DNA from: Serratia microhaemolytica
GTDB lineage: Bacteria; Pseudomonadota; Gammaproteobacteria; Enterobacterales; Enterobacteriaceae
NCBI RefSeq assembly: GCF_004011885.1
Contig: NZ_SBEF01000014.1
Coordinates: 1-64,000 of the forward strand
Direction: 5' to 3'
DNA length: 64,000 nucleotides
Shown here: positions 1 through 64,000 of the stretch, piece by piece
Layout of the letters: every line of letters starts with the position of its first letter
Position numbering within the stretch: position 1 is the stretch's first letter
Program-made: the position numbers and the translations under genes
The notes under the pieces: model-generated
The model's database searches: none
Told to the model about the DNA's origin: nothing
The model's input: the letters and a program-made list of their open reading frames with translations, nothing else

Positions 1-149
1 ATCAATGTGGTTAAAGATTATTTCGTGATTAAGCATAGAGGTTGTCTGCTCGATATTAGCGGGTCAATAACGGAGATCATACCTCAAAAGCCTTGCCATG
101 CCTCGTTCATATGAGGGGATGGTTAAGGTGCTGGATATGACACATGAAG

Positions 150-167
150 CCCGGCCTTTCGGCCGGG
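150..167. terminator. GC-rich hairpin downstream of sxy/tfoX
   Basis: A 7-bp perfect stem (cccggcc / ggccggg) closes on a four-base loop just past the sxy stop codon. No clear T tract follows on either strand, so it may be a weak terminator or a 3' stabilising hairpin. The first 150 bases of the window hold no gene I can recognise. Confidence 0.4.
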
Positions 168-173
168 AGCGGA

Positions 174-800
174 TTAGTTGCGTTTCTCCTTTTGTTTTAC
201 CTGCAAATTTTTGAACCACTCAGTCAGCTCTTCCCGTTGAGTGGGTGGCAAAACTTCAGGGTGATATCCAGACAAAGCACCAGCAAGCTCCAACAAGGTT
301 TTCAGTCCGGGCTTTTTCGGTAGTGTCTGTAGCCTCAGAAAGCTATTTTTGGCACCTAACAGGCGGAGTTCATAGCTGTTCTTTATATCTACACGCCATA
401 GCCAACGTACGGTTGTGGCATCTATGTTGGGTAAATCCTTCAAGTTGCCGCAATGTCGCGTTTTCTGTTTTAACTCTGCCCGCGCCTCACAAATAGCGCG
501 ATAAGCCAACAGACATAATTCCTGCAGCGCCAACCACAAATTTTCATCCACCCGGTAGTAGCGCATCGTGATCGGGATCCCACGTTTTGAATGGGTCATA
601 TTGCGCATTCCGCGCGCACGGAAGGTGGGTTCAAGATTTTTGGTAGCACGCAAGTACAGTTCCCCCTCGTCAACCATTGCAAACAGCGTGCCATCAGCCA
701 GCAGCGCATAGCCACCAAATTGTGGCCGTGTAGCTATATTCCCTAGAGCAGAAAATTGAACTTTTGCTTGTTCAACTCTTTGTTCAGATTTTCCTTTCAT
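174..800 (-). CDS. sxy: TfoX/Sxy family DNA-transformation regulator
   Basis: This 208-residue protein matches Sxy (TfoX), the co-activator that works with CRP at CRP-S promoters of competence genes. The N-terminal domain (about residues 15-105) contains the family motif FGGYALLADGTLFAMVDEGE and the YYRVDE segment. The C-terminal domain (about 115-200) contains LKDLPN and LRLLGAKNSFLRL. The start has a strong ribosome site, GGAGG, eight bases upstream. It is divergent from sulA, as in Escherichia coli. The yccS/yccF genes that normally lie on its other side are not in the window. The length equals the family norm, and no damage is visible. Confidence 0.92.
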   Translation of the reverse strand: MKGKSEQRVEQAKVQFSALGNIATRPQFGGYALLADGTLFAMVDEGELYLRATKNLEPTFRARGMRNMTHSKRGIPITMRYYRVDENLWLALQELCLLAYRAICEARAELKQKTRHCGNLKDLPNIDATTVRWLWRVDIKNSYELRLLGAKNSFLRLQTLPKKPGLKTLLELAGALSGYHPEVLPPTQREELTEWFKNLQVKQKEKRN

Positions 801-966
801 TAAAACCTCCGTAGATAAAAATAATGACAGGTACGCTTATTTTTTTAATAAACGTAGCGGTAACAATCAATTAACCAAGTTACCTGCTCTTTTAGTGGTT
901 GAAAACCATAAAAAGCGATAAAAGTCAAAATGATTTCAATTATGCGAAGTGTAACGAAAAATTTAG

Positions 967-1008
967 TTGATCTTATCATTATGCTAGATATACTGTATAA
1001 AAACACAG
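967..1008 (+). promoter_or_regulatory. sulA promoter with LexA operator (SOS box)
   Basis: A sigma-70 type promoter can be read as TTGATC (967-972), 16 bases, TATACT (989-994). A perfect CTG-N10-CAG LexA box, CTGTATAAAAACACAG, occupies 993-1008 and overlaps the -10 element. LexA bound there would block RNA polymerase, so sulA should be induced by DNA damage, as in other enterobacteria. Confidence 0.88.
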
Positions 1009-1031
1009 TATCGACAAGAAGGGAATGCTCT

Positions 1032-1535
1032 ATGCGTGCTCAATTTAACTCTCGTCATCAGTTTATCCCAGTCGCACACTCTGCGTGTGCGACCATTGCC
1101 GCCAGTTGCAACGATAAAAAGCATGGTGCCATTTGGGAGTTTGTTTATAGTCAACAACAACCGTTGCTACACCCCCCACTGTTGCCATTACTGCAACAGT
1201 TAGGGCAGCAAGCGCGTTGGTTATTATGGTTAGCACCACAAAAGAGATTAAGCAGGGCTTGGCTTGAACAGGTGAATTTACCGGTGAATAAAGTGGTACA
1301 ACTTCACCAAATCATGTCACATGCTACCGTAGGCGTAATGGAGCGAGCGTTATTGAGCGGCAATTACAGCGTGGTGTTAGGTTGGCTGCCGGCACTCACC
1401 GAGCAAGATCGGTCAAGATTAGCTCAAGCGGCAGAACAGGGGAATGCCTATGGTTTTATCATGCGGCCACAGCAAGATACCCTCCAATCCACACGGCCTG
1501 ATTCTGTAAATTTTCGTGCTTCATTGTATCATTAA
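1032..1535 (+). CDS. sulA: SOS cell-division inhibitor SulA
   Basis: SulA binds FtsZ and stops Z-ring assembly during the SOS response. The 167-residue product has the family core [17 protein letters not shown], the [11 protein letters not shown] segment and the [10 protein letters not shown] motif. It ends in the LYH tail that the Lon protease recognises in the E. coli protein. I chose the ATG at 1032 rather than an in-frame ATG at 930. The upstream extension has no homology, would run across the promoter and LexA box, and the 1032 start has an AAGGGA ribosome site. Divergent from sxy and followed by ompA, the usual order. Confidence 0.93.
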
Positions 1536-1895
1536 GTAAAATTACCACCAATAGAAGCTATTAGTGTTTCTAATGAATTAAAATCATGAAATCACAGTAA
1601 AACTTTTGCATGCGTGCTGTGCTGTATCGATATAACACCATAAAAATAATAACTTATTTTTATTTTCTGTCGTGGGGTTGGCAAGTCAATCTAATGTTTT
1701 TTTTAGATCTTCATCACATCACACTTGTAACTTTCGCGCTAGGTTGTAGACTTTATATCGCCAAGGTTGCTCAATGACGCCAAAAACACTGGCTGAGTAG
1801 CACTCAAGAGTCCAAACTTTGGAGCAAGAATTTAAACCAAGGGCTGAATGTGGCTTTCACGCTCATGGTCTATCTGAATGATAACGAGGCGCAAA
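1536..1895 (+). other. sulA-ompA intergenic region containing the long ompA leader
   Basis: No gene is seen in these 360 bases. The right half holds the ompA promoter and an untranslated leader of roughly 135 nt. That length is close to the well-known leader of E. coli ompA, which folds at its 5' end and makes the mRNA long-lived. The last bases before the start, gataacgaggcgcaaa, match the E. coli leader as I recall it. Confidence 0.6.
1725..1752 (+). promoter_or_regulatory. ompA promoter
   Basis: TTGTAA (1725-1730) and TAGACT (1747-1752) are separated by 16 bases. The -10 element and the following bases (gttgtagactttatatcgcc) closely resemble the E. coli ompA promoter and transcript start. 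This places the 5' end near 1759. Confidence 0.65.
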
Positions 1896-2990
1896 ATGAA
1901 AAAGACAGCTATCGCATTAGCAGTGGCACTGGCTGGTTTCGCTACCGTAGCGAAAGCCGCTCCAGACGATAATACGTTCTACACCGGCGCGAAGGTTGGC
2001 TGGTCTAAATATTACAGCACTGGTTTTGAGGCTGAAGGTTTTGGCAGCCTGACAAGTGCAACGACAGACAGAAGCCAAGTGGGTGCGGGTGCCTTTATGG
2101 GCTACCAGGTTAATCCATTCATTGGTGTTGAGCTGGGTTACGACTGGCTTGGCCGTATGCCATATGCGGGTGTAGAAAATAATGGTGCTTTCAAAGCACA
2201 AGGTATCCAGTTGGCAGCCAAATTGGGTTACCCAATTCTGAACAATTTAGATGTTTATACCCGTTTAGGTGGTATGGCTTGGCGTGTTGATTCTAGTGCT
2301 AACTTTGGCGCTAACACTGCTGATAGCCAGCGTATCAGTGCGCATGATACCGGCGTGTCTCCTTTGGCTGCGTTGGGCTTCGAATATGCGGTAACTCGTA
2401 ACTGGGCAACTCGCCTAGATTATCAGTGGACTCATCAGATTGGCGATAAAGGCAGTGTGGGTGCGCGCCCTGACAATGGCCTGTTGAGCTTGGGTCTCTC
2501 TTACCGCTTTGGCCAGTCTGAGCCAATGCCGGTAGCAGCAGCGCCAATGCCAGAACCTACTCCAGTGGCGCCACCTGCTGAAGTGAAGAAATTTGAGCTG
2601 ACTTCTGACGTTCTGTTCGATTTCGGTAAGGCTACTGTTCGTACTCAAGGCCAACAGGCACTTGAGCAACTCTACTCTGAGTTGAGCGCACTGGATCCAG
2701 TAGAAGGTTCAGTGACAGTGACTGGTTTCACCGATGCCGTTGGTTCTGCAGACTTCAACATGCGTCTCTCTGAGCAACGTGCTCAATCTGTTACCAATTA
2801 CTTGATTTCTAAAGGCATTCCAGCTAACAGAATCACTACTCGTGGCATGGGTGCAGCTAACCCAGTGACTGGCGATAGCTGTGGTTTCCGTTCTGGTCGT
2901 CCAACAGCGGCACAGATTGCTTGTATGGCACCTGACCGTCGCGTAGAGATTGAAGTTCAAGGTACCAGAGAAGTTGTAGCTCAGCCTTAA
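1896..2990 (+). CDS. ompA: Outer membrane protein A
   Basis: OmpA is an abundant outer-membrane beta-barrel that also binds peptidoglycan. The 364-residue precursor starts with a 21-residue signal peptide ending AKA. The eight-strand barrel runs to about residue 205 (closing [11 protein letters not shown]). A Pro/Ala hinge (about 210-230) follows, then the periplasmic OmpA-like domain with the peptidoglycan-binding motif [16 protein letters not shown] and the two cysteines near the C-terminus. The start at 1896 is used instead of an in-frame ATG at 1878, because GAGG lies 8 bases upstream and MKKTAIA is the family start. Downstream, matP is expected in relatives but helD is found instead. Confidence 0.97.
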
Positions 2991-3012
2991 TTTCAATTAG
3001 CTATCTATAATC

Positions 3013-3049
3013 AACCAGTCATGCCTTCATGGTGTGGCTGGTTTTTTTA
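3013..3049 (+). terminator. ompA Rho-independent terminator
   Basis: A long stem begins aaccag (3013-3018) and ends ctggtt (3038-3043), with seven further inner pairs including wobble pairs around a five-base loop. It runs straight into seven T residues. Position and form are those of a classical intrinsic terminator. Confidence 0.9.
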
Positions 3050-3114
3050 TTATTAATCCATCGTGCTGTTTGTTGAAAACAGCGCCATCGCCCGCTTAGC
3101 TGTGCTCATCACTG

Positions 3115-3158
3115 GCCAGAAGTTTTCTATTTACCTGTTTCGCGGTAACGCTTCTGGC
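3115..3158. repeat. Nested inverted repeat between ompA and helD
   Basis: gccagaag (3115-3122) pairs perfectly with cttctggc (3151-3158). Inside it ttacc (3131-3135) pairs with ggtaa (3144-3148). There is no T tract, so it is not an obvious terminator. It sits at a gene-order breakpoint and may be a remnant of an interspersed palindromic element. Confidence 0.45.
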
Positions 3159-3215
3159 ATTGAATGGGTAGAATAGATTTCGGATACCGCTTTCAACATA
3201 TCAATGGCATAAGCA

Positions 3216-5315
3216 ATGGAACTTAAAGCGACAGCACTGGGCAAACATTTAGCACAACATCCCTACAATCGGATCCGATTACTTAATGCGGGGGTGGAAC
3301 TGAGAGGTGATAAGCATGAGTATCTATTGCCATTCAATCAGTTGATAAATATCACCTGCAAGCGAGGGGTTGTTTGGGGAGTGCTGGAGTTTGAATTGCC
3401 GGATGGCAAAGTCGTGCGGCTACACGGCACCGAGTGGCAGGCTACCAAGCAGTTTTATCATCGGCTACAGCACGTTTGGCAGCAGTGGAGCTTGGAGATG
3501 AGCCGAGTAAGTGCCAATGCGCTACAACAGCAACTTGATCATATTGACAGTGTCGAACGCCAGGATAAGTGGTTAAAAAGTCAAGATGTCACTGAATTAC
3601 AGCAGCAGATCCGCCAACTATTTGCCAACTTGCCAATGCCGCTAGCGCGTTTAACCCAGTTTGAGGATTGCCAAAGTCGCTACCAACGCTGCTTGTCATG
3701 GCTGCAAGATAATCCGGATGGTGTGGTGTTGCGTAACCAGCAATGGATGGCACGGGTGAAGCAACAACATCCTGACTTCTTCCGCCAGATTGAAGCCTCA
3801 CCGTTGAGTGATCAACAGATCCAAGTGATACTCAATGCTGAAGAGACTTTGCTGTTGCTCGCTGCAGCCGGTTGTGGAAAGAGCGCAATGTTAATCGCCC
3901 GCGTGTGCTGGTTACTGTTACGCAATGAAGCGGAACCGAGACAGATATTGTTGTTAGCCCCCAACAACTCACTGAGCGAACAACTAGAACAGCGCTTGCA
4001 TCAGCAGTGTGGAGTGCTACCAATCCAAGTTCATACATTAAACTCCTTGGCACAGCATATTGTGCAACAGAACAGTAGCAAAAGTTTTTTTATCAGTCAG
4101 TTGGAGCAAGATACTGCACTACGCAGAGCCTGGTTAACCAAACTGTGGCAACAGCAGTGTAATGAAAAAAAAGCACAAGCGAACGGTTGGCGGCAGTGGT
4201 TGAGTGAAGCGTTTGGTTGGCAGCTCAGTGAAGAACATTTTTGGCATCAGCCACCATTGGTGCAACGCTTGGCAGAACACCTTGATCGCTGGTTAACTGC
4301 GTTACGGGCGCAAACAGTGAGCCAAGCGCAGATATTGCAACAGGCCGAAGCTGCCATGCAACCGCTATTGAAAAAACGTCTGCAACTGATGGCACCACTG
4401 CTCAAGGCGTGGAAAGCCGCATTGAAACAGGAAAGCGCAGTAGATACATTTGCTCTTCATCAACAGGCGATCAAACTGCTACAAAACGGGCGTTTTATTA
4501 GCCCGTGGAAACAGATCTTGGTTGATGACTGGCAACAGATCCCACCGCAACAGCAGCAATTATTGACCACACTACATCAACAGCACAAGCGCACTAGTCT
4601 GTTTGCTACTGGCGATGAGCTGTCAATCAACGAAGTGATGCAGCGGCAGCACAAATCAGTCATGGCTGCGTTTAGCGACCACTTTGCCAACGCCAAGAGT
4701 TGCCACCTGGCGAGCAGTTACCGCTTCAATGCACGCATTGGCGAAGTTGTGACGCACTTGATCGGTGATGTTGATCGAGGGGTACAGCCAGCGCCAATCG
4801 GTCTGAGCAAAGGTAATAAAAAGTCGGTAATGATGTTGCCACAAAACCAGTTGCCGGCACTGCTCGATAAAATCAGTGGATATGCAAAACCTTCTGAGCA
4901 GGTGTTGCTGCTGGCACGTTATGAGTATCTAAAACCTGACCTGCTAGCCACGGCAGCGATCCGCTGGCCAACACTGACAATCTCATTTATGACGTTCGAA
5001 GCCAGCCAAGGGCAGCAAGCGGAATATGTCATTGTGAGCGGATTGGCACAGGATGATGATGCATTCCCATTCGAAACCAGCGACATATTACTAGAATATC
5101 TACTGTGTTTGGTTTCGAATGACCAGCTAAAAAACAATCAAACACAACAATGCCAGCAGTTAGCTGATACTGCGACTAAACGCGAGAGGCTGCAACTTTA
5201 CCTGGCACTGACACGAGCCAAACATCGTGTTTGGCTAATGTATGATGAGCAGCGACCGTCGACAGTGTTTGACCAACTGAAACAGATTGGCCTGCCGCTC
5301 AGCAAAAAACCGTAA
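3216..5315 (+). CDS. helD: DNA helicase IV (HelD/UvrD superfamily 1), motif-degenerate
   Basis: The 699-residue product aligns along its whole length with HelD (helicase IV, about 684 residues in E. coli), a 3'-5' SF1 helicase. Walker A is present as AAGCGKS (217-223, Lys222). The arginine motif LALTRAKHRVW (from about 663) and SYRFNARIGEV are also kept. Other motifs are altered. Motif II reads DDWQQ (437-441) where the family has DEFQD. Motif III begins GDELSIN (466-472) where GDDWQAI is expected. Motif V reads ASQGQQ (596-601) with Gln in place of the usual Lys. The motif Ia region also lacks its normal Lys-Ala-Ala. The frame is open, so the gene may make a stable but helicase-impaired protein. 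Convergent with mgsA, as in relatives. Confidence 0.85.
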   Translation: MELKATALGKHLAQHPYNRIRLLNAGVELRGDKHEYLLPFNQLINITCKRGVVWGVLEFELPDGKVVRLHGTEWQATKQFYHRLQHVWQQWSLEMSRVSANALQQQLDHIDSVERQDKWLKSQDVTELQQQIRQLFANLPMPLARLTQFEDCQSRYQRCLSWLQDNPDGVVLRNQQWMARVKQQHPDFFRQIEASPLSDQQIQVILNAEETLLLLAAAGCGKSAMLIARVCWLLLRNEAEPRQILLLAPNNSLSEQLEQRLHQQCGVLPIQVHTLNSLAQHIVQQNSSKSFFISQLEQDTALRRAWLTKLWQQQCNEKKAQANGWRQWLSEAFGWQLSEEHFWHQPPLVQRLAEHLDRWLTALRAQTVSQAQILQQAEAAMQPLLKKRLQLMAPLLKAWKAALKQESAVDTFALHQQAIKLLQNGRFISPWKQILVDDWQQIPPQQQQLLTTLHQQHKRTSLFATGDELSINEVMQRQHKSVMAAFSDHFANAKSCHLASSYRFNARIGEVVTHLIGDVDRGVQPAPIGLSKGNKKSVMMLPQNQLPALLDKISGYAKPSEQVLLLARYEYLKPDLLATAAIRWPTLTISFMTFEASQGQQAEYVIVSGLAQDDDAFPFETSDILLEYLLCLVSNDQLKNNQTQQCQQLADTATKRERLQLYLALTRAKHRVWLMYDEQRPSTVFDQLKQIGLPLSKKP

Positions 5316-5324
5316 TCTGCGGCA

Positions 5325-5783
5325 TCATCGCAGACGTTCAGCGAGATATTTTTGATAGTCGGGAATGGCTATCTCAACCGACTGTGCAAACAGTGGCGAC
5401 GCGATGAGAAAATCGGCGGTTGAACGATTGGTAGCCACCGGAATATTCCAAACTGTCGCTAAACGCAGTAGTGCTTTTACATCCGGATCATGCGGCACAG
5501 CATTGAGTGGATCCCAGAAGAAGATCAGCAGATCAATCTTGCCTTCGGAGATCAAAGCCCCTACCTGCTGATCACCGCCCATCGGGCCACTCAGTAGGCG
5601 CTGAACGGGTAGCGCACAAGCACGCTGGATCAGATTACCGGTAGTGCCGGTGGCATAAAGCAAGTGCTGGCTCAGCTCAGCGTTATGATCAGCCACCCAG
5701 GTCAGCATTGCTTGTTTACAGTGATCGTGTGCAACTAAGGCAATATGCTTTTGCTTGGACAGGATGCGTGTTGTTTGTTCCAT
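5325..5783 (-). CDS. mgsA: Methylglyoxal synthase
   Basis: MgsA converts dihydroxyacetone phosphate to methylglyoxal and phosphate, a bypass relieving sugar-phosphate stress. The 152-residue protein has the expected length and carries HDHCKQ, the glycine-rich TGTTGN phosphate loop, and [19 protein letters not shown] with the catalytic aspartates, followed by [20 protein letters not shown]. The start at 5783 matches the family N-terminus and has AAGGA just upstream; an earlier in-frame ATG at 5885 has neither. It is convergent with helD, ten bases away. Confidence 0.95.
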
Positions 5784-5887
5784 CTTTTTTCCTTGGTCAA
5801 TCGGTTGCGAACCACAATCGGCGTTGATACTTGGCCAACGGCGATGCAACGTAACATACCACCCGTATAGAGTGGGTCGGCACAATA

Positions 5888-6400
5888 TTAGCGCAAAAAG
5901 CCCTCATGTTTGAGTAACCACTGTTTACGTGGTAATCCACCAGCATAACCGGTCATCATACCGTTGGCACCGATCACCCGGTGACAGGGCACGATAATAC
6001 TGATCGGATTGGCACCATTTGCCGCGCCTACAGCACGTACTGCACGTGGTCGATCGACGCGTTTGGCTAACTCACCATAACTGATCGTACTACCAGCGGG
6101 AATGAGGCGTAACTGCTGCCACACTGAGCATTGAAAGGGGGTACCGTGGCTGACGACCGGGATCTGTGACAGCACAGCCAGCTCACCGGCAAAATAGCGT
6201 TGTATCATCTCACTCAGCCCTGCAGGATTATCGGCGGTCTGTAGTAAAAACGGGTGCTGACGATAGCGAGCATCGAGTAGTTTCATCAGCCGCTGTTCAT
6301 GATCACTCCAATCTAGCCCACGCACTTGCCCCTGTTGATCGGCGATCAACAGCAGTTCACCAATCGGTGTGGGGATCCGGTCACTCAAGAAAATCTGCAT
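5888..6400 (-). CDS. ogt: Methylated-DNA--[protein]-cysteine S-methyltransferase (Ogt type)
   Basis: This enzyme removes O6-alkyl groups from guanine by transferring them to its own cysteine, a suicidal direct repair. The 170-residue protein has the Ogt N-terminal domain, then the helix-turn-helix DNA-binding domain ([20 protein letters not shown]) and the active site [10 protein letters not shown]. The arginine finger is in the RAVRAVG segment. The chosen start (6400) gives the usual length, and an AAAGGT ribosome site precedes it. A longer frame to 6484 lacks homology. It overlaps nothing and lies just beyond the mgsA promoter side. Confidence 0.93.
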
Positions 6401-6612
6401 CTTCGCTACCTTTGGGTAAATAACGGTGATTATGGCATGGGGCGCCCCACGCGGGCACGTGGATTGAATCGATTGTTTCTTCAACCGAGATCGGCGAAAA
6501 TGGCCGCCAACCAGAATTGGCGATGCCGATTGAACTATTATATTGATGTCGGTAAGACTATCCGGCGATCATTGTCTCGATAACCCCATATTGCAACGAA
6601 AAGACGCGCTCA

Positions 6613-8202
6613 ATGACAGATCAACATTTTCTCGACGAAATCAATAAACGAAGGACTTTTGCCATTATCTCGCACCCAGATGCTGGTAAAACCACCATTA
6701 CCGAGAAAGTGCTGTTATTTGGGCAGGCGATCCAAGTGGCGGGTACGGTCAAGGGCAGAGGCTCTAGCCAGCACGCTAAGTCAGACTGGATGGAGATGGA
6801 GAAGCAGCGTGGTATCTCAATCACCACCTCGGTAATGCAGTTTCCCTATGCTGATTGTCTGGTGAACTTGCTGGATACGCCAGGACATGAGGATTTTTCT
6901 GAGGATACCTATCGCACGTTAACTGCGGTCGATTGCTGCCTAATGGTGATTGATGCGGCAAAAGGGGTAGAAGATCGTACCCGTAAATTGATGGAAGTGA
7001 CGCGGTTACGTGATACTCCGATTTTGACCTTCATGAACAAACTGGATCGCGATATTCGTGATCCAATGGAAGTCATGGACGAAGTCGAACGGGAGTTGCA
7101 GATCGCCTGTTCACCGATCACCTGGCCAATTGGTTGCGGTAAGCTGTTTAAGGGGGTTTATCATCTCTACAAGGATGAAACCTATCTGTATCAGAGTGGC
7201 AAAGGGCACACCATTCAGGAGGTGCGCACGGTGAAGGGGCTAAATAACCCTGAGCTGGATGCAGCCGTAGGTGAAGAGCTGGCAGCGCAACTGCGTGAAG
7301 AGCTAGAGTTAGTGCAGGGCGCTTCACATGAGTTTGATCATCAAGCGTTCTTGGATGGTGAGTTGACACCGGTATTTTTTGGGACTGCACTGGGTAACTT
7401 TGGTGTTGACCATATGCTTGATGGTCTGGTGGCTTGGGCACCAACGCCAATGGCGCGTAAAACGGATATGCGAGAAGTGTCGGCTGCAGAACAGAAGTTC
7501 AGTGGTTTTGTGTTCAAGATCCAGGCCAATATGGATCCAAAACATCGTGACCGAGTGGCTTTTATGCGTGTGGTTTCTGGCTGTTACCAGAAGGGGATGA
7601 AGTTGTATCAGGTGCGCACAGGAAAAGATTTGGTGCTCTCTGATGCCTTGACCTTTATGGCGGGTGATCGCGCCCACGTAGAAGAGGCTTATCCCGGCGA
7701 TATTATTGGCTTGCATAATCACGGCACCATTCAGATTGGCGATACCTTTACCCAGGGTGAAGTGATGAAGTTTACCGGTATTCCTAACTTTGCCCCTGAG
7801 TTATTCCGTCGGATCCGCTTGCGTGATCCGTTGAAGCAGAAGCAATTACTCAAGGGGCTGGTACAACTTTCGGAAGAAGGCGCTGTTCAGGTATTCCGGC
7901 CGATTGCCAATAACGATTTGATCGTCGGTGCGGTGGGGGTGCTGCAGTTTGATGTGGTGGTTTCCCGCCTGAAGACGGAATACAACGTTGAAGCACAGTA
8001 TGAATCGGTCAATGTGGCAACAGCGCGTTGGGTAGAGTGTGCTGATGTGAAGAAGTTTGAGGAATTCAAGCGTAAAAATGAACAGAACCTTGCGCTGGAT
8101 GGCGGTGATAATCTCTCTTATATCGCCCCAACCATGGTGAACCTCAATCTGACACAAGAGCGTTATCCGGACATTGTGTTTCGCAAAACACGTGAACATT
8201 AA
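6613..8202 (+). CDS. prfC: Peptide chain release factor 3
   Basis: RF3 is a GTPase that removes RF1 and RF2 from the ribosome after peptide release. The 529-residue product is the same length as the E. coli protein. G1 is the P-loop [12 protein letters not shown] (about residues 17-29). Switch II/G3 is [18 protein letters not shown], and G4 is [10 protein letters not shown]-Tu-like domain II and the RF3 C-terminal domain follow. A ribosome site is weak (gaaaagacg), but the start matches the family. The usual neighbour osmY is absent; instead a gene-free stretch of about 780 bases follows. Confidence 0.97.
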
Positions 8203-8983
8203 CAACACGTTATCGCCAAAAGAGCTGTTTTTGTTCCCGCGCGTTGCATGACATGCTCACGCAACGCCCGTACTTGCTGACTTTGGTACTGGGTGCGGGT
8301 TCTAACTGGTGCTGCCAATAGCATGTTATGCGAATAGGTTTTAAATTCAGTCTCGGGCTGGCTGTGTGCTCTCGGTTTTCGTTGCAGAACACGCGCGCAG
8401 CCCGTTCAGATCGTGTATTACTCCAACTCACGGTCATGCAGCTTGCCATCGCACTCAATACCACCTGAAAACAGATCCCCAGTGACTTACGTCATTGGCA
8501 AGCAACAGCGTTGTTTTTTCTGCGGTGATGCTAATCAGTTGCTAACATTAACTACCATATGCCGCTAATTTTCGCCTTTTCTCTTTTCAAGCGATTCTGT
8601 TTGCTCAATACTGACACAGTGGCAGCCTTGCTGTGGTAGACTGCCAACTATCTGTAGCTGCAGTGTAAAAGTATGACAGTTTTTTAATCGCCAAGCGGCT
8701 GCAGTGTCTGTGGTTGAGTGAACCGACAAACAGGGTTGTCGGCAAATGACAATGTTGCACTTAGCGGAATAGGTATCTCAGCTATCCGCTGTGTGAGTCT
8801 GCTCGATACCGTCAGTTATCGTGGGTGACCAGTGGATATTTCGCTGGTGTATTGTAATCATTTTGGGCTGTGTGATACAGCCAGCACTTCAGCAACCCGG
8901 CTGTGCCGTTCAAGGCCTAGCCGGTGGCTTTGTTGGCAGTGCCTAGGTCTCATATTTTCGGGGAGCGGAAACGCAACAGCAAG
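8203..8983. other. Long gene-free stretch between prfC and sstT with several hairpins
   Basis: I find no credible gene in these 781 bases; the short frames in it have no ribosome sites and no recognisable product. It contains at least five hairpins. They are gcgttgc/gcaacgc (8241-8267, perhaps the prfC terminator), ccgacaa/ttgtcgg (8723-8742), agcggaatag/ctatccgct (8763-8790), ggctg/cagcc (8866-8882) and ccggct/agccgg with an inner gcc/ggc (8897-8924). The last four are spread over the 260 bases before sstT and may form a structured leader. The left part may be decayed coding DNA. Confidence 0.45.
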
Positions 8984-10204
8984 ATGAATAAATTTTTAGT
9001 GAGAATGACGCAACACAGCCTGATCAAACAGATCATGATCGGTCTTTTCGCCGGTGTATTGTTGGCGCTACTTTTTCCGCAGGCAGCATCGTATGTCAGC
9101 CTGCTGGGTTCACTGTTTGTCAGTGCATTGAAGGCGGTTGCACCCGCATTGGTGCTGATCCTGGTGATGTCTTCGATTGCTAACCACAAGCAGGGACAGA
9201 AGACCAACATGCACTCAATTTTGGTGCTTTACTTACTGGGCACTTTCTCAGCGGCGCTGGCGGCGGTGTTACTCAGTTTTGTTTTCCCTACCACACTGAT
9301 ATTGTCGACAGACAGTGTCAGCATCACTCCGCCTAATGGCATTGTTGAGGTGTTAAGAGGGCTGCTGATGAAAGCAGTGGCAAATCCATTTGATGCACTG
9401 ATGAATGCCAATTATATCGGTATTCTCACTTGGGCTATCGGTTTGGGGTTGGCATTGCGTCACGCATCAGACAATACCAAAGCTGTGCTGAGCGACATGG
9501 CCAGTGCGGTCACACTCGTGGTTCGTGCGGTGATCCGGTTGGCACCACTGGGCATTTTTGGCCTGGTCGCGGCGACCATTGCTGAAGTAGGGATCCAGGC
9601 GCTATATAACTATGCCAAACTGCTGACAGTGCTGATTGGCTGTATGCTGCTGGTGGCGTTAGTGCTTAACCCGCTAATTGTTTACTGGAAGATCCGCCGT
9701 AACCCTTATCCACTGGTGTTTACCTGTCTGCGTGAAAGCGGTGTTACTGCCTTTTTTACCCGTAGTTCGGCGGCGAATATACCGGTTAACATGGCATTAA
9801 GTGAAAAGCTTAAACTGAACAAAGATACCTACTCAGTTTCGATCCCACTTGGTGCAACGATCAATATGGGCGGTGCGGCAATCACTATCACTATCTTGAC
9901 GCTGGCGGCGGTACACACTCTGGGGATTTCGGTTGATCTGCCAACAGCGCTATTGCTTAGCGTCGTGGCGGCGGTATGTGCCTGTGGTGCCTCTGGTGTT
10001 GCGGGTGGTTCGCTGCTGTTGATCCCGCTAGCCTGTAATATGTTTGGTATTCCAAATGAAGTGGCGATGCAGGTGGTCGGTGTTGGTTTTATTATCGGCG
10101 TGCTACAGGATTCAGCGGAGACGGCACTCAATTCTTCAACTGATGTGCTCTTCACTGCGGCAGTATGCCAAGCGGAGCAGTCGCGCCATTCTGGCGCAGA
10201 ATAG
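8984..10204 (+). CDS. sstT: Serine/threonine:Na+ symporter SstT
   Basis: SstT imports L-serine and L-threonine with sodium across the inner membrane and belongs to the dicarboxylate/amino acid:cation symporter (DAACS) family. The 406-residue protein has about eight hydrophobic segments and two re-entrant loops. Diagnostic motifs are [17 protein letters not shown] (HP1, serine-rich), [16 protein letters not shown] (TM7) and [18 protein letters not shown] (HP2), then [22 protein letters not shown]. The ATG at 8984 gives the usual N-terminus; the frame opens earlier at 8924 without homology. No strong Shine-Dalgarno sequence lies at the usual distance. Convergent with sspB. Confidence 0.93.
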
Positions 10205-10253
10205 CAGCAAGTTTTATGTTTAGCCGGTATAAGGTTAGCCGGTGGTAGCAGTG

Positions 10254-10282
10254 GCGAGGTCTCCGATTCAAGGAGGCCTCGC
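10254..10282. terminator. Shared hairpin between convergent sstT and sspB
   Basis: gcgaggtctcc (10254-10264) pairs with ggaggcctcgc (10272-10282), 11 pairs with one wobble and a seven-base loop. It lies between two convergent stop codons, so it could serve both genes. The following bases are not T-rich on either strand. Confidence 0.6.
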
Positions 10283-10303
10283 TGTGAGTAGGTTGGCTGA
10301 GAT

Positions 10304-10792
10304 TTACTTCACTACACGTAATGCAGGGCGTCCACCTCGTGGCGGTGGTTCTTCGCCATCGTGTTCACCTTCAGTTGAGTGAGTACTTTCAACCACCGAC
10401 ATCAATGGTTCTGGCTGTTGTTGCGTAGGGGGGATCGCAGCGCTGGCTGCATTTTCCAGTTCATATTTCGCTTCATGTTCGAACATAGTGCCAGCCCCGT
10501 TTTCACGTGCATAAATGGCCAACACGGCAGCCATTGGCACTTGAACCCGACGCGGCACACCACCAAAGCGAGCGTTAAAACTGACTTCTTCATCTGCGAG
10601 CTGCAAGTTACCTACTGCTCGTGGTGCGATGTTCAATACAATTTGCCCATCACGGGCAAACTCCATTGGTACCTGCACTCCGGGGCACGTCACGTCAACC
10701 ACTAAATGTGGGGTCAGTTGATTATCCAGTAACCAGTCATAAAATGCCCGCAATAGGTAGGGACGGCGCGGTGTCATTTGCGACATATCCAT
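10304..10792 (-). CDS. sspB: ClpXP adaptor / stringent starvation protein B
   Basis: SspB binds ssrA-tagged proteins from stalled ribosomes and delivers them to the ClpXP protease. The N-terminal domain (about 1-110) is well conserved: RPYLLRAFYDWLLDNQLTPH, then VLNIAPRAVGNL and the FNARFGG segment. An acidic flexible linker follows, then the C-terminal ClpX-docking peptide RGGRPALRVVK. The ATG at 10792 gives the family start MDMSQMTPRR; an alternative TTG one codon earlier is unlikely. It follows sspA with five bases between stop and start, so the two form one operon. Confidence 0.95.
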   Translation of the reverse strand: MDMSQMTPRRPYLLRAFYDWLLDNQLTPHLVVDVTCPGVQVPMEFARDGQIVLNIAPRAVGNLQLADEEVSFNARFGGVPRRVQVPMAAVLAIYARENGAGTMFEHEAKYELENAASAAIPPTQQQPEPLMSVVESTHSTEGEHDGEEPPPRGGRPALRVVK

Positions 10793-10797
10793 CAAGT

Positions 10798-11439
10798 TTA
10801 GCCTCGCGTTTGTAGCCGCATTTCGCGCTCAGCTTCGGTCAACGATGCAAGGAAGGAGTCACGTTCAAAAATGCGTGTCATATAGGCTTTGAGGTCTTTA
10901 GCCGCAGTACCAGTCAGCTCAATACCGAGCTGCGGCAAACGCCATAATAACGGTGCCAGATAACAATCGACCAAGCTAAATTCATCACTCATGAAAAACG
11001 GTGCCTGGCCAAAGATTGGTGCGATGGCTAACAGCTCTTCGCGTAGTTGATTGCGTGCGGCATCAGCCTCTGCGGTAGGACGATGTTCAATCGTATGCAA
11101 CAGCGAATACCAGTCTTTTTCAATCCGCAACATCATTAAACGACTTTCGCCACGTGCGACAGGATAAACCGGCATTAACGGTGGATGAGGGAATCGTTCA
11201 TCGAGGTATTCCATGATGATACGAGATTCGAACAGGGTTAATTCCCGGTCGACCAGCGTAGGTATTGTTTGGTACGGATTGAGGTCAATCAGATCCTGTG
11301 GCAGGCTCTCTGGATCAACTTGTTCAATCTCGACATTTACGCCTTTTTCCGCTAATACGATACGTACCTGATGGCTAAAAATATCGGTTGGGCCAGAAAA
11401 TAGCGTCATTACCGAACGCTTGTTGGCAGCGACAGCCAT
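10798..11439 (-). CDS. sspA: Stringent starvation protein A
   Basis: SspA has a glutathione-S-transferase fold without the enzyme activity and binds RNA polymerase, lowering H-NS levels under stress. The 213-residue protein carries the thioredoxin-like N-domain (LFSGPTDIFSHQVRIVLAEKG), the linker VPVARGESR-like PVYPVARGESRLM, and the helical C-domain (FSLVDCYLAPLLWRL). The start at 11439 (MAVAANKRSVM) has GGAGG upstream and matches relatives; a longer frame to 11451 does not. The ribosomal genes rplM-rpsI that normally precede sspA are absent. Confidence 0.95.
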   Translation of the reverse strand: MAVAANKRSVMTLFSGPTDIFSHQVRIVLAEKGVNVEIEQVDPESLPQDLIDLNPYQTIPTLVDRELTLFESRIIMEYLDERFPHPPLMPVYPVARGESRLMMLRIEKDWYSLLHTIEHRPTAEADAARNQLREELLAIAPIFGQAPFFMSDEFSLVDCYLAPLLWRLPQLGIELTGTAAKDLKAYMTRIFERDSFLASLTEAEREMRLQTRG

Positions 11440-11938
11440 GGAAACCTCCAAGTTTTGTCTAGAAAATACGGCGAATACGCCAACTACCTGTTAGCTTTCA
11501 AGCCAAGTACATCAATTGCATGACGCAACAGTGGCTTGAGATAAATATTATCGCATTGATAACATAGGTATATGTTAGAGTAATCCTGGTTATTTTGATC
11601 ACTCACTCAGTTCGGCACACAAAAATCTCGCTTGTTGTTGCCTCGCTGTAACTTCACCTGTAGCTCCAGGTACTTTGGTATCAGCTGCTGGCAGCGATAC
11701 CACAAAATGGTGCACGAAGTGAGAGACAGTCTAACAGATTTTATCTGCTTTGTTGGTCTAAGCAGTCATTTGATTGTTAATTTCACCATCAGTTGTGTGA
11801 TTTAAACCGCACTGATATTAACCTCATCACCCGATGAGGGCTATTTTAGCCGCCATCTTCTCTTTCGCTGGTGTTCGGGATCTTCAGCGGGCGTGTGTGT
11901 TTTCTTGCTATCCACGGCCGATGATTGCGGTTTCAACT
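11440..11938. other. Gene-free region between sspA and slmA
   Basis: About 500 bases without a recognisable gene. It must hold the sspA promoter (sspA reads leftward) and the slmA 3' end (slmA also reads leftward). No trace of rpsI/rplM, the usual upstream neighbours of sspA, is seen. The one clear structure is the hairpin at 11822-11839. Confidence 0.5.
11822..11839 (-). terminator. Hairpin downstream of slmA
   Basis: cctcatc (11822-11828) pairs with gatgagg (11833-11839) around a four-base loop, about 100 bases past the slmA stop. On the minus strand it is followed by ttaatat, only weakly T-rich, so its role as the slmA terminator is tentative. Confidence 0.45.
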
Positions 11939-12544
11939 TCAGTCGGCCAACTGCAGTTGTGCTACTAATAACGGCCAGCGTGCATCAAAATCCTGTGTCG
12001 GACGGTAACGAAACTCGGAGCGCACATAACGCAATAGCATTCCTTCGCAAAAGGCCAGCACTTGGCCAGCAAGCAATGTTTCGTCGACACTGAATCCTTT
12101 GCCTTCACGCAGCTTGCGTTCTTTCAGCACTTGGCGTAATTGTGCCTCGATACGTTCAAAAAGCTGGTTGATGCGCTCTTGTAGGCGCTGCTGCTCGAAC
12201 ATTAGCGCATGGCCGGTAATAATTCGGGTTAAACCTGGATTGCGTTCAGCAAAACCAAGCAGCAACTGCACAATCAGGCGCAAGCGGGTGAAGGTCTCTT
12301 TTTCATCCTGTAGGATCAAGTTGATACGAGAGATTAAACTCTGTTCAATGAACTCAATCAGGCTATCAAACATGCGTGTTTTGCTAGGAAAATGTCGATA
12401 AAGTGCCGCCTCAGAGACACCCACTGCTTCCGCCAGTTTGGCTGTGGTGATGCGTTGGCTGCCATCGCTGGATTCCAGCATTTGCGCCAAGGCTTGCAGG
12501 ATATCTTCACGTCGATTCCGTTTGTTGTTCTGTTTTTCTGCCAT
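11939..12544 (-). CDS. slmA: Nucleoid occlusion factor SlmA (TetR family)
   Basis: SlmA binds specific chromosomal sites and blocks FtsZ rings over the nucleoid. The 201-residue protein has the TetR helix-turn-helix at residues about 30-55 ([24 protein letters not shown]), preceded by the basic NKRNRRED segment. The all-helical dimer domain contains [17 protein letters not shown] and the C-terminal [13 protein letters not shown]. It is the last gene of the coaBC-dut-slmA cluster, the same order as in E. coli, but here 190 bases separate it from dut. Confidence 0.95.
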
Positions 12545-12633
12545 GTCTGTTTTAACCTTTACTCAAACTGCCATTCCGATCGCGATGTGACATGCAGCGC
12601 AATAGGGAGTTATTAACTGAAATTGCTTATTAT

Positions 12634-12700
12634 TTTTTAAAGCGGTGTCAGCGCTCCCCACCCAGAATCGGGGATCTGCCACCGCCAATTACCACGATGA
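12634..12700 (-). promoter_or_regulatory. Stem-loop in the dut-slmA gap
   Basis: Read on the minus strand, gcggtg and caccgc form an outer stem. An inner cccc/gggg pair lies between them, and tttaaaaaataa follows. It could be a terminator or attenuator that separates slmA expression from coaBC-dut. The structure is visible in sequence; its role is inferred. Confidence 0.4.
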
Positions 12701-12734
12701 CTTTTTGGCTACGCCTGAGAGTATAGGCAACAAA

Positions 12735-13193
12735 TCATTGGCGCCCAGAGTGACCAAAACCACCAGCACCACGCTCACTGCTCTCAAACTGTTCAACCAG
12801 ATTAAATTCGGCTTGTACCACAGGCACCAGCACCATTTGGGCAATACGCTCACCAGGTTCAATGGTGAAGCTTTGTTGACCTCGATTCCAGACCGAAACC
12901 ATCAATTGCCCTTGGTAATCAGAGTCGATCAGGCCGACCAGATTGCCTAATACCACTCCGTGTTTGTGACCTAAACCAGAGCGCGGCAAAATCACCGCTG
13001 CCAATCCGCTATCAGCAATGTGGATCGCCAGCCCAGTGGGTATCAATTGGGTTTCCCCTGCCGCCAGTTCAACGGCGCTATCGAGGCAGGCGCGCAGATC
13101 CAGGCCGGCAGATCCTGGCGTGGCATAAGTAGGTAACGGAAATTGATCACCGATACGCGGGTCGAGGATCTTAACGTCGATTTTTTTCATCAT
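12735..13193 (-). CDS. dut: dUTP diphosphatase (dUTPase)
   Basis: Dut hydrolyses dUTP to dUMP, keeping uracil out of DNA and feeding dTMP synthesis. All five trimeric dUTPase motifs are visible in the 152 residues: [36 protein letters not shown] and the C-terminal [12 protein letters not shown] arm that closes over the active site. The start overlaps the 3' end of coaBC by 23 bases, which implies translational coupling. A second ATG follows immediately at 13190, so the exact start is uncertain by one codon. Confidence 0.96.
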
Positions 13194-14415
13194 ACAGGTG
13201 GATTATCTCATCGATTAACTGTTGACCGAGTCGCGTTTTGTCACCATAGGCAAGACGCTTGTCACCCTCGGGCCAGAATAGGTGTAATGCATTATTATTG
13301 CTGTTAAATCCATGCCCAGCTAACGCGACATTGTTGGCACAGATCAAGTCCAGTTGCTTATGCAGTAACTTCTGGCGCGCGTATTGTTCCACATTCTGGG
13401 TTTCGGCAGCAAACCCAACCACAAATGGACGCTGCTGACGCATTGCGGCGACACCGGCGACGATATCGGGGTTTTTCACCATTTTGATCACTATTTCATC
13501 GCCCTGTTTTTTGATTTTTTCGCTGGCAATCTGTTCGGCACGGTAATCAGCCACTGCAGCACAGCCAATAAAAATATTTTGTTTGTTAATTTGTTGCTGT
13601 ACTTGCTGCGCCATTTCTAATGCAGTAACCACATCGATACGCGTGACGCTGGCTGGTGTCGCTAAGTTAACCGGCCCTGCAATGAGTGTGACTTTGGCAC
13701 CACGCGCTGCAGCTGCTTCGGCAATCGCAAATCCCATCTTACCGGAGCTGTGGTTAGTGATAAAACGTACTGGATCGAGTGCTTCGTGAGTTGGACCGGC
13801 GGTGATCATGATCGATAAATGTTGTAGATCAGCACTGTTAGCAAAGTAGCGATTAACCTGTTCAACTATTGTCAGTGGTTCTAACATGCGCCCCGGCCCT
13901 ACATCACCACAAGCTTGGCTGCCGTCGGCCGGTCCCCACAGTAGCATCCCGCGCGCTGCCAGTGTGGCCAGATTGGCTTGTGTTGCGCAGGCTCGATACA
14001 TCTGCTGATTCATCGCAGGAGCAATGGCAATCGGGGCACTGGTCGCCAAACAGAGCGTGGTGAGCAAATCATTCGCCATTCCCACACTGAGACGCGCCAG
14101 CAGATCAGCACTGGCTGGCGCCAGCAGTACCAGATCGGCCCACTTAGCCAGTTCAATGTGACCCATTGCCGCTTCTGCTTGAGGATCGAGCAGTTCGCTG
14201 GCGACTGGGTTGCCCGAAACGGCTTGTAGTGTCAACGGAGTGATGAACGCGCAGGCAGCGGGTGTCATCACAACTCTGACCTGAGCACCGTGATCACGCA
14301 GGCGGCGCACCAGCTCTGGACATTTGTAGGCGGCAATCCCGCCACTGATGCCTAATAAGATATTTTTACCAGCAAGGTTGTCACCAGCAAGACGTTGACT
14401 CGCAGCTATTGTCAT
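13171..14415 (-). CDS. coaBC: Bifunctional phosphopantothenoylcysteine decarboxylase / phosphopantothenate-cysteine ligase
   Basis: CoaBC carries out two consecutive steps of coenzyme A synthesis. The N-terminal flavoprotein half (CoaC) shows the glycine-rich start [10 protein letters not shown], the catalytic His in [20 protein letters not shown] and the active Cys in [14 protein letters not shown]. The C-terminal half (CoaB) has [32 protein letters not shown], the lysine-rich [15 protein letters not shown] and CANNV. I take the start at 14415 (414 residues); the frame opens further upstream at 14451, and a start between the two is possible. radC, usually divergent from this gene, is absent. 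Confidence 0.94.
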
Positions 14416-14481
14416 GATGCCGATCCAGTTGAGAACAGAAACAGGCTGCATAGTAGCATAATTTTAGTTAACCAAACTGCA

Positions 14482-14509
14482 CGCTGGCGCATCGTTAAGA
14501 TGGCCAGCG
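14482..14509 (-). terminator. Hairpin downstream of yadG-yadH
   Basis: cgctggc (14482-14488) pairs with gccagcg (14503-14509), with an inner catc/gatg pair and a single bulged base. It lies about 50 bases past the yadH stop. The minus-strand continuation tgcagtttgg is only modestly T-rich. Confidence 0.45.
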
Positions 14510-14558
14510 GTTGATGATAAGCCGTCAATCGATGCTGGTGTGGTGCAGCGTGATGTTG

Positions 14559-15329
14559 TTAGCTACGCAGGCCTTTACCGCGTTCGATCAGATACCAAGC
14601 TAACAAATAGAACACTAAGATGAAGGCGGTTAACACCAGCATTGTTAGCAGCAGCGGCACATCAGCGACACCGAGAAAGCCGAATCGGAAGCCGCTGATC
14701 ATATAAACCACGGGGTTTAGCTTCGAGACTGCCTGCCAAAATGGAGGTAGTAGCGTCAGTGAGTAGAACACCCCCCCCAGGTAGGTCAATGGGGTCAAGA
14801 CGAAGGTGGGGATCAGGCTGATATCGTCAAAGGTGCCAGCGAAAATCGCATTCAGTAACCCCGCCAATGAGAACAGGATTGCGGTGAGCAGTAGCGTTAC
14901 CACTACGATCGACCATGAATGAACATGTAACGGAACAAACAGCAGTGAGATGATGGTCACTAATAGCCCAACACAGATACCACGTGCGACACCACCGCCA
15001 ACATAACCAGCAATAATCACATGTGTTGGTACGGGCGCGACGAGTAACTCTTCAATATTGCGCTGGAATTTAGAACTGAAAAATGACGAGGCGACATTGG
15101 AGTAGGCGTTGGTGATCACCGCCATCATAATCAGACCTGGCACAATAAACTGCATATAGTCAAAGCCATGCATCTCACCAATCCGCGAACCGATCAGGTT
15201 GCCAAAGATGATGAAATAGAGCGTCATGGTGATCACCGGCGGCACTAGCGTTTGTATCCAGATACGGGCAAAACGGTTGACCTCTTTTACCCAGATACTT
15301 TTCAGCGCGACCCAATACAGATGCATCAT
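14559..15329 (-). CDS. yadH: ABC-2 type transporter permease YadH
   Basis: This is the membrane partner of the YadG ATPase, of the ABC-2 family. The 256 residues contain about six hydrophobic segments, with the family motif QRNIEELLVAPVPTHVIIAGYVGGGVARG between the second and third. The segment TYLGGVFYSLTLLPPFWQAVSKLNPVVYMISGFRFG is also typical. The start codon overlaps the yadG stop by four bases (ATGA), so the genes are coupled. The substrate is unknown. In E. coli the pair lies beside can; that gene is missing here. Confidence 0.9.
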   Translation of the reverse strand: MMHLYWVALKSIWVKEVNRFARIWIQTLVPPVITMTLYFIIFGNLIGSRIGEMHGFDYMQFIVPGLIMMAVITNAYSNVASSFFSSKFQRNIEELLVAPVPTHVIIAGYVGGGVARGICVGLLVTIISLLFVPLHVHSWSIVVVTLLLTAILFSLAGLLNAIFAGTFDDISLIPTFVLTPLTYLGGVFYSLTLLPPFWQAVSKLNPVVYMISGFRFGFLGVADVPLLLTMLVLTAFILVFYLLAWYLIERGKGLRS

Positions 15330-16249
15330 ATTTTTTCTCCCGTGGCGTTAGTCAAGTTGACGAACAGCTCTTCCAGCCGATTTGCCTTGTTGCGCATACT
15401 GAGCACCCGTATACCTTGCGTACTCAACTGGGTGAACAGATCATTCAAGCCCTGTTCGCGCATCACTTCTACCTCGAGTGTCAGGTTGTCGATCAACCGA
15501 CTCTGGTAGCCTGTTAGCAAAGGTGGTTGATTATTATCAGCTAAATCAAGAATAAAGGTTTCTGATTTCAGTTGCGCTAATAACTGTTTCATCGAAGTGT
15601 TTTCCACCAGTTCACCATGCTGAATGATGCCGATGTTACGGCACAGCATCTCGGCTTCTTCTAGGTAGTGGGTGGTCAAAATGATGGTGGTACCTTCCGC
15701 ATTGAGCTGTTGTAAAAAACTCCACATAGAGCGGCGTAGCTCGATATCGACGCCAGCAGTCGGTTCATCAAGGATCAGCAACTTTGGCTGATGCATCAGT
15801 GCGCGGGCAATCATTAAGCGGCGTTTCATACCACCGGAGAGCATCCGCGCACGCTCGTTACGCTTGCCCCACAGATCCAGCTTGGTGAGATATTTTTCCG
15901 CCTGTTGATGGGCCTGCTTACGTTCAACACCGTAGTAGCCAGCCTGGTTAATCAGGATCTGTAATACTGTTTCAAACTGATTGAAGTTGAACTCTTGCGG
16001 TACTAAGCCCAGTTGCCGTTTGGCATTAACCAGATCGTGGTCAATATCGTGGCCAAACACTTTTACCTTGCCTGAGGTTTTGTTCACCAGTGAGCTAATA
16101 ATGCCGATGGTGGTCGATTTACCGGCACCATTTGGCCCCAGTAATGCGTAAAAATCGCCAGTTTCTACGTTCAAATCGATACCGTGTAGTGCCTTGACAC
16201 CACCCGAATAAGTTTTAGTCAGTTGTGTGATTTCTAGTGCGTAACTCAT
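15326..16249 (-). CDS. yadG: ABC transporter ATP-binding protein YadG
   Basis: Cytoplasmic ATPase that drives the YadH permease. The 307 residues show Walker A GPNGAGKST (about 38-46), Q-loop LVPQEFNFNQFE, signature LSGGMKRR, Walker B LLILDEPTAGVD and the switch histidine in LTTHYLEEAE. The C-terminal 80 residues are the accessory domain of the DrrA-like subfamily. The start matches the E. coli N-terminus (MS.ALE), but only a weak ribosome site precedes it. Function of the exported substrate is not known. Confidence 0.92.
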   Translation of the reverse strand: MSYALEITQLTKTYSGGVKALHGIDLNVETGDFYALLGPNGAGKSTTIGIISSLVNKTSGKVKVFGHDIDHDLVNAKRQLGLVPQEFNFNQFETVLQILINQAGYYGVERKQAHQQAEKYLTKLDLWGKRNERARMLSGGMKRRLMIARALMHQPKLLILDEPTAGVDIELRRSMWSFLQQLNAEGTTIILTTHYLEEAEMLCRNIGIIQHGELVENTSMKQLLAQLKSETFILDLADNNQPPLLTGYQSRLIDNLTLEVEVMREQGLNDLFTQLSTQGIRVLSMRNKANRLEELFVNLTNATGEKI

Positions 16250-16392
16250 GGATATTCGCGCTGCCTTGTCAAAAATGGGATGTTGCTCACATTGATGAGC
16301 ACGAGTATATACCCGCTACTGAAACAAAAGCACCGCAAACGATGCTGTTTAACAGCCCATTTGATTAGTCGTAAATGATTAGCGGTAAACCC

Positions 16393-16427
16393 GCGTCGCT
16401 CCGATCGATAATACATTGGAGCGACGC
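16393..16427 (-). terminator. Terminator-like inverted repeat downstream of ppc
   Basis: A perfect 10-bp inverted repeat, gcgtcgctcc / ggagcgacgc, flanks a 15-base loop about 50 bases past the ppc stop. The minus-strand bases beyond it, gggtttacc, include a short T run. It is probably the ppc transcript end. Confidence 0.55.
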
Positions 16428-16476
16428 AGTTTGTGCTCATAGATCACAAGCAAGGGTGACAGACAACCGCACTGCG

Positions 16477-19113
16477 CTAACCAGTATTGCGCATTCCTGC
16501 CGCGACACCAGCGATAGTGACCATCAATGCCTGCTCAACTTGAGCATCAGGTTGCTGCTGTTGGCGTGAACGATGCAGTAATTCAGCCTGTAGTACATTG
16601 AGTGGATCGGTATAGACGTTGCGTAAGGCGATTGATTCAGCAATCCAAGGCAAATCAGCCATTAAATGCTCGTCATTTGCAATCGCCAGAACCACTTGAA
16701 TATCACTAGAAAGCTGTTCTCTTAGCTGTTGTCCTAACGGCCACAGTGATGGATCAACCAGACGTTGATCATAATACTCAGCCAACCACAAATCTGTTTT
16801 GGCGAATACCATTTCCAACATACCGATGCGTGTCGAAAAGAACGGCCAATCACGACACATTTGCGCCAGTTGATCACGTTGACCTGCTGCAACGGCTGCC
16901 TGTAATCCGGCACCAGCACCAAGCCAGGCCGGTAACATCAGGCGGTTTTGTGTCCAGGCAAAAATCCAGGGAATAGCACGTAAACTTTCAACACCACCAT
17001 TTGGCCGCCGCTTGGCAGGGCGTGATCCCAGCGGGAGCTTGGCCAACTCCTGTTCTGGTGTCGCAGCACGGAAATAGGGCACAAAGTCAGGATTTGAGCG
17101 CACGTAGTCGCGGTACATGGCACATGAAGTCGCTGATAATTGATCCATCAGTGCTCGCCACTCAGGTTTGGGTTCTGGCGGCGGTAGTAAGTTGGCTTCC
17201 AGGATCGCGCTGGTATAAAGCGCCAGACTGCTAATCGTCACTTCGGGCAGACCAAACTTAAAGCGGATCATCTCACCCTGCTCGGTGACACGCAGCCCGC
17301 CTTTCAGGCTGCCAGGGGGTTGTGAGAGCAATGCAGCTTGTGCTGGCGCACCACCACGACCAATCGAACCGCCTCGGCCATGAAACAGTGTCAGTTCAAT
17401 GCCTGCGTTGTCACAGGTTTTGATCAGTGCTTCTTGTGCGCGATACTGCGCCCAGGAAGCGGCCATTACCCCGGCATCTTTCGCCGAGTCGGAGTAGCCG
17501 ATCATCACCATCTGTTTGCCCTGAATGAACCCCCGATACCAATCGATGCTGAGTAACTGTTTCATTACTTGGTCGGCATTATTCAGGTCATCGAGAGTTT
17601 CAAATAGCGGCGCGACGGGCAGCGAGAATGGGCAGCCAGCCTCTTTGAGCAGCAGATGCACAGCCAGTACGTCTGATGGTGTGCGTGCCATCGAGATGAC
17701 GTAGGCGGCGATAGAGCCTTGTGGTGCCTGGGCGATCACCCGACAGGTCTCTAACACCTCTTCTGTTTCGGCGCTTGGCTGCCATTTCAGCGGTAGCAGT
17801 GGGCGTTTTGAGTTGAGTTCACGGATCAAAAAGGCCTGTTTATCAGATTCGGACCAGCTTTCATAATCACCAAGCCCGAGATAGCGTGTGATTTCGGCAA
17901 TCGCTTCGGTGTGGCGTGTACTCTCTTGGCGTACATCAATGCGCACCAGTGGCACGCCAAAGCAGCGGACTCGCCACAATGTCTCAAGCAGTTGTCCATT
18001 GGCGATAATACTCATGCCACAGGCGAGCAACGATTGGTAGCAGGCGTACAATGGTTGCCACAACTGTTCATTACACTCCAGCAGATCGCTTGGCCGCAGC
18101 ACTCGCTCACCCTTTAGACGACCAGCCAGGTAAGCTTGAGAGTTCATTAATTGGCTGCGTAGCCGCTTCATAATTTCACGGTAAGGCTCTTGGATCTCAT
18201 CTCCTCCCGCCAGCGCACGCAGCTCAGGGGTACATTCAGACATCGATAATTCAGATACCAAGGTCTGAATATCACGCAGAAACAGATCACACGCCTTCCA
18301 ACGCCCTAGCAGTAGCACATGACGCGTCACTTCGGCGGTGACATTCGGGTTACCGTCGCGATCACCGCCCATCCAAGAGGTGAAGCGCACCGGCACCGCC
18401 GTTACCGGCAACTGATAGTCGATCGCTTGTTGTAGCTGTTCGTTGAATTCACGCAGAAAAGCCGGCACGCCTTCCCAGAGGCTGTTTTCTACCACCGCAA
18501 AGCCCCACTTTGCCTCTTCCACTGGGGTAGGGCGATTTTTGCGAATTTCGTCGGTATGCCAGGATTGAGCGACTAACTGGCGCAGACGGCGCATGATTTT
18601 GTTGCGCTCATAATCGGCCAGATCATTGTGATCAAGTTGGCTTAGGCAGGTATTCACTTCAACCAGCTTGTGGATTAGCGTGCGGCGTGTGATCTCGGTC
18701 GGGTGAGCGGTCAGTACCAGGTCAATCGACAGTTCATCAACCGCGCGCCTGAGTGCGTAGCCGTCGATCTTTTTCTCTTTTAGCCGAGTAAACAGTTGTG
18801 CTAGCACTTCCGGATTACCTGCCGCCTCACCATGTGGTGAAATGGTGTGGTATTGCTCGGCAACGTTGGTGAGATTCAGAAACTGGTTGAAAGCACGGGC
18901 GACAGGCAACAACTCATCATTGGAGAGATTCTGTAATGTTGACAACAACGCCTGACGATGTGCTTCATTGCCGGCACGTGAGGATTTAGAAAGTTTACGG
19001 ATGGTTTCAACCCGCTCAAGGATCTGCTCACCCAACGCTTCCTTGATTGTCTCGCCAAGTAACTTGCCGAGCATACTGACATTACTGCGCATTGCCGAAT
19101 ATTGTTCGTTCAT
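16477..19113 (-). CDS. ppc: Phosphoenolpyruvate carboxylase
   Basis: PPC carboxylates phosphoenolpyruvate to oxaloacetate, the main anaplerotic reaction in enterobacteria. The 878-residue protein spans the full family length (883 in E. coli). Active-site signatures are present: [13 protein letters not shown] with catalytic His, [20 protein letters not shown], the mobile loop [35 protein letters not shown] and [22 protein letters not shown]. The C-terminal MRNTG, part of the aspartate inhibitor region, is intact. A ribosome site AGGGG precedes the start. The argE gene normally beside ppc is missing; an FkbM-type methyltransferase lies downstream. Confidence 0.97.
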
Positions 19114-19326
19114 ATGACCCCTGGCCCTCTGCCTTCATATCTCACTGCGAGTGATGCAGCATGACTGCAACTGCTCAACGTGAGTCAGTGATTTGCACTG
19201 CGTTGTTAATCCACTTGATTGACAACGGCAACCTGCTTGATGTTATCTCACTCAGGCTGTTTCGGTGACACTATTTTTAGCAAAAAAACCGCGAATTCAG
19301 CAGGGTTGCTGAAATTTAATCATCCG

Positions 19327-19347
19327 AGGCTGATTATCAGTCAGCCT
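19327..19347 (-). terminator. Hairpin downstream of the FkbM-type gene
   Basis: aggctga (19327-19333) and tcagcct (19341-19347) form a perfect 7-bp stem with a seven-base loop, 22 bases past the stop of the leftward gene. No strong T tract follows, so termination is tentative. Confidence 0.4.
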
Positions 19348-19368
19348 TATCAGGGGCGAAACACCGGT

Positions 19369-20328
19369 CTAGTTGGTCATTTTTTTCAAGATACGTTCTG
19401 CAGAAGAGCCTTTTTTTAAGGCAATAATATTTTCGTAGGATTGTAGCGGATCAAAAGGTAACAGCTCACAGTGTTGTCTTCCCCAAGCAAAAATCTCATA
19501 GTTGGCTGTTGTTAGGCATTTCAGTACCCCACTGAGGTCATCGTTCAAATTACGAATGGCAGCGTCGCGGATATACTCAAGGAGTATTGGGGCAGTATTG
19601 CGTTGCAGAAATTGGGTTGCACCTCTTAAAACCAACTCTTCAGCGCCTTCTACATCAATTTTTACAATCCGCAGTCGGTCCATATCGACATCATAATTGC
19701 TGATCAGTGCATCAAGTGTCATCACGGGTGAAAACTCGAATTCGCGCTCACCGGTCAAGTGGGAGCTCCAGTTTTCAAAGATTGAGTTTGCACCGGTATT
19801 GCCGCGACGAACATACAGCTTGAGATAACGTTGTTGCATACTGTCGGACAGTGCAACCATGTGAACTTGTGCTTTGATTTGATTATCTAGCACATTCTTC
19901 AGCAATAGTGCAGCGTTCTCTTTTGAAGCTTCAACAGCAATCAACTCTAATTTTTTACCAGCACATAATGGGATGGATGCGGTGCCAATATTGGCACCAA
20001 TGTCCAGTACAATGTCACCTTCGGTGAGATTCAATTGCTGGCCGACATCGAACACGGTCATTTCAAAAGGTTCATTACGGATGAAACTATGATAGCCAAT
20101 ATGATCATTGATATTTAAATTCAACTTCCAGCCATCACCAGCCAGTTGTAGCAATTTTGGTTTTGCAACATGTGCTGTTACTTTATGGGTGGAGTTGGGG
20201 TCAAATGCAGAGACCATTTTTCTTCCCAGCAGAGGTACCCGGCGGATTGAGCGTAATACGACGTGTAGTGCCTTGCTTGGCAGCACTGCACGCATAATTT
20301 TCGCGAAGTAACGGAGCGGTTTAATCAT
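19369..20328 (-). CDS. FkbM family SAM-dependent methyltransferase
   Basis: The 319-residue protein has the class I methyltransferase core: motif I VLDIGANIGTASIPLC (about residues 107-122), acidic motif II LIAVEASKENA, and the FkbM signature IVKIDVEGAEELVLRGA followed by LLEYIRDA. FkbM enzymes O-methylate sugars, glycans or natural products. The substrate cannot be told from the sequence. It stands alone between ppc and hemN, two genes that are not neighbours in E. coli, with no glycan or polyketide genes nearby. The N-terminal 60 residues are basic and unassigned. An AGAG ribosome site precedes the start. Confidence 0.8.
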   Translation of the reverse strand: MIKPLRYFAKIMRAVLPSKALHVVLRSIRRVPLLGRKMVSAFDPNSTHKVTAHVAKPKLLQLAGDGWKLNLNINDHIGYHSFIRNEPFEMTVFDVGQQLNLTEGDIVLDIGANIGTASIPLCAGKKLELIAVEASKENAALLLKNVLDNQIKAQVHMVALSDSMQQRYLKLYVRRGNTGANSIFENWSSHLTGEREFEFSPVMTLDALISNYDVDMDRLRIVKIDVEGAEELVLRGATQFLQRNTAPILLEYIRDAAIRNLNDDLSGVLKCLTTANYEIFAWGRQHCELLPFDPLQSYENIIALKKGSSAERILKKMTN

Positions 20329-20475
20329 ATTATTTCTCTAATCTTCGAGTTAAGGGTTACCCAGTATTCTAAAGGACAAAAGTTCCATATTGTCTGTTCA
20401 GTACTGTAAGTGACTTGGGTTGTCGGTGTTAGCTAACGGGCAGCAAGTGTTGCCGATGTTGTGATATTGGCATCA

Positions 20476-21849
20476 TCAAATCACTCGCGAAAATTGTTGC
20501 GCGCGAGCCTGTTTACGCAGGTAGATATCAAAGCACATACAGATATTACGGATCAACAAACGGCCTTTGGCGGTAACGGACAGCGTGTGCTCATCACGCT
20601 CGACCAAGCCATCACGTTCAAACGGAGCCAGCAGCGCCAAATCAGCAGCGAAGTATTCAGCAAAGTTGATCGCATAGCGTTGTTCTATCGGACGATAATC
20701 GAGGCTAAAGTTACAAATCAGCGTCTTAATCACATCACGGCGTAAACAGTCATCGTTGGTCATGGTCAAACCGCGCCATAGTGCGTTGCCCGATTCTGCA
20801 ACAGAGCTGTAGTAGCTTTTTAGCTCTTTTTGGTTTTGTGCATAACTGTCACCAAGCATACTGATTGCTGAGACCCCTAAACCGAGCAGATCGCTTTCAC
20901 CCTGTGTGGTGTATCCCTGGAAGTTACGATGCAGCTTTCCTTCACATTGCGCGATAGCCAATTCGTCATTCGGTTTGGCAAAGTGATCCATACCGATAAA
21001 CTGATAACCAGCCTGTGTTAAATACGCGATGGTATGTTGCAGGATATCCAGTTTCTGCTGGGCAGTCGGCAAATCATCCTCTTTAATTTTGCGTTGAGCA
21101 GCAAATAAGTTAGGTAAATGCGCGTAGTTAAACACACTTAACCGGTCAGGATTCAGTTCAACGACGCGCTGTAGAGTAAAGGCAAAACTTTCAACAGTCT
21201 GCTTGGGCAGGCCGTAAATCAGATCGATGTTGGTAGAGTGGAAGCCCAGAGCTTTGGCGCGTTCGATCAGGGCAAAAATAAAGGCTTCATCTTGTTCACG
21301 GTTGACCAGTTGCTGCACCTCCTTGTTGAAATCCTGCACCCCCATGCTTAAACGGTTAAATCCTTCTGCTCGCAAGTGATCAAGTACATCGAGTTCAATT
21401 TCACGTGGGTCGATCTCGATCGACATTTCAGCCTGTGGCTGAAGTGTAAAGTGTTGGCGTAACATTGCCATCAATCGACTGATTTGCTGCTTGTTGAGAT
21501 AGGTAGGGGTACCGCCACCCCAGTGGATCTGGCTAATCTGACGATCGGTAAACAGGGCAGCGCGCGCGGAAATTTCCTGTTCTAATAGATTAAGATATTG
21601 ATCAGCCTTGTGTGTTTGTCGTGTAACCAGTTTATTGCAGGCGCAGAAATAGCAGAGTTTGTGGCAAAAAGGAATATGCACATACAGTGACAGTGGGCGA
21701 TCAGGGTAGCGCTGTGCTGCGGTTTGAAATGCAGCCTGGTCATAGCTTTGATTAAATTCCAGCGCAGTGGGGTATGAGGTATAGCGAGGCCCTGAATAGT
21801 TATATTTCTGGATCAAAGCCAGATCCCAGACAATGGTCTGCTGTGACAT
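20476..21849 (-). CDS. hemN: Oxygen-independent coproporphyrinogen III dehydrogenase
   Basis: HemN is a radical-SAM enzyme that decarboxylates coproporphyrinogen III to protoporphyrinogen IX without oxygen, in haem synthesis. It is 457 residues, the same as E. coli. The cluster-binding motif reads HIPFCHKLCYFCACNK, keeping the CxxxCxxC ligands and the following Cys. WGGGTPTYLN (SAM binding), SMGVQDFNKEVQ and FNYAHLP are also present. GGAAGGAG lies ahead of the start. It follows yihI (start 63 bases before), as in E. coli. Confidence 0.96.
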   Translation of the reverse strand: MSQQTIVWDLALIQKYNYSGPRYTSYPTALEFNQSYDQAAFQTAAQRYPDRPLSLYVHIPFCHKLCYFCACNKLVTRQTHKADQYLNLLEQEISARAALFTDRQISQIHWGGGTPTYLNKQQISRLMAMLRQHFTLQPQAEMSIEIDPREIELDVLDHLRAEGFNRLSMGVQDFNKEVQQLVNREQDEAFIFALIERAKALGFHSTNIDLIYGLPKQTVESFAFTLQRVVELNPDRLSVFNYAHLPNLFAAQRKIKEDDLPTAQQKLDILQHTIAYLTQAGYQFIGMDHFAKPNDELAIAQCEGKLHRNFQGYTTQGESDLLGLGVSAISMLGDSYAQNQKELKSYYSSVAESGNALWRGLTMTNDDCLRRDVIKTLICNFSLDYRPIEQRYAINFAEYFAADLALLAPFERDGLVERDEHTLSVTAKGRLLIRNICMCFDIYLRKQARAQQFSRVI

Positions 21850-21912
21850 ATGTAGTTACTCCTTCCGATATTTCCCGCTACAGGGCCGACAAAAAATAGA
21901 AAATCGATAATA

Positions 21913-22455
21913 TTAGTTTGGTTGAGCTGAGCCACCTTTTAATAGTCTCAGGATATCCTCTTGTTTTTCTTCTTCCTGCTCATCTGCATCATCAATTTCG
22001 ATGCCTAACTGTGCCATCAGCGCTTCGATACGCTGCAACTGTTTGGTCATATAGTCCTGTTCTTGCTGGCTAAGCTCTTCTCCTTGCTCAAAACGGTCGA
22101 GCAGTCTTTCCAAGTCTGCGTCGTTTTCCAGTTGGCTAAGCTCTTCTTCTGCTGACAGGAGAGGCGGTGGGGCTATTTTTAGCTTAGCAACCGGCGGATG
22201 GCTGGTTCTGCTATCTGCTAGCAATGGCACCGGCACTTTACTGCCAATCCGAGGATCTTTGGATTGCTTGGCGTTACTATTTTTGCGGTTGTCACTGGCC
22301 ACTTGTGTGCGTGATCCTGGCGTGTGACCACGGCGTTTCTTCTCCCGCTTGCGTTCACGCGCTTCCAGGTCAAGCTCAGCACGGCTCTTCTTTTTACGTT
22401 TTGTTGATGCAGCACGCTGGCGTGCAGTATGGGAACTGTTTGACGTTAACTTCAT
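21913..22455 (-). CDS. yihI: Der GTPase-activating protein YihI
   Basis: YihI stimulates the GTPase activity of Der, a factor in 50S ribosome assembly. The 180-residue protein is very basic in its N-terminal third (STKRKKKSRAELDLEARERKREKKRRGHTPGSR), has the conserved KDPRIGSKVPVPL, and ends acidic (EQEEEKQEDILRLLKGG). The coiled segment QQEQDYMTKQLQRIEALMAQLG is the family core. It precedes hemN in the same direction. Its normal upstream neighbours csrC and engB are missing, and csrD follows on the other side. Confidence 0.93.
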   Translation of the reverse strand: MKLTSNSSHTARQRAASTKRKKKSRAELDLEARERKREKKRRGHTPGSRTQVASDNRKNSNAKQSKDPRIGSKVPVPLLADSRTSHPPVAKLKIAPPPLLSAEEELSQLENDADLERLLDRFEQGEELSQQEQDYMTKQLQRIEALMAQLGIEIDDADEQEEEKQEDILRLLKGGSAQPN

Positions 22456-23034
22456 GACGGGCTCTCAGATAGGTCTGTGCTATGGCTGTATATGATCGAG
22501 GTGACAGTGCACAGAACGCAAGCGAAATTACTGTCACACTGCACATTGTAGCTGTGCCACATTCGATCTGGCTAGCAGCGTTATGCTAGCGTGTCTAACT
22601 GCTTGCTGTAGTTTGCGATCAAAATGTTTGCCGATACTCTGGCAGGAAAAACTGATCTTTTGGCAGGGTACAGGATGAAATCGATGTAATCGATGTTAGA
22701 TCGCTACAGTAACAGTTGTTCGACCGCATCCAACGCTATTAAGGTTAATTGTTTGATCAAAAAGTGATCGGATGGTTTGGGGCAGTGTGCGTGAGTGTAT
22801 CAATTCACAGTACAAACCCAGAATGATCGCGTAGATTAAAGTAGATTTAATCTTATTCTAGCCAAAAAGATAAGGCTAGTTACTAAGTTAAACTGAGATT
22901 ATGCTAATTTTCTCTGATTTGAGTTAAACCGGTTGATAAAGGGTTTACTGCTCAGTTATTGTCTATCTGATTTTTTGGCGGGTAGTGATCATCTACCGTT
23001 CGTTCAACTATTGACCTATGGACAAGGCACAAGG
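22456..23034. other. Gene-free region between divergent yihI and csrD with several inverted repeats
   Basis: About 580 bases without a recognisable gene. Palindromes are dense: gtgacagt/actgtcac (22501-22537), gctagc/gctagc (22571-22590), agattaaa/tttaatct (22833-22853) and ctagcc/ggctag (22858-22879). A near-repeat atcgatgta-atcgatgtt lies near 22681. The last two hairpins are 155-200 bases before csrD and could be in its leader. In E. coli the sRNA gene csrC lies next to yihI. I looked for a cluster of GGA motifs on the minus strand and did not find one, so csrC appears absent. Confidence 0.5.
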
Positions 23035-24966
23035 ATGAGACTTTCAACGAAACTCTCTGCACTAACCAGCTCGTTAGTGGTTGCGACGCTGTTTTTAGTC
23101 CTGTTCGGTTGTTCATACAGTTTTTTTCATATCACACAAGCACGTATGGAACGGCGTATTAGCGTGCTGGCGACCACACTCGATCAGGCAATGCTGGTTA
23201 GCTCGCCAGTACAATTGAGCAATTGGTTGCCTTGGGTGATGCAGTCATTAGGTGCGGTTAATGTTGAAATAGGGACGGGCACCAGCACTATCTTCTCTCA
23301 AAAAATCCCGCTCACCGAGTTGTTGAGCAGCACTTCTCCTGTTTATCGTACAGCCAGATTTGGCATGATGCACCATCCGGGTGTTTACGTAGATATTACC
23401 TATCTTGATCCTTTTACCAGCGGAATACTTTCGTTTCGCTCAATGACAGCAATAACGCTGTCATTGGTTTTTATGTTGGTGATATTAGCTGGCACACTCT
23501 ATTGGTTGCGTTTACAGGCGGCGGATAAGGATCACCTCGAGCGGCGCGCGAAGCGTATTTTAAACGGTGAACGTGACGGGGTATTTTCTGGCAGTGAAGT
23601 TGAGTGGCCAGTGAATGCCAGTGCTGCAATTGATTGTCTGCTGGTCGAGTTGGCTGAGGCTCGCGAAGAACGCACTCGCATCGACACCCTGATCCGTGCT
23701 TTTGCTGCGCAAGATGCGAAAACTGGCCTGAATAACCGCTTGTTCTTCAACAATCAACTGATCACTCAACTGGAAGAGGAAGGATCCCACGGTATTGTGA
23801 TGATCTTACGCTTGCCTGATTTTGATACTTTGTGTGAAGTGCATGGTAACACCCAGGTCCAGGAGATGATGTATCTGCTGGTTAACCTGTTATCCAGCTT
23901 CATCACACGTCATCCTGCGGCACTGTTGGCGCGTTATCAACACAGTGATTTTGCGGTACTACTGCCGCATCGGACCTTGAAAGAAGCAGAGAGTATGGCT
24001 TCACAAATGGTGCATGGTATTGGTGCTCTGCCCTCGTCAATGCTGATCGACCGTCAGGCGCTGCTGCATATCGGTATTGTTGCCTACCGTAGTGGACAAA
24101 CGATGGAACAGGTGATTGATCAGGCTGAACAGGCCAGTCGTCATGCAGCGTTACAAGGTGAGAATGGCTGGTACATTTATGACAGTAAAGTGCCTGAAAA
24201 AGGGCGTGGTAGCGTAAAATGGCGCACACTGCTCGAACAGGTGCTGACACGCGGTGGACTGCGCCTCTACTTGCAACCGGTGATCACTGAGCAAGGGGAT
24301 GTACATCACCGTAAAGTAAATAGCCGTATCCACGATGGTGTTCAGGAACTGCTTCCGACAGAATATCTACCGCTCATTGAACAGTTTGGTTTGGCTGAGC
24401 GTTATGATCGGCAATACGTAAGCCGGATCATCCCGCTGTTATCACAATGGCCTGAAGAGACATTGGCATTTGGTTTGTGTATCAGTTCATTGCGACAACG
24501 CAGTTTCCAACGTTGGCTGCGTGATACATTGATGCAGTGTGAAAAAAGCCAACGCCGACGCATTCTGATCGAATTAGCTGAAGCAGACTTATGCCAAAAC
24601 ATCGAGCAATTGCGCCCGATATTGCGCTTGTTGACCGCGTTGGGTTGCCGGATAGTGGTTTCTCAAGTGGGATTAACGGTAACCAGTATTGCTTATATCA
24701 AGTCATTGCCGGTGGAGTTGATCAAACTTCACCAGAGTGTCGTGCGAAGTATAGATGAGTGTGATGAAAATCAGCTATTTGTACAAAGTCTGGTAGGTGC
24801 CTGCGATGCGGCACACAGCAAAGTTTTTGCCGTTGGTGTGCGCACACGTAATGAATGGCAAACCTTAAAAGCACGTGGAGTACTGGGGGGTGAGGGTAAT
24901 TTCTTTGCTTCACCAGAACCGATCCAGGAAGGGCGGAAAAAATATTCACGTCGTTCACGCGCCTGA
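23035..24966 (+). CDS. csrD: RNase E specificity factor CsrD
   Basis: CsrD targets the CsrB/CsrC small RNAs for RNase E decay and so releases CsrA activity. The 643-residue protein has two membrane helices (about 10-32 and 135-160) around a periplasmic loop. A HAMP-like segment follows, then a degenerate GGDEF domain in which YQHSDFAVLLPHRTLKEAES stands where GGDEF would be. The C-terminal EAL domain is also degenerate and lacks catalytic acidic residues, as is normal for this non-enzymatic protein. The start at 23035 (MRLSTKLSAL) matches E. coli and has AAGG close upstream; the frame opens at 22933. It precedes mreB, the ancestral order. Confidence 0.93.
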   Translation: MRLSTKLSALTSSLVVATLFLVLFGCSYSFFHITQARMERRISVLATTLDQAMLVSSPVQLSNWLPWVMQSLGAVNVEIGTGTSTIFSQKIPLTELLSSTSPVYRTARFGMMHHPGVYVDITYLDPFTSGILSFRSMTAITLSLVFMLVILAGTLYWLRLQAADKDHLERRAKRILNGERDGVFSGSEVEWPVNASAAIDCLLVELAEAREERTRIDTLIRAFAAQDAKTGLNNRLFFNNQLITQLEEEGSHGIVMILRLPDFDTLCEVHGNTQVQEMMYLLVNLLSSFITRHPAALLARYQHSDFAVLLPHRTLKEAESMASQMVHGIGALPSSMLIDRQALLHIGIVAYRSGQTMEQVIDQAEQASRHAALQGENGWYIYDSKVPEKGRGSVKWRTLLEQVLTRGGLRLYLQPVITEQGDVHHRKVNSRIHDGVQELLPTEYLPLIEQFGLAERYDRQYVSRIIPLLSQWPEETLAFGLCISSLRQRSFQRWLRDTLMQCEKSQRRRILIELAEADLCQNIEQLRPILRLLTALGCRIVVSQVGLTVTSIAYIKSLPVELIKLHQSVVRSIDECDENQLFVQSLVGACDAAHSKVFAVGVRTRNEWQTLKARGVLGGEGNFFASPEPIQEGRKKYSRRSRA

Positions 24967-25095
24967 TCATCGTTATCTCTAGTGGTTAACTTAGTTAATC
25001 GCCAACAGGTTATCCATTGGCCCGGTTATTACATCCTGCAGCAACTTGGCACCGGAGTACTTTTCTACCTTGTGGCTACAGGCTGTGATTGGTAA

Positions 25096-26190
<1,095 letters not shown>

Positions 26191-26281
26191 TGCGCCGACT
26201 CAAACTGGTGCCAGGCTGTCGGTTTCCGCAGGGATACTGACAGCTTTGCTGCTGGTGGTTGTCGAGGTACACACATAATTT

Positions 26282-27268
26282 ATGAAGCCAATTTTTAGCA
26301 GGGGCCCCTCTCTTCAGCTCCGACTTTTTCTCGCCGTCGTCGTTGCTATTGTGCTCATCATTGCCGATAGTCGGCTTGGCACATTCGCAAAAGCGCGTAA
26401 CTATCTTGATACTGCGGTCAGTCCTTTCTACTTCTTGGCGAATGGGCCACGTAAAATGCTGGATTCTTTGTCGGAAACATTTGCCACACGTCAGCAATTG
26501 GAATTAGAAAACCGCGCGTTGCGTCAGGAGTTGTTGTTAAAAAGCAGTGATATTCTATTACTCGGCCAGTTTAAACAGGAAAATGCTCGGTTACGTGAAT
26601 TGCTTGGCTCGCCACTGCGTCAAGATGAGCACAAAATCGTCACTCAGGTGATCTCGACCGGTTCTGATCCTTATAGCGATCAGGTAGTGATTGATAAAGG
26701 CTCAGATAATGGTGTCTATGAAGGCCAACCAGTAATTAGTGATAAAGGCGTCGTTGGTCAAGTGATTGCGGTCGCTAAACTGACCAGTCGAGTACTGCTG
26801 ATTTGCGATGCTTCCCATGCCTTGCCTATTCAAGTGCTGCGTAATGATATCCGAGTGATTGCAGCGGGTAGTGGTTGCACCGATGATTTGCAACTGGAAC
26901 ATTTGCCAGCCAACACGGATATTCGCGTTGGTGATGTACTGGTGACTTCGGGGCTTGGCGGGCGTTTCCCTGAAGGTTACCCAGTCGCGGTGGTTTCATC
27001 CGTGCGGGTAGATAATCAGCGTGCTTATACCGTGATACAGGCACGACCGACTGCTGGCTTACAGCGCTTGCGCTATCTGTTGCTACTCTGGCGTGGTGAA
27101 CGCGGTAGTGACACCAGTCTGCCTGCCAATGAGGTACAGCGTGTTGCCAACGAACGTCTCATGCAGATGCTTCCGCAGGTGTTATCCAACGAGGAGGCTA
27201 AACAGCCTTCCACGGTTGATCGGACAGATCAACCCCCGTCTTCCCCAACAACTGGAGCTCCCAGATGA
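26282..27268 (+). CDS. mreC: Rod-shape-determining protein MreC
   Basis: MreC is a bitopic inner-membrane protein that links MreB to the PBP2-RodA synthase. The 328 residues comprise a short cytoplasmic start, one membrane helix (about 12-30), a coiled coil (about 65-105, [19 protein letters not shown]) and the periplasmic beta domain ([22 protein letters not shown] to [15 protein letters not shown]). The C-terminal low-complexity tail is about 40 residues shorter than in E. coli. It follows mreB and overlaps mreD by four bases. Confidence 0.96.
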
Positions 27269-27753
27269 ACCCTTATCGCAGCCATGGACGCTGGGTTATT
27301 TGGTTATCATTTCTAGTCGCCTTGGTGCTACAGATCATGCCGTGGCCGGAACAGATCCACATGTTCCGCCCCTCTTGGCTATTACTGGTGCTGACTTACT
27401 GGGTGATGGCATTGCCTCACCGAGTGAACGTTGGCACAGGATTTATTTTAGGGCTGATTACTGATCTGATCTTGGGTTCCACACTGGGTGTGCGTGCGTT
27501 GGCGCTCAGTATCATCACCTACTTGGTGGCATTTAAGTTCCAGTTATTTCGCAATATGGCGTTATGGCAGCAGGCATTAATTATTGTGTTACTGTCATTA
27601 GCGATGGATGTTGCCATTTTTTGGGCGGAATTCTTGGTGATCAATGTCTCTTTCCGCCCTAATGCATTCTGGAATAGCTTGGTCAATGGTATTTTGTGGC
27701 CGTGGTTATTTTTACTGATGCGTAAAGTTCGCCGTCAATTCTCGGTGCAGTAA
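27265..27753 (+). CDS. mreD: Rod-shape-determining protein MreD
   Basis: MreD is the small integral-membrane component of the elongasome. The 162 residues hold about five hydrophobic helices, with family segments [41 protein letters not shown]. The start overlaps the mreC stop (ATGA), indicating coupled translation. No damage is seen. Confidence 0.94.
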
Positions 27754-27776
27754 TCAATTATTCAGAGGAACGAGGG

Positions 27777-28367
27777 ATGGTTTCACTTTATCTTGCTTCA
27801 GCTTCACCGCGTCGACGCGAGTTGTTAACTCTGCTGGGGATCCCGTTTGAAGTGATTGTCACCGATATCCCGGAACAGCGCGAGGCGAATGAAGCGCCAA
27901 TCGATTATGTCTGCCGTCTGGCACAGCAGAAGGCGTGTGCCGGTGTCCAGTTGGCAGCGCAACATCGGCCGGTGCTTGGCGCAGATACTATCGTGCTATT
28001 ACATGACCAACTGTTAGAGAAACCTCGTGATCAGCAGCACGCCAGTGAAATGCTGGCACTACTCTCTGGGCAACAGCACCAGGTCATGACAGCGATTGCC
28101 TTCGCTGATCGCCAGCATCTGTTATGCCAACTGGTGGTGACCGAGGTGACCTTCCGCACGTTGTCGCCACAAGATATCCGCCAGTATATTGCCAGCGGTG
28201 AACCCATGGACAAAGCGGGTGCTTATGGCATTCAAGGAAAAGGCGGGTGCTTTGTTAGAACGATCAATGGCAGTTATCATGCAGTGGTTGGCCTACCGTT
28301 AGTGGAAACGGCCGAATTACTGCAACGTTTTCTGAATTTGTCTGCGACAACAAGCAGGCCATCATAG
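27777..28367 (+). CDS. yhdE: Maf-type nucleoside triphosphate pyrophosphatase (dTTP/UTP)
   Basis: YhdE hydrolyses dTTP, UTP and modified pyrimidine triphosphates, and its overproduction inhibits septation. The 196-residue product has the Maf start [16 protein letters not shown], the catalytic GADTIVLL and [12 protein letters not shown] motifs, then TGAY-type [27 protein letters not shown] lies just before the start. It follows mreD after 23 bases and precedes rng, the standard mre-cluster order. Confidence 0.94.
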
Positions 28368-28437
28368 CACCGGTTAAAGTGCCAATTTTCAGTGCGACAG
28401 GGAAAGGCGAGCGTTGCTATGCCTGTCAGGAGAGTGT

Positions 28438-29907
28438 ATGACCATTGAGTTACTGATCAATATCACACCGTCCGAAACGCGAGTTGCCTACATTGACGGC
28501 GGTATATTGCAAGAGATCCAGATTGAACGCGAAGCCAAACGCGGCATTCTTGGTAACATCTATAAAGGGCGAGTCAGCCGTGTATTACCGGGGATGCAAG
28601 CTGCTTTTGTCGATATCGGCCTTGATAAAGCCGCCTTTCTACATGCCTCTGATATCATGCCTCATACCGAATGTGTAGCGGGTGAAGAGAGAAAGAATTT
28701 TCATGTGCGTGACATTGCCGAGCTAGTGCGTCAAGGCCAAGATCTGATGGTGCAAGTAGTGAAAGATCCGATTGGCACCAAAGGCGCACGACTGACCACC
28801 GACATTACGTTACCCTCTCGTTACCTCGTATTTATGCCTGGTGCTGCGCATGTTGGCGTCTCTCAGCGTATTGAGAGCGAAGCGGAGCGCCAGCGCCTTA
28901 AAGCGACAGTGAGTCATTACTGTGACGAACTGGGTGGTTTTATCATTCGAACCGCAGCCGAAGGGATTGGCGAGCAGGAATTGGCACAAGATGCGGCATT
29001 TCTGAAACGGCTCTGGACTAAAGTCATGGAGCGCAAAAAACGCCACCAAAGCAAATTTAAACTGTATGGTGAACTGGCGCTGGCACAACGCATTTTGCGA
29101 GATTTTGCTGGCGCAGAGCTTGATCGTGTACGGATCGATTCGCATCAAACTTATGAACAATTGGTCGAGTTCACCAAAGAGTACATCCCTGATGTTACTG
29201 GTAAATTAGAACTGTATACTGGAATTCAGCCACTGTTTGAACTCTATGATGTAGAGAACGAAATCCAGCGGGCACTCGAGCGAAAGGTACAATTGAAATC
29301 CGGTGGTTATCTGATCATTGATCAAACGGAAGCGATGACTACCGTGGATATCAATACCGGTGCTTTTGTTGGTCATCGCAACCTCGAAGAGACGATATTC
29401 AATACCAATATCGAAGCAACACAAGCGATTGCGCGTCAATTGCGCCTGCGCAACCTCGGTGGCATTATCATCATCGATTTTATCGACATGAACAGTGAAG
29501 AGCACCGTCGTCGGGTGCTCAACTCGTTGGAGCAGGCGTTAAGTAAAGATCGAGTGAAAACCACCATCAACGGCTTCTCTCAGCTAGGCTTAGTAGAGAT
29601 GACACGCAAACGCACTCGAGAAAGCCTAGAACATGTACTTTGTCACGACTGCCCCGCGTGTCATGGACGTGGAACGGTGAAAACGGTTGAAACAGTCTGC
29701 TATGAAATCATGCGTGAAATTGTGCGTGTACATCATGCATACAGTGCCGATCGCTTTCTGGTTTATGCTGCACCGGCAGTGGGCGAGGCGTTAAAAAGCG
29801 ATGAATCACATGCGCTAGCTGAAGTGGAAATTTTTATTGGAAAACAAGTAAAAGTACAGATTGAGCCACTCTATCGCCAAGAGCAGTTTGACGTGGTTAT
29901 GATGTAA
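28438..29907 (+). CDS. rng: Ribonuclease G
   Basis: RNase G trims the 5' end of 16S rRNA and degrades some mRNAs. The 489 residues equal the E. coli length. The S1 domain occupies about 35-120 (GNIYKGRVSRVLPGMQAAFVDIGLDKAAFL). The catalytic DNase I-like domain contains TVDINTGAFVG and IIIDFIDM with the magnesium-binding aspartates. The zinc link CHDCPACHGRG is intact. The ATG at 28438 has AGGAG six bases upstream and matches E. coli MTAELL; an in-frame ATG at 28414 is not used. Confidence 0.96.
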   Translation: MTIELLINITPSETRVAYIDGGILQEIQIEREAKRGILGNIYKGRVSRVLPGMQAAFVDIGLDKAAFLHASDIMPHTECVAGEERKNFHVRDIAELVRQGQDLMVQVVKDPIGTKGARLTTDITLPSRYLVFMPGAAHVGVSQRIESEAERQRLKATVSHYCDELGGFIIRTAAEGIGEQELAQDAAFLKRLWTKVMERKKRHQSKFKLYGELALAQRILRDFAGAELDRVRIDSHQTYEQLVEFTKEYIPDVTGKLELYTGIQPLFELYDVENEIQRALERKVQLKSGGYLIIDQTEAMTTVDINTGAFVGHRNLEETIFNTNIEATQAIARQLRLRNLGGIIIIDFIDMNSEEHRRRVLNSLEQALSKDRVKTTINGFSQLGLVEMTRKRTRESLEHVLCHDCPACHGRGTVKTVETVCYEIMREIVRVHHAYSADRFLVYAAPAVGEALKSDESHALAEVEIFIGKQVKVQIEPLYRQEQFDVVMM

Positions 29908-30017
29908 TTATTTTAAGCGGGTTGTTGCTGCAGCCAGGCCGGGCAAAATGATGAACATGATTCATGCGGATGCCCCAGCCAGCCAGGGTGTTATGCAAGA
30001 AAGATAAGGGGAAATTT

Positions 30018-33000
30018 GTGAGGCAACTACCAAGGCTGCTATTGACTGCCTGCGCGACGCTGACTGTTATTGTTGCATTGTTAATCAGTGGGTTGCGTTT
30101 ATTGTTGCCCGAGTTGGATCGCTATCGTCCGCAATTATTGATGCAGTTGGAAAAGGTGTTGTCGGTTCCGGTTGATGCTGATTTTATTCAAGGCAGTTGG
30201 CAGACCTTTGGACCCACCCTAGAAATGCGCAATCTGCGTGCTACGCTACCGAATGGTCACCTACAGATCGCACGCCTTACCCTGGCACTTGATGTTTGGC
30301 AATCACTGCTCGATTGGCGCTGGCAATTTCGTGATCTCACCTTCTATCAACTACAACTGGATATTACCGAACCCTTAGCTGGGGGAGGAGTGCCTAATTT
30401 CTCTGCTGGGAAAATAGGCGAGCTATTTCTGTTTCATTTTGATCACTTTGATCTGCGCAATAGTGGCGTCTCATTTTTTACCCCCTCAGGCCAACATGCG
30501 GTACTGCATATCCCACAACTCACCTGGCTCAACCGCGCTAACCGCCACCGAGCAGAGGGGCAGGTTAGTCTATCAACCTTCTACAACCACCATGGCGCAC
30601 TGGAACTGCGGCTTGATCTGCGTGATGAAGAGGGGTTGCTCAACAGCGGCACGATCTACCTAAAGGCCAATGATGTTGATATGAAACCGTGGTTCAGTCG
30701 CTGGTTAAAAAGTAACACAGGGCTGCAAAATGCCAACTTTAACCTCGCGATCTGGTTGCACCTTAGCGGTGGTGAAATACATGGTGGCGATGCATTACTG
30801 AGCCAAGGTATCGCTAGCTGGTTAGTGAACAGTCGCCAACACCAGCTTGAAGTCGATAACCTGGCATTAACACTCAGCCGACAACCGGATGGCTGGCAGT
30901 TGGATCTACCAGAACTGAATCTGAAAACGGATGGTCAACCTTGGCCTGCTGGTTCACTATCAGCATTATGGTTAACGCCGCTGAAAGACGCATCGTTGCG
31001 TGACGAACTACGGCTGCGCGCCTACGGTATCCAACTAGAACGGCTCTCTGCGTTGCTGCCAACGCTCTCATTTCTCAGCCCCAATCTGCTTGACCGTTGG
31101 CAGGATCTGCAACCAAAAGGCAAGTTACGTGCGCTAGCACTGGATATTCCGCTACAGCAGCCAAGACAGACCCGTTTTCAGGCCTGGTGGCAAGATCTCA
31201 GTTGGCAGCATTGGAAACTCCTGCCAGGGGCTGACCACTTTTCTGGAGCACTGGCTGGCAGTATTGAAGATGGCCGCTTGACGCTCGAACTACAGGATAG
31301 CACCTTACCGTATGGCAATCACTTTGCAGCACCACTTGAGATTAGCCAAGCGCATGGTGTCGTGAGCTGGCAATATGGCCCTCAAGGTTGGCAACTGTCA
31401 GGGAGAGCACTGGACGTACAAGCGAAATCGCTCTGGGTAAGAGGCGATTTCCACTATCTACATCCCAGCGCTGGAGAACCTTGGCTTGATATTTTGGCTG
31501 GCATCCATCTTTATGATGGAGCAGAAGCGTGGCGTTATTTTCCAAAATCTATTATGGGCAAACCGCTGGCCAGCTACCTTGGCAGCGCGATCCGGGCTGG
31601 CGTGGTTGAAAATGCTGCACTGATCCATGCGGGTAACCCACGCCAGTTTCCTTACGCCAACAATCAGGGACAATTTCAGGTTTATGTACCGCTACGCCAG
31701 GCAACATTCCAGTTTCAGCGCACTTGGCCAGCACTGCATGATCTGGCGATCGATCTTGATTTTCGCAATGCTGGTTTGTGGATGGTGGCAGCACAAACCA
31801 TGCTTGGCAACGTGACCGGTAGCAACATTCGTGCTGCGATACCGAATTACCTAAAACAGCAACTGATCATTGATGCCAACATTGCTGGGCAGGGGAATGA
31901 CATAAAAACCTATTTCCAGCAGACACCATTGAGGAATTCAGTCGCTGCTGCATTAGAACAGGTACAAGTGAGTGGTGCGGTGCAGGGCAACTTGCACCTG
32001 GATATTCCACTGAAAGGCGGGGGTGCCAACGCCAGTGGTGAAGTGACACTAAACAATAACAGCGTGTTGATTAACCCACTCAACAGCGAACTAAAGCAGG
32101 TCAGTGGCAAGTTTCGTTTTCACAATGCAACTCTCAGCAGCAGCAACCTAACCGCCACCTGGTTTGGCCAGCCACTGACACTCAGATTCGATACTGCGGC
32201 CAATCAGCACGAGTACCGGGTCAATTTGGCGCTGAATGGTGATTGGCACCTGGGCAACATCGCGGAACTACCACAACCGCTACGTCGGGCGCTGGCTGGC
32301 GAAGCCAGTTGGCGTAGCCAAGTGGCAATCAGACTGCCGTACCAAGCAGCAGCAAACTATAACATCACCCTAGATGCTGAATTAGAAAAAATAAGCAGCC
32401 AGCTACCCGCGCCGCTCAATAAAAAACCGGGAGTTCGCTTACCATTACATGCCACGGTAACCGGTGGCTTACAGGGATTTATGCTGCATGGTCGAGCCGC
32501 AGAGCGACATCAGTTTGCCAGTCAGTGGCAATTGGCTCCACAGCGTATCACGCTGCAACGAGCTGCCTGGGAGATGGCGACAGATTCGCCAGCAGCACTA
32601 CCTGAAATGAAAACCTTGATGCTCAATCTACCGGCTGTTGATCTTGACCACTGGTTGCAATTACTGCCATCGACAGCACAACCAACCGCTAATCGGAGTG
32701 AAGGGGTTCAGGGTGGTGGTAATGTTGGCATGTTCCATTTCCCAACCAATATGGTGCTTAATACCAAACGGTTAACCTTAGCTGGCCAAGTATGGAATGA
32801 CCTAAAACTGGTCATCAAGCAGCAACCGTCAGGAAAAAGGTTAAATGCCAAAGGGCAAGAATTGGATGGCTGGCTGACAATACCAGATCAAGGCCCGTGG
32901 CAAGCTGAGTTTGCCTACCTGTACTACAACCCGCAGTTTCCAGCCACACAGCCAGCAACAGAGAGTGAAGCACTGTCATTTCAATCTTGGCCCTCAATCA

Positions 33001-33815
33001 ATTTTCGCTGCCAGTCATGCTGGTTGTTGGGGCAAAACCTCGGCCAGGTCAGTGCGGAGATCCAACATCGGGGCGATAGCCTACTGTTGGAACAGGGGCT
33101 ACTCGACACAGGCTATGGTCGCCTGCGAGTACGTGGTTCCTGGCAACAGGGCCGACAGGGTGAACGTAGCGCATTCCAAGGCACGCTAGAGGGCACAAAC
33201 ATCGAACAGAGTGCCGATTTTTTTGGTGTTATTATCCCAATACAAGAAGCGCCTTACGACATCGGCTTTAATCTATACTGGTCTGGACGTCCCTGGCAGC
33301 CACAAATCGATACACTGCATGGCAGCATCAATTTTGCGCTGGGGAAAGGAGAAATTGACAGTATTGGTGCTGGTCGTGCCGGGCGTTTGCTGCGCTTAAT
33401 CAGCTTTGATGCATTGCTACGCAAATTGCAGCTCGACTTTCGCGACACTTTTGGCCGTGGTTTCTACTTTGACTCCATACGCGGCGACATTCGTGTTAAA
33501 AATGGCATACTGCATACTAACAATTTGCTGGTTGATGGTCTGTTGGCGGATATCGCCATGCGTGGTCAAATCGACCTAGTGAAACGACAGGTAGCTATGC
33601 AAGCGGTGATTGCGCCCGAGCTCTCGGCGACGGTGGGGGTTGCTGCTGCGTTTGTCATTAACCCGATTGTCGGTGCTGCAGTGTTTGCGGCATCAAAAGT
33701 TCTGACACCTTTATGGAGCAAAATATCGTTTATTCGCTATGACATCAGCGGCAGCCTCGAACAGCCAACCATCAACGAGGTGCTGCGCCAGCCGAAGGAG
33801 GAGCAAGCGCCGTGA
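30018..33815 (+). CDS. yhdP: AsmA-like phospholipid transport protein YhdP
   Basis: YhdP is a very large periplasmic bridge protein that, with TamB and YdbH, carries phospholipids to the outer membrane. The start is taken as GTG at 30018: AAGGGG lies eight bases upstream, and VRQLPRLLLTACATL is the family N-terminus. This gives 1265 residues, one fewer than E. coli. A membrane anchor occupies about residues 8-28. The long beta-groove domain (DUF3971) follows, then the C-terminal AsmA_2 region (RLLRLISFDALLRKLQLDFRDTFGRGFYFDSIRGDI and PIVGAAVFAASKVL). An upstream in-frame ATG at 29964 is less likely. It overlaps the next gene. Confidence 0.93.
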   Translation: MRQLPRLLLTACATLTVIVALLISGLRLLLPELDRYRPQLLMQLEKVLSVPVDADFIQGSWQTFGPTLEMRNLRATLPNGHLQIARLTLALDVWQSLLDWRWQFRDLTFYQLQLDITEPLAGGGVPNFSAGKIGELFLFHFDHFDLRNSGVSFFTPSGQHAVLHIPQLTWLNRANRHRAEGQVSLSTFYNHHGALELRLDLRDEEGLLNSGTIYLKANDVDMKPWFSRWLKSNTGLQNANFNLAIWLHLSGGEIHGGDALLSQGIASWLVNSRQHQLEVDNLALTLSRQPDGWQLDLPELNLKTDGQPWPAGSLSALWLTPLKDASLRDELRLRAYGIQLERLSALLPTLSFLSPNLLDRWQDLQPKGKLRALALDIPLQQPRQTRFQAWWQDLSWQHWKLLPGADHFSGALAGSIEDGRLTLELQDSTLPYGNHFAAPLEISQAHGVVSWQYGPQGWQLSGRALDVQAKSLWVRGDFHYLHPSAGEPWLDILAGIHLYDGAEAWRYFPKSIMGKPLASYLGSAIRAGVVENAALIHAGNPRQFPYANNQGQFQVYVPLRQATFQFQRTWPALHDLAIDLDFRNAGLWMVAAQTMLGNVTGSNIRAAIPNYLKQQLIIDANIAGQGNDIKTYFQQTPLRNSVAAALEQVQVSGAVQGNLHLDIPLKGGGANASGEVTLNNNSVLINPLNSELKQVSGKFRFHNATLSSSNLTATWFGQPLTLRFDTAANQHEYRVNLALNGDWHLGNIAELPQPLRRALAGEASWRSQVAIRLPYQAAANYNITLDAELEKISSQLPAPLNKKPGVRLPLHATVTGGLQGFMLHGRAAERHQFASQWQLAPQRITLQRAAWEMATDSPAALPEMKTLMLNLPAVDLDHWLQLLPSTAQPTANRSEGVQGGGNVGMFHFPTNMVLNTKRLTLAGQVWNDLKLVIKQQPSGKRLNAKGQELDGWLTIPDQGPWQAEFAYLYYNPQFPATQPATESEALSFQSWPSINFRCQSCWLLGQNLGQVSAEIQHRGDSLLLEQGLLDTGYGRLRVRGSWQQGRQGERSAFQGTLEGTNIEQSADFFGVIIPIQEAPYDIGFNLYWSGRPWQPQIDTLHGSINFALGKGEIDSIGAGRAGRLLRLISFDALLRKLQLDFRDTFGRGFYFDSIRGDIRVKNGILHTNNLLVDGLLADIAMRGQIDLVKRQVAMQAVIAPELSATVGVAAAFVINPIVGAAVFAASKVLTPLWSKISFIRYDISGSLEQPTINEVLRQPKEEQAP

Positions 33816-34702
33816 AAAATGCTAATGTTGCATTATTACAATTATGTAGTGGCGGCCAGGTGCGCGATAACCTGGCCCAGATAGAACAGCAAATTAAACA
33901 CCTGAATGCAGGCATCAGGTTGGTAATGACACCTGAAAATGCCCTGTTATTTGCCAACTCAGCGAGCTACCGCCAACACGCGGAAGCCCAAGGTGATGGC
34001 CCACTGCAACAAGCGGTACGCGATATAGCACGGCGTTATGGTGTATGGCTATTGGTGGGTTCAATGCCACTGATCAGCCGAGAGGATAGCCAGAGCATCA
34101 CCAGCAGTAGCCTACTGTTTGATGATCAAGGTGAAATCCGTGCCCGCTATGACAAGATGCATATGTTTGATGTTGAAATCAATGATATGCATGCTCACTA
34201 TCGCGAGTCTGACACCTATCGTCATGGCCAGCACCTAACCGTTGTTGATACTCCGGTAGGGCGTCTTGGTATGACCATCTGCTACGATTTACGTTTTCCC
34301 GGACTGTTTCAGGCGCTGCGAGCCCAAGGTGCTGAATTGATCTCGGTACCGGCAGCCTTTACTCGCGTGACAGGTGAAGCACATTGGGAAGTTTTATTGC
34401 GAGCGCGAGCGATAGAGAACCAGTGCATTATTTTGGCACCAGCCCAAGTTGGCCGACACGATGCAACACGTCGAACCTGGGGACACTCAATTGCGATTGA
34501 TAGCTGGGGCAATGTACTGACACAGAATGCTGATGCTGTTTCTGCGTTAAAAGTACGCGTTGATACCAGCAAGTTGAATACTATTCGTATGCAGATGCCA
34601 GTGATGCAGCACAATCGCTTCCAACCACAATTAGTGGAACCGCAATCGGCTGAACCACAATCAGTAGCTGCGACTACAATCCCAGACGTTAGTAAAGAGT
34701 GA
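33812..34702 (+). CDS. Carbon-nitrogen hydrolase (Nit1-like, probable deaminated-glutathione amidase)
   Basis: This 296-residue protein belongs to the nitrilase superfamily and is closest to the Nit1/YbeM branch, which hydrolyses deaminated glutathione formed by transaminase side reactions. The catalytic triad is visible: Glu in MTPENALLF, Lys in [10 protein letters not shown] and Cys in [16 protein letters not shown] start overlaps the yhdP stop (GTGA). The C-terminal tail has a short tandem repeat of the type EPQSAEPQS. The order yhdP-nit-tldD is, as I recall, common in Yersinia and Serratia. Substrate assignment is by family, not by direct evidence. Confidence 0.87.
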
Positions 34703-34709
34703 ACAGAAT

Positions 34710-36155
34710 ATGAGCCTGACCTTTGTCAGTGAACAGCTACTGGCTGTGAACAACCTAAGCCATCAAGATCTTTTTTCTACCTTAGAACAGTTAAGCGAAC
34801 GCCGGATCGATTACGCTGATCTCTATTTTCAATCCAGTTACCACGAGGCTTGGGTGATTGAAGATCGCATCATCAAAGAGGGCTCATACAATATTGATCA
34901 GGGTGTCGGTGTACGTGCCGTGAGTGGCGAAAAAACCGGCTTTGCCTACGCGGATCAACTGACACTGAATGCTCTGCAACAGAGCGCCCAAGCAGCGCGC
35001 AGCATTGTGCGCGAAAAGGGCAACGGCAAAGTCCATACTCTGCAAGCAGTAAATTACGCACCGCTCTACCCAGCGCTGGATCCGCTACAGAGTTTGTCAC
35101 GGGATCAGAAAATTGCGCTGTTACAGCGTATAGATCAAGTTGCTCGTGCGGAAGATAAACGGGTACAGGAAGTAACAGCCAGTATCAGCGGCGTCTATGA
35201 ACTGGTGCTGGTTGCGGCAACCGATGGAACACTGGCGGCTGATGTTCGTCCATTAGTGCGCTGTTCGGTCAGCGTACTGGTTGAACAGGATGGTAAACGT
35301 GAGCGCGGTGCCAGTGGTGGCGGTGGACGTTATGGCTATGACCAGTTTTTGTCCATCGATGCCGGTGAAGTGCGAGCAGAACGCTACGCAAAAGAAGCAG
35401 TACGCCTGGCATTGATCAATCTATCAGCGATTGACGCTCCAGCCGGAAGTATGCCCGTGGTATTAGGTGCTGGTTGGCCGGGCGTGCTATTGCATGAAGC
35501 GGTCGGGCATGGTCTAGAAGGAGACTTCAACCGCCGTGGTAATTCGCTGTTTAGCAATCGGGTTGGCCAACGGGTGTCCTCTGAGTTATGCACCGTGGTT
35601 GATGATGGCACTCTGTTAGGACGTCGAGGTTCGGTAGCGATTGATGATGAAGGTGTGCCTGGGCAATACAATGTACTGATTGAAAATGGTATTTTAAAAC
35701 GATATCTGCAAGATAAACTTAACGCTCGCCTGATGGGGGTTGCCCCGACCGGTAACGGCCGCCGCGAGTCGTATGCTCACCTGCCAATGCCACGCATGAC
35801 CAACACCTATTTACTGGCCGGGAAATCGACGCCGGAGGAGATTATCGCCAGTGTTGATTATGGACTCTACGCGCCTAATTTTGGCGGCGGACAGGTAGAT
35901 ATCACCTCGGGTAAATTTGTTTTCTCAACGTCTGAAGCCTATCTGATCGAAAAAGGCCGCATCAGCAAGCCAGTGAAAGGAGCAACGCTGATCGGTTCGG
36001 GCATTGAAACAATGCAGAAAATCGTGATGGTCGGCAATGATCTGGCACTTGATAACGGAGTGGGAGTCTGCGGTAAAGAGGGGCAGAGTGTGCCAGTAGG
36101 TGTTGGTCAACCCACTTTAAAAGTGGAGTCATTAATTGTCGGCGGGACGGCATAG
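34710..36155 (+). CDS. tldD: Metalloprotease TldD
   Basis: TldD and TldE form a heterodimeric zinc protease that processes microcin B17, CcdA and other unfolded peptides. The 481-residue TldD equals the E. coli length. The zinc motif [11 protein letters not shown] is intact, as are [47 protein letters not shown] and the C-terminal [19 protein letters not shown]. It ends the csrD-tldD block; the accessory vgrG island begins 457 bases later. Confidence 0.96.
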
Positions 36156-36612
36156 CGCTAATTTACTAGCGCACTGAAACGAATAATCATCATCAATCTC
36201 TGTGTATTCAACAGGTAGTGCCTGTGCCTGATTGATTTTTCACCAGGGATGGTGATTGGATACAGGCTCAAGTCGAGTCGCAGCGTGTCATTCAATCGCG
36301 ATTGGCACGATGAACATCATGGATCCGCGTTGGTGTGCTGTTCAGCGCACTCAACACCATGACAGCGCTGCAACCGTCAGCGGGGGATAACGATCACCTG
36401 AATCTCACAGCCAGACACCCTGTATTAACGTAGGGTAAGAGAACCAGTTTCTTTGCATGCAACTGCGTGATTTAATCCCAGAACAGTGATTAAACTATCG
36501 TCTCAGTTAGGCTTTTTAGCCGTTGCGGTATCGACCATCACTCACCGTGATCAGAACCACTAAAACCAAGTCATTTACACGTATAATCAACGTGATAACA
36601 GGGAACGGGAAC
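36156..36612. other. Gene-free region between tldD and vgrG
   Basis: No gene is seen in this 457-base gap, where the ancestral block ends and the accessory island begins. A six-pair palindrome gcgcta/tagcgc (36155-36172) touches the tldD stop and may be its terminator, though no T tract follows. A further weak hairpin, cacc/ggtg, lies near 36240. An open frame from 36523 runs into vgrG but has no homology to it. Confidence 0.45.
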
Positions 36613-39249
36613 ATGAGCACTCAAGCCAGTGGATTGCAATTCACCCTTAGCGCCGGAGGCCAACCGGCAGGCACCTTCGCCGTAGTCGATTTCACCCTGC
36701 ACGAACACTATTCTTCACTGTTTGAACTGGAACTTAACCTCGCCAGCGCCAACCCGGCGGTTGATTTTGATGCGGTGCTTGATCGCGGGGCGACACTCTC
36801 GGTCTGGCGCGACGGCGTGCTGCAACGCACCGTTTCCGGCATTGTCACCTGCTTTCAACAGGGCGACAGCGGCTTCCAGCAAACCCGCTACCGCATGGAA
36901 GTACGCCCCAGCCTGTGGCGCTTGAGCCTGTGCCGTAACTCACGCATCTTCCAGCTTGAGACGATCGAGCAGATCATCAGCAAACTGCTGCGTGAAGCGC
37001 AAATCGTCGACTATGCCTTTGGCCTGCGCCACCCGCACCCAGCACGCGAATTCTGTGTGCAGTATCAAGAGAGTGACCTCGCGTTTATCCAGCGCCTGGC
37101 CGCCGAAGAGGGCATCTTCTTCTATTTTGAGTTCAACCAGGGCCGCCATACCGTAGTGTTTGCCGATGACTGCGGCATCATCCGGAAAAAAGCCAGCCTG
37201 CCGTACAACCCGAACGTCGCGGCACAAGCCAACGAGTTGTGCGTCAACCGCTTCATTTGCAGCGCGCAAGTGCGCCCGGCGGAGGTGCAACTGAAGGATC
37301 ACACCTTCAAAAACCCGCGCTGGGATGCGACATTCACCCAACAGGCCAGCGGTGAAATCGCTCAGCGTCGCAGTTACCAACAGTTTGATTTTCCTGGTCG
37401 CTTCAAAGATCAGCAGCACGGCAAAGACTTCACCCGCTACCGGCTGGAGGCGCTGCGCAACGACGCCCGCTTGGGGCGCGGCCACAGCAACGACTTCCGC
37501 CTGCAACCTGGCATTCTCCTGACGCTGAGCCAGCACCCGCGCGCTGACCTGAACGGCGACTGGCAACTGATCGCCACCCGCCACAGCGGCCAACAACCGC
37601 AAGCGATGGAGCAGGAAGCCGGCGAGCAAGGCACCCACCTCACCAGCGAGTTCCAGTTTATCCCGCGCACCCAGACCTGGCGGCCAACGCCACTGCCGAA
37701 ACCGGTCATCGACGGGCCACATCTGGCCAAGGTAGTCGGCCCCGGCAACGAAGAGATCTTCTGCGATGAACATGGCCGCATCCGCGTGCAGTTCCGTTGG
37801 GATCGCTACGGCAACAGCGACGACCACAGCTCATGCTGGATCCGCGTCAGCCAGCCGTGGGCAGGACAAGGCTGGGGCATGATCGCCATCCCGCGCGTCG
37901 GCCAGGAAGTGGTGATCCACTTCCTGCACGGCGATCCGGATCAACCGATGGTCACCGGCCGCACCTATCATGCGGTCAACCGCGCCGCGCTGAAACTGCC
38001 GATGGCGAAAACCCAGATGGTGCTGCGTAGCAAAACCCACAAAGGCGAAGGCTACAACGAACTGCGCTTTGAAGATGCCAAGGGCATGGAAGGCCTATTC
38101 CTGCGTGCCCAGCGCGACATGACCACCCAAGTGCTCAACAACCGCGTCACCGAAGTGGGGGCTAACCACATCGAAACGGTGCGACAAAATCAGCAGATTG
38201 AGATTGGCCAACATTATCACTTCACCGCGCACGGCAACCACACCCTCACGGTTCAGGGCGATCAACACACCAAGATCAACGGCCAACAGCAACGCACGGT
38301 ACAACAGGTGCTGGAACTGGCCTCGGCGCGCGGCATTCGGCTGGAGAGCGGCGCATCGGCACTGGAACTGCACGCCGACGGCCGTATCAGCCTGCACGGC
38401 AAAAACTTCAACATTTATGCCACACACAACGGCCAGATCACCGCCAGCCAAGCGCTCGATCTCAACGATGAACAGCAGCTTGCCGAAGCCAGCCAGTGGA
38501 TAAAAAATGCGTTTGCTGGCCAGCCATTAACGGTCGAAACCGGCGCTAATGTCACACCGGAAGCGGCTGCCGCGGCAAGCACCACAGCGGACGGCGAGCA
38601 CAACCGCACTGAACCGACATTGAGCACACTCAACAGTGCAGCGGTGGGGCGATTGCTGGCCGCCGGTGCGCTGTATCACCAAAACCCAGAGACCTTTGCC
38701 ACTATAGCCGAACAGTTGGGCGGCGAAGCGCTCGACGCTTATCATGCTGATTACCAAGACCCACGCTCCCAGGAGGCCATCAGCCAGCTCTCAACCTTGG
38801 TCGATTTTGTCCCGGTGGTCGGCGATATTAAAGGCTTTGCCGAAGCGGAAGACACGCTCGATTTTCTCGCTGCCGCCATCGGCGTGATCCCGGTTGTCGG
38901 CGACGCCGCTGGCAAAGCGCTGAAAGCAGCGAAACAAGCACTGAAAAAAGGCGATAAGCTGAATCAAAAGCAAGAAAGTGCTATCAAAAAGATTGATAAC
39001 ACAATAAAACACTCCATAAAGGACCATGATATTACTGGAACACTTAAAGATATGGAGGGGACACCTGTACCCAAAAAGGAAGGAGGATATTGGGATCACA
39101 TGCAAGAAATGCAAAATACACTGAGGGGATTAAGGAAGCATGCAGACACACTGAAAAATGTAAATAATCCAGATGCTCAGGCAGCATATAACAGAGCAAC
39201 CAATGCCATCAATAGAATTGAATCCGCAATAAAGGGGTATGGTATATGA
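36613..39249 (+). CDS. vgrG: VgrG spike protein with C-terminal toxin domain (evolved type VI effector)
   Basis: VgrG trimers form the tip of the type VI secretion needle; this one carries a cargo. The 878 residues run as follows. A gp27-like hub occupies 1 to about 350. The gp5-like OB fold ([18 protein letters not shown], then [26 protein letters not shown]) occupies about 382-460, and the beta-helical spike lies at about 470-625. A helical linker follows. A pretoxin region at about 721-780 has two copies of a PVVGD-type motif ([26 protein letters not shown]). The toxin is about 780-878. The toxin end ([20 protein letters not shown]..) resembles polymorphic toxin type 28, which I recall as an RNase domain. 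The body is GC-rich (39 of 60 in row 37801-37860) and the toxin AT-rich (22 of 60 in row 39001-39060). ATG at 36613 has an acggga site. Confidence 0.88.
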
Positions 39250-39632
39250 CAACTTTCCGTGACTTGTTAGGAAACATAAATTCAACGAAAGAACCTAGCC
39301 GACAGTCTTCACTTGAATTGTGGTTTGAACAGATTATCGACATACCTATCGATAGTCTAGATGTAGAGGATATTTGCCGTGCGATCCGACAAAAACTGTG
39401 TATTGCTCAATTGATGCCAAGGGTATTGACGATAATTGATGAGAATCCATTAGCCGGTGAATACTATGATGGAGAACTTATAGCTGCTCTATCAACGATT
39501 AAAAGAGAGGAACTGGAGGATAAGGAACATATTTTTATACAGATAAAGCAACTTATAAATGCGTTGGATCTTCTGACTATTGATGAGGATGTACGGAAGG
39601 ATATATTAAAAATAAATAAAATAATCAGTTAG
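39246..39632 (+). CDS. Immunity protein for the VgrG toxin (CdiI-type)
   Basis: This 128-residue protein begins inside the vgrG stop codon (ATGA overlap), the usual place of a cognate immunity gene. The segment [27 protein letters not shown] and [20 protein letters not shown] match, as I recall, a CdiI family of contact-dependent inhibition immunity proteins (CdiI_2). No signal peptide or membrane helix is present, so it should act in the cytoplasm, which fits a cytoplasmic nuclease target. It shares the AT-rich composition of the toxin end (21 G+C of 60 in row 39481-39540), suggesting the two were acquired together. The family match is from memory. Confidence 0.78.
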
Positions 39633-39762
39633 TTACCAAAATATCAAGCCTGCAGCTTAGGGGGTTGCTCAGGGCAAGATTACGAATATTTTTTAACCAA
39701 CGCAATGGCAGTATTGACGTAAATTGTAGAGCATGATCTTATACTCTCTTGGGGAGACAATC

Positions 39763-39834
39763 ATGTACCTTGATGCATTTATTCAACATTTTTCAGAAAT
39801 CGAAGACAGTCGTCAATCCAGGGCAAACGCATGA
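39763..39834 (+). pseudogene. Transposase stub, ISAs1/H-repeat family
   Basis: The frame MYLDAFIQHFSEIEDSRQS resembles the conserved N-terminus of ISAs1-family transposases (typically ..HFS.IEDxRQSWKVEHKL). It starts 93 bases from the outer terminus, as expected for an intact IS. It breaks at the exact point where the inner terminus (cagggcaa, 39819) begins, then reads four foreign codons to a TGA. The rest of the transposase is absent. Confidence 0.7.
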
Positions 39835-39898
39835 ACGTTTTTTAATCGATTATTAACTAAAGTTTGTTCTGTGCCACAATACGAGGGGCCAGGTAGTT

Positions 39899-39993
39899 CC
39901 CTCCCCTTAATAAGGGGAGGGTTAGGGTGGGGTGTTAACGCATTTGATTATTTTGAAATACCCCCTCCCAGCCTCCCCCTTTGCAGGGGGAGG
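39899..39993. repeat. GC-rich palindromic insert inside the IS relic
   Basis: Two strong hairpins flank a central AT-rich spacer. Left: ccctcccctt (39899-39908) with aaggggaggg (39912-39921). Right: cctccccc (39972-39979) with gggggagg (39986-39993). The left half ends gttagggtggggt and the right half begins accccctcccagcc, so the halves also pair with each other imperfectly. The form is that of a small interspersed palindromic repeat. No coding potential. Confidence 0.65.
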
Positions 39994-40118
39994 AGCGAGA
40001 CAATGCTTTTGCTTTGATAAGGGGAAAAACATCAACACGTGCTCAGGTCAAATACTGTTTTTGGTTAAAAAACGTTCGTGATCTTGCCCTGTGCTGATTA
40101 CCGAGACTCCATTCAAAT

Positions 40119-40208
40119 GAGGTAATTAGCCAACTCTCAACCTTGGCCGATTTTGTCCCGGTGGTCGGTGATATTAAAGGCTTTGCCGAAGCGGGAGACA
40201 CGCCTTAA
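40119..40208 (+). pseudogene. Displaced fragment of a second vgrG pretoxin region
   Basis: Bases 40119-40203 align without gaps to vgrG positions 38773-38857, with 7 differences in 85 bases. In the same frame it reads [29 protein letters not shown] and then stops at TAA. It is therefore a real remnant of a homologous VgrG tail, not chance. It has no start codon or ribosome site. The fragment may be the leftover of an older toxin module displaced when the present one was acquired. Confidence 0.85.
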
Positions 40209-40327
40209 GAGCTGTTTGGCGCGGCTGCTAGCGATTGTTTGATTGACGGCTTGGCAGTGGCTATTTCAATGCTTTCTAGTGAGTTAATTATCACCCAGTC
40301 AAGGTGCAATCCCATTCGGTCGTTTGG

Positions 40328-41239
40328 TTACAGCCACTTCTCATCGCGACAGAAAGAGACACTCATCCATAAAGTTAACCCGGGTTGTTGTACTGATTGT
40401 GAAATATGTTCACGAATGCTATCTAACTCACTAATACCAATATGCTCTAGTGCTTCAGGCAGTACTACATAGACTTCGAGAAACATGCCGCGACCAATGC
40501 GGGTTACGTAGTGAGAATAGGTGATGAAACCGTAACGTTGGCTGAGCTGCTGCATTAACTGTTCTACCTGGTTATCCAAGTCAGTTGGTGTGATCAGTAA
40601 TACTTCTTTGATCGCGTTGAAAACAATTTTGGCTGGGGTGGGGATCACAAACAGGATCAGGACAGCCAGTATAACTGAGTCGACATACGGGATCAGGTAA
40701 GCATAGTGTGTCCGTTGTAGCAGCCAGGCGAGCGAGAAAGCGCAGAAAATGGCACCACTGATTGCGGTGGAGATTAGCCATCCTTTGATGTCTAACTCAA
40801 TAATTGGCGAGGATATTTGGTCATTGGCCTGTTTTTGTTTAATAAAAATCAGCAAACAGATTACTGTGACTGCGAAGGAGTAACTCATCGCCCAACCCAG
40901 GTCAAACGGATTGCCACCTTCAAGCAGGCTTTTTATTGCGTTAATAAAGGCATAGAAACAGAGTAAGATCAGTAAACTGCCATTAAAAACCAGCACCAGT
41001 GGCTCAATATGCCAAAAACCATACTGAAAGCGACGACTGGTCGGGTTCTGTTCGATGAGTCTCAGTACAAATAGCGCCAGGCTTGATAATACCGCATCCA
41101 GAATGGAGAACATCCCATCGAACATGATTGATTGTGAACCGGTTATCAATCCGAAGGAAACACTTAGACAGGCGATAGCGATTGCACCAGAGATCGAACG
41201 TTTTAATAACTGCTGTTCACGCTGAGTATTGGATACCAT
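40328..41239 (-). CDS. Cation diffusion facilitator (CDF) family transporter
   Basis: Inner-membrane protein of 303 residues with about six transmembrane helices and a C-terminal cytoplasmic domain (about 210-303). CDF proteins export divalent metal ions by proton exchange. Helix 2 has MFDGMFSILDAVLSSLALFVLR, with the two aspartates four residues apart at the metal site as far as can be read. Helix 5 has the matching YVDSVILAVLILF. The C-terminal region (SHYVTRIGRGMFLEVYVVLP) resembles the dimerisation domain. The start at 41239 (MVSNTQREQQ) has AAGGGG upstream. The metal cannot be stated. Placed between the vgrG scar and pssA. Confidence 0.82.
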   Translation of the reverse strand: MVSNTQREQQLLKRSISGAIAIACLSVSFGLITGSQSIMFDGMFSILDAVLSSLALFVLRLIEQNPTSRRFQYGFWHIEPLVLVFNGSLLILLCFYAFINAIKSLLEGGNPFDLGWAMSYSFAVTVICLLIFIKQKQANDQISSPIIELDIKGWLISTAISGAIFCAFSLAWLLQRTHYAYLIPYVDSVILAVLILFVIPTPAKIVFNAIKEVLLITPTDLDNQVEQLMQQLSQRYGFITYSHYVTRIGRGMFLEVYVVLPEALEHIGISELDSIREHISQSVQQPGLTLWMSVSFCRDEKWL

Positions 41240-41381
41240 TGGAAGCCCCTTTTTAGCCAGGCTGGAGGGATTCTGACCGATTGGCAACGGTTTTTATCAG
41301 CAGATGCGGCAAGTCAATTACGTTGCAATCGGCAAACCCGGTGTGCAGTGGAGACCGGGTGGCAGGTATAGTGTAGCTGTT

Positions 41382-42737
41382 TTACAGAATGCGGCGAATC
41401 AAACGGTCAATGCGGATACGGCGTAATCGCCGGATCAGTTTACGTACTTTATCCGGGTATTTATCGATTGACTGAAGATCAATGTAGTGAGTGACTAGCG
41501 TGGTGTGAGTGCGGATCATCGCCAGTTCTTGTTGGCGTTGTTGCTGTAGCTCCAGTTTGGGATCATGGATCAGGATTGCATTTTCCAGATCCAACCGCCA
41601 GGCGCGTGGATTCAGATTATTCCCTGTGATCAGTTGCCACTTTTCATCCACCCATACCCCCTTCAAGTGGTAGCTATTATCACCGTCTTTCCACAATCGG
41701 ACTATCAATTGTCCGCTATAGACGTAGCGTTGTAAGCGGCTCAAAAAGCGGCGTAGATTGATTTCGTACAGGTAGGGCAGTGCGCCAATAATCTTAAAAG
41801 GCTGATCTTCTGGAATGTAGAAGTCGTTAGCGCTCTTGTCACCAACGATAATCTCAACCTGTTTGCCTTCTCGCAGTAACGAGACAATGGTGCGTACCAA
41901 TGTTGAGGGAAGATTGAAGTAAGGGGTGCAGAGTGTCAGCTTCTGCTCTGTGCTGGCCATCAAATGGTAGATGGTCTTATTGAGTAGGCTTGGTTTTCCC
42001 AAGCCTACCAGCGGTGTCACTGCTAGCTCTTCGTTACTGGCATTTGATTGGAACTGGTAGTTAGCACTGCGCAAATTTAGCCTGAGCTGGCGGATCTCAT
42101 TTTTCAATTCACTATTTGTTGCTCGCTTGGCACGATCGAGCGGCTGTACCGCTGCGCTAGTGAGTAGGTGTTGCTTGATGTAGCGACAGAAAGTCTCGGC
42201 TAACGTTGGGTTCGTGAGCAATTGGTAGCGATCGTAGCGATATTTCTCATGTTGATGCAGGTAGACATCATTGATGCTGGCACCACTGTAAATAACGGTA
42301 TCATCAACGATAAATCCCTTCAGGTGTAACACACCCAAGGCTTCGCGCGTATTGACGGGTACACCATAGATGGGTACCGAAAGCGCCGGGTATTCTGCCG
42401 CTAGGCGGTAATACCAGTCGGCGTTGGTGTCGCTGGCTGCTGCACCAATTCGCCCACGCTGTGCGCGGTGCCAGTCAACCAGCACACAGATATCTAATTC
42501 GGGGCGCTGCTGTTTGGCTTGATACAGTGCATTCAGGATCTCTCGGCCAGCATCATCGTGCTCCAGATAGAGCGCAACCAGATAGATGCGGTTGCTAGCA
42601 CAGGCGATAGCGGAGAGCAGCGTAGTGCGAAAATCGGCTGCAGTGTACAGGGTATCGGCATCGGCCGCTGCCTGAGTCAGTTTTGGCAGTTGTGCCAGGT
42701 GTTGTTGATGTTTGCTACGTTTGAATTTTGACAACAT
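41382..42737 (-). CDS. pssA: Phosphatidylserine synthase (phospholipase D type)
   Basis: PssA makes phosphatidylserine from CDP-diacylglycerol and serine, the first step to phosphatidylethanolamine. From the ATG at 42737 (MLSKFKRSKHQQHL, a family start) the protein has 451 residues, equal to E. coli. Two HKD-type motifs are visible: HLKGFIVDDTVIYSGASIND and HLKGVWVDEKWQLITGNNLNPRAWRLDLENAILI. The C-terminal RKLIRRLRRIRIDRLIRRIL is a basic membrane-binding tail. A longer frame to 42857 lacks homology. Divergent from hrpB. Neighbours kgtP/rrn found in E. coli are absent. Confidence 0.96.
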   Translation of the reverse strand: MLSKFKRSKHQQHLAQLPKLTQAAADADTLYTAADFRTTLLSAIACASNRIYLVALYLEHDDAGREILNALYQAKQQRPELDICVLVDWHRAQRGRIGAAASDTNADWYYRLAAEYPALSVPIYGVPVNTREALGVLHLKGFIVDDTVIYSGASINDVYLHQHEKYRYDRYQLLTNPTLAETFCRYIKQHLLTSAAVQPLDRAKRATNSELKNEIRQLRLNLRSANYQFQSNASNEELAVTPLVGLGKPSLLNKTIYHLMASTEQKLTLCTPYFNLPSTLVRTIVSLLREGKQVEIIVGDKSANDFYIPEDQPFKIIGALPYLYEINLRRFLSRLQRYVYSGQLIVRLWKDGDNSYHLKGVWVDEKWQLITGNNLNPRAWRLDLENAILIHDPKLELQQQRQQELAMIRTHTTLVTHYIDLQSIDKYPDKVRKLIRRLRRIRIDRLIRRIL

Positions 42738-42941
42738 CACAGCGCGCTTCTTCTCTCTTGTTTGACCGGCCAGACTATCAGCAGCATTAAAGCATTTTTC
42801 AGCCCGTTTGACGATAGTATCATTAGTGCGGTCAATTCGGTTATGTTTTGCTGTCAATCTCTGCCAAGTTGCACCATTGCTATGTTATAGCAGTGAAATG
42901 TACCATGCGTAACTATTGGCTAGCGCAACACGGGAACTGTC

Positions 42942-45380
42942 ATGTCTCCTCTTCCAATTAATACGATTATTGATCAATTGCTGTTGGCTTTGCAGTCGGC
43001 ACGGCAAGTGTTGCTCCATGCTCCCACTGGCGCGGGAAAATCCACCTGGCTGCCTCTACAGATCTTGGCAAGTGCTGCGCTACCAGGGCGGATTATTATG
43101 CTGGAACCGAGACGGCTGGCTGCTAAGAGTGTCGCGTGTCGTTTGGCACAACAGTTGGGGGAGCAGCCTGGTGAAACCGTGGGTTACCGACTGCGAGCAG
43201 AAAGTAAAGTAGGTAGACAAACACGTCTCGAGGTGGTGACTGAGGGTATTTTGACGCGCATGTTGCAGCAGGATGCTGAGTTAACCGGTGTTAGTTTGGT
43301 GATCTTGGATGAATTTCACGAGCGCAGTTTACAGGCCGATTTGGCATTGGCGCTGTTGCTTGATGTGCAGCAGGGGCTACGTGACGATCTTAAACTGTTG
43401 ATCATGTCTGCCACGCTGGATGATTCCCGGCTCTCACAACGATTACCGCAAGCGCCATTGCTGGTTTCTACTGGGCGCAGTTATCCCGTCGAGCGCTGTT
43501 ACCAGCCTTTAGCCCCGCATCAACGATTGGAAGAAGGCGCGGCACAGGCAGTAAAGCGCTTAATGGCGCAACAACCGGGATCACTGCTGCTGTTTTTACC
43601 TGGAGTTACGCAGATCCTGCGGGTATTGGCGTTGTTACGAGATAATCTGCCGACTGATGTCGATCTTTGTCCGTTGTATGGTGCGTTACCGCTTTCTCAA
43701 CAGCAGCAGGCAATTCAGCCTGCGTTAGCCGGACGACGTAAGGTGGTGTTGGCAACCAATATTGCTGAAACCAGTTTGACTATTGAGGGGATCACGCTGG
43801 TGATCGACTGCGGGTTTGAGCATGTCGCTCACTATGACGAACGTAGCGGCCTGACACGGCTCAGCAGTCAGCGTATTAGCCAATCTGCTATGAGCCAGCG
43901 TGCCGGTCGTGCCGGGCGGTTAGCTGCGGGCATCTGTTGGCACTTATTGAGCAAACAGCAGGCCGAACGGGCGATAGCACAGCCAGTACCGGAGATATTG
44001 CGTAGTGATTTAACTGGGTTTTGGTTGGAACTGTTAGCTTGGGGCTGTGTCGATATCACGCAACTCAGTTGGCTGGATCCACCGGCTGAAACAGCGTTAG
44101 CATCAGCGCGTGAACTGTTACAGCGTTTGGCTGCGGTGGATGCACAAGGCAAGTTAACCGCTAAAGGGCGGTGGATGGTGGATTTAGGATGTGAGCCACG
44201 ATTAGCCGCGATGCTGTTGGCTGGCATTCATCACGGTGCTGATGGGGTAGCAACAGCAGCACTGCTGGTGGCATTACTGGAAGAGCCACCACGCGCAGGA
44301 CAGATTGATGTGGCTTACTGGTTACATCATCCACAACCACATTGGCAGCGTCGAGCTAGCCAATTGATTAAACGCTGTGTCATGCCAACTGGACAGGTTA
44401 ATATGGCGCTGGCCGAATTACTGTTAGTACATGCTTTCAGTGATCGCATTGCGCAACAGCGTGGTCAGGATGGGCGCTATCGCCTGGCGAATGGTTTAGG
44501 CGCGGTGATGGACGCAGATGATGCGCTGTCACAGCAGCGTTGGTTAGTTGTGCCGACACTATTGCAGGGGCATAACACGCCAGATGCCCGTATTTTGTTA
44601 GCATTACCACTGGCGATTGAGCGCTTGGTGAGCCAGTTACCAGAAATCGTCAGTTGCCAGACCCGCGTTGAATGGGATGAAAATAAAGGCACATTACGTG
44701 CTTGGCAACGTCAGCAAGTGGGATGTTTGACGTTACATAGCCAACCATTAGCCAAACCTTCCGCGCAACAGTTGCAACAAGCGTTAATACATTGGGTGCG
44801 CAATCAGGGGCTGAATGTGCTTAACTGGGATGTTCAAGCCTGTCAGCTAAGGCTACGCGTACAGTGTGCGCAACGTTGGCTGCCAGAATATGTTTGGCCC
44901 GCCATGGATGATGCGTCATTACTTGCCCGGTTAACTGATTGGTTGTCTCCTGCTCTGCATGGTGTACATAATCTGCACCAGCTCAGGCAGGTGAATGTTG
45001 CCCACGCGTTGGCTCAGTTGCTTGACTGGCAGCAGAAGCAACGGTTGGATAATGCCTTACCTACCCACTGCAATGTTGCCACTGGTAGTCGGTTGCCAAT
45101 CACTTATCATGCAGATAAACCGCCAGTGTTAGCAGTACGTTTGCAAGAGATGTTTGGTGAACAGAGTAATCCAACAGTGGCGGAAGGGAGAGTGGTGCTG
45201 GTGCTTGAGTTACTGTCGCCTGCTTATCGGCCATTGCAGATCACGCGTGATCTGGCTGCGTTTTGGCGCGGGGCATATGCAGACGTGCAGAAAGAGATGA
45301 AAGGGCGCTATCCCAAGCATTTATGGCCAGATGATCCCGCACACACGGCTCCGACCAGACGTACCAAAAAAAATCAATAA
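42942..45380 (+). CDS. hrpB: ATP-dependent RNA helicase HrpB (DEAH-type)
   Basis: HrpB is a putative DEAH-type (here DEFH) helicase of unknown precise role. The 812-residue protein has Walker A APTGAGKST (about 27-35), Walker B LDEFHERSL, motif III SATLDD, TNIAETSLTIEGITLVIDCG and motif VI QRAGRAGRLAAG. The helicase-associated and HrpB-specific C-terminal domains run to the end (YPKHLWPDDPAHTAPTRRTKK). The length is the same as E. coli. It precedes mrcB in the same direction, an ancestral pairing. Confidence 0.95.
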   Translation: MSPLPINTIIDQLLLALQSARQVLLHAPTGAGKSTWLPLQILASAALPGRIIMLEPRRLAAKSVACRLAQQLGEQPGETVGYRLRAESKVGRQTRLEVVTEGILTRMLQQDAELTGVSLVILDEFHERSLQADLALALLLDVQQGLRDDLKLLIMSATLDDSRLSQRLPQAPLLVSTGRSYPVERCYQPLAPHQRLEEGAAQAVKRLMAQQPGSLLLFLPGVTQILRVLALLRDNLPTDVDLCPLYGALPLSQQQQAIQPALAGRRKVVLATNIAETSLTIEGITLVIDCGFEHVAHYDERSGLTRLSSQRISQSAMSQRAGRAGRLAAGICWHLLSKQQAERAIAQPVPEILRSDLTGFWLELLAWGCVDITQLSWLDPPAETALASARELLQRLAAVDAQGKLTAKGRWMVDLGCEPRLAAMLLAGIHHGADGVATAALLVALLEEPPRAGQIDVAYWLHHPQPHWQRRASQLIKRCVMPTGQVNMALAELLLVHAFSDRIAQQRGQDGRYRLANGLGAVMDADDALSQQRWLVVPTLLQGHNTPDARILLALPLAIERLVSQLPEIVSCQTRVEWDENKGTLRAWQRQQVGCLTLHSQPLAKPSAQQLQQALIHWVRNQGLNVLNWDVQACQLRLRVQCAQRWLPEYVWPAMDDASLLARLTDWLSPALHGVHNLHQLRQVNVAHALAQLLDWQQKQRLDNALPTHCNVATGSRLPITYHADKPPVLAVRLQEMFGEQSNPTVAEGRVVLVLELLSPAYRPLQITRDLAAFWRGAYADVQKEMKGRYPKHLWPDDPAHTAPTRRTKKNQ

Positions 45381-45558
45381 TCAACATATTGCCCCACCTG
45401 TTTTGTGGTGGCTAATGGCCGGTTTTCGGCTGGTAGTAAAGTCGGATAGTAGCAAATTCGGCTGGTAGTAAAACAGGTTCCTGTTGCATTGCAATGGGTG
45501 TCAACCAATATCAGGATAAATATGATTAAGTTAGTAACTTGTGTTCGAGGAGTCAGCC

Positions 45559-47901
45559 ATGACGGATAAAGCAAAAGGCAAAAAAGGCGCTAAGAAACGC
45601 CGTTGGCTTGGGCTGATTGTAAAGCTTTTCCTGGTGATGATTGCAGCGGTGGCAATCTATGGTGTCTACCTCGATTCACAAATTCGTAGCCGTATTGATG
45701 GCCAGGTCTGGGAGTTTCCCGTCGCTGTCTATGGTCGCATGGTAAACCTGGAGCCAGGGATGCCATACAGCAAGCAGCAGATGATTCATCTGTTGGAAGG
45801 GATGCAGTACCGCCAAGTTAACAGTATTGTCCGCCCGGGTGAGTTTTCCGTGCAGGAGAATAGCATTGAGTTACTGCGCCGCCCGTTTGATTTTCCCGAT
45901 GGTAAAGAGGGATTGATCCGGGCGCGGCTAGAGTTTCGGAACAATGGATTGTCGCGCATCGTCAATATGGAGAATCAGCGTAGTTTTGGTTTCTTCCGCC
46001 TCGATCCCCGCCTGATCACCATGATGCAATCACCAAATGGTGAACAGCGTCTGTTTGTCCATCGTTCCGGTTTTCCTGATCTGCTGGTTGAAACCCTGTT
46101 GGTGACCGAAGACCGCAATTTTTACCAGCACGATGGTATCAGTGTCTTCTCGATTGGGCGTGCGGTGATAGCCAATATGACCGCAGGGCGCACGGTACAA
46201 GGCGGTAGTACCCTAACGCAGCAACTGGTGAAGAACCTGTTTCTTAGCAATGAGCGGTCGTTATCACGCAAACTGAACGAAGCTTATATGGCGTTACTGT
46301 TGGACTATCGCTATAGCAAAGATCGCATTCTGGAGCTCTATCTCAATGAGGTTTATCTGGGGCAGAGTGGCGGTGATCAGATCCGTGGTTTTCCACTGGC
46401 CAGTCTCTACTACTTTGGTCGCCCGATCGATGAGCTAAGCCTGGATCAACTAGCGTTATTGGTTGGCATGGTGAAGGGCGCTTCACTGTATAACCCCTGG
46501 CGCAATCCACAATTGGCGTTAGAGCGCCGTAATGTGGTGCTTAAACTGCTACAGCGTCAGGGGCTGATTGATGATGAACTGCATAATACGCTTAGCGCAC
46601 GGCCGTTAGGGGTGCAGCCGAAAGGGGGAGTGATCTCGCCACAACCTGCGTTTATGCAACTGGTGCGTGAAGAGTTGCAGAAGAAGCTCGGCGATAAGAT
46701 TAACGATCTCTCTGGGGTGCGTATTTTCACCACCTTGGATCCGGTTTCACAAGATGCGGCAGAAAAGGCGGTTGAAGAGGGGATCAAAGCACTCGGTAAG
46801 GCGCACAGTATGTCAGATCTTGAAGCGGCAATGGTGATTGTCGATCGCTTCAGTGGTGAAGTGCGTGCGATGGTCGGCGGCGCTAATCCTCAGTTTGCCG
46901 GTTTTAACCGCGCAATGCAGGCGCGTCGTCTGATTGGTTCATTGGCGAAACCGGCGACTTATTTGACCGCATTATCGGAACCCGATAAATATCGTCTGAA
47001 TACCTGGCTGGCAGATCAACCGTTGTCGCTTACGTTATCTAATGGCTCACTGTGGGAGCCGAACAATTACGATCGCCAGTTCCGTGGTCGCGTGTTGTTG
47101 GTTGACGCTCTTGCCACCTCTCTGAATGTGCCAACGGTAAACCTTGGTATGACGATTGGGTTGGATCAGATCGGGGCGACACTGCAGCGTTTGGGTTCGC
47201 CCAGTTCGGCGATATCACAAAATCCCTCAATGTTGCTTGGTGCGATTGGCCTGACACCGATAGAGGTGGCTCAGCAGTATCAGACGTTAGCCAGTGGTGG
47301 CAATCGGGCACAACTTTCGGCGATACGTTCGGTGATCACCCAGCAAGGTACCGTGTTGTATCAGAGCTATCCGCAAGCAAAGCGTGAAATTCCCGCTCAG
47401 GCCGCCTATTTGACGCTGTATGCGATGCAGCAGAGCGTCAGCAGCGGTACTTCACGTGGTTTGGCGGCAAAATTTGCCAGCTACAATCTAGCGGTAAAAA
47501 CTGGCACAACCAATGAACTGCGTGATAGCTGGTTTGCTGGCATTGATGGTAAAGAGGTGGTTATCACTTGGATTGGGCGCGACAATAATGGCCCGACTAA
47601 GTTGACCGGTGCTACCGGTGCCCTGACGCTCTATCGCCGCTATCTGGAGAATCAGACACCGCTGGTCTTGCGCTTGCAGCCACCGGAAGGGATTAACCTG
47701 ATGGCGATTAATGAATCTGGTGATTTTATCTGTAGCGGTAATGGGGTGCGTACCTTGCCAGTCTGGACGAATAATCCACAAGCATTATGCCAAGCCGCCG
47801 TGCCAGCACGGGTGGAACAGCAGCAGCGGACACCGACGCAACAGAATAAATCTAATGATAACGGTGGTGTTTCCGGCTGGTTTAGGGAGCTATTTCACTA
47901 G
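45559..47901 (+). CDS. mrcB: Bifunctional penicillin-binding protein 1B
   Basis: PBP1B polymerises and cross-links peptidoglycan. The 780 residues are shorter than E. coli (844) because the cytoplasmic N-terminus is brief (about 18 residues before the membrane helix). An in-frame stop (taa) lies two codons upstream of 45541, so no longer form exists here. This resembles the short gamma isoform of E. coli. The UB2H domain is at about 60-140. The transglycosylase catalytic VTEDRNFYQHDG and GGSTLTQQLVKN are intact, and so are the transpeptidase motifs GSLAKP (SxxK), SLN and KTGTTN. GAGGAG precedes the ATG. Convergent with the MipA-type gene, with a terminator between. Confidence 0.95.
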   Translation: MTDKAKGKKGAKKRRWLGLIVKLFLVMIAAVAIYGVYLDSQIRSRIDGQVWEFPVAVYGRMVNLEPGMPYSKQQMIHLLEGMQYRQVNSIVRPGEFSVQENSIELLRRPFDFPDGKEGLIRARLEFRNNGLSRIVNMENQRSFGFFRLDPRLITMMQSPNGEQRLFVHRSGFPDLLVETLLVTEDRNFYQHDGISVFSIGRAVIANMTAGRTVQGGSTLTQQLVKNLFLSNERSLSRKLNEAYMALLLDYRYSKDRILELYLNEVYLGQSGGDQIRGFPLASLYYFGRPIDELSLDQLALLVGMVKGASLYNPWRNPQLALERRNVVLKLLQRQGLIDDELHNTLSARPLGVQPKGGVISPQPAFMQLVREELQKKLGDKINDLSGVRIFTTLDPVSQDAAEKAVEEGIKALGKAHSMSDLEAAMVIVDRFSGEVRAMVGGANPQFAGFNRAMQARRLIGSLAKPATYLTALSEPDKYRLNTWLADQPLSLTLSNGSLWEPNNYDRQFRGRVLLVDALATSLNVPTVNLGMTIGLDQIGATLQRLGSPSSAISQNPSMLLGAIGLTPIEVAQQYQTLASGGNRAQLSAIRSVITQQGTVLYQSYPQAKREIPAQAAYLTLYAMQQSVSSGTSRGLAAKFASYNLAVKTGTTNELRDSWFAGIDGKEVVITWIGRDNNGPTKLTGATGALTLYRRYLENQTPLVLRLQPPEGINLMAINESGDFICSGNGVRTLPVWTNNPQALCQAAVPARVEQQQRTPTQQNKSNDNGGVSGWFRELFH

Positions 47902-47937
47902 AGATTAAGCGGCTAGAACATCAGGCTGATCATTAAA

Positions 47938-47971
47938 AACGCAGGCATTATGCCTGCGTTGCTGTTTTTAG
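47938..47971 (+). terminator. mrcB Rho-independent terminator
   Basis: aacgcaggc (47938-47946) pairs perfectly with gcctgcgtt (47952-47960) around a five-base loop, followed by gctgttttta. It lies 37 bases past the mrcB stop. The gene on the other strand ends about 85 bases further, so this stem could also act from that side. Confidence 0.85.
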
Positions 47972-48054
47972 CGCCGAAGTATCACATCACTGTCTGATCA
48001 ACACGCTAGCATCTACCGAATGTGGTAGTTGATGGTTTTAAAGCTAAAGAGGCA

Positions 48055-48798
48055 CTAAAAAGCGTAATTGAATCCCGCAATCAGTGTGCCTGAGACGCTG
48101 CTATCCACCATTGGGCTGTCTTTGACCTCTTTAGGTAACGCCATGCCACGGGCAGCGAGGAAAGCACTCCAGTTTTGATTAATCCGGTATCCTACTGATA
48201 ATTCAATATAAGGAGTCCAGCTACTGCCAGGTTGATATTGTGCTAACCCGCTGCGCATTGACTCTGCACCGCTCACGCCATAGTAGTATTCATTGTGATT
48301 ACTACTGGCCCAGGTAACACCAATACCAGGTGTCACGCCCCATTGACCGAAATTGAACCGGTATAAGTAACCGATATCACCCAATACACCATTACTGTTA
48401 TTCAATGTATCTGCGCCAATATCAACGCGAACTACCCCCAACGTGGGGTGGGTATAACGGTACAGTAGACCGGCCATCAGCGTAGCGTTGCGCTTGTCCA
48501 AACGTTTCATGGCGTAAATGTCACTGTCGTCTGGTTTAAAAGAGAGCGGCAGATAATAGGCGTTGACAGAGACGCGATGCTGTTCATTTTGCCAGACATG
48601 AACGCCGCCGGTTAAACCTTTAAAATAGGCATGCTCTCCTTCATAACTCACCATCGGTATCGGTAAAACGCGATCCTGATCGCCAGCATAAGGGCTAGGG
48701 CTGACCACAACTGCAGCACCGACAGCAAACTGATTGGCTTGTGCCGGCAGGGCTGCCACCGTGACTAGAGCCAGCACTGATAATTTTAACGACTTCAT
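48055..48798 (-). CDS. MipA/OmpV family outer-membrane protein
   Basis: The 247-residue precursor has a signal peptide ending ALPAQA (about residue 21) and ends in the aromatic GFNYAF typical of outer-membrane barrels. The conserved N-terminal FAVGAAVVVSPSPYAGDQDRVLPIPMVSYEGEHAYFKG is the MipA/OmpV signature. MipA scaffolds MltA with PBP1B in E. coli. Its position next to mrcB is suggestive, but in E. coli mipA is elsewhere, and OmpV/YiaT-type relatives also exist. AAGGAT precedes the start. Exact subfamily is uncertain. Confidence 0.82.
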   Translation of the reverse strand: MKSLKLSVLALVTVAALPAQANQFAVGAAVVVSPSPYAGDQDRVLPIPMVSYEGEHAYFKGLTGGVHVWQNEQHRVSVNAYYLPLSFKPDDSDIYAMKRLDKRNATLMAGLLYRYTHPTLGVVRVDIGADTLNNSNGVLGDIGYLYRFNFGQWGVTPGIGVTWASSNHNEYYYGVSGAESMRSGLAQYQPGSSWTPYIELSVGYRINQNWSAFLAARGMALPKEVKDSPMVDSSVSGTLIAGFNYAF

Positions 48799-49306
48799 AT
48801 AATATCCTTTTTATCAATAGGTAATAATGATGGCACGAAAAAACGATACCACAGTTTTTCCACTGGTTGATAGATGAATTGAAGTCGTGCGAAACAATTG
48901 CCAGGGAATGGCTTTTCGAGAGATCCGGCAGACAGCACATTAAGCACAAACTTAACTGTTGGCAAAAACAAGTCTTATCTATGTTCCGATTATCATTGCT
49001 GAAAAATTCACCATTTACAACAACAAAAGTGGGGATTGTCGCCATATAAAGTGATTGGGGCAAATTTTAAATATGGAACTCTTGCCGCTCAAAATACGTC
49101 TACTTCATCTGTCAGCGAACTGACTTAGTTTTATTATATCAACCAATCTGAATGCTGTTCTGCGTGTCGTGTGATTGGCATCAATTAAATGCCAATATGA
49201 GTGGCACATATTCAGTGTTGCGTTTTGTCTGGTGTTAGAGCCGGCGGTAAGACGGCGGCAATAAAAAAACCAGACACACAGCAAAACGGTGTGTCTGGCA
49301 TATCAG
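48799..49306. other. Gene-free region between the MipA/OmpV gene and the alkylsulfatase gene
   Basis: About 500 bases hold the promoter of the leftward MipA/OmpV gene and, at the right end, the terminator of the leftward alkylsulfatase. The rest is AT-rich, with no recognisable gene. A short open frame at 48867-49049 has no ribosome site or known product. Confidence 0.5.
49262..49298 (-). terminator. Terminator of the alkylsulfatase-like gene
   Basis: A perfect 10-bp stem, ccagacacac (49270-49279) with gtgtgtctgg (49289-49298), is followed on the minus strand by seven T residues (49263-49269). It lies nine bases past the stop codon: a textbook intrinsic terminator. Confidence 0.92.
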
Positions 49307-51163
49307 CTATTCCTGAGGGTAATTCTGGGTGCCTTGTAGGTCCTCAACAGAGGATGCGGTGTTTGTGTTGAGCATGAGATGGCTACGATCCAGGATTGTA
49401 TCGAGTTCGCTCCATATAGGATCATTCACCGGCAGACTACGTGCCAAAATAAAGTCAGCCAATTGTGCCGCTGTTAGGTTGAAATGCCGCTCTGCGGGTT
49501 GGTTAACTTCAGAAATAACAAGCACGCTGTTACGTAATTCAACCCGTTGAATAGCAGTTTCACCTTCGCGTGTGAGACTAAAAATCAATCGCTTGCCTTC
49601 CGCTCGCTGTGGTTCGATAAGATAGCGAATGAAATCCAGATTCTCTGCTAAAGAGGCGGTGATCAACTGTTGATGTTGGGGCGTGCCAACCAATGCACGC
49701 AGGGTATCCAGAGTCATTGCGATCCCTTCTACTTTGAGTTGCCCTTCATTTTGCAGTGCTTCAGTGAGGTAAAAACCCCGGGCATTGGCCGAACTGGTGC
49801 GCTGACCAAGCGCACGGGCAGCGGCGGCGCGTATTTTACGCACTTCGGTGTTGCCCGGATCTAACTGTAGCAGTAGCGAGGTTAATTTGAGGCTCCAGCG
49901 CCAATTCGCTAACCCTCCGGTTTGCTCTGCTTCGGCGGCGGCATTCAATACGGTGTCCACTCCTCCCATCATGGTAACTATCCTGCTGGCTTCTTCGTGT
50001 TGTGATAGTGGATTGATCTCGTAAACATCACCATCAAACCAACCAACGGTGCCGTTCCAAATTTGACGCACATGGCTTTCTACCTGGCCATAGGCTTCGC
50101 GCCCATTACGTAAGTGTGCGGGCATATAGAGTGTTTCAGCAGCTTGTCTAGGGTTCAGGCCTTGGGCGATCAGGCGTAATGTTTGATCGTGAATTAACTG
50201 AACTTGGTCAACCGAGCGTTCGATATTTTTGCTGACAATGGTTTGTCCTTTGAGTGTCGGGCCGTGAATGTCGAGCAAAATTTCCGCATTTTTAGCTTCA
50301 ACCCAGCGTGCATCATGCAAGAACGTATTCGGATCGCGGAATGCTCCGCCACGTAATGTGTAGATGTTGAAAATTGCGCCTGTAACCATCATGTTAGTGA
50401 TTACAAGGCGGTGGCGTGGAAAGTAGAATGCGACACTATCAGAGGTGTCAGTACGATTTGGAGCAACCTGTAGTGGCTCGCCGGCTATGTTTAAGTCAAG
50501 AAGTTGTCCATGCTGGAACAGGTGAGTAGGTGCTTTATAACTGGATTCAGCCAGGAGTTTTTCTGGAGAGAAACGCATTAAATTTGGGAAAGCATCCGCG
50601 CCTTGCGTGGGATGGAAGACCCCAAATTGTGCAACGGCGCGCGTCAGGTAAAAACCACTCTTGATACTTACCCCCTTCGATGCGTTGCGATTACGATCCA
50701 GATATTCATGTCCCCAAATTTCAGTATGTTGATCGAGCCAGGCTCCCGTGCCGTCTGAATAGTGCCAATGCGTCAGTAATACCGCTGCGACATTGATTTT
50801 TTCACCGAGTTGTTGCTCCAGCATGCTGCGCATCTCTTTGGCGGCACGCGTTGAATCTCCCGTGTCGATGATGATCCAGCCGTTAGGTGCTCTAATTGCG
50901 TAACTGCTGGCTATTCCCCATCCGCGTAGGGCATAGATATCTTCGTTGACCTTCTCAACTGTTTTGCTTTCAGTTAATCCCCATAACTGATTTGCTGTTA
51001 ATGCCGTATGTGTAGTGATTGCGCCATTGGGAGCGACAACGGTTTCGGTGCTCAGTGAAGGGCTGTGCCACGATGTGGCAGCGACAGCTGTTGCTGAAGC
51101 TTGGTTACTGGATGTCGAGAGTATGATCAGTAATGAAATAGCTAAACAAGATTTAATTTTCAC
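49307..51163 (-). CDS. Exported alkylsulfatase-like metallo-beta-lactamase-fold hydrolase
   Basis: The protein begins with a signal peptide (VKIKSCLAISLLIILSTSSNQASA), so it is exported. An N-terminal metallo-beta-lactamase fold shows GWIIIDTGDSTRAAKEM and the metal motif LLTHWHYSDGTGAWL. It is followed by the alkylsulfatase dimerisation domain (about 370-500, NPRQAAETLYMPAHLRNG and WRWSLKLTSLLLQLDPGNTEVR) and a C-terminal SCP2-like domain (VELRNSVLVI). Typical SdsA1 enzymes have THSHxDHxGG; here Gly stands where His is expected. Activity on alkyl sulfates is therefore unproven. I use GTG at 51163 because GAGGA lies seven bases upstream; a TTG at 51184 is less likely. Confidence 0.8.
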   Translation of the reverse strand: MKIKSCLAISLLIILSTSSNQASATAVAATSWHSPSLSTETVVAPNGAITTHTALTANQLWGLTESKTVEKVNEDIYALRGWGIASSYAIRAPNGWIIIDTGDSTRAAKEMRSMLEQQLGEKINVAAVLLTHWHYSDGTGAWLDQHTEIWGHEYLDRNRNASKGVSIKSGFYLTRAVAQFGVFHPTQGADAFPNLMRFSPEKLLAESSYKAPTHLFQHGQLLDLNIAGEPLQVAPNRTDTSDSVAFYFPRHRLVITNMMVTGAIFNIYTLRGGAFRDPNTFLHDARWVEAKNAEILLDIHGPTLKGQTIVSKNIERSVDQVQLIHDQTLRLIAQGLNPRQAAETLYMPAHLRNGREAYGQVESHVRQIWNGTVGWFDGDVYEINPLSQHEEASRIVTMMGGVDTVLNAAAEAEQTGGLANWRWSLKLTSLLLQLDPGNTEVRKIRAAAARALGQRTSSANARGFYLTEALQNEGQLKVEGIAMTLDTLRALVGTPQHQQLITASLAENLDFIRYLIEPQRAEGKRLIFSLTREGETAIQRVELRNSVLVISEVNQPAERHFNLTAAQLADFILARSLPVNDPIWSELDTILDRSHLMLNTNTASSVEDLQGTQNYPQE

Positions 51164-51441
51164 CTTATATCCTCTATCTATCAATATACTCGCTGTTTGT
51201 GTGCGATTAACTAGTGTTTTGTGCTAATTATAGTGTACTTAATGCGAGACTGTTCTTGATGAGAGATAAAATAAGCGTGGTTGCAACATCAGATGATGTC
51301 AGAGAAATATTAATAGAATTTATTAGTCGGCGTTGGCTGTTTGTTTATCTTCTTCGGGGCTCCTTGCCAATCGGATTGCCGTAATGCTGCCAAGCTATGT
51401 TACTATCTGGCGCATTGATTTTTGTGCTTTGGAGTTATCGG

Positions 51442-52872
51442 ATGAAAGTAACACTGCCTGATTTTCGCCGCGCCGGTGTGCTGGTGGTGGGTGATGTAAT
51501 GCTGGATCGTTATTGGCACGGGCCAACCAGCCGTATCTCACCAGAGGCACCGGTTCCAGTAGTCAAGGTCGAGACGATCGAAGAACGCCCCGGCGGAGCT
51601 GCTAACGTGGCGATGAACATTGCCTCACTGGGGGCTAACGCCCGTCTGGTTGGCTTGACCGGCATCGACGATGCAGCGCGTGCGTTAAGTGCCAAACTTG
51701 GCGCAGTGAATGTGCGTTGTGATTTTGTTGCCCAGCCAACGCATCCCACCATCACTAAATTGCGTGTGCTTTCCCGCCATCAGCAGTTGATCCGGCTCGA
51801 TTTTGAGCAGGGTTTCTTTAATGTCGATCCTCAGCCACTGTTGGAACGCATTCAGCAGGCGCTGCCGCACATCGGAGCATTGGTGCTGTCTGATTATGCC
51901 AAAGGGGCGTTGCGTGAAGTGCAGAGTATGATAGCACTGGCACGTGCGGCTGGCGTTCCGGTACTGATTGATCCGAAAGGCACCGATTTCGAGCGCTATC
52001 GTGGTGCGACACTATTGACGCCGAATTTGTCTGAATTCGAAGCTGTAGTGGGGACGTGTAATAACGAACAGGAGTTAGTCCAGCGCGGTATGCAATTAAT
52101 TGCTGATTATCAACTGTCGGCGTTATTGGTAACCCGCTCGGAACAGGGTATGACATTATTACAACCGCAACGTGCGCCACTGCATTTGCCGACTCAAGCA
52201 CAAGAGGTGTTTGATGTCACCGGTGCAGGTGACACGGTGATTGGTGTACTGGCGGCAGCATTAGCGGCGGGTAACACACTGGAAGAGAGCTGTTTTCTTG
52301 CCAATGCTGCGGCCGGTGTGGTGGTGGGTAAGTTGGGTACTTCCACGGTGTCGCCAATTGAACTGGAAAATGCCATTCGTGGCCGGGCTGAAACCGGCTT
52401 TGGTGTGATGAGTGAGAACGCATTAAAACAGGCGGTGGCTCAAGCGCGGCAACGCGGCGAGAAGTTAGTGATGACGAACGGTATTTTTGATATTTTGCAC
52501 GCCGGTCATGTCGCCTACTTGGCCAATGCACGTCGGTTGGGGGATCGCCTGATTGTGGCAGTGAATAGCGATGCTTCAACACAACGGCTGAAGGGGGCTG
52601 CGCGACCAATCAATCGGCTGGAAAATCGCATGGTCGTGTTGGCCGCGTTGGAGGCGGTTGATTGGGTGGTCGCGTTTGACGAAGATACACCACAGCGACT
52701 GATCGCAGAGATTTTGCCTGATCTGCTGGTCAAAGGTGGTGATTATCAGCCAGAGCAGATTGCTGGTAGCGCCGAGGTATGGGCGAATGGTGGTGAAGTG
52801 AAGGTGTTGAATTTTGAAGATGGACTATCAACAACCAATATTATCAATACCATCAAGGCTCGAGAGAGCTGA
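51442..52872 (+). CDS. hldE: Bifunctional heptose 7-phosphate kinase / heptose 1-phosphate adenylyltransferase
   Basis: HldE makes ADP-heptose for the lipopolysaccharide inner core. The 476-residue protein (477 in E. coli) has the ribokinase-like N-half: [42 protein letters not shown] and the catalytic [12 protein letters not shown]. The nucleotidyltransferase C-half shows [24 protein letters not shown] with the HxGH motif. The ATG at 51442 follows GGAG and matches the family. In relatives glnE precedes hldE; here the divergent alkylsulfatase gene does. Confidence 0.96.
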
Positions 52873-53135
52873 GTAATGCTGTGCTGGCCGTCGGATTTAC
52901 GTCGTTAGCGTGCCAAGGATGATCGCGGGCTGCATGGAGAACAGCGTGTGGCTGCGATGTTAGTGACGGGCGCTAACATGCAGAGGGATGCAAACTGCTC
53001 AACAGTGTTATTGGTCAGTTTGCTTCCCGGCAGTAGAGGGAGCAGTGACTAACGGGAGAGCGCTATCTTCACCTGAGGTGAGGATATCAGTTAGGGATAC
53101 ACTGGGAATGATGATGATAAAAAAAGGGTAATGGG

Positions 53136-53708
53136 ATGTCTAACTCAGTATTAAACAAGGTTCAGCCGTATCTAAAGTCTCAGGCTGATTATTTTAAGCA
53201 ATTCATAAAATCACCAAGAACCTTTGGCTCACTAGCACCATCATCGCCTTGGCTGTGTAACCGTATGGTGCAACTGGCGGATCTTAGTTCAGCAACGGTT
53301 ATCGCTGAATTAGGGGCGGGTAGCGGTGTATTAACCCGCAGGTTACTGAACCGATTGGCACCTGACAGCGAGCTCGATGCTTACGAAATTCAGCCAGATT
53401 TGGCTAAACAGCTACAGGTGCTGGCAAAACAGGATGACAGGTTGCAGATTATCAGCCAGTCAGCTGAGAGGCTACAACGTAATTACGACATTATCTTCTC
53501 TTGCCTGCCGTTACTGTCGATCCCAGCGATGCCTCGGTTACGCATTTTGCGCCAGATCAGAGAGCGGTTGAATCAGGGGGGAACCTTGATCCAGTTTCAG
53601 TACAGCCCGATGTCCGAAAAGCTGTTATCGCGCTATTTTGTCTGGGAACGCGTCTATGAGATGCGCAATTTTCCCCCGGCGTGGGTCTATCTCTGTACGC
53701 CACGTTAG
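53136..53708 (+). CDS. Class I SAM-dependent methyltransferase (PmtA/KsgA-like)
   Basis: This 190-residue protein has the SAM-binding motif VIAELGAGSGVLTRRLL (about residues 54-70) followed by YEIQPDLAKQL, DDRLQIISQSAERL and the loop IIFSCLPLLSIP. The N-terminal FIKSPRTFGSLAPSSPWLCNRM is characteristic of phospholipid N-methyltransferase-like and rRNA-dimethyltransferase-like proteins (usually SPRTVGAIAPSS). It may methylate phosphatidylethanolamine, but neither substrate nor membrane association is shown. It lies between hldE and cyaA, genes not linked in E. coli. aaaagggtaatggg precedes the ATG. Confidence 0.75.
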   Translation: MSNSVLNKVQPYLKSQADYFKQFIKSPRTFGSLAPSSPWLCNRMVQLADLSSATVIAELGAGSGVLTRRLLNRLAPDSELDAYEIQPDLAKQLQVLAKQDDRLQIISQSAERLQRNYDIIFSCLPLLSIPAMPRLRILRQIRERLNQGGTLIQFQYSPMSEKLLSRYFVWERVYEMRNFPPAWVYLCTPR

Positions 53709-53841
53709 CGTTAACGAATACCATGTTGGCACGGTGTTGGGGTGGCTGGTTGCTGTGGTGTAGCACGCCGTTGTTACTGCTGAATAAAAAAACACCATGC
53801 TGTGCAGCTTGTTTAACCACCTTTACCGTCAAGCTGCAAGA

Positions 53842-53860
53842 TGTTAGATTGATCACGTTT
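53842..53860 (+). promoter_or_regulatory. Probable CRP-cAMP site in the cyaA promoter region
   Basis: tgttagattgatcacgttt resembles the CRP consensus (TGTGA-N6-TCACA), with the right half tcac well kept and the left half weaker. The E. coli cyaA promoter has a very similar site, as I recall it (tgttaaattgatcacgttt). There CRP-cAMP represses cyaA, giving feedback. It lies about 90 bases before the cyaA start. Confidence 0.6.
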
Positions 53861-53951
53861 CCGACATTTAATTTGTTAAATGCCCTGCTGGATTGAAGAG
53901 TGGTTAGGGAATGCGGGGGTTTTCAAGTACTGGATAATCGGGCGAGACGTC

Positions 53952-56531
53952 TTGCACCTCTATATTGAGACACTGAAACAGCGACTGGATGCGATCAACC
54001 AACTGCGAATTGATCGCGCTTTGACAGCGATGAAGCCTGCCTGCCAGCGGGTTTATAACCTGTTACCTGTGCTGCTGCACTATCATCATCCACAAGCACC
54101 CGGTTATCTAGAGGGTGAAGTGCCTTATGGCATCTGTCTTTATGCTCCAAATGAGGAGCAACAGCACCATCTCAATCAGTTACAGCATGATGCTGGTTTT
54201 TCTGTTGTCGATGTCACTGGCGGTGAATTGCCAATCACTGGCATCTACTCTATGGGCAGCACCGCCTCTATTGGCCAGAGCTGCACTTCCGATCTTGATA
54301 TCTGGGTTTGCCACCAGTCCTGGCTTGATCAACAAGAGCGTGAGTTGCTGGAGCAGAAGTGTACCCTGTTGCAGCAGTGGGCCGCCTCAAACGAGGTAGA
54401 GGTTAACTTCTTTCTGATCGACGAAAATCGCTTTCGACATCACCAAAGCGGCAATTTGAGCTGCGAAGATTGCGGTTCTACCCAATATATCCTGCTGTTA
54501 GAAGAGTTTTACCGCACTGCGGTGCGTTTGGCCGGCAAACGGATTTTATGGAATATGGTACCGAGTGACGAGGAAGCTCACTACGATGAGTATGTACTTT
54601 CGCTCTATGCGCAAGGGGTATTAACCCCGAATGAGTGGCTCGATCTGGGCGGGTTAGGCACACTCTCTGCTGAGGAGTACTTTGGTGCCAGTTTATGGCA
54701 GTTATATAAAAGTATTGATTCACCGTATAAAGCAGTGCTGAAAACGCTACTGCTTGAGGCTTACTCTTGGGAGTATCCCAACACCGAACTACTGGCTTCC
54801 ACCATCAAACAGCATTTGCATCGGGGGGAGATTGTCTGTTTCGGCCTTGATGCTTATTGCATGATGTTAGAGCGCGTTACTCATTACCTCAACGCAACCC
54901 ATGATGAGGCGCGACTTGATCTGGTCCGACGCTGTTTTTACCTAAAAGTGTGTGAGAAATTGTCGTCGTGTTGTGCTTTGAGTGTCGGCTGGCGGCGTGA
55001 AATCCTCAGTCAACTGGTACGCGACTGGGGGTGGAGTGAACAGCGTCTCACCATGTTAGATGAACGTCCCGAGTGGAAAATTGAGCGCGTGCGTGAAGCG
55101 CACAACGAACTGCTCGATGCCATGATGCAGAGTTACCGTAACCTGATCCGCTTTGCGCGCCGTAACAATCTCAGTGTCAGTGCCAGCCCACAGGATATTG
55201 GGGTATTAACCCGCAAGTTATATGCGGCATTTGAAGCACTGCCCGGTAAAGTGACACTGCTCAACCCGCAGATTTCACCCGATCTATCCGAACAGGATTT
55301 AACCTTTATTCAGGTTCCGTTTGGCCGCGCCAATCGTCCAGGCTGGTATCTCTATAATCAGGCACCGGAGATGAGCGCCATCATCAGTCATCAGCCACTC
55401 GAGTACAGCCCCTACCTGAACAAACTGGTAGCTTGGTCTTACTTCAATGGATTATTGACTGCACAGACGCGTCTGCATCTGCGCGGAGCCGATGGCTGTG
55501 ACATCGGTAAACTGCATGAACTGGCGACAGATGTCTCGCAGCATTTCCCGTTGCGTTTAGCACCGGCAACACCAAAAGCGCTGTACAGTCCGTGTGAAAT
55601 TCGTCAACTGGCGATCATTGTCAACCTGGAGAGTGACCCGACCTGTGCATTTGGCCAACAGTCGATCCATTTTGACTTTCGCAAACTGGATGTGTTCAGC
55701 TTTGGTGAGCAACAACAGTGTCTGGTTGGCAGTATCGATCTGCTCTACCGCAACTCCTGGAATGAAGTACGCACACTCCATTTCAGTGGTGAGCAAGCGG
55801 TGCTGGAAGCATTACAGACCATCCTCGGTAAAATGCATCAGGATGCACAGCCGCCAGAGCTGGTGGAAGTGTTCTGCTATAGCCATTACCTGCGTGGTTT
55901 GATCCGCACACGCATTCAGCAATTAGTCTCTGAGTGCATCGAGTTGCGCCTCTCCAGCACGCGTTTGGGGGCGTGCCGTTTTAAGGCATTACGTGTTTCC
56001 GGCCAGACCTGGGGACTGTTTTTTGAACGCCTCAGTGTCTCGGTACAGAAACTGGAGAATGCAGTAGAGTTTTATGGCGCCATCTCCAACAACAAATTGC
56101 ATGGTTTATCGATCAAAGTGGCTGCCGATCAGCTACATCTGCCGGCGGTGATCGACGGCTTTGCCAGCCAGGGCATCATTCAGTTTTTCTTTGAAGATTG
56201 CAGTGATGGCAACGGTTTTAACATTTATATCCTGGATGAACTTAATCGTGTTGAGGCTTATCACCACTGCGGTGGCAGCAAGGAAGAACTGGTACGTGAT
56301 GTCAGCCGTTTCTACTCCTCCTCACATGATCGTTTTACCTATGCTTCAAGCTTTATCAATTTCAACTTGCCACAATTTTACCAGTTGGTGCAGATTGAAG
56401 GGCGCATTCAGGTGATGCCCTATCGCAGCAATGCCCTGTCTGCGCTCTATGTCGCCCCAACACAGCAGCCCCTCAACAGTCAACCAGCGGTGAAAGATCA
56501 GGATCGCTACTGCGCTCACTCTGAGGTTTAA
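53952..56531 (+). CDS. cyaA: Class I adenylate cyclase
   Basis: CyaA makes cyclic AMP from ATP; the enterobacterial enzyme is regulated by the glucose phosphotransferase system. The start is taken as TTG at 53952 ([19 protein letters not shown]) because E. coli also uses UUG before YLYIETLKQ. The sequence ggcgaga lies upstream, and the longer frame to 53880 has no homology and would cross the control region. The 859-residue product has the catalytic [20 protein letters not shown] in its N-terminal half (about 90-120) and the regulatory C-terminal half ending [24 protein letters not shown]. It is convergent with cyaY, the ancestral arrangement. Confidence 0.93.
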
Positions 56532-56533
56532 TC

Positions 56534-56854
56534 TCAGTGGAATAGTACCGTTTCACCCGCCTGCTGGCTGACGGCTTCGCTCAGCAACGAGTAAAAACTG
56601 CGGCCGGAGCGATCGCAAATCCAGTCGCCTTCACGGTAGGAGAAATGGTAGCCGTTGGCTTTGGTTGCCAACCAGATTTGATGCAGCGGCTCCTGACGGT
56701 TGATGACAATTTTACTGCGATTGTCGAAAGTTAACGTCATGACTCCACTGTGTGTTTCGTAGTCGATATCACTATCGCCGGTAAAGGCATCCAGTGTTTG
56801 TTCAATATTGAGCAGCAATTGGTCGGCCAATTGGTGAAATTCACTGTCGTTCAT
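56534..56854 (-). CDS. cyaY: Frataxin-like iron-sulfur protein CyaY
   Basis: CyaY binds iron and modulates iron-sulfur cluster assembly by IscS. The 106-residue protein equals the family length. The acidic first helix ([24 protein letters not shown]) and second strand ([17 protein letters not shown]) hold the iron-binding carboxylates. [20 protein letters not shown] and the tryptophan in DWICDRSG are conserved. It ends two bases from the cyaA stop, convergent. Confidence 0.96.
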
Positions 56855-56934
56855 TATCGATTCCTGTTGCTTTTCGTGATCTACCTGCGATTATACTGGG
56901 CTTTAGACAGATGAATTACAGGCTCTCGTGTACA

Positions 56935-57090
56935 ATGAAAAAAAAACAATACGCTATCCGGCTGGCATTGATAACGCTGGTATTGGCAACTGCTTCGGGT
57001 TGTGGTCAAAAAGGACCGCTCAGTTTTCCAAGCAAAGGCAAAGCGTTCTCGTTATCAATGATAGCGCCAAATGAAGCTCGGGCGCAGTAG
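56935..57090 (+). CDS. lptM: LPS-assembly lipoprotein LptM (YifL)
   Basis: LptM is a tiny outer-membrane lipoprotein that stabilises the LptD-LptE LPS translocon by helping LptD disulfides form. The frame encodes 51 residues: a lysine-rich start MKKKQYAIRLALITLVL, a lipobox-like ATASGC with the lipidation Cys near residue 24, and the diagnostic GCGQKGPLSFPSK (family GCGLKGPLYFP). The tail is shorter than in E. coli (67 residues). It is between cyaY and dapF, its normal place. No strong ribosome site is seen. Confidence 0.88.
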   Translation: MKKKQYAIRLALITLVLATASGCGQKGPLSFPSKGKAFSLSMIAPNEARAQ

Positions 57091-57235
57091 GGAAACCGCT
57101 CAGCCAGCGATTGTCTGGTGCTTTGTGAGCAGAACAGCGCGGTGGATGAGCATTGGTTTATAGATAACAACAGGATAAGTTGGTTTGATGTTATGCTGTG
57201 ACAGCGGATGACAGATCAAAATAACAGGATACGAT

Positions 57236-58060
57236 ATGCAGTTCTCCAAGATGCACGGGCTGGGTAACGACTTTATGGTGGTCGATGCCGTAACGCAAAA
57301 TGTCTACTTCTCACCTGAATTGATCCGCCGCCTGGCAGATCGCCATCTCGGTGTTGGCTTTGACCAACTGTTGCTGGTTGAAGCGCCCTATGATCCGGAA
57401 GTGGATTTTCATTACCGCATTTTCAATGCTGACGGTAGCGAAGTGTCACAGTGTGGCAATGGCGCACGCTGTTTTGCCCGCTTTGTGCGGCTAAAAGGGT
57501 TAACCAACAAACGTGATATCCGCGTCAGCACGCAGGCTGGACGTATGGTGTTGAGTGTCACCAGTGATGATCTGGTCTGCGTCAATATGGGTGAACCACG
57601 TTTCGAGCCGCAAACCGTGCCATTTCGTGCAGCAAAAGCGGAAAAAACCTACATTATTCGCGCGGCACAACATACTGTAATGTGTGGCGTGGTCTCGATG
57701 GGGAATCCACATTGTGTCTTGCAGGTTGACGATATCAAAACGGCGGATGTTGCCCAACTAGGCCCACTGCTGGAAGCACACGAGCGTTTCCCCGAACGGG
57801 TTAATGTCGGTTTTATGCAGGTGATCAGCCGGGAACATATCAAACTGCGTGTTTATGAACGTGGGGCTGGTGAGACACAAGCTTGTGGCAGTGGTGCTTG
57901 TGCCGCAGTAGCGGTAGGGATCCAGCAAGGGGTACTGTCAGAACAGGTCAAGGTGGATCTATTGGGTGGCAGTTTACACATTCGCTGGCAGGGAACGGGA
58001 CATCCACTGTTGATGACCGGTCCAGCGACTCATGTTTATGATGGCTTTATTCAGTTATGA
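57236..58060 (+). CDS. dapF: Diaminopimelate epimerase
   Basis: DapF converts LL- to meso-diaminopimelate for lysine and peptidoglycan synthesis. The 274-residue protein has the start [19 protein letters not shown]. The two catalytic cysteines lie in [13 protein letters not shown] and [29 protein letters not shown] is the conserved central motif. AGGA precedes the start. The next gene overlaps its stop by four bases, beginning the dapF-yigA-xerC-yigB operon. Confidence 0.97.
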
Positions 58061-58764
58061 AAGAACCACGTGACAGCGAAATGTTACCCGCCAGCATGAT
58101 TGACGATCAGTGTGTACTGCAATATTTGCAGCAGCATCCAGACTTTTTTCTGCGCCAAGCAGCACAAGTTGAGCAACTGCGTGTGCCACATGTGGTGCGT
58201 GGTGCAACCTCATTAGTCGAGTGGCAATTGGCACGCCAACGCCACCAGATTGCTCAACTCCAACAGGAGATCAGCCTGTTGATGGAACAGGCGACAGCCA
58301 ATCAGCAGCTATTCACTCGCCTACTACAGCTACAGAGTGACATCAGCACCGCAGAGAGTTTGCCGCAGATGTTAATGCGCTTGCAACTCTGGGCAAAAGA
58401 GTTTGGTTTGGTTGGCGCCGACATTCGTCTGTTTAGTGATCGCTGGCATCTACAGGCACCATCAGATTTCAACCATCTTGCCTTGGCACGCTCCGCGTTT
58501 GAGCCATTACGCATTCAACGCCTACGCGATCAACAGCACTACCTGGGCCAACTCAATGCACCGGAATTACTGCTGTTACTGCCACAGGCGAAGCAGGTTG
58601 GTTCGGTGGCGATCTCTCTGCTTGGCGAGTTAGGTGATCTTGGCGTGCTAATCTTTAGCAGCCGTGATGCGCAACATTATCAGCAAGGTATGGGCACACT
58701 GTTACTTAGCCAACTTGCACAGTTATTGCCAGCTCAACTTGAGCGCTGGATCGTTCGGTTATGA
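58057..58764 (+). CDS. yigA: DUF484 family protein YigA
   Basis: The 235-residue protein has the DUF484 features: [16 protein letters not shown] near the start, then a coiled coil (about 50-85, [25 protein letters not shown]) and a GAF-like C-terminal domain. The function is unknown. The gene sits between dapF and xerC in most enterobacteria and overlaps both by four bases, which implies coupled expression. Confidence 0.9.
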
Positions 58765-59672
58765 GTGATCTCAATACCAACCTGCAACCGGCGGTGAGCG
58801 CTTTTTTGCACTACTTGAAGGTAGAACGCCAACTGAGTCAGTTGACTCAGAGCAACTATCGTCGTCAGCTAACCGCGCTCATCGAGACCGCGAGCGCCTT
58901 GGGCATCAGTGAATGGGCCATGCTTGACAGTGCCAAAGTGCGCCAAATAGCGGCACGCAGTAAACGGGCAGGTTTGCAGAGCGCCAGTCTGGCGCTGCGT
59001 TTTTCAGCACTACGCACATTCTTGCACTGGCTGGTGAGCGAAGGAGTATTGGCGGCCAATCCGGCGAAAGGCATCCGCACACCAAACGGCAAGCGACATC
59101 TGCCGAAAAATGTTGATGTTGATGAGGTGAGTCAACTGTTGGCGATTGATCTGAATGATCCGCTAGCAGTGCGCGATCGTGCGATGCTGGAACTGACCTA
59201 CGGCACAGGGCTCCGTCTGGCGGAACTGATAGGCATTAACTGCCGGGATATTGACTTATCGAGTCGAGACATCTGGGTGGTTGGTAAAGGCAGCAAGGCA
59301 CGTAAATTGCCACTTGGTCGCCAAGCACTCACCTGGCTACAGCAGTGGTTGAGCTTACGTGATCTGTTTGAACCACAGGATGATGCGCTGTTTCTCTCCA
59401 ATCAGGGAAAGCGCATCTCAGCCCGTAATGTACAAAAGCGGTTCGCCCTGTGGGGAGTAAAACAGGGCATCAGCAGCCATATTCATCCACACAAATTACG
59501 CCACTCGTTTGCCACCCATGTACTGGAGTCAAGCGGTGACCTGCGAGCCGTGCAAGAACTATTGGGCCACGCTAACTTGAGCACTACACAAATCTATACC
59601 CACCTTGACTTTCAGCACTTGGCCCAGGTCTACGATGCCGCCCATCCACGAGCTAAACGGGGGAACTCTTAA
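58761..59672 (+). CDS. xerC: Site-specific tyrosine recombinase XerC
   Basis: XerC acts with XerD at dif to resolve chromosome dimers. The 303-residue protein has the SAM-like N-terminal DNA-binding domain (about 1-95) and the catalytic domain with Arg in [12 protein letters not shown], Lys in [13 protein letters not shown], His-x-x-Arg in [13 protein letters not shown], His in [17 protein letters not shown] and the nucleophile Tyr in the same segment. It overlaps yigA by four bases and yigB by one (TAATG). Confidence 0.96.
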
Positions 59673-60388
59673 TGCTTTTTTACCGTGCAATGCGCCCAGT
59701 GGTGGCACTCAGCTTTGATCTGGATGATACCCTGTATGACAACCGTCTGGTGATTGAACAGACAGAACAACAGTCACTGCTGTTTTTGCAGCAATACCAT
59801 CCAGGCCTACGCCAGTTTCAGCCAACTGACCTACAGCGTTTACGCCAAGAGTTGTGCCAGCAACAGCCAGAGATTTACCACGATGTCACCCAATGGCGCT
59901 GGCGTGCGATCCAGTTGGCGCTCAGTAGAGTGGGAGTCAACCCGATACAGGCAGCCAGTGGTGCCGATGCGGTGATGCAACACTTTGCAACCTGGCGCAG
60001 CCGGATTGCAGTACCCGCCAGCACACACAGCACACTGCAAGCATTGCAACAGCGTTATCTGCTGGTGGCGATCACTAATGGCAATGCGGATCCGACACAA
60101 TGTGGATTGGCTGATTACTTTCAGTTTGTATTACGCGCGGGGCCTGATGGGCGTGCCAAACCATACCAGGACATGTACCGCCTGGCGGCGCAGCGTTTGC
60201 AGATTGCACCACAGCAGATACTGCATGTCGGGGATGATCTCACCACCGATGTTGCCGGTGCATTACGTGCAGGGCTACAGGCGTGCTGGCTGAACGATCG
60301 CCAACGCTGCTTGCGACAAGCAGGAGATAGCCGCTTATTACCGCACGTTGAAATTTCACAATTGGCATCGCTGACAGACTGGTTATAA
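59672..60388 (+). CDS. yigB: HAD-family FMN/riboflavin-intermediate phosphatase YigB
   Basis: YigB dephosphorylates FMN and 5-amino-6-(5-phosphoribitylamino)uracil in riboflavin metabolism. The 238 residues show HAD motif [13 protein letters not shown], motif II in VAITNGNAD, the Lys in [10 protein letters not shown] and motif [15 protein letters not shown]. The start overlaps the xerC stop. Its last codons overlap the uvrD promoter and LexA box. Confidence 0.94.
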
Positions 60389-60394
60389 TCCCAG
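60362..60394 (+). promoter_or_regulatory. uvrD promoter with LexA box, overlapping the end of yigB
   Basis: TTGGCA (60362-60367) and a perfect TATAAT (60384-60389) are 16 bases apart, a strong sigma-70 promoter. A CTG-N10-CAG sequence, CTGGTTATAATCCCAG (60379-60394), covers the -10 element exactly, matching the usual LexA operator geometry. The site lies across the yigB stop codon (60386-60388). This implies DNA-damage induction of uvrD, as in E. coli. Confidence 0.75.
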
Positions 60395-60514
60395 TAGAAA
60401 AATGCTTGTGATGCTGAAGTTGTGCTACGGCAGCTACGGCACAGCATAAGCGATAACTCGACCCAGTAACACGCCAGCACAATTGGCGTTTTGCGATGAC
60501 TCCTGGTGGTGGCT

Positions 60515-62677
60515 ATGGACGTTTCCCAACTGCTCAACAACATGAATGATAAACAGCGTGAAGCGGTGGCGGCACCCCGGCGCAATTTGCTGGTGCTAGC
60601 CGGTGCCGGCAGTGGCAAGACGCGTGTACTGGTACATCGCATCGCCTGGTTACTGGCCGTTGAGCACTGTTCACCATTCTCGATCATGGCGGTGACATTC
60701 ACCAACAAAGCGGCGGCAGAAATGCGCCACCGTATTGAGCAACTGGTTGGTAGCCACCAAGCGGGTATGTGGATTGGCACTTTCCACGGTTTAGCGCATC
60801 GGCTGTTACGTGCGCACCCGCTGGACGCCAATCTACCCGCTGATTTCCAGATCCTGGATAGTGAAGATCAGCTACGGCTGCTCAAACGTATTGTGCGTGC
60901 TCTCAACCTAGATGAGAAGCAGTGGGCACCGCGTCAGGCAATGTGGTACATCAATAACAAAAAAGATGATGGTCTTCGACCGCAACACATTGAAAGTTAT
61001 GGCAACCCGGTAGAGGCAACCTGGCAGCGCATTTATCAGGCTTATCAGGAAGCCTGTGATCGCGCCGGGTTAGTGGATTTTGCCGAACTGCTGCTGCGCG
61101 CACATGAGCTATGGCTCAACAAACCGGCAATCCTTAACCACTATCGTGCGCGTTTTAGCAACATCTTGGTGGATGAGTTTCAGGATACCAACCGTATCCA
61201 ATATGCCTGGATCCGCCTGCTGGCGGGTGATCAAGCCAATGTGATGATTGTCGGTGATGATGATCAGTCGATTTATGGCTGGCGTGGCGCACAGGTAGAA
61301 AATATTCAACGCTTTTTGCAGGATTTCCCAGCCACAGAGACGGTACGTTTAGAGCAGAATTACCGCTCTACCAGCATTATCTTAACCGCTGCCAATACCT
61401 TAATCGCCAATAATGCTGGACGGATGGGGAAAAATCTCTGGACTGACGGTGTCGAGGGTGAACCGATCTCGCTTTATTCTGCTTTTAACGAGCTGGATGA
61501 AGCACGTTTTGTCGTGGGTCGAATTAAAGCCTGGCAACAGCAAGGGGGCGCGCTCAGTGATTGCGCCATCCTGTACCGCAGTAACGCACAGTCACGTGTA
61601 CTGGAAGAGGCTCTACTACAGAGCAACATGCCCTACCGTATCTATGGTGGAATGCGCTTTTTTGAACGGCAAGAGATCAAGGATGCATTGGCCTACCTGC
61701 GTTTGATCGCGAACCGCAATGATGATGCAGCCTTTGAACGTGTGGTCAATGTGCCAACACGCGGAATTGGCGACCGTACCTTGGAGATGGTGCGTCATAC
61801 CGCCCGTGATCAACAGCTTACCTTGTGGCAATCCACCCATCGGTTGTTGCGCGACAAAGTGCTAGCAGGGCGCGCCGCCGCCTCTTTACAGCGTTTTTTG
61901 GAATTGATTGATGCACTGGCACAGGATAGTGCCGAGTTACCACTTCACCAGCAGACCGATAGGGTGATACGTGATTCAGGTCTGTTTAGCATGTACGAAC
62001 AGGAGAAGGGCGAAAAAGGGCAAGCTCGGATTGAAAACTTGGAAGAACTGGTCACAGCAACCAAGCAGTATTCACTGCCGGAAACAGACCAAGAGCTTAC
62101 GCCATTGCAGGCGTTTCTGGCACATGCCGCATTAGAAGCGGGCGAAGGGCAAGCCGATGCCTATCAGGACGCAGTACAACTGATGACGTTGCACTCAGCG
62201 AAGGGGCTGGAGTTTCGTCAGGTGTTTATTGTCGGCATGGAGGAGGGGATGTTCCCCAGCCAGATGTCACTGGATGAGTCAGGACGGCTAGAGGAGGAGC
62301 GCCGCTTGGCTTATGTCGGGCTGACACGCGCGATGCAAAAGTTAACCCTCAGCTATGCGGAAAGTCGTCGCCTTTATGGCAAAGAAGTTTATCATCGTCC
62401 TTCGCGTTTTATTGCTGAACTACCGGCAGAGTGCCTAGAGGAAGTGCGCTTGCGTGCTAGCGTCTCCCGGCCGGTGCAGCGTCAACGTAGCGGTACGCCA
62501 CTTAACCTGAATGATAGTGGCTATCGGCTCGGGCAGCGTGTTCGTCACCCAACATTTGGTGAAGGCACTATTATTAATTTAGAAGGCAGTGGTGAGCATT
62601 GCCGGTTGCAAATCGCCTTTCAGGGTGAAGGTATCAAGTGGTTAGTGGCTGCGTATGCCAAATTGCAGGCGCTATGA
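60515..62677 (+). CDS. uvrD: DNA helicase II
   Basis: UvrD is the 3'-5' helicase of nucleotide excision and mismatch repair. The 720 residues equal the E. coli length. Motif I LAGAGSGKTRVL, Ia TFTNKAAAEM, II VDEFQDTN, III VGDDDQSIYGWRGA, IV LEQNYRSTS, V TLHSAKGLEF and VI AYVGLTRAMQ are all intact, in contrast to the HelD paralogue in this window. The C-terminal tudor-like domain (GQRVRHPTFGEGTIINLEGSG) is present. The start at 60515 (MDVSQLLNNMNDKQ) matches the family; GTG at 60506 is not needed. LexA-controlled promoter upstream. Confidence 0.97.
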   Translation: MDVSQLLNNMNDKQREAVAAPRRNLLVLAGAGSGKTRVLVHRIAWLLAVEHCSPFSIMAVTFTNKAAAEMRHRIEQLVGSHQAGMWIGTFHGLAHRLLRAHPLDANLPADFQILDSEDQLRLLKRIVRALNLDEKQWAPRQAMWYINNKKDDGLRPQHIESYGNPVEATWQRIYQAYQEACDRAGLVDFAELLLRAHELWLNKPAILNHYRARFSNILVDEFQDTNRIQYAWIRLLAGDQANVMIVGDDDQSIYGWRGAQVENIQRFLQDFPATETVRLEQNYRSTSIILTAANTLIANNAGRMGKNLWTDGVEGEPISLYSAFNELDEARFVVGRIKAWQQQGGALSDCAILYRSNAQSRVLEEALLQSNMPYRIYGGMRFFERQEIKDALAYLRLIANRNDDAAFERVVNVPTRGIGDRTLEMVRHTARDQQLTLWQSTHRLLRDKVLAGRAAASLQRFLELIDALAQDSAELPLHQQTDRVIRDSGLFSMYEQEKGEKGQARIENLEELVTATKQYSLPETDQELTPLQAFLAHAALEAGEGQADAYQDAVQLMTLHSAKGLEFRQVFIVGMEEGMFPSQMSLDESGRLEEERRLAYVGLTRAMQKLTLSYAESRRLYGKEVYHRPSRFIAELPAECLEEVRLRASVSRPVQRQRSGTPLNLNDSGYRLGQRVRHPTFGEGTIINLEGSGEHCRLQIAFQGEGIKWLVAAYAKLQAL

Positions 62678-63028
62678 GTGGCATCGCTGGTCTGCCGAGG
62701 GTGTAAGCACAGCATGCCAGCGGCAGCGAATAACCTAAACCAACCTGTTGACAGGCTTTTTCCTCTCGGCGTAACATGCGCGCATTATCATCAATGGGGA
62801 CTAACGCCTTGGACATACCCAGTAGATACTGGCTTACAGACCTGAGTAACAGGTACAACTTCCAAGGTTATCCGATCGCGCTGATGCCCTTGGTGGCTGT
62901 TGGCGCTGCTTTATCAGTCTCGCCCTAAGCCGGATCTCATCATGGTTTGAAATGAGTAGTGCTGCTGCTACAGAGTTTCTATGTTTCAATGTGTCGCCTC
63001 CCCGGTAACTCGAAGGGAGTTTTAGCCG
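62678..63028 (+). promoter_or_regulatory. corA control region with a long leader
   Basis: The 351-base gap holds a likely promoter: TTGACA (62748-62753) and TAACAT (62772-62777) with 18-base spacing. The leader would be near 245 nt. It contains a short open frame (62776-62928). In Salmonella, the corA leader carries a short ORF (corL) that controls Rho-dependent termination, as I recall, so a similar layout is possible. No terminator hairpin for uvrD stands out. Confidence 0.5.
62776..62928 (+). CDS. Candidate leader ORF upstream of corA
   Basis: An open frame of 50 codons reads MRALSSMGTNALDIPSRYWL and continues to VAVGAALSVSP. Because its first ATG overlaps the predicted -10 element, a second ATG at 62794 (44 codons) would be the usable start. 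No clear ribosome site is seen. The product is not recognised, and the frame may be chance; its place in the long corA leader is what makes it worth listing. Confidence 0.22.
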   Translation: MRALSSMGTNALDIPSRYWLTDLSNRYNFQGYPIALMPLVAVGAALSVSP

Positions 63029-63979
63029 ATGCTAAACGCATTTAAATTAGAAAATAACCGCCTTTCTCGCCTGGAGTTAGACGACGGTGACGATTTATCT
63101 GATTCACTCTGGATCGATCTGGTTGAACCCGAAGAGCAGGATCGTCAACGGGTACAACTGGAATTCGGTCAGAGCCTGGCAACACGCCCAGAGCTGGATG
63201 ATATCGAAGCCTCAGCCCGCTTTTTTGAAAATGATGATGGTCTGCACATCCACTCGTTTTTCTATTTTGAAGATATCGAAGATCATGCCGGTAACGCGAC
63301 GGTAGCTTTTACCATTCGTGATGGTCGTCTGTTTACTTTGCGCGAACGTGAGTTACCGGCATTTCGCCTTTATCGTATGCGTGCGCGTAGCCAACGGATG
63401 AATGATGGTAACGCTTATGAGCTGCTACTGGATCTGTTTGAGACTAAAATTGAACAGTTGGCTGATGAGATTGAGCATGTTTACAGCCAGTTAGAAAAAC
63501 TGAGCCGGGTGATTATGGAAGGGCATCCTGGCGATGGTTACGATGAGGCACTGTCGAAACTGGCGGAACTGGAAGACATTGGTTGGAAGGTGCGTCTGTG
63601 TCTGATGGATACCCAACGTGCGCTCAACTTTTTGGTGCGCAAAGCTCGCTTGCCGACCGGGCAACTGGAACAGGCGCGAGAAGTGTTACGTGATATCGAA
63701 TCTCTACTGCCACATAATGAGTCACTGTTCCAGAAGGTCAACTTCCTGATGCAGGCGGCGATGGGCTTTATTAACATCGAACAGAGCCGGATCATCAAGA
63801 TCTTCTCGGTGGTTTCGGTGATCTTCTTGCCACCCACCTTGGTGGCATCAAGTTACGGCATGAACTTTGAGTTCATGCCAGAGCTACGTTGGGAACTGGG
63901 GTATCCAGGGGCAATCGCACTCATGATTATTGCCGGACTTGCCCCTTACCTCTATTTCAAACGCAAGAACTGGCTGTAA
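63029..63979 (+). CDS. corA: Magnesium/cobalt/nickel transporter CorA
   Basis: CorA is the main constitutive magnesium channel, a homopentamer. The 316-residue protein equals the E. coli length. A large cytoplasmic N-terminal funnel (about 1-255, with acidic [26 protein letters not shown]) precedes two membrane helices. The selectivity motif [11 protein letters not shown] lies between them, and the basic C-terminus FKRKNWL is intact. AAGGGAG lies before the start. It follows uvrD as in E. coli. Confidence 0.97.
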
Positions 63980-64000
63980 GGGCAGACAACCAGCCACGCG

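Follow-up and report, generated by a model that had tools for sequence, protein, structure and literature searches.

HelD (DNA helicase IV) with an eroded motor and a retained N-terminal domain: a probable pseudohelicase with parallels in two other genera

The helD gene of the window (the whole stretch of 64,000 nucleotides analysed here) probably encodes a retained pseudohelicase, a DNA helicase IV in which the motor has been lost while the N-terminal domain and the ATP pocket have been kept, and the same change appears to have taken place independently in at least three genera. The protein descends from a helicase and has lost catalytic motifs, which is what defines a pseudohelicase in the consulted sections of PMC4504706. 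If this reading is correct, the eroded genes are natural separation-of-function alleles pointing to a helicase-independent role of HelD, and they form a recurrent bacterial example beside the few pseudohelicases described. No report of a motor-dead helicase IV was found in the titles and abstracts of the open-licence literature searched.

The gene (3216-5315, + strand) reads from its ATG through 699 codons without interruption. Its product scores 752.8 bits against the NCBIfam profile PRK11054 (cut-off 543), with residues 1-699 aligned to model positions 1-684, and thus belongs to the DNA helicase IV family over its full length. The N-terminal domain (residues 1-160; 3216-3695, +) is retained, as seen from its match to Pfam Helicase_IV_N (206.6 bits, residues 1-164), its conserved residues and its branch rate. 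The neighbouring mgsA (5325-5885, - strand; product 75% identical to E. coli MgsA) is convergent with helD, as in E. coli and in 8 of the 8 relatives' loci tested, and because of this shared neighbour, together with the family match, the window helD is taken as a true orthologue of helicase IV. At the protein level it is 46% identical to E. coli HelD and 54-55% identical to its nearest relatives; the UvrD encoded in the same window (60506-62677) is 87-88% identical to its own. Directly upstream of helD lies ompA, and a terminator-like hairpin is found at 3013-3043 (within 1878-5885).

The source genome, of 3.26 Mb in 134 contigs and estimated at 99.94% completeness, is the sole genome of its genus compared, and this single assembly is what would favour an artefact of assembly or annotation, or replacement of the HelD motor by that of a paralogue or by one acquired horizontally. 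Such an origin is scarcely credible: the helicase IV match spans the whole length of the protein, the mgsA neighbour is conserved, the N-terminal domain and the motor are both nearest by identity to HelD of the same relatives, from the sister clade, and the same pattern occurs in independent assemblies of two other genera. When the source genome was searched with the window HelD, helD was found once and UvrD was the only other match. We also considered that an additional UvrD-like helicase had taken over from HelD and rejected this, as the helicase set of the source genome (UvrD, a single Rep-like protein and a 1224-aa frame, similar in size to RecB, that matches weakly) is like that of its relatives. 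A second HelD-like stretch was seen elsewhere, at locus L236 of genome G174 (genus g2), in a 959-aa frame that is 24-33% identical over motor parts.

For comparison, HelD sequences were gathered from one genome per genus (149 family genomes searched, of which 89 besides the window gave full-length sequences that were used), from nine full-length named loci and from E. coli. Once the window and the two eroded genera had been taken out, the canonical set comprised 97 sequences (96 distinct, L035 and L057 being identical). The truncated genes L040 and L042 were left out, and the helD of G082, which is split by a contig edge and whose visible motifs are canonical save for Arg474 to Gln, was left uncounted. 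At the scored ATP-binding and catalytic positions all 97 canonical sequences are unchanged; ssDNA or coupling positions vary in 8 of them, the maximum being four changes in one sequence. That maximum belongs to L019 (G012), with normal catalytic residues and changes at ssDNA-motif positions 250, 251, 595 and 597, possibly an early stage of the same erosion.

Aligned to this set, the motifs of the window HelD, all on the + strand, fall into kept and eroded ones. Motif I or Walker A (3858-3893; GCGKS, LAAAGCGKSAML) keeps Lys222, with Thr223 changed to Ser, motif IV (4707-4745; YRFN, LASSYRFNARIGE) keeps Arg503, and motif VI (5181-5234; YLALTRAK, RERLQLYLALTRAKHRVW) keeps the Arg of its TRA motif. 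Motif Ia (3948-3986; LLLAPNNSLSEQL) is eroded from FGRQAA to PNNSLS, motif Ib (4035-4055; TLNSLAQ) from TFH to TLN, and motif II or Walker B (4515-4547; ILVDDWQQIPP) from DEFQD to DDWQQ, with the catalytic Glu438 changed to Asp. Motif III (4608-4649) is destroyed, with TGDELSINEVMQRQ in place of VGDDWQAIYRFSGA, and motif V (4992-5036; TFEASQGQQAEYVIV) is partly eroded, with His595 changed to Glu and Lys598 to Gln. Between motifs V and VI lies an in-frame insertion of 15 aa (5106-5150; about residues 631-645), canonical HelD being 679-685 aa long.

Several of these features had been read from the DNA in an earlier note, and the alignment bears out the open 699-codon frame with its Walker A lysine, the motif II and III readings (DDWQQ for DEFQD, GDELSIN for GDDWQAI) and the Gln for Lys in motif V (ASQGQQ), as well as the intact motifs of UvrD, which were checked by eye on the translation. 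The note had also described motif Ia as lacking its Lys-Ala-Ala; Ala253 and Ala254 are indeed lost, while the Lys is not a fixed residue, since normal HelD has Gln or Lys after the Arg and Gln is the commonest (44 of 99). The losses that count in motif Ia are Phe249, Gly250, Arg251, Ala253 and Ala254.

Residues conserved in at least 97% of the 97 canonical sequences were sorted into ATP-binding, catalytic and ssDNA-contacting or coupling classes as known for SF1A helicases. The classes were checked in part against the sections of PMC3797037 that were available and against a UvrD alignment. Among the catalytic and ssDNA/coupling residues 18 of 22 are changed in the window HelD, compared with 1 of 8 ATP-binding residues (Thr223 to Ser, the other seven being identical), 36 of 139 other conserved motor residues and 3 of 47 in the N-terminal domain. 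By Fisher's test the first class differs from the N-terminal domain (p=4.5e-10) and from the ATP-binding residues (p=0.0011), p values that are descriptive because the classes were set after the motifs named by the earlier reader had been seen. The motif II Glu and motif III Gln of an active SF1A helicase are both gone (Glu438 to Asp and Gln470 to Ser, at positions invariant in 97 of 97 canonical sequences), and so are 14 of the 17 conserved ssDNA-contact positions of motifs Ia, Ib, III and V; the Walker A lysine and the ATP pocket of such an enzyme are present.

Compensated frameshifts were considered as a source of the scrambled motifs and rejected, as comparison of the DNA with a relative's gene at offsets of -5 to +5 (motifs Ia, III and V of the window, motif III of the eroded genes of G034 and G103, described below) brought out no prominent out-of-frame offset. 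For motif III this comparison is weak, because identities are low at every offset: 0.35 in register and 0.40 at +3, in frame, for the window, and 0.33 in register and 0.35 at +1 for G103 against G048.

The suggestion in the earlier note that the protein may be inactive is thus well supported at the sequence level, since neither the catalytic Glu nor the motif III Gln remains and most positions that stack on ssDNA have gone as well. Its companion suggestion, that the protein still binds DNA, is disfavoured for the canonical ssDNA groove: in D. radiodurans UvrD the Phe of motif Ia, the His of motif Ib and Tyr, Phe and Arg residues at motif III pack on ssDNA, according to the consulted part of PMC3797037, and the positions that do so are lost here. 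The N-terminal domain might still bind something.

On the mechanism that we propose, the ssDNA-binding pocket and the coupling motifs (Ia, Ib, III and in part V) would have been lost since the split from the sister genus g79, together with the catalytic Glu of motif II, while Gln201, Lys222, Asp437, Arg503, Arg652 and the N-terminal domain were kept. Unwinding and translocation would then be gone, and the protein would still fold and probably bind ATP without productive hydrolysis, so that a nucleotide-bound scaffold could present the N-terminal domain to a partner, either protein or nucleic acid. Selection would maintain this scaffold or N-domain function, having released the motor, and three or more genera of the family would have undergone the same change separately.

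The motor could instead have been re-tuned and remain active, with Asp438 as the catalytic acid, other DNA contacts (for example through the insert or the N-terminal domain) and a weak ATPase or translocase activity on a different substrate. All six eroded proteins known to us, from three lineages, retain the eight ATP-pocket positions bar the one Thr-to-Ser, and Glu438 is replaced by Asp in 3 of 3 lineages (in one of them, g104, in three of four species), which hints that an acid is still wanted. Against this stand the loss of most ssDNA-stacking positions and the state of motif III, through which UvrD, PcrA and RecQ link ATP hydrolysis to DNA binding (PMC7140857, in the part available). This motif is unrecognisable in the window, G103, G149 and G150 and is evolving freely in the latter three. 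We consider a re-tuned motor distinctly improbable.

The second view of the earlier note, an early pseudogene, was addressed through evolutionary rates and through the pattern of loss. Branch lengths were fitted on a tree of control proteins, and HelD rates were scaled by UvrD, HrpB and YhdP and expressed relative to the median of the 31 tips. The motor branch of the window is 3.04 times the median and its N-domain branch 0.87 times, compared with 2.36 and 0.93 for G034 (the only genome of its genus, g35) and 9.9-11.5 and 1.4-3.5 for g104. The highest other motor tips are G143 (2.10) and G137 (2.07), neither of which is changed at the scored motif residues, so that the motor rate of G034 taken by itself is little above that of genes with normal motifs. 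When N-domain identity minus motor identity was compared with four reference genes, the window ranked first of 99 each time, with G103 second.

Synonymous sites between the helD genes of the window and G078 (genus g79) are saturated, so dN/dS of the window branch could not be computed, and the coding frame itself was used. The two motors are 49% identical (256 of 520 residues) compared with about 75% expected at the control rate, corresponding to about 136 excess changed motor sites in the window. With 0.063 nonsense changes for each missense change, neutrality would predict about 8.6 stops among these, and the window helD contains none, nor any frameshift. Its frame is open over all 699 codons, and loss of constraint is far from uniform, at 3 of 47 in the N-terminal domain versus 18 of 22 among the catalytic and ssDNA residues. 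These observations, with an N-terminal domain evolving at normal speed and dN/dS in g104 well below 1 outside the motifs, weigh against the pseudogene view. A slower version of it holds that helD is dispensable, that sites dedicated to its function go first and that the open frame is a matter of time. HelD matches are indeed absent from G069 and G147 (both about 3 Mb) and from many of the family's very small genomes, the helD of G028 is broken, and the N-terminal domain is somewhat relaxed in g104. True decay as in G028 looks different, with several stops and matching pieces in two frames, and all four species of g104 have an open frame, with omega at 0.13-0.17 outside the motifs and 1.49 in the motif III segment, a difference that neutrality would level. 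Slow decay therefore seems unlikely to us, and a retained pseudohelicase remains the preferred reading. The broken gene of G028 (L257) is a true helD pseudogene in a genome of low estimated completeness (49%).

The two other genera with eroded helD are g35 and g104, the latter comprising four species (G103, G149, G150 and G151). The frame is open in G034 and in all four species of g104. Motifs II, III and V of G034 read DDFQM, GDDEQAVYCVDEA and IDASQG, and motifs Ia, II and III of G103 read APDRQG, DDIQA and VESRLVYGGSDDV. At the 22 catalytic and ssDNA positions 12 losses were counted in G034, 16 in G103, 15 in G149, 12 in G150 and approximately 13 in G151, where deletions put the motif III alignment off register and make the counts at positions 467-477 approximate; in all five proteins ATP-binding losses are 0 of 8 and N-domain losses 0 of 47. 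The depth of loss varies: Gln470 and Tyr473 are still present in G034, as are Glu438 and Asp441 in G151. The Glu438-to-Asp signature PWK(H/Q)IL(V/I)DD, a degenerate pattern matched exactly that may miss variants with other flanks and that G151 escapes by its kept Glu438, was found in 5 of 392 family genomes and 3 of 154 genera, namely in the window, G034, G103, G149 and G150.

The same parts of the motor were affected in the three lineages. Fourteen of the 167 conserved motor columns are lost in all three, compared with 2.05 expected (20,000 permutations, p ~ 5e-5), and the pairwise overlaps are likewise in excess (p values of 6.2e-8, 2.4e-7 and 5.3e-5). Conversely, 75 of the 167 are kept in all six eroded proteins, among them Gln201, Gly219, Gly221, Lys222, Asp437, Tyr502, Arg503 and Arg652. 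Pooled over the lineages, 1 of 24 ATP-pocket residues is changed versus 46 of 66 other motif residues (p=1.4e-8). Compared with conserved motor residues in general (74 of 417 changed) the ATP pocket does not differ significantly (p=0.097), and for this reason we claim from the alignments that the pocket is retained and make no claim of special selection for it.

In the control tree (UvrD, HrpB and YhdP; 31 tips; UvrD of G149, G150 and G151 partial, 601-602 aa) the neighbour of the window is G078 (support 0.999), that of G034 is G001 (0.989) and that of g104 is G048 (0.883). The neighbouring genera are canonical at all 31 scored residues in 7 of 7 genomes of g79 and in 20 of 20 of g2, the genus of G001, and the G048 gene belongs to the canonical set. 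With canonical nearest relatives and three separate places in the tree, the control proteins show that the erosion arose independently in three non-sister genera. The earlier note had named close relatives of normal function sharing the substitutions as a refutation of its reading, and the seven canonical sister-genus genomes are the opposite of that. The full HelD tree groups the window, G103 and G034 weakly (0.62 and 0.59); we considered a single clade of eroded genes and rejected it, reading this grouping as long-branch attraction, as the control tree separates all three. In a tree of the N-terminal domain G034 stands with G001 (0.965) and G103 elsewhere (0.79), and the window lies beside the clade of G034 and G001 (0.81) rather than with G078, which conflicts with the control tree.

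Loss of the neighbouring yccF was considered as a common genomic cause and rejected. Both yccF and yccS lie upstream of helD in E. coli, G078, G001, G048 and g104, no match to either was found anywhere in the window, and at the G034 locus yccF alone is absent beside helD; the window and G034 are thus without yccF, and all four g104 species have it.

Within g104 the species are close enough for omega to be estimated (three closest species, pooled Nei-Gojobori). It is 0.13 in the N-terminal domain (bootstrap 0.08-0.20), 0.17 in the motor outside the motifs (0.14-0.22), 0.43 in the motifs (0.28-0.64), 1.49 in the motif III segment 463-485 (0.79-3.02) and 0.95 in the stretch 465-497 (0.38-2.06); motor omega is 0.36-0.44 when the more distant G151 is included. 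In the canonical genera g79 and g2 the motifs are slowest (0.010-0.012), with 0.002-0.012 in the motif III segment and 0.037-0.071 in the N-terminal domain, values that are rough because dS is near saturation (medians mostly 0.95-1.8). The eroded genus g104 inverts the usual order, with the working parts of the motor free and the rest under purifying selection. Its N-terminal domain is also faster than usual (1.4-3.5 times the median rate; omega 0.13 versus 0.037-0.071), and relaxation is thus not confined to the motor. The length of motif III is equal in the three closest species despite its differing sequence. At the g104 loci L104-L107 synonymous divergence in helD is about 2-3 times as great as in uvrD and hrpB, possibly as a result of a near-terminus position or of gene exchange, and it is also higher in the canonical pairs with computable values.

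AlphaFold2 models built from an alignment of ten sequences were poor (pLDDT of 67.6 for the window HelD and 68.9 for a canonical one), and the structural argument therefore rests on sequence, from which we infer that the fold is intact. Foldseek placed UvrD and Rep structures first for the window model, at low TM-scores of about 0.3. Searched singly against solved structures, the window protein gave nothing at E 1e-5, and the HelD family profile found UvrD, PcrA and Rep.

The window HelD resembles E. coli HelD in its full-length PRK11054 match, its N-terminal domain and its helD-mgsA neighbourhood, and differs in that E. coli HelD has all SF1 motifs while the window protein lacks the catalytic and DNA-contact residues and carries the 15-aa insert. 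E. coli HelD is described as a weakly processive 3'-5' helicase in the available part of PMC8655204. A knockout gave no sensitivity phenotype in one screen, and HelD is placed in the RecF pathway, in the section of PMC4437897 consulted. UvrD of the window shares the SF1A fold and has its motifs intact. A closer parallel is PriA of D. radiodurans, likewise a genome-maintenance helicase kept without a working motor in one lineage; excerpts of PMC4504706 describe it as a tested pseudohelicase without measurable ATPase, in which Walker A and B match poorly and DNA binding is kept, and report evidence for contact with DnaB. Unlike PriA, the window HelD keeps its Walker A Lys, has lost the ssDNA pocket, belongs to a pattern with at least three origins and is known from sequence alone. 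HelD of Bacillus and Mycobacterium, which has an SF1-type fold without being a helicase and acts as an RNA polymerase recycling factor (PMC8655204, in the part available), is a separate Gram-positive family that uses ATP hydrolysis; against its profile NF041464 the window HelD scores 15.3 bits, far below the cut-off of 419. For E. coli HelD no role with RNA polymerase is reported in the portion of PMC12448304 consulted.

That the motor has been lost repeatedly in nature, with the N-terminal domain and the core apparently still under selection, means that a second function of HelD probably exists, and the eroded genes are ready-made alleles for seeking such a motor-independent role. As to its nature we would tentatively suggest that enterobacterial HelD may be bifunctional, with the N-terminal domain doing an unwinding-independent job on an ATP-binding SF1 scaffold and at least three genera having shed the motor, a suggestion that we put forward as plausible and not as the established case. 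For genome annotation, the label 'DNA helicase IV' can mislead on activity. Elsewhere in the window, the product of a VgrG-like open reading frame (36523-39249) is much extended at its C-terminus and was read by eye as a type VI secretion spike with a possible cargo domain.
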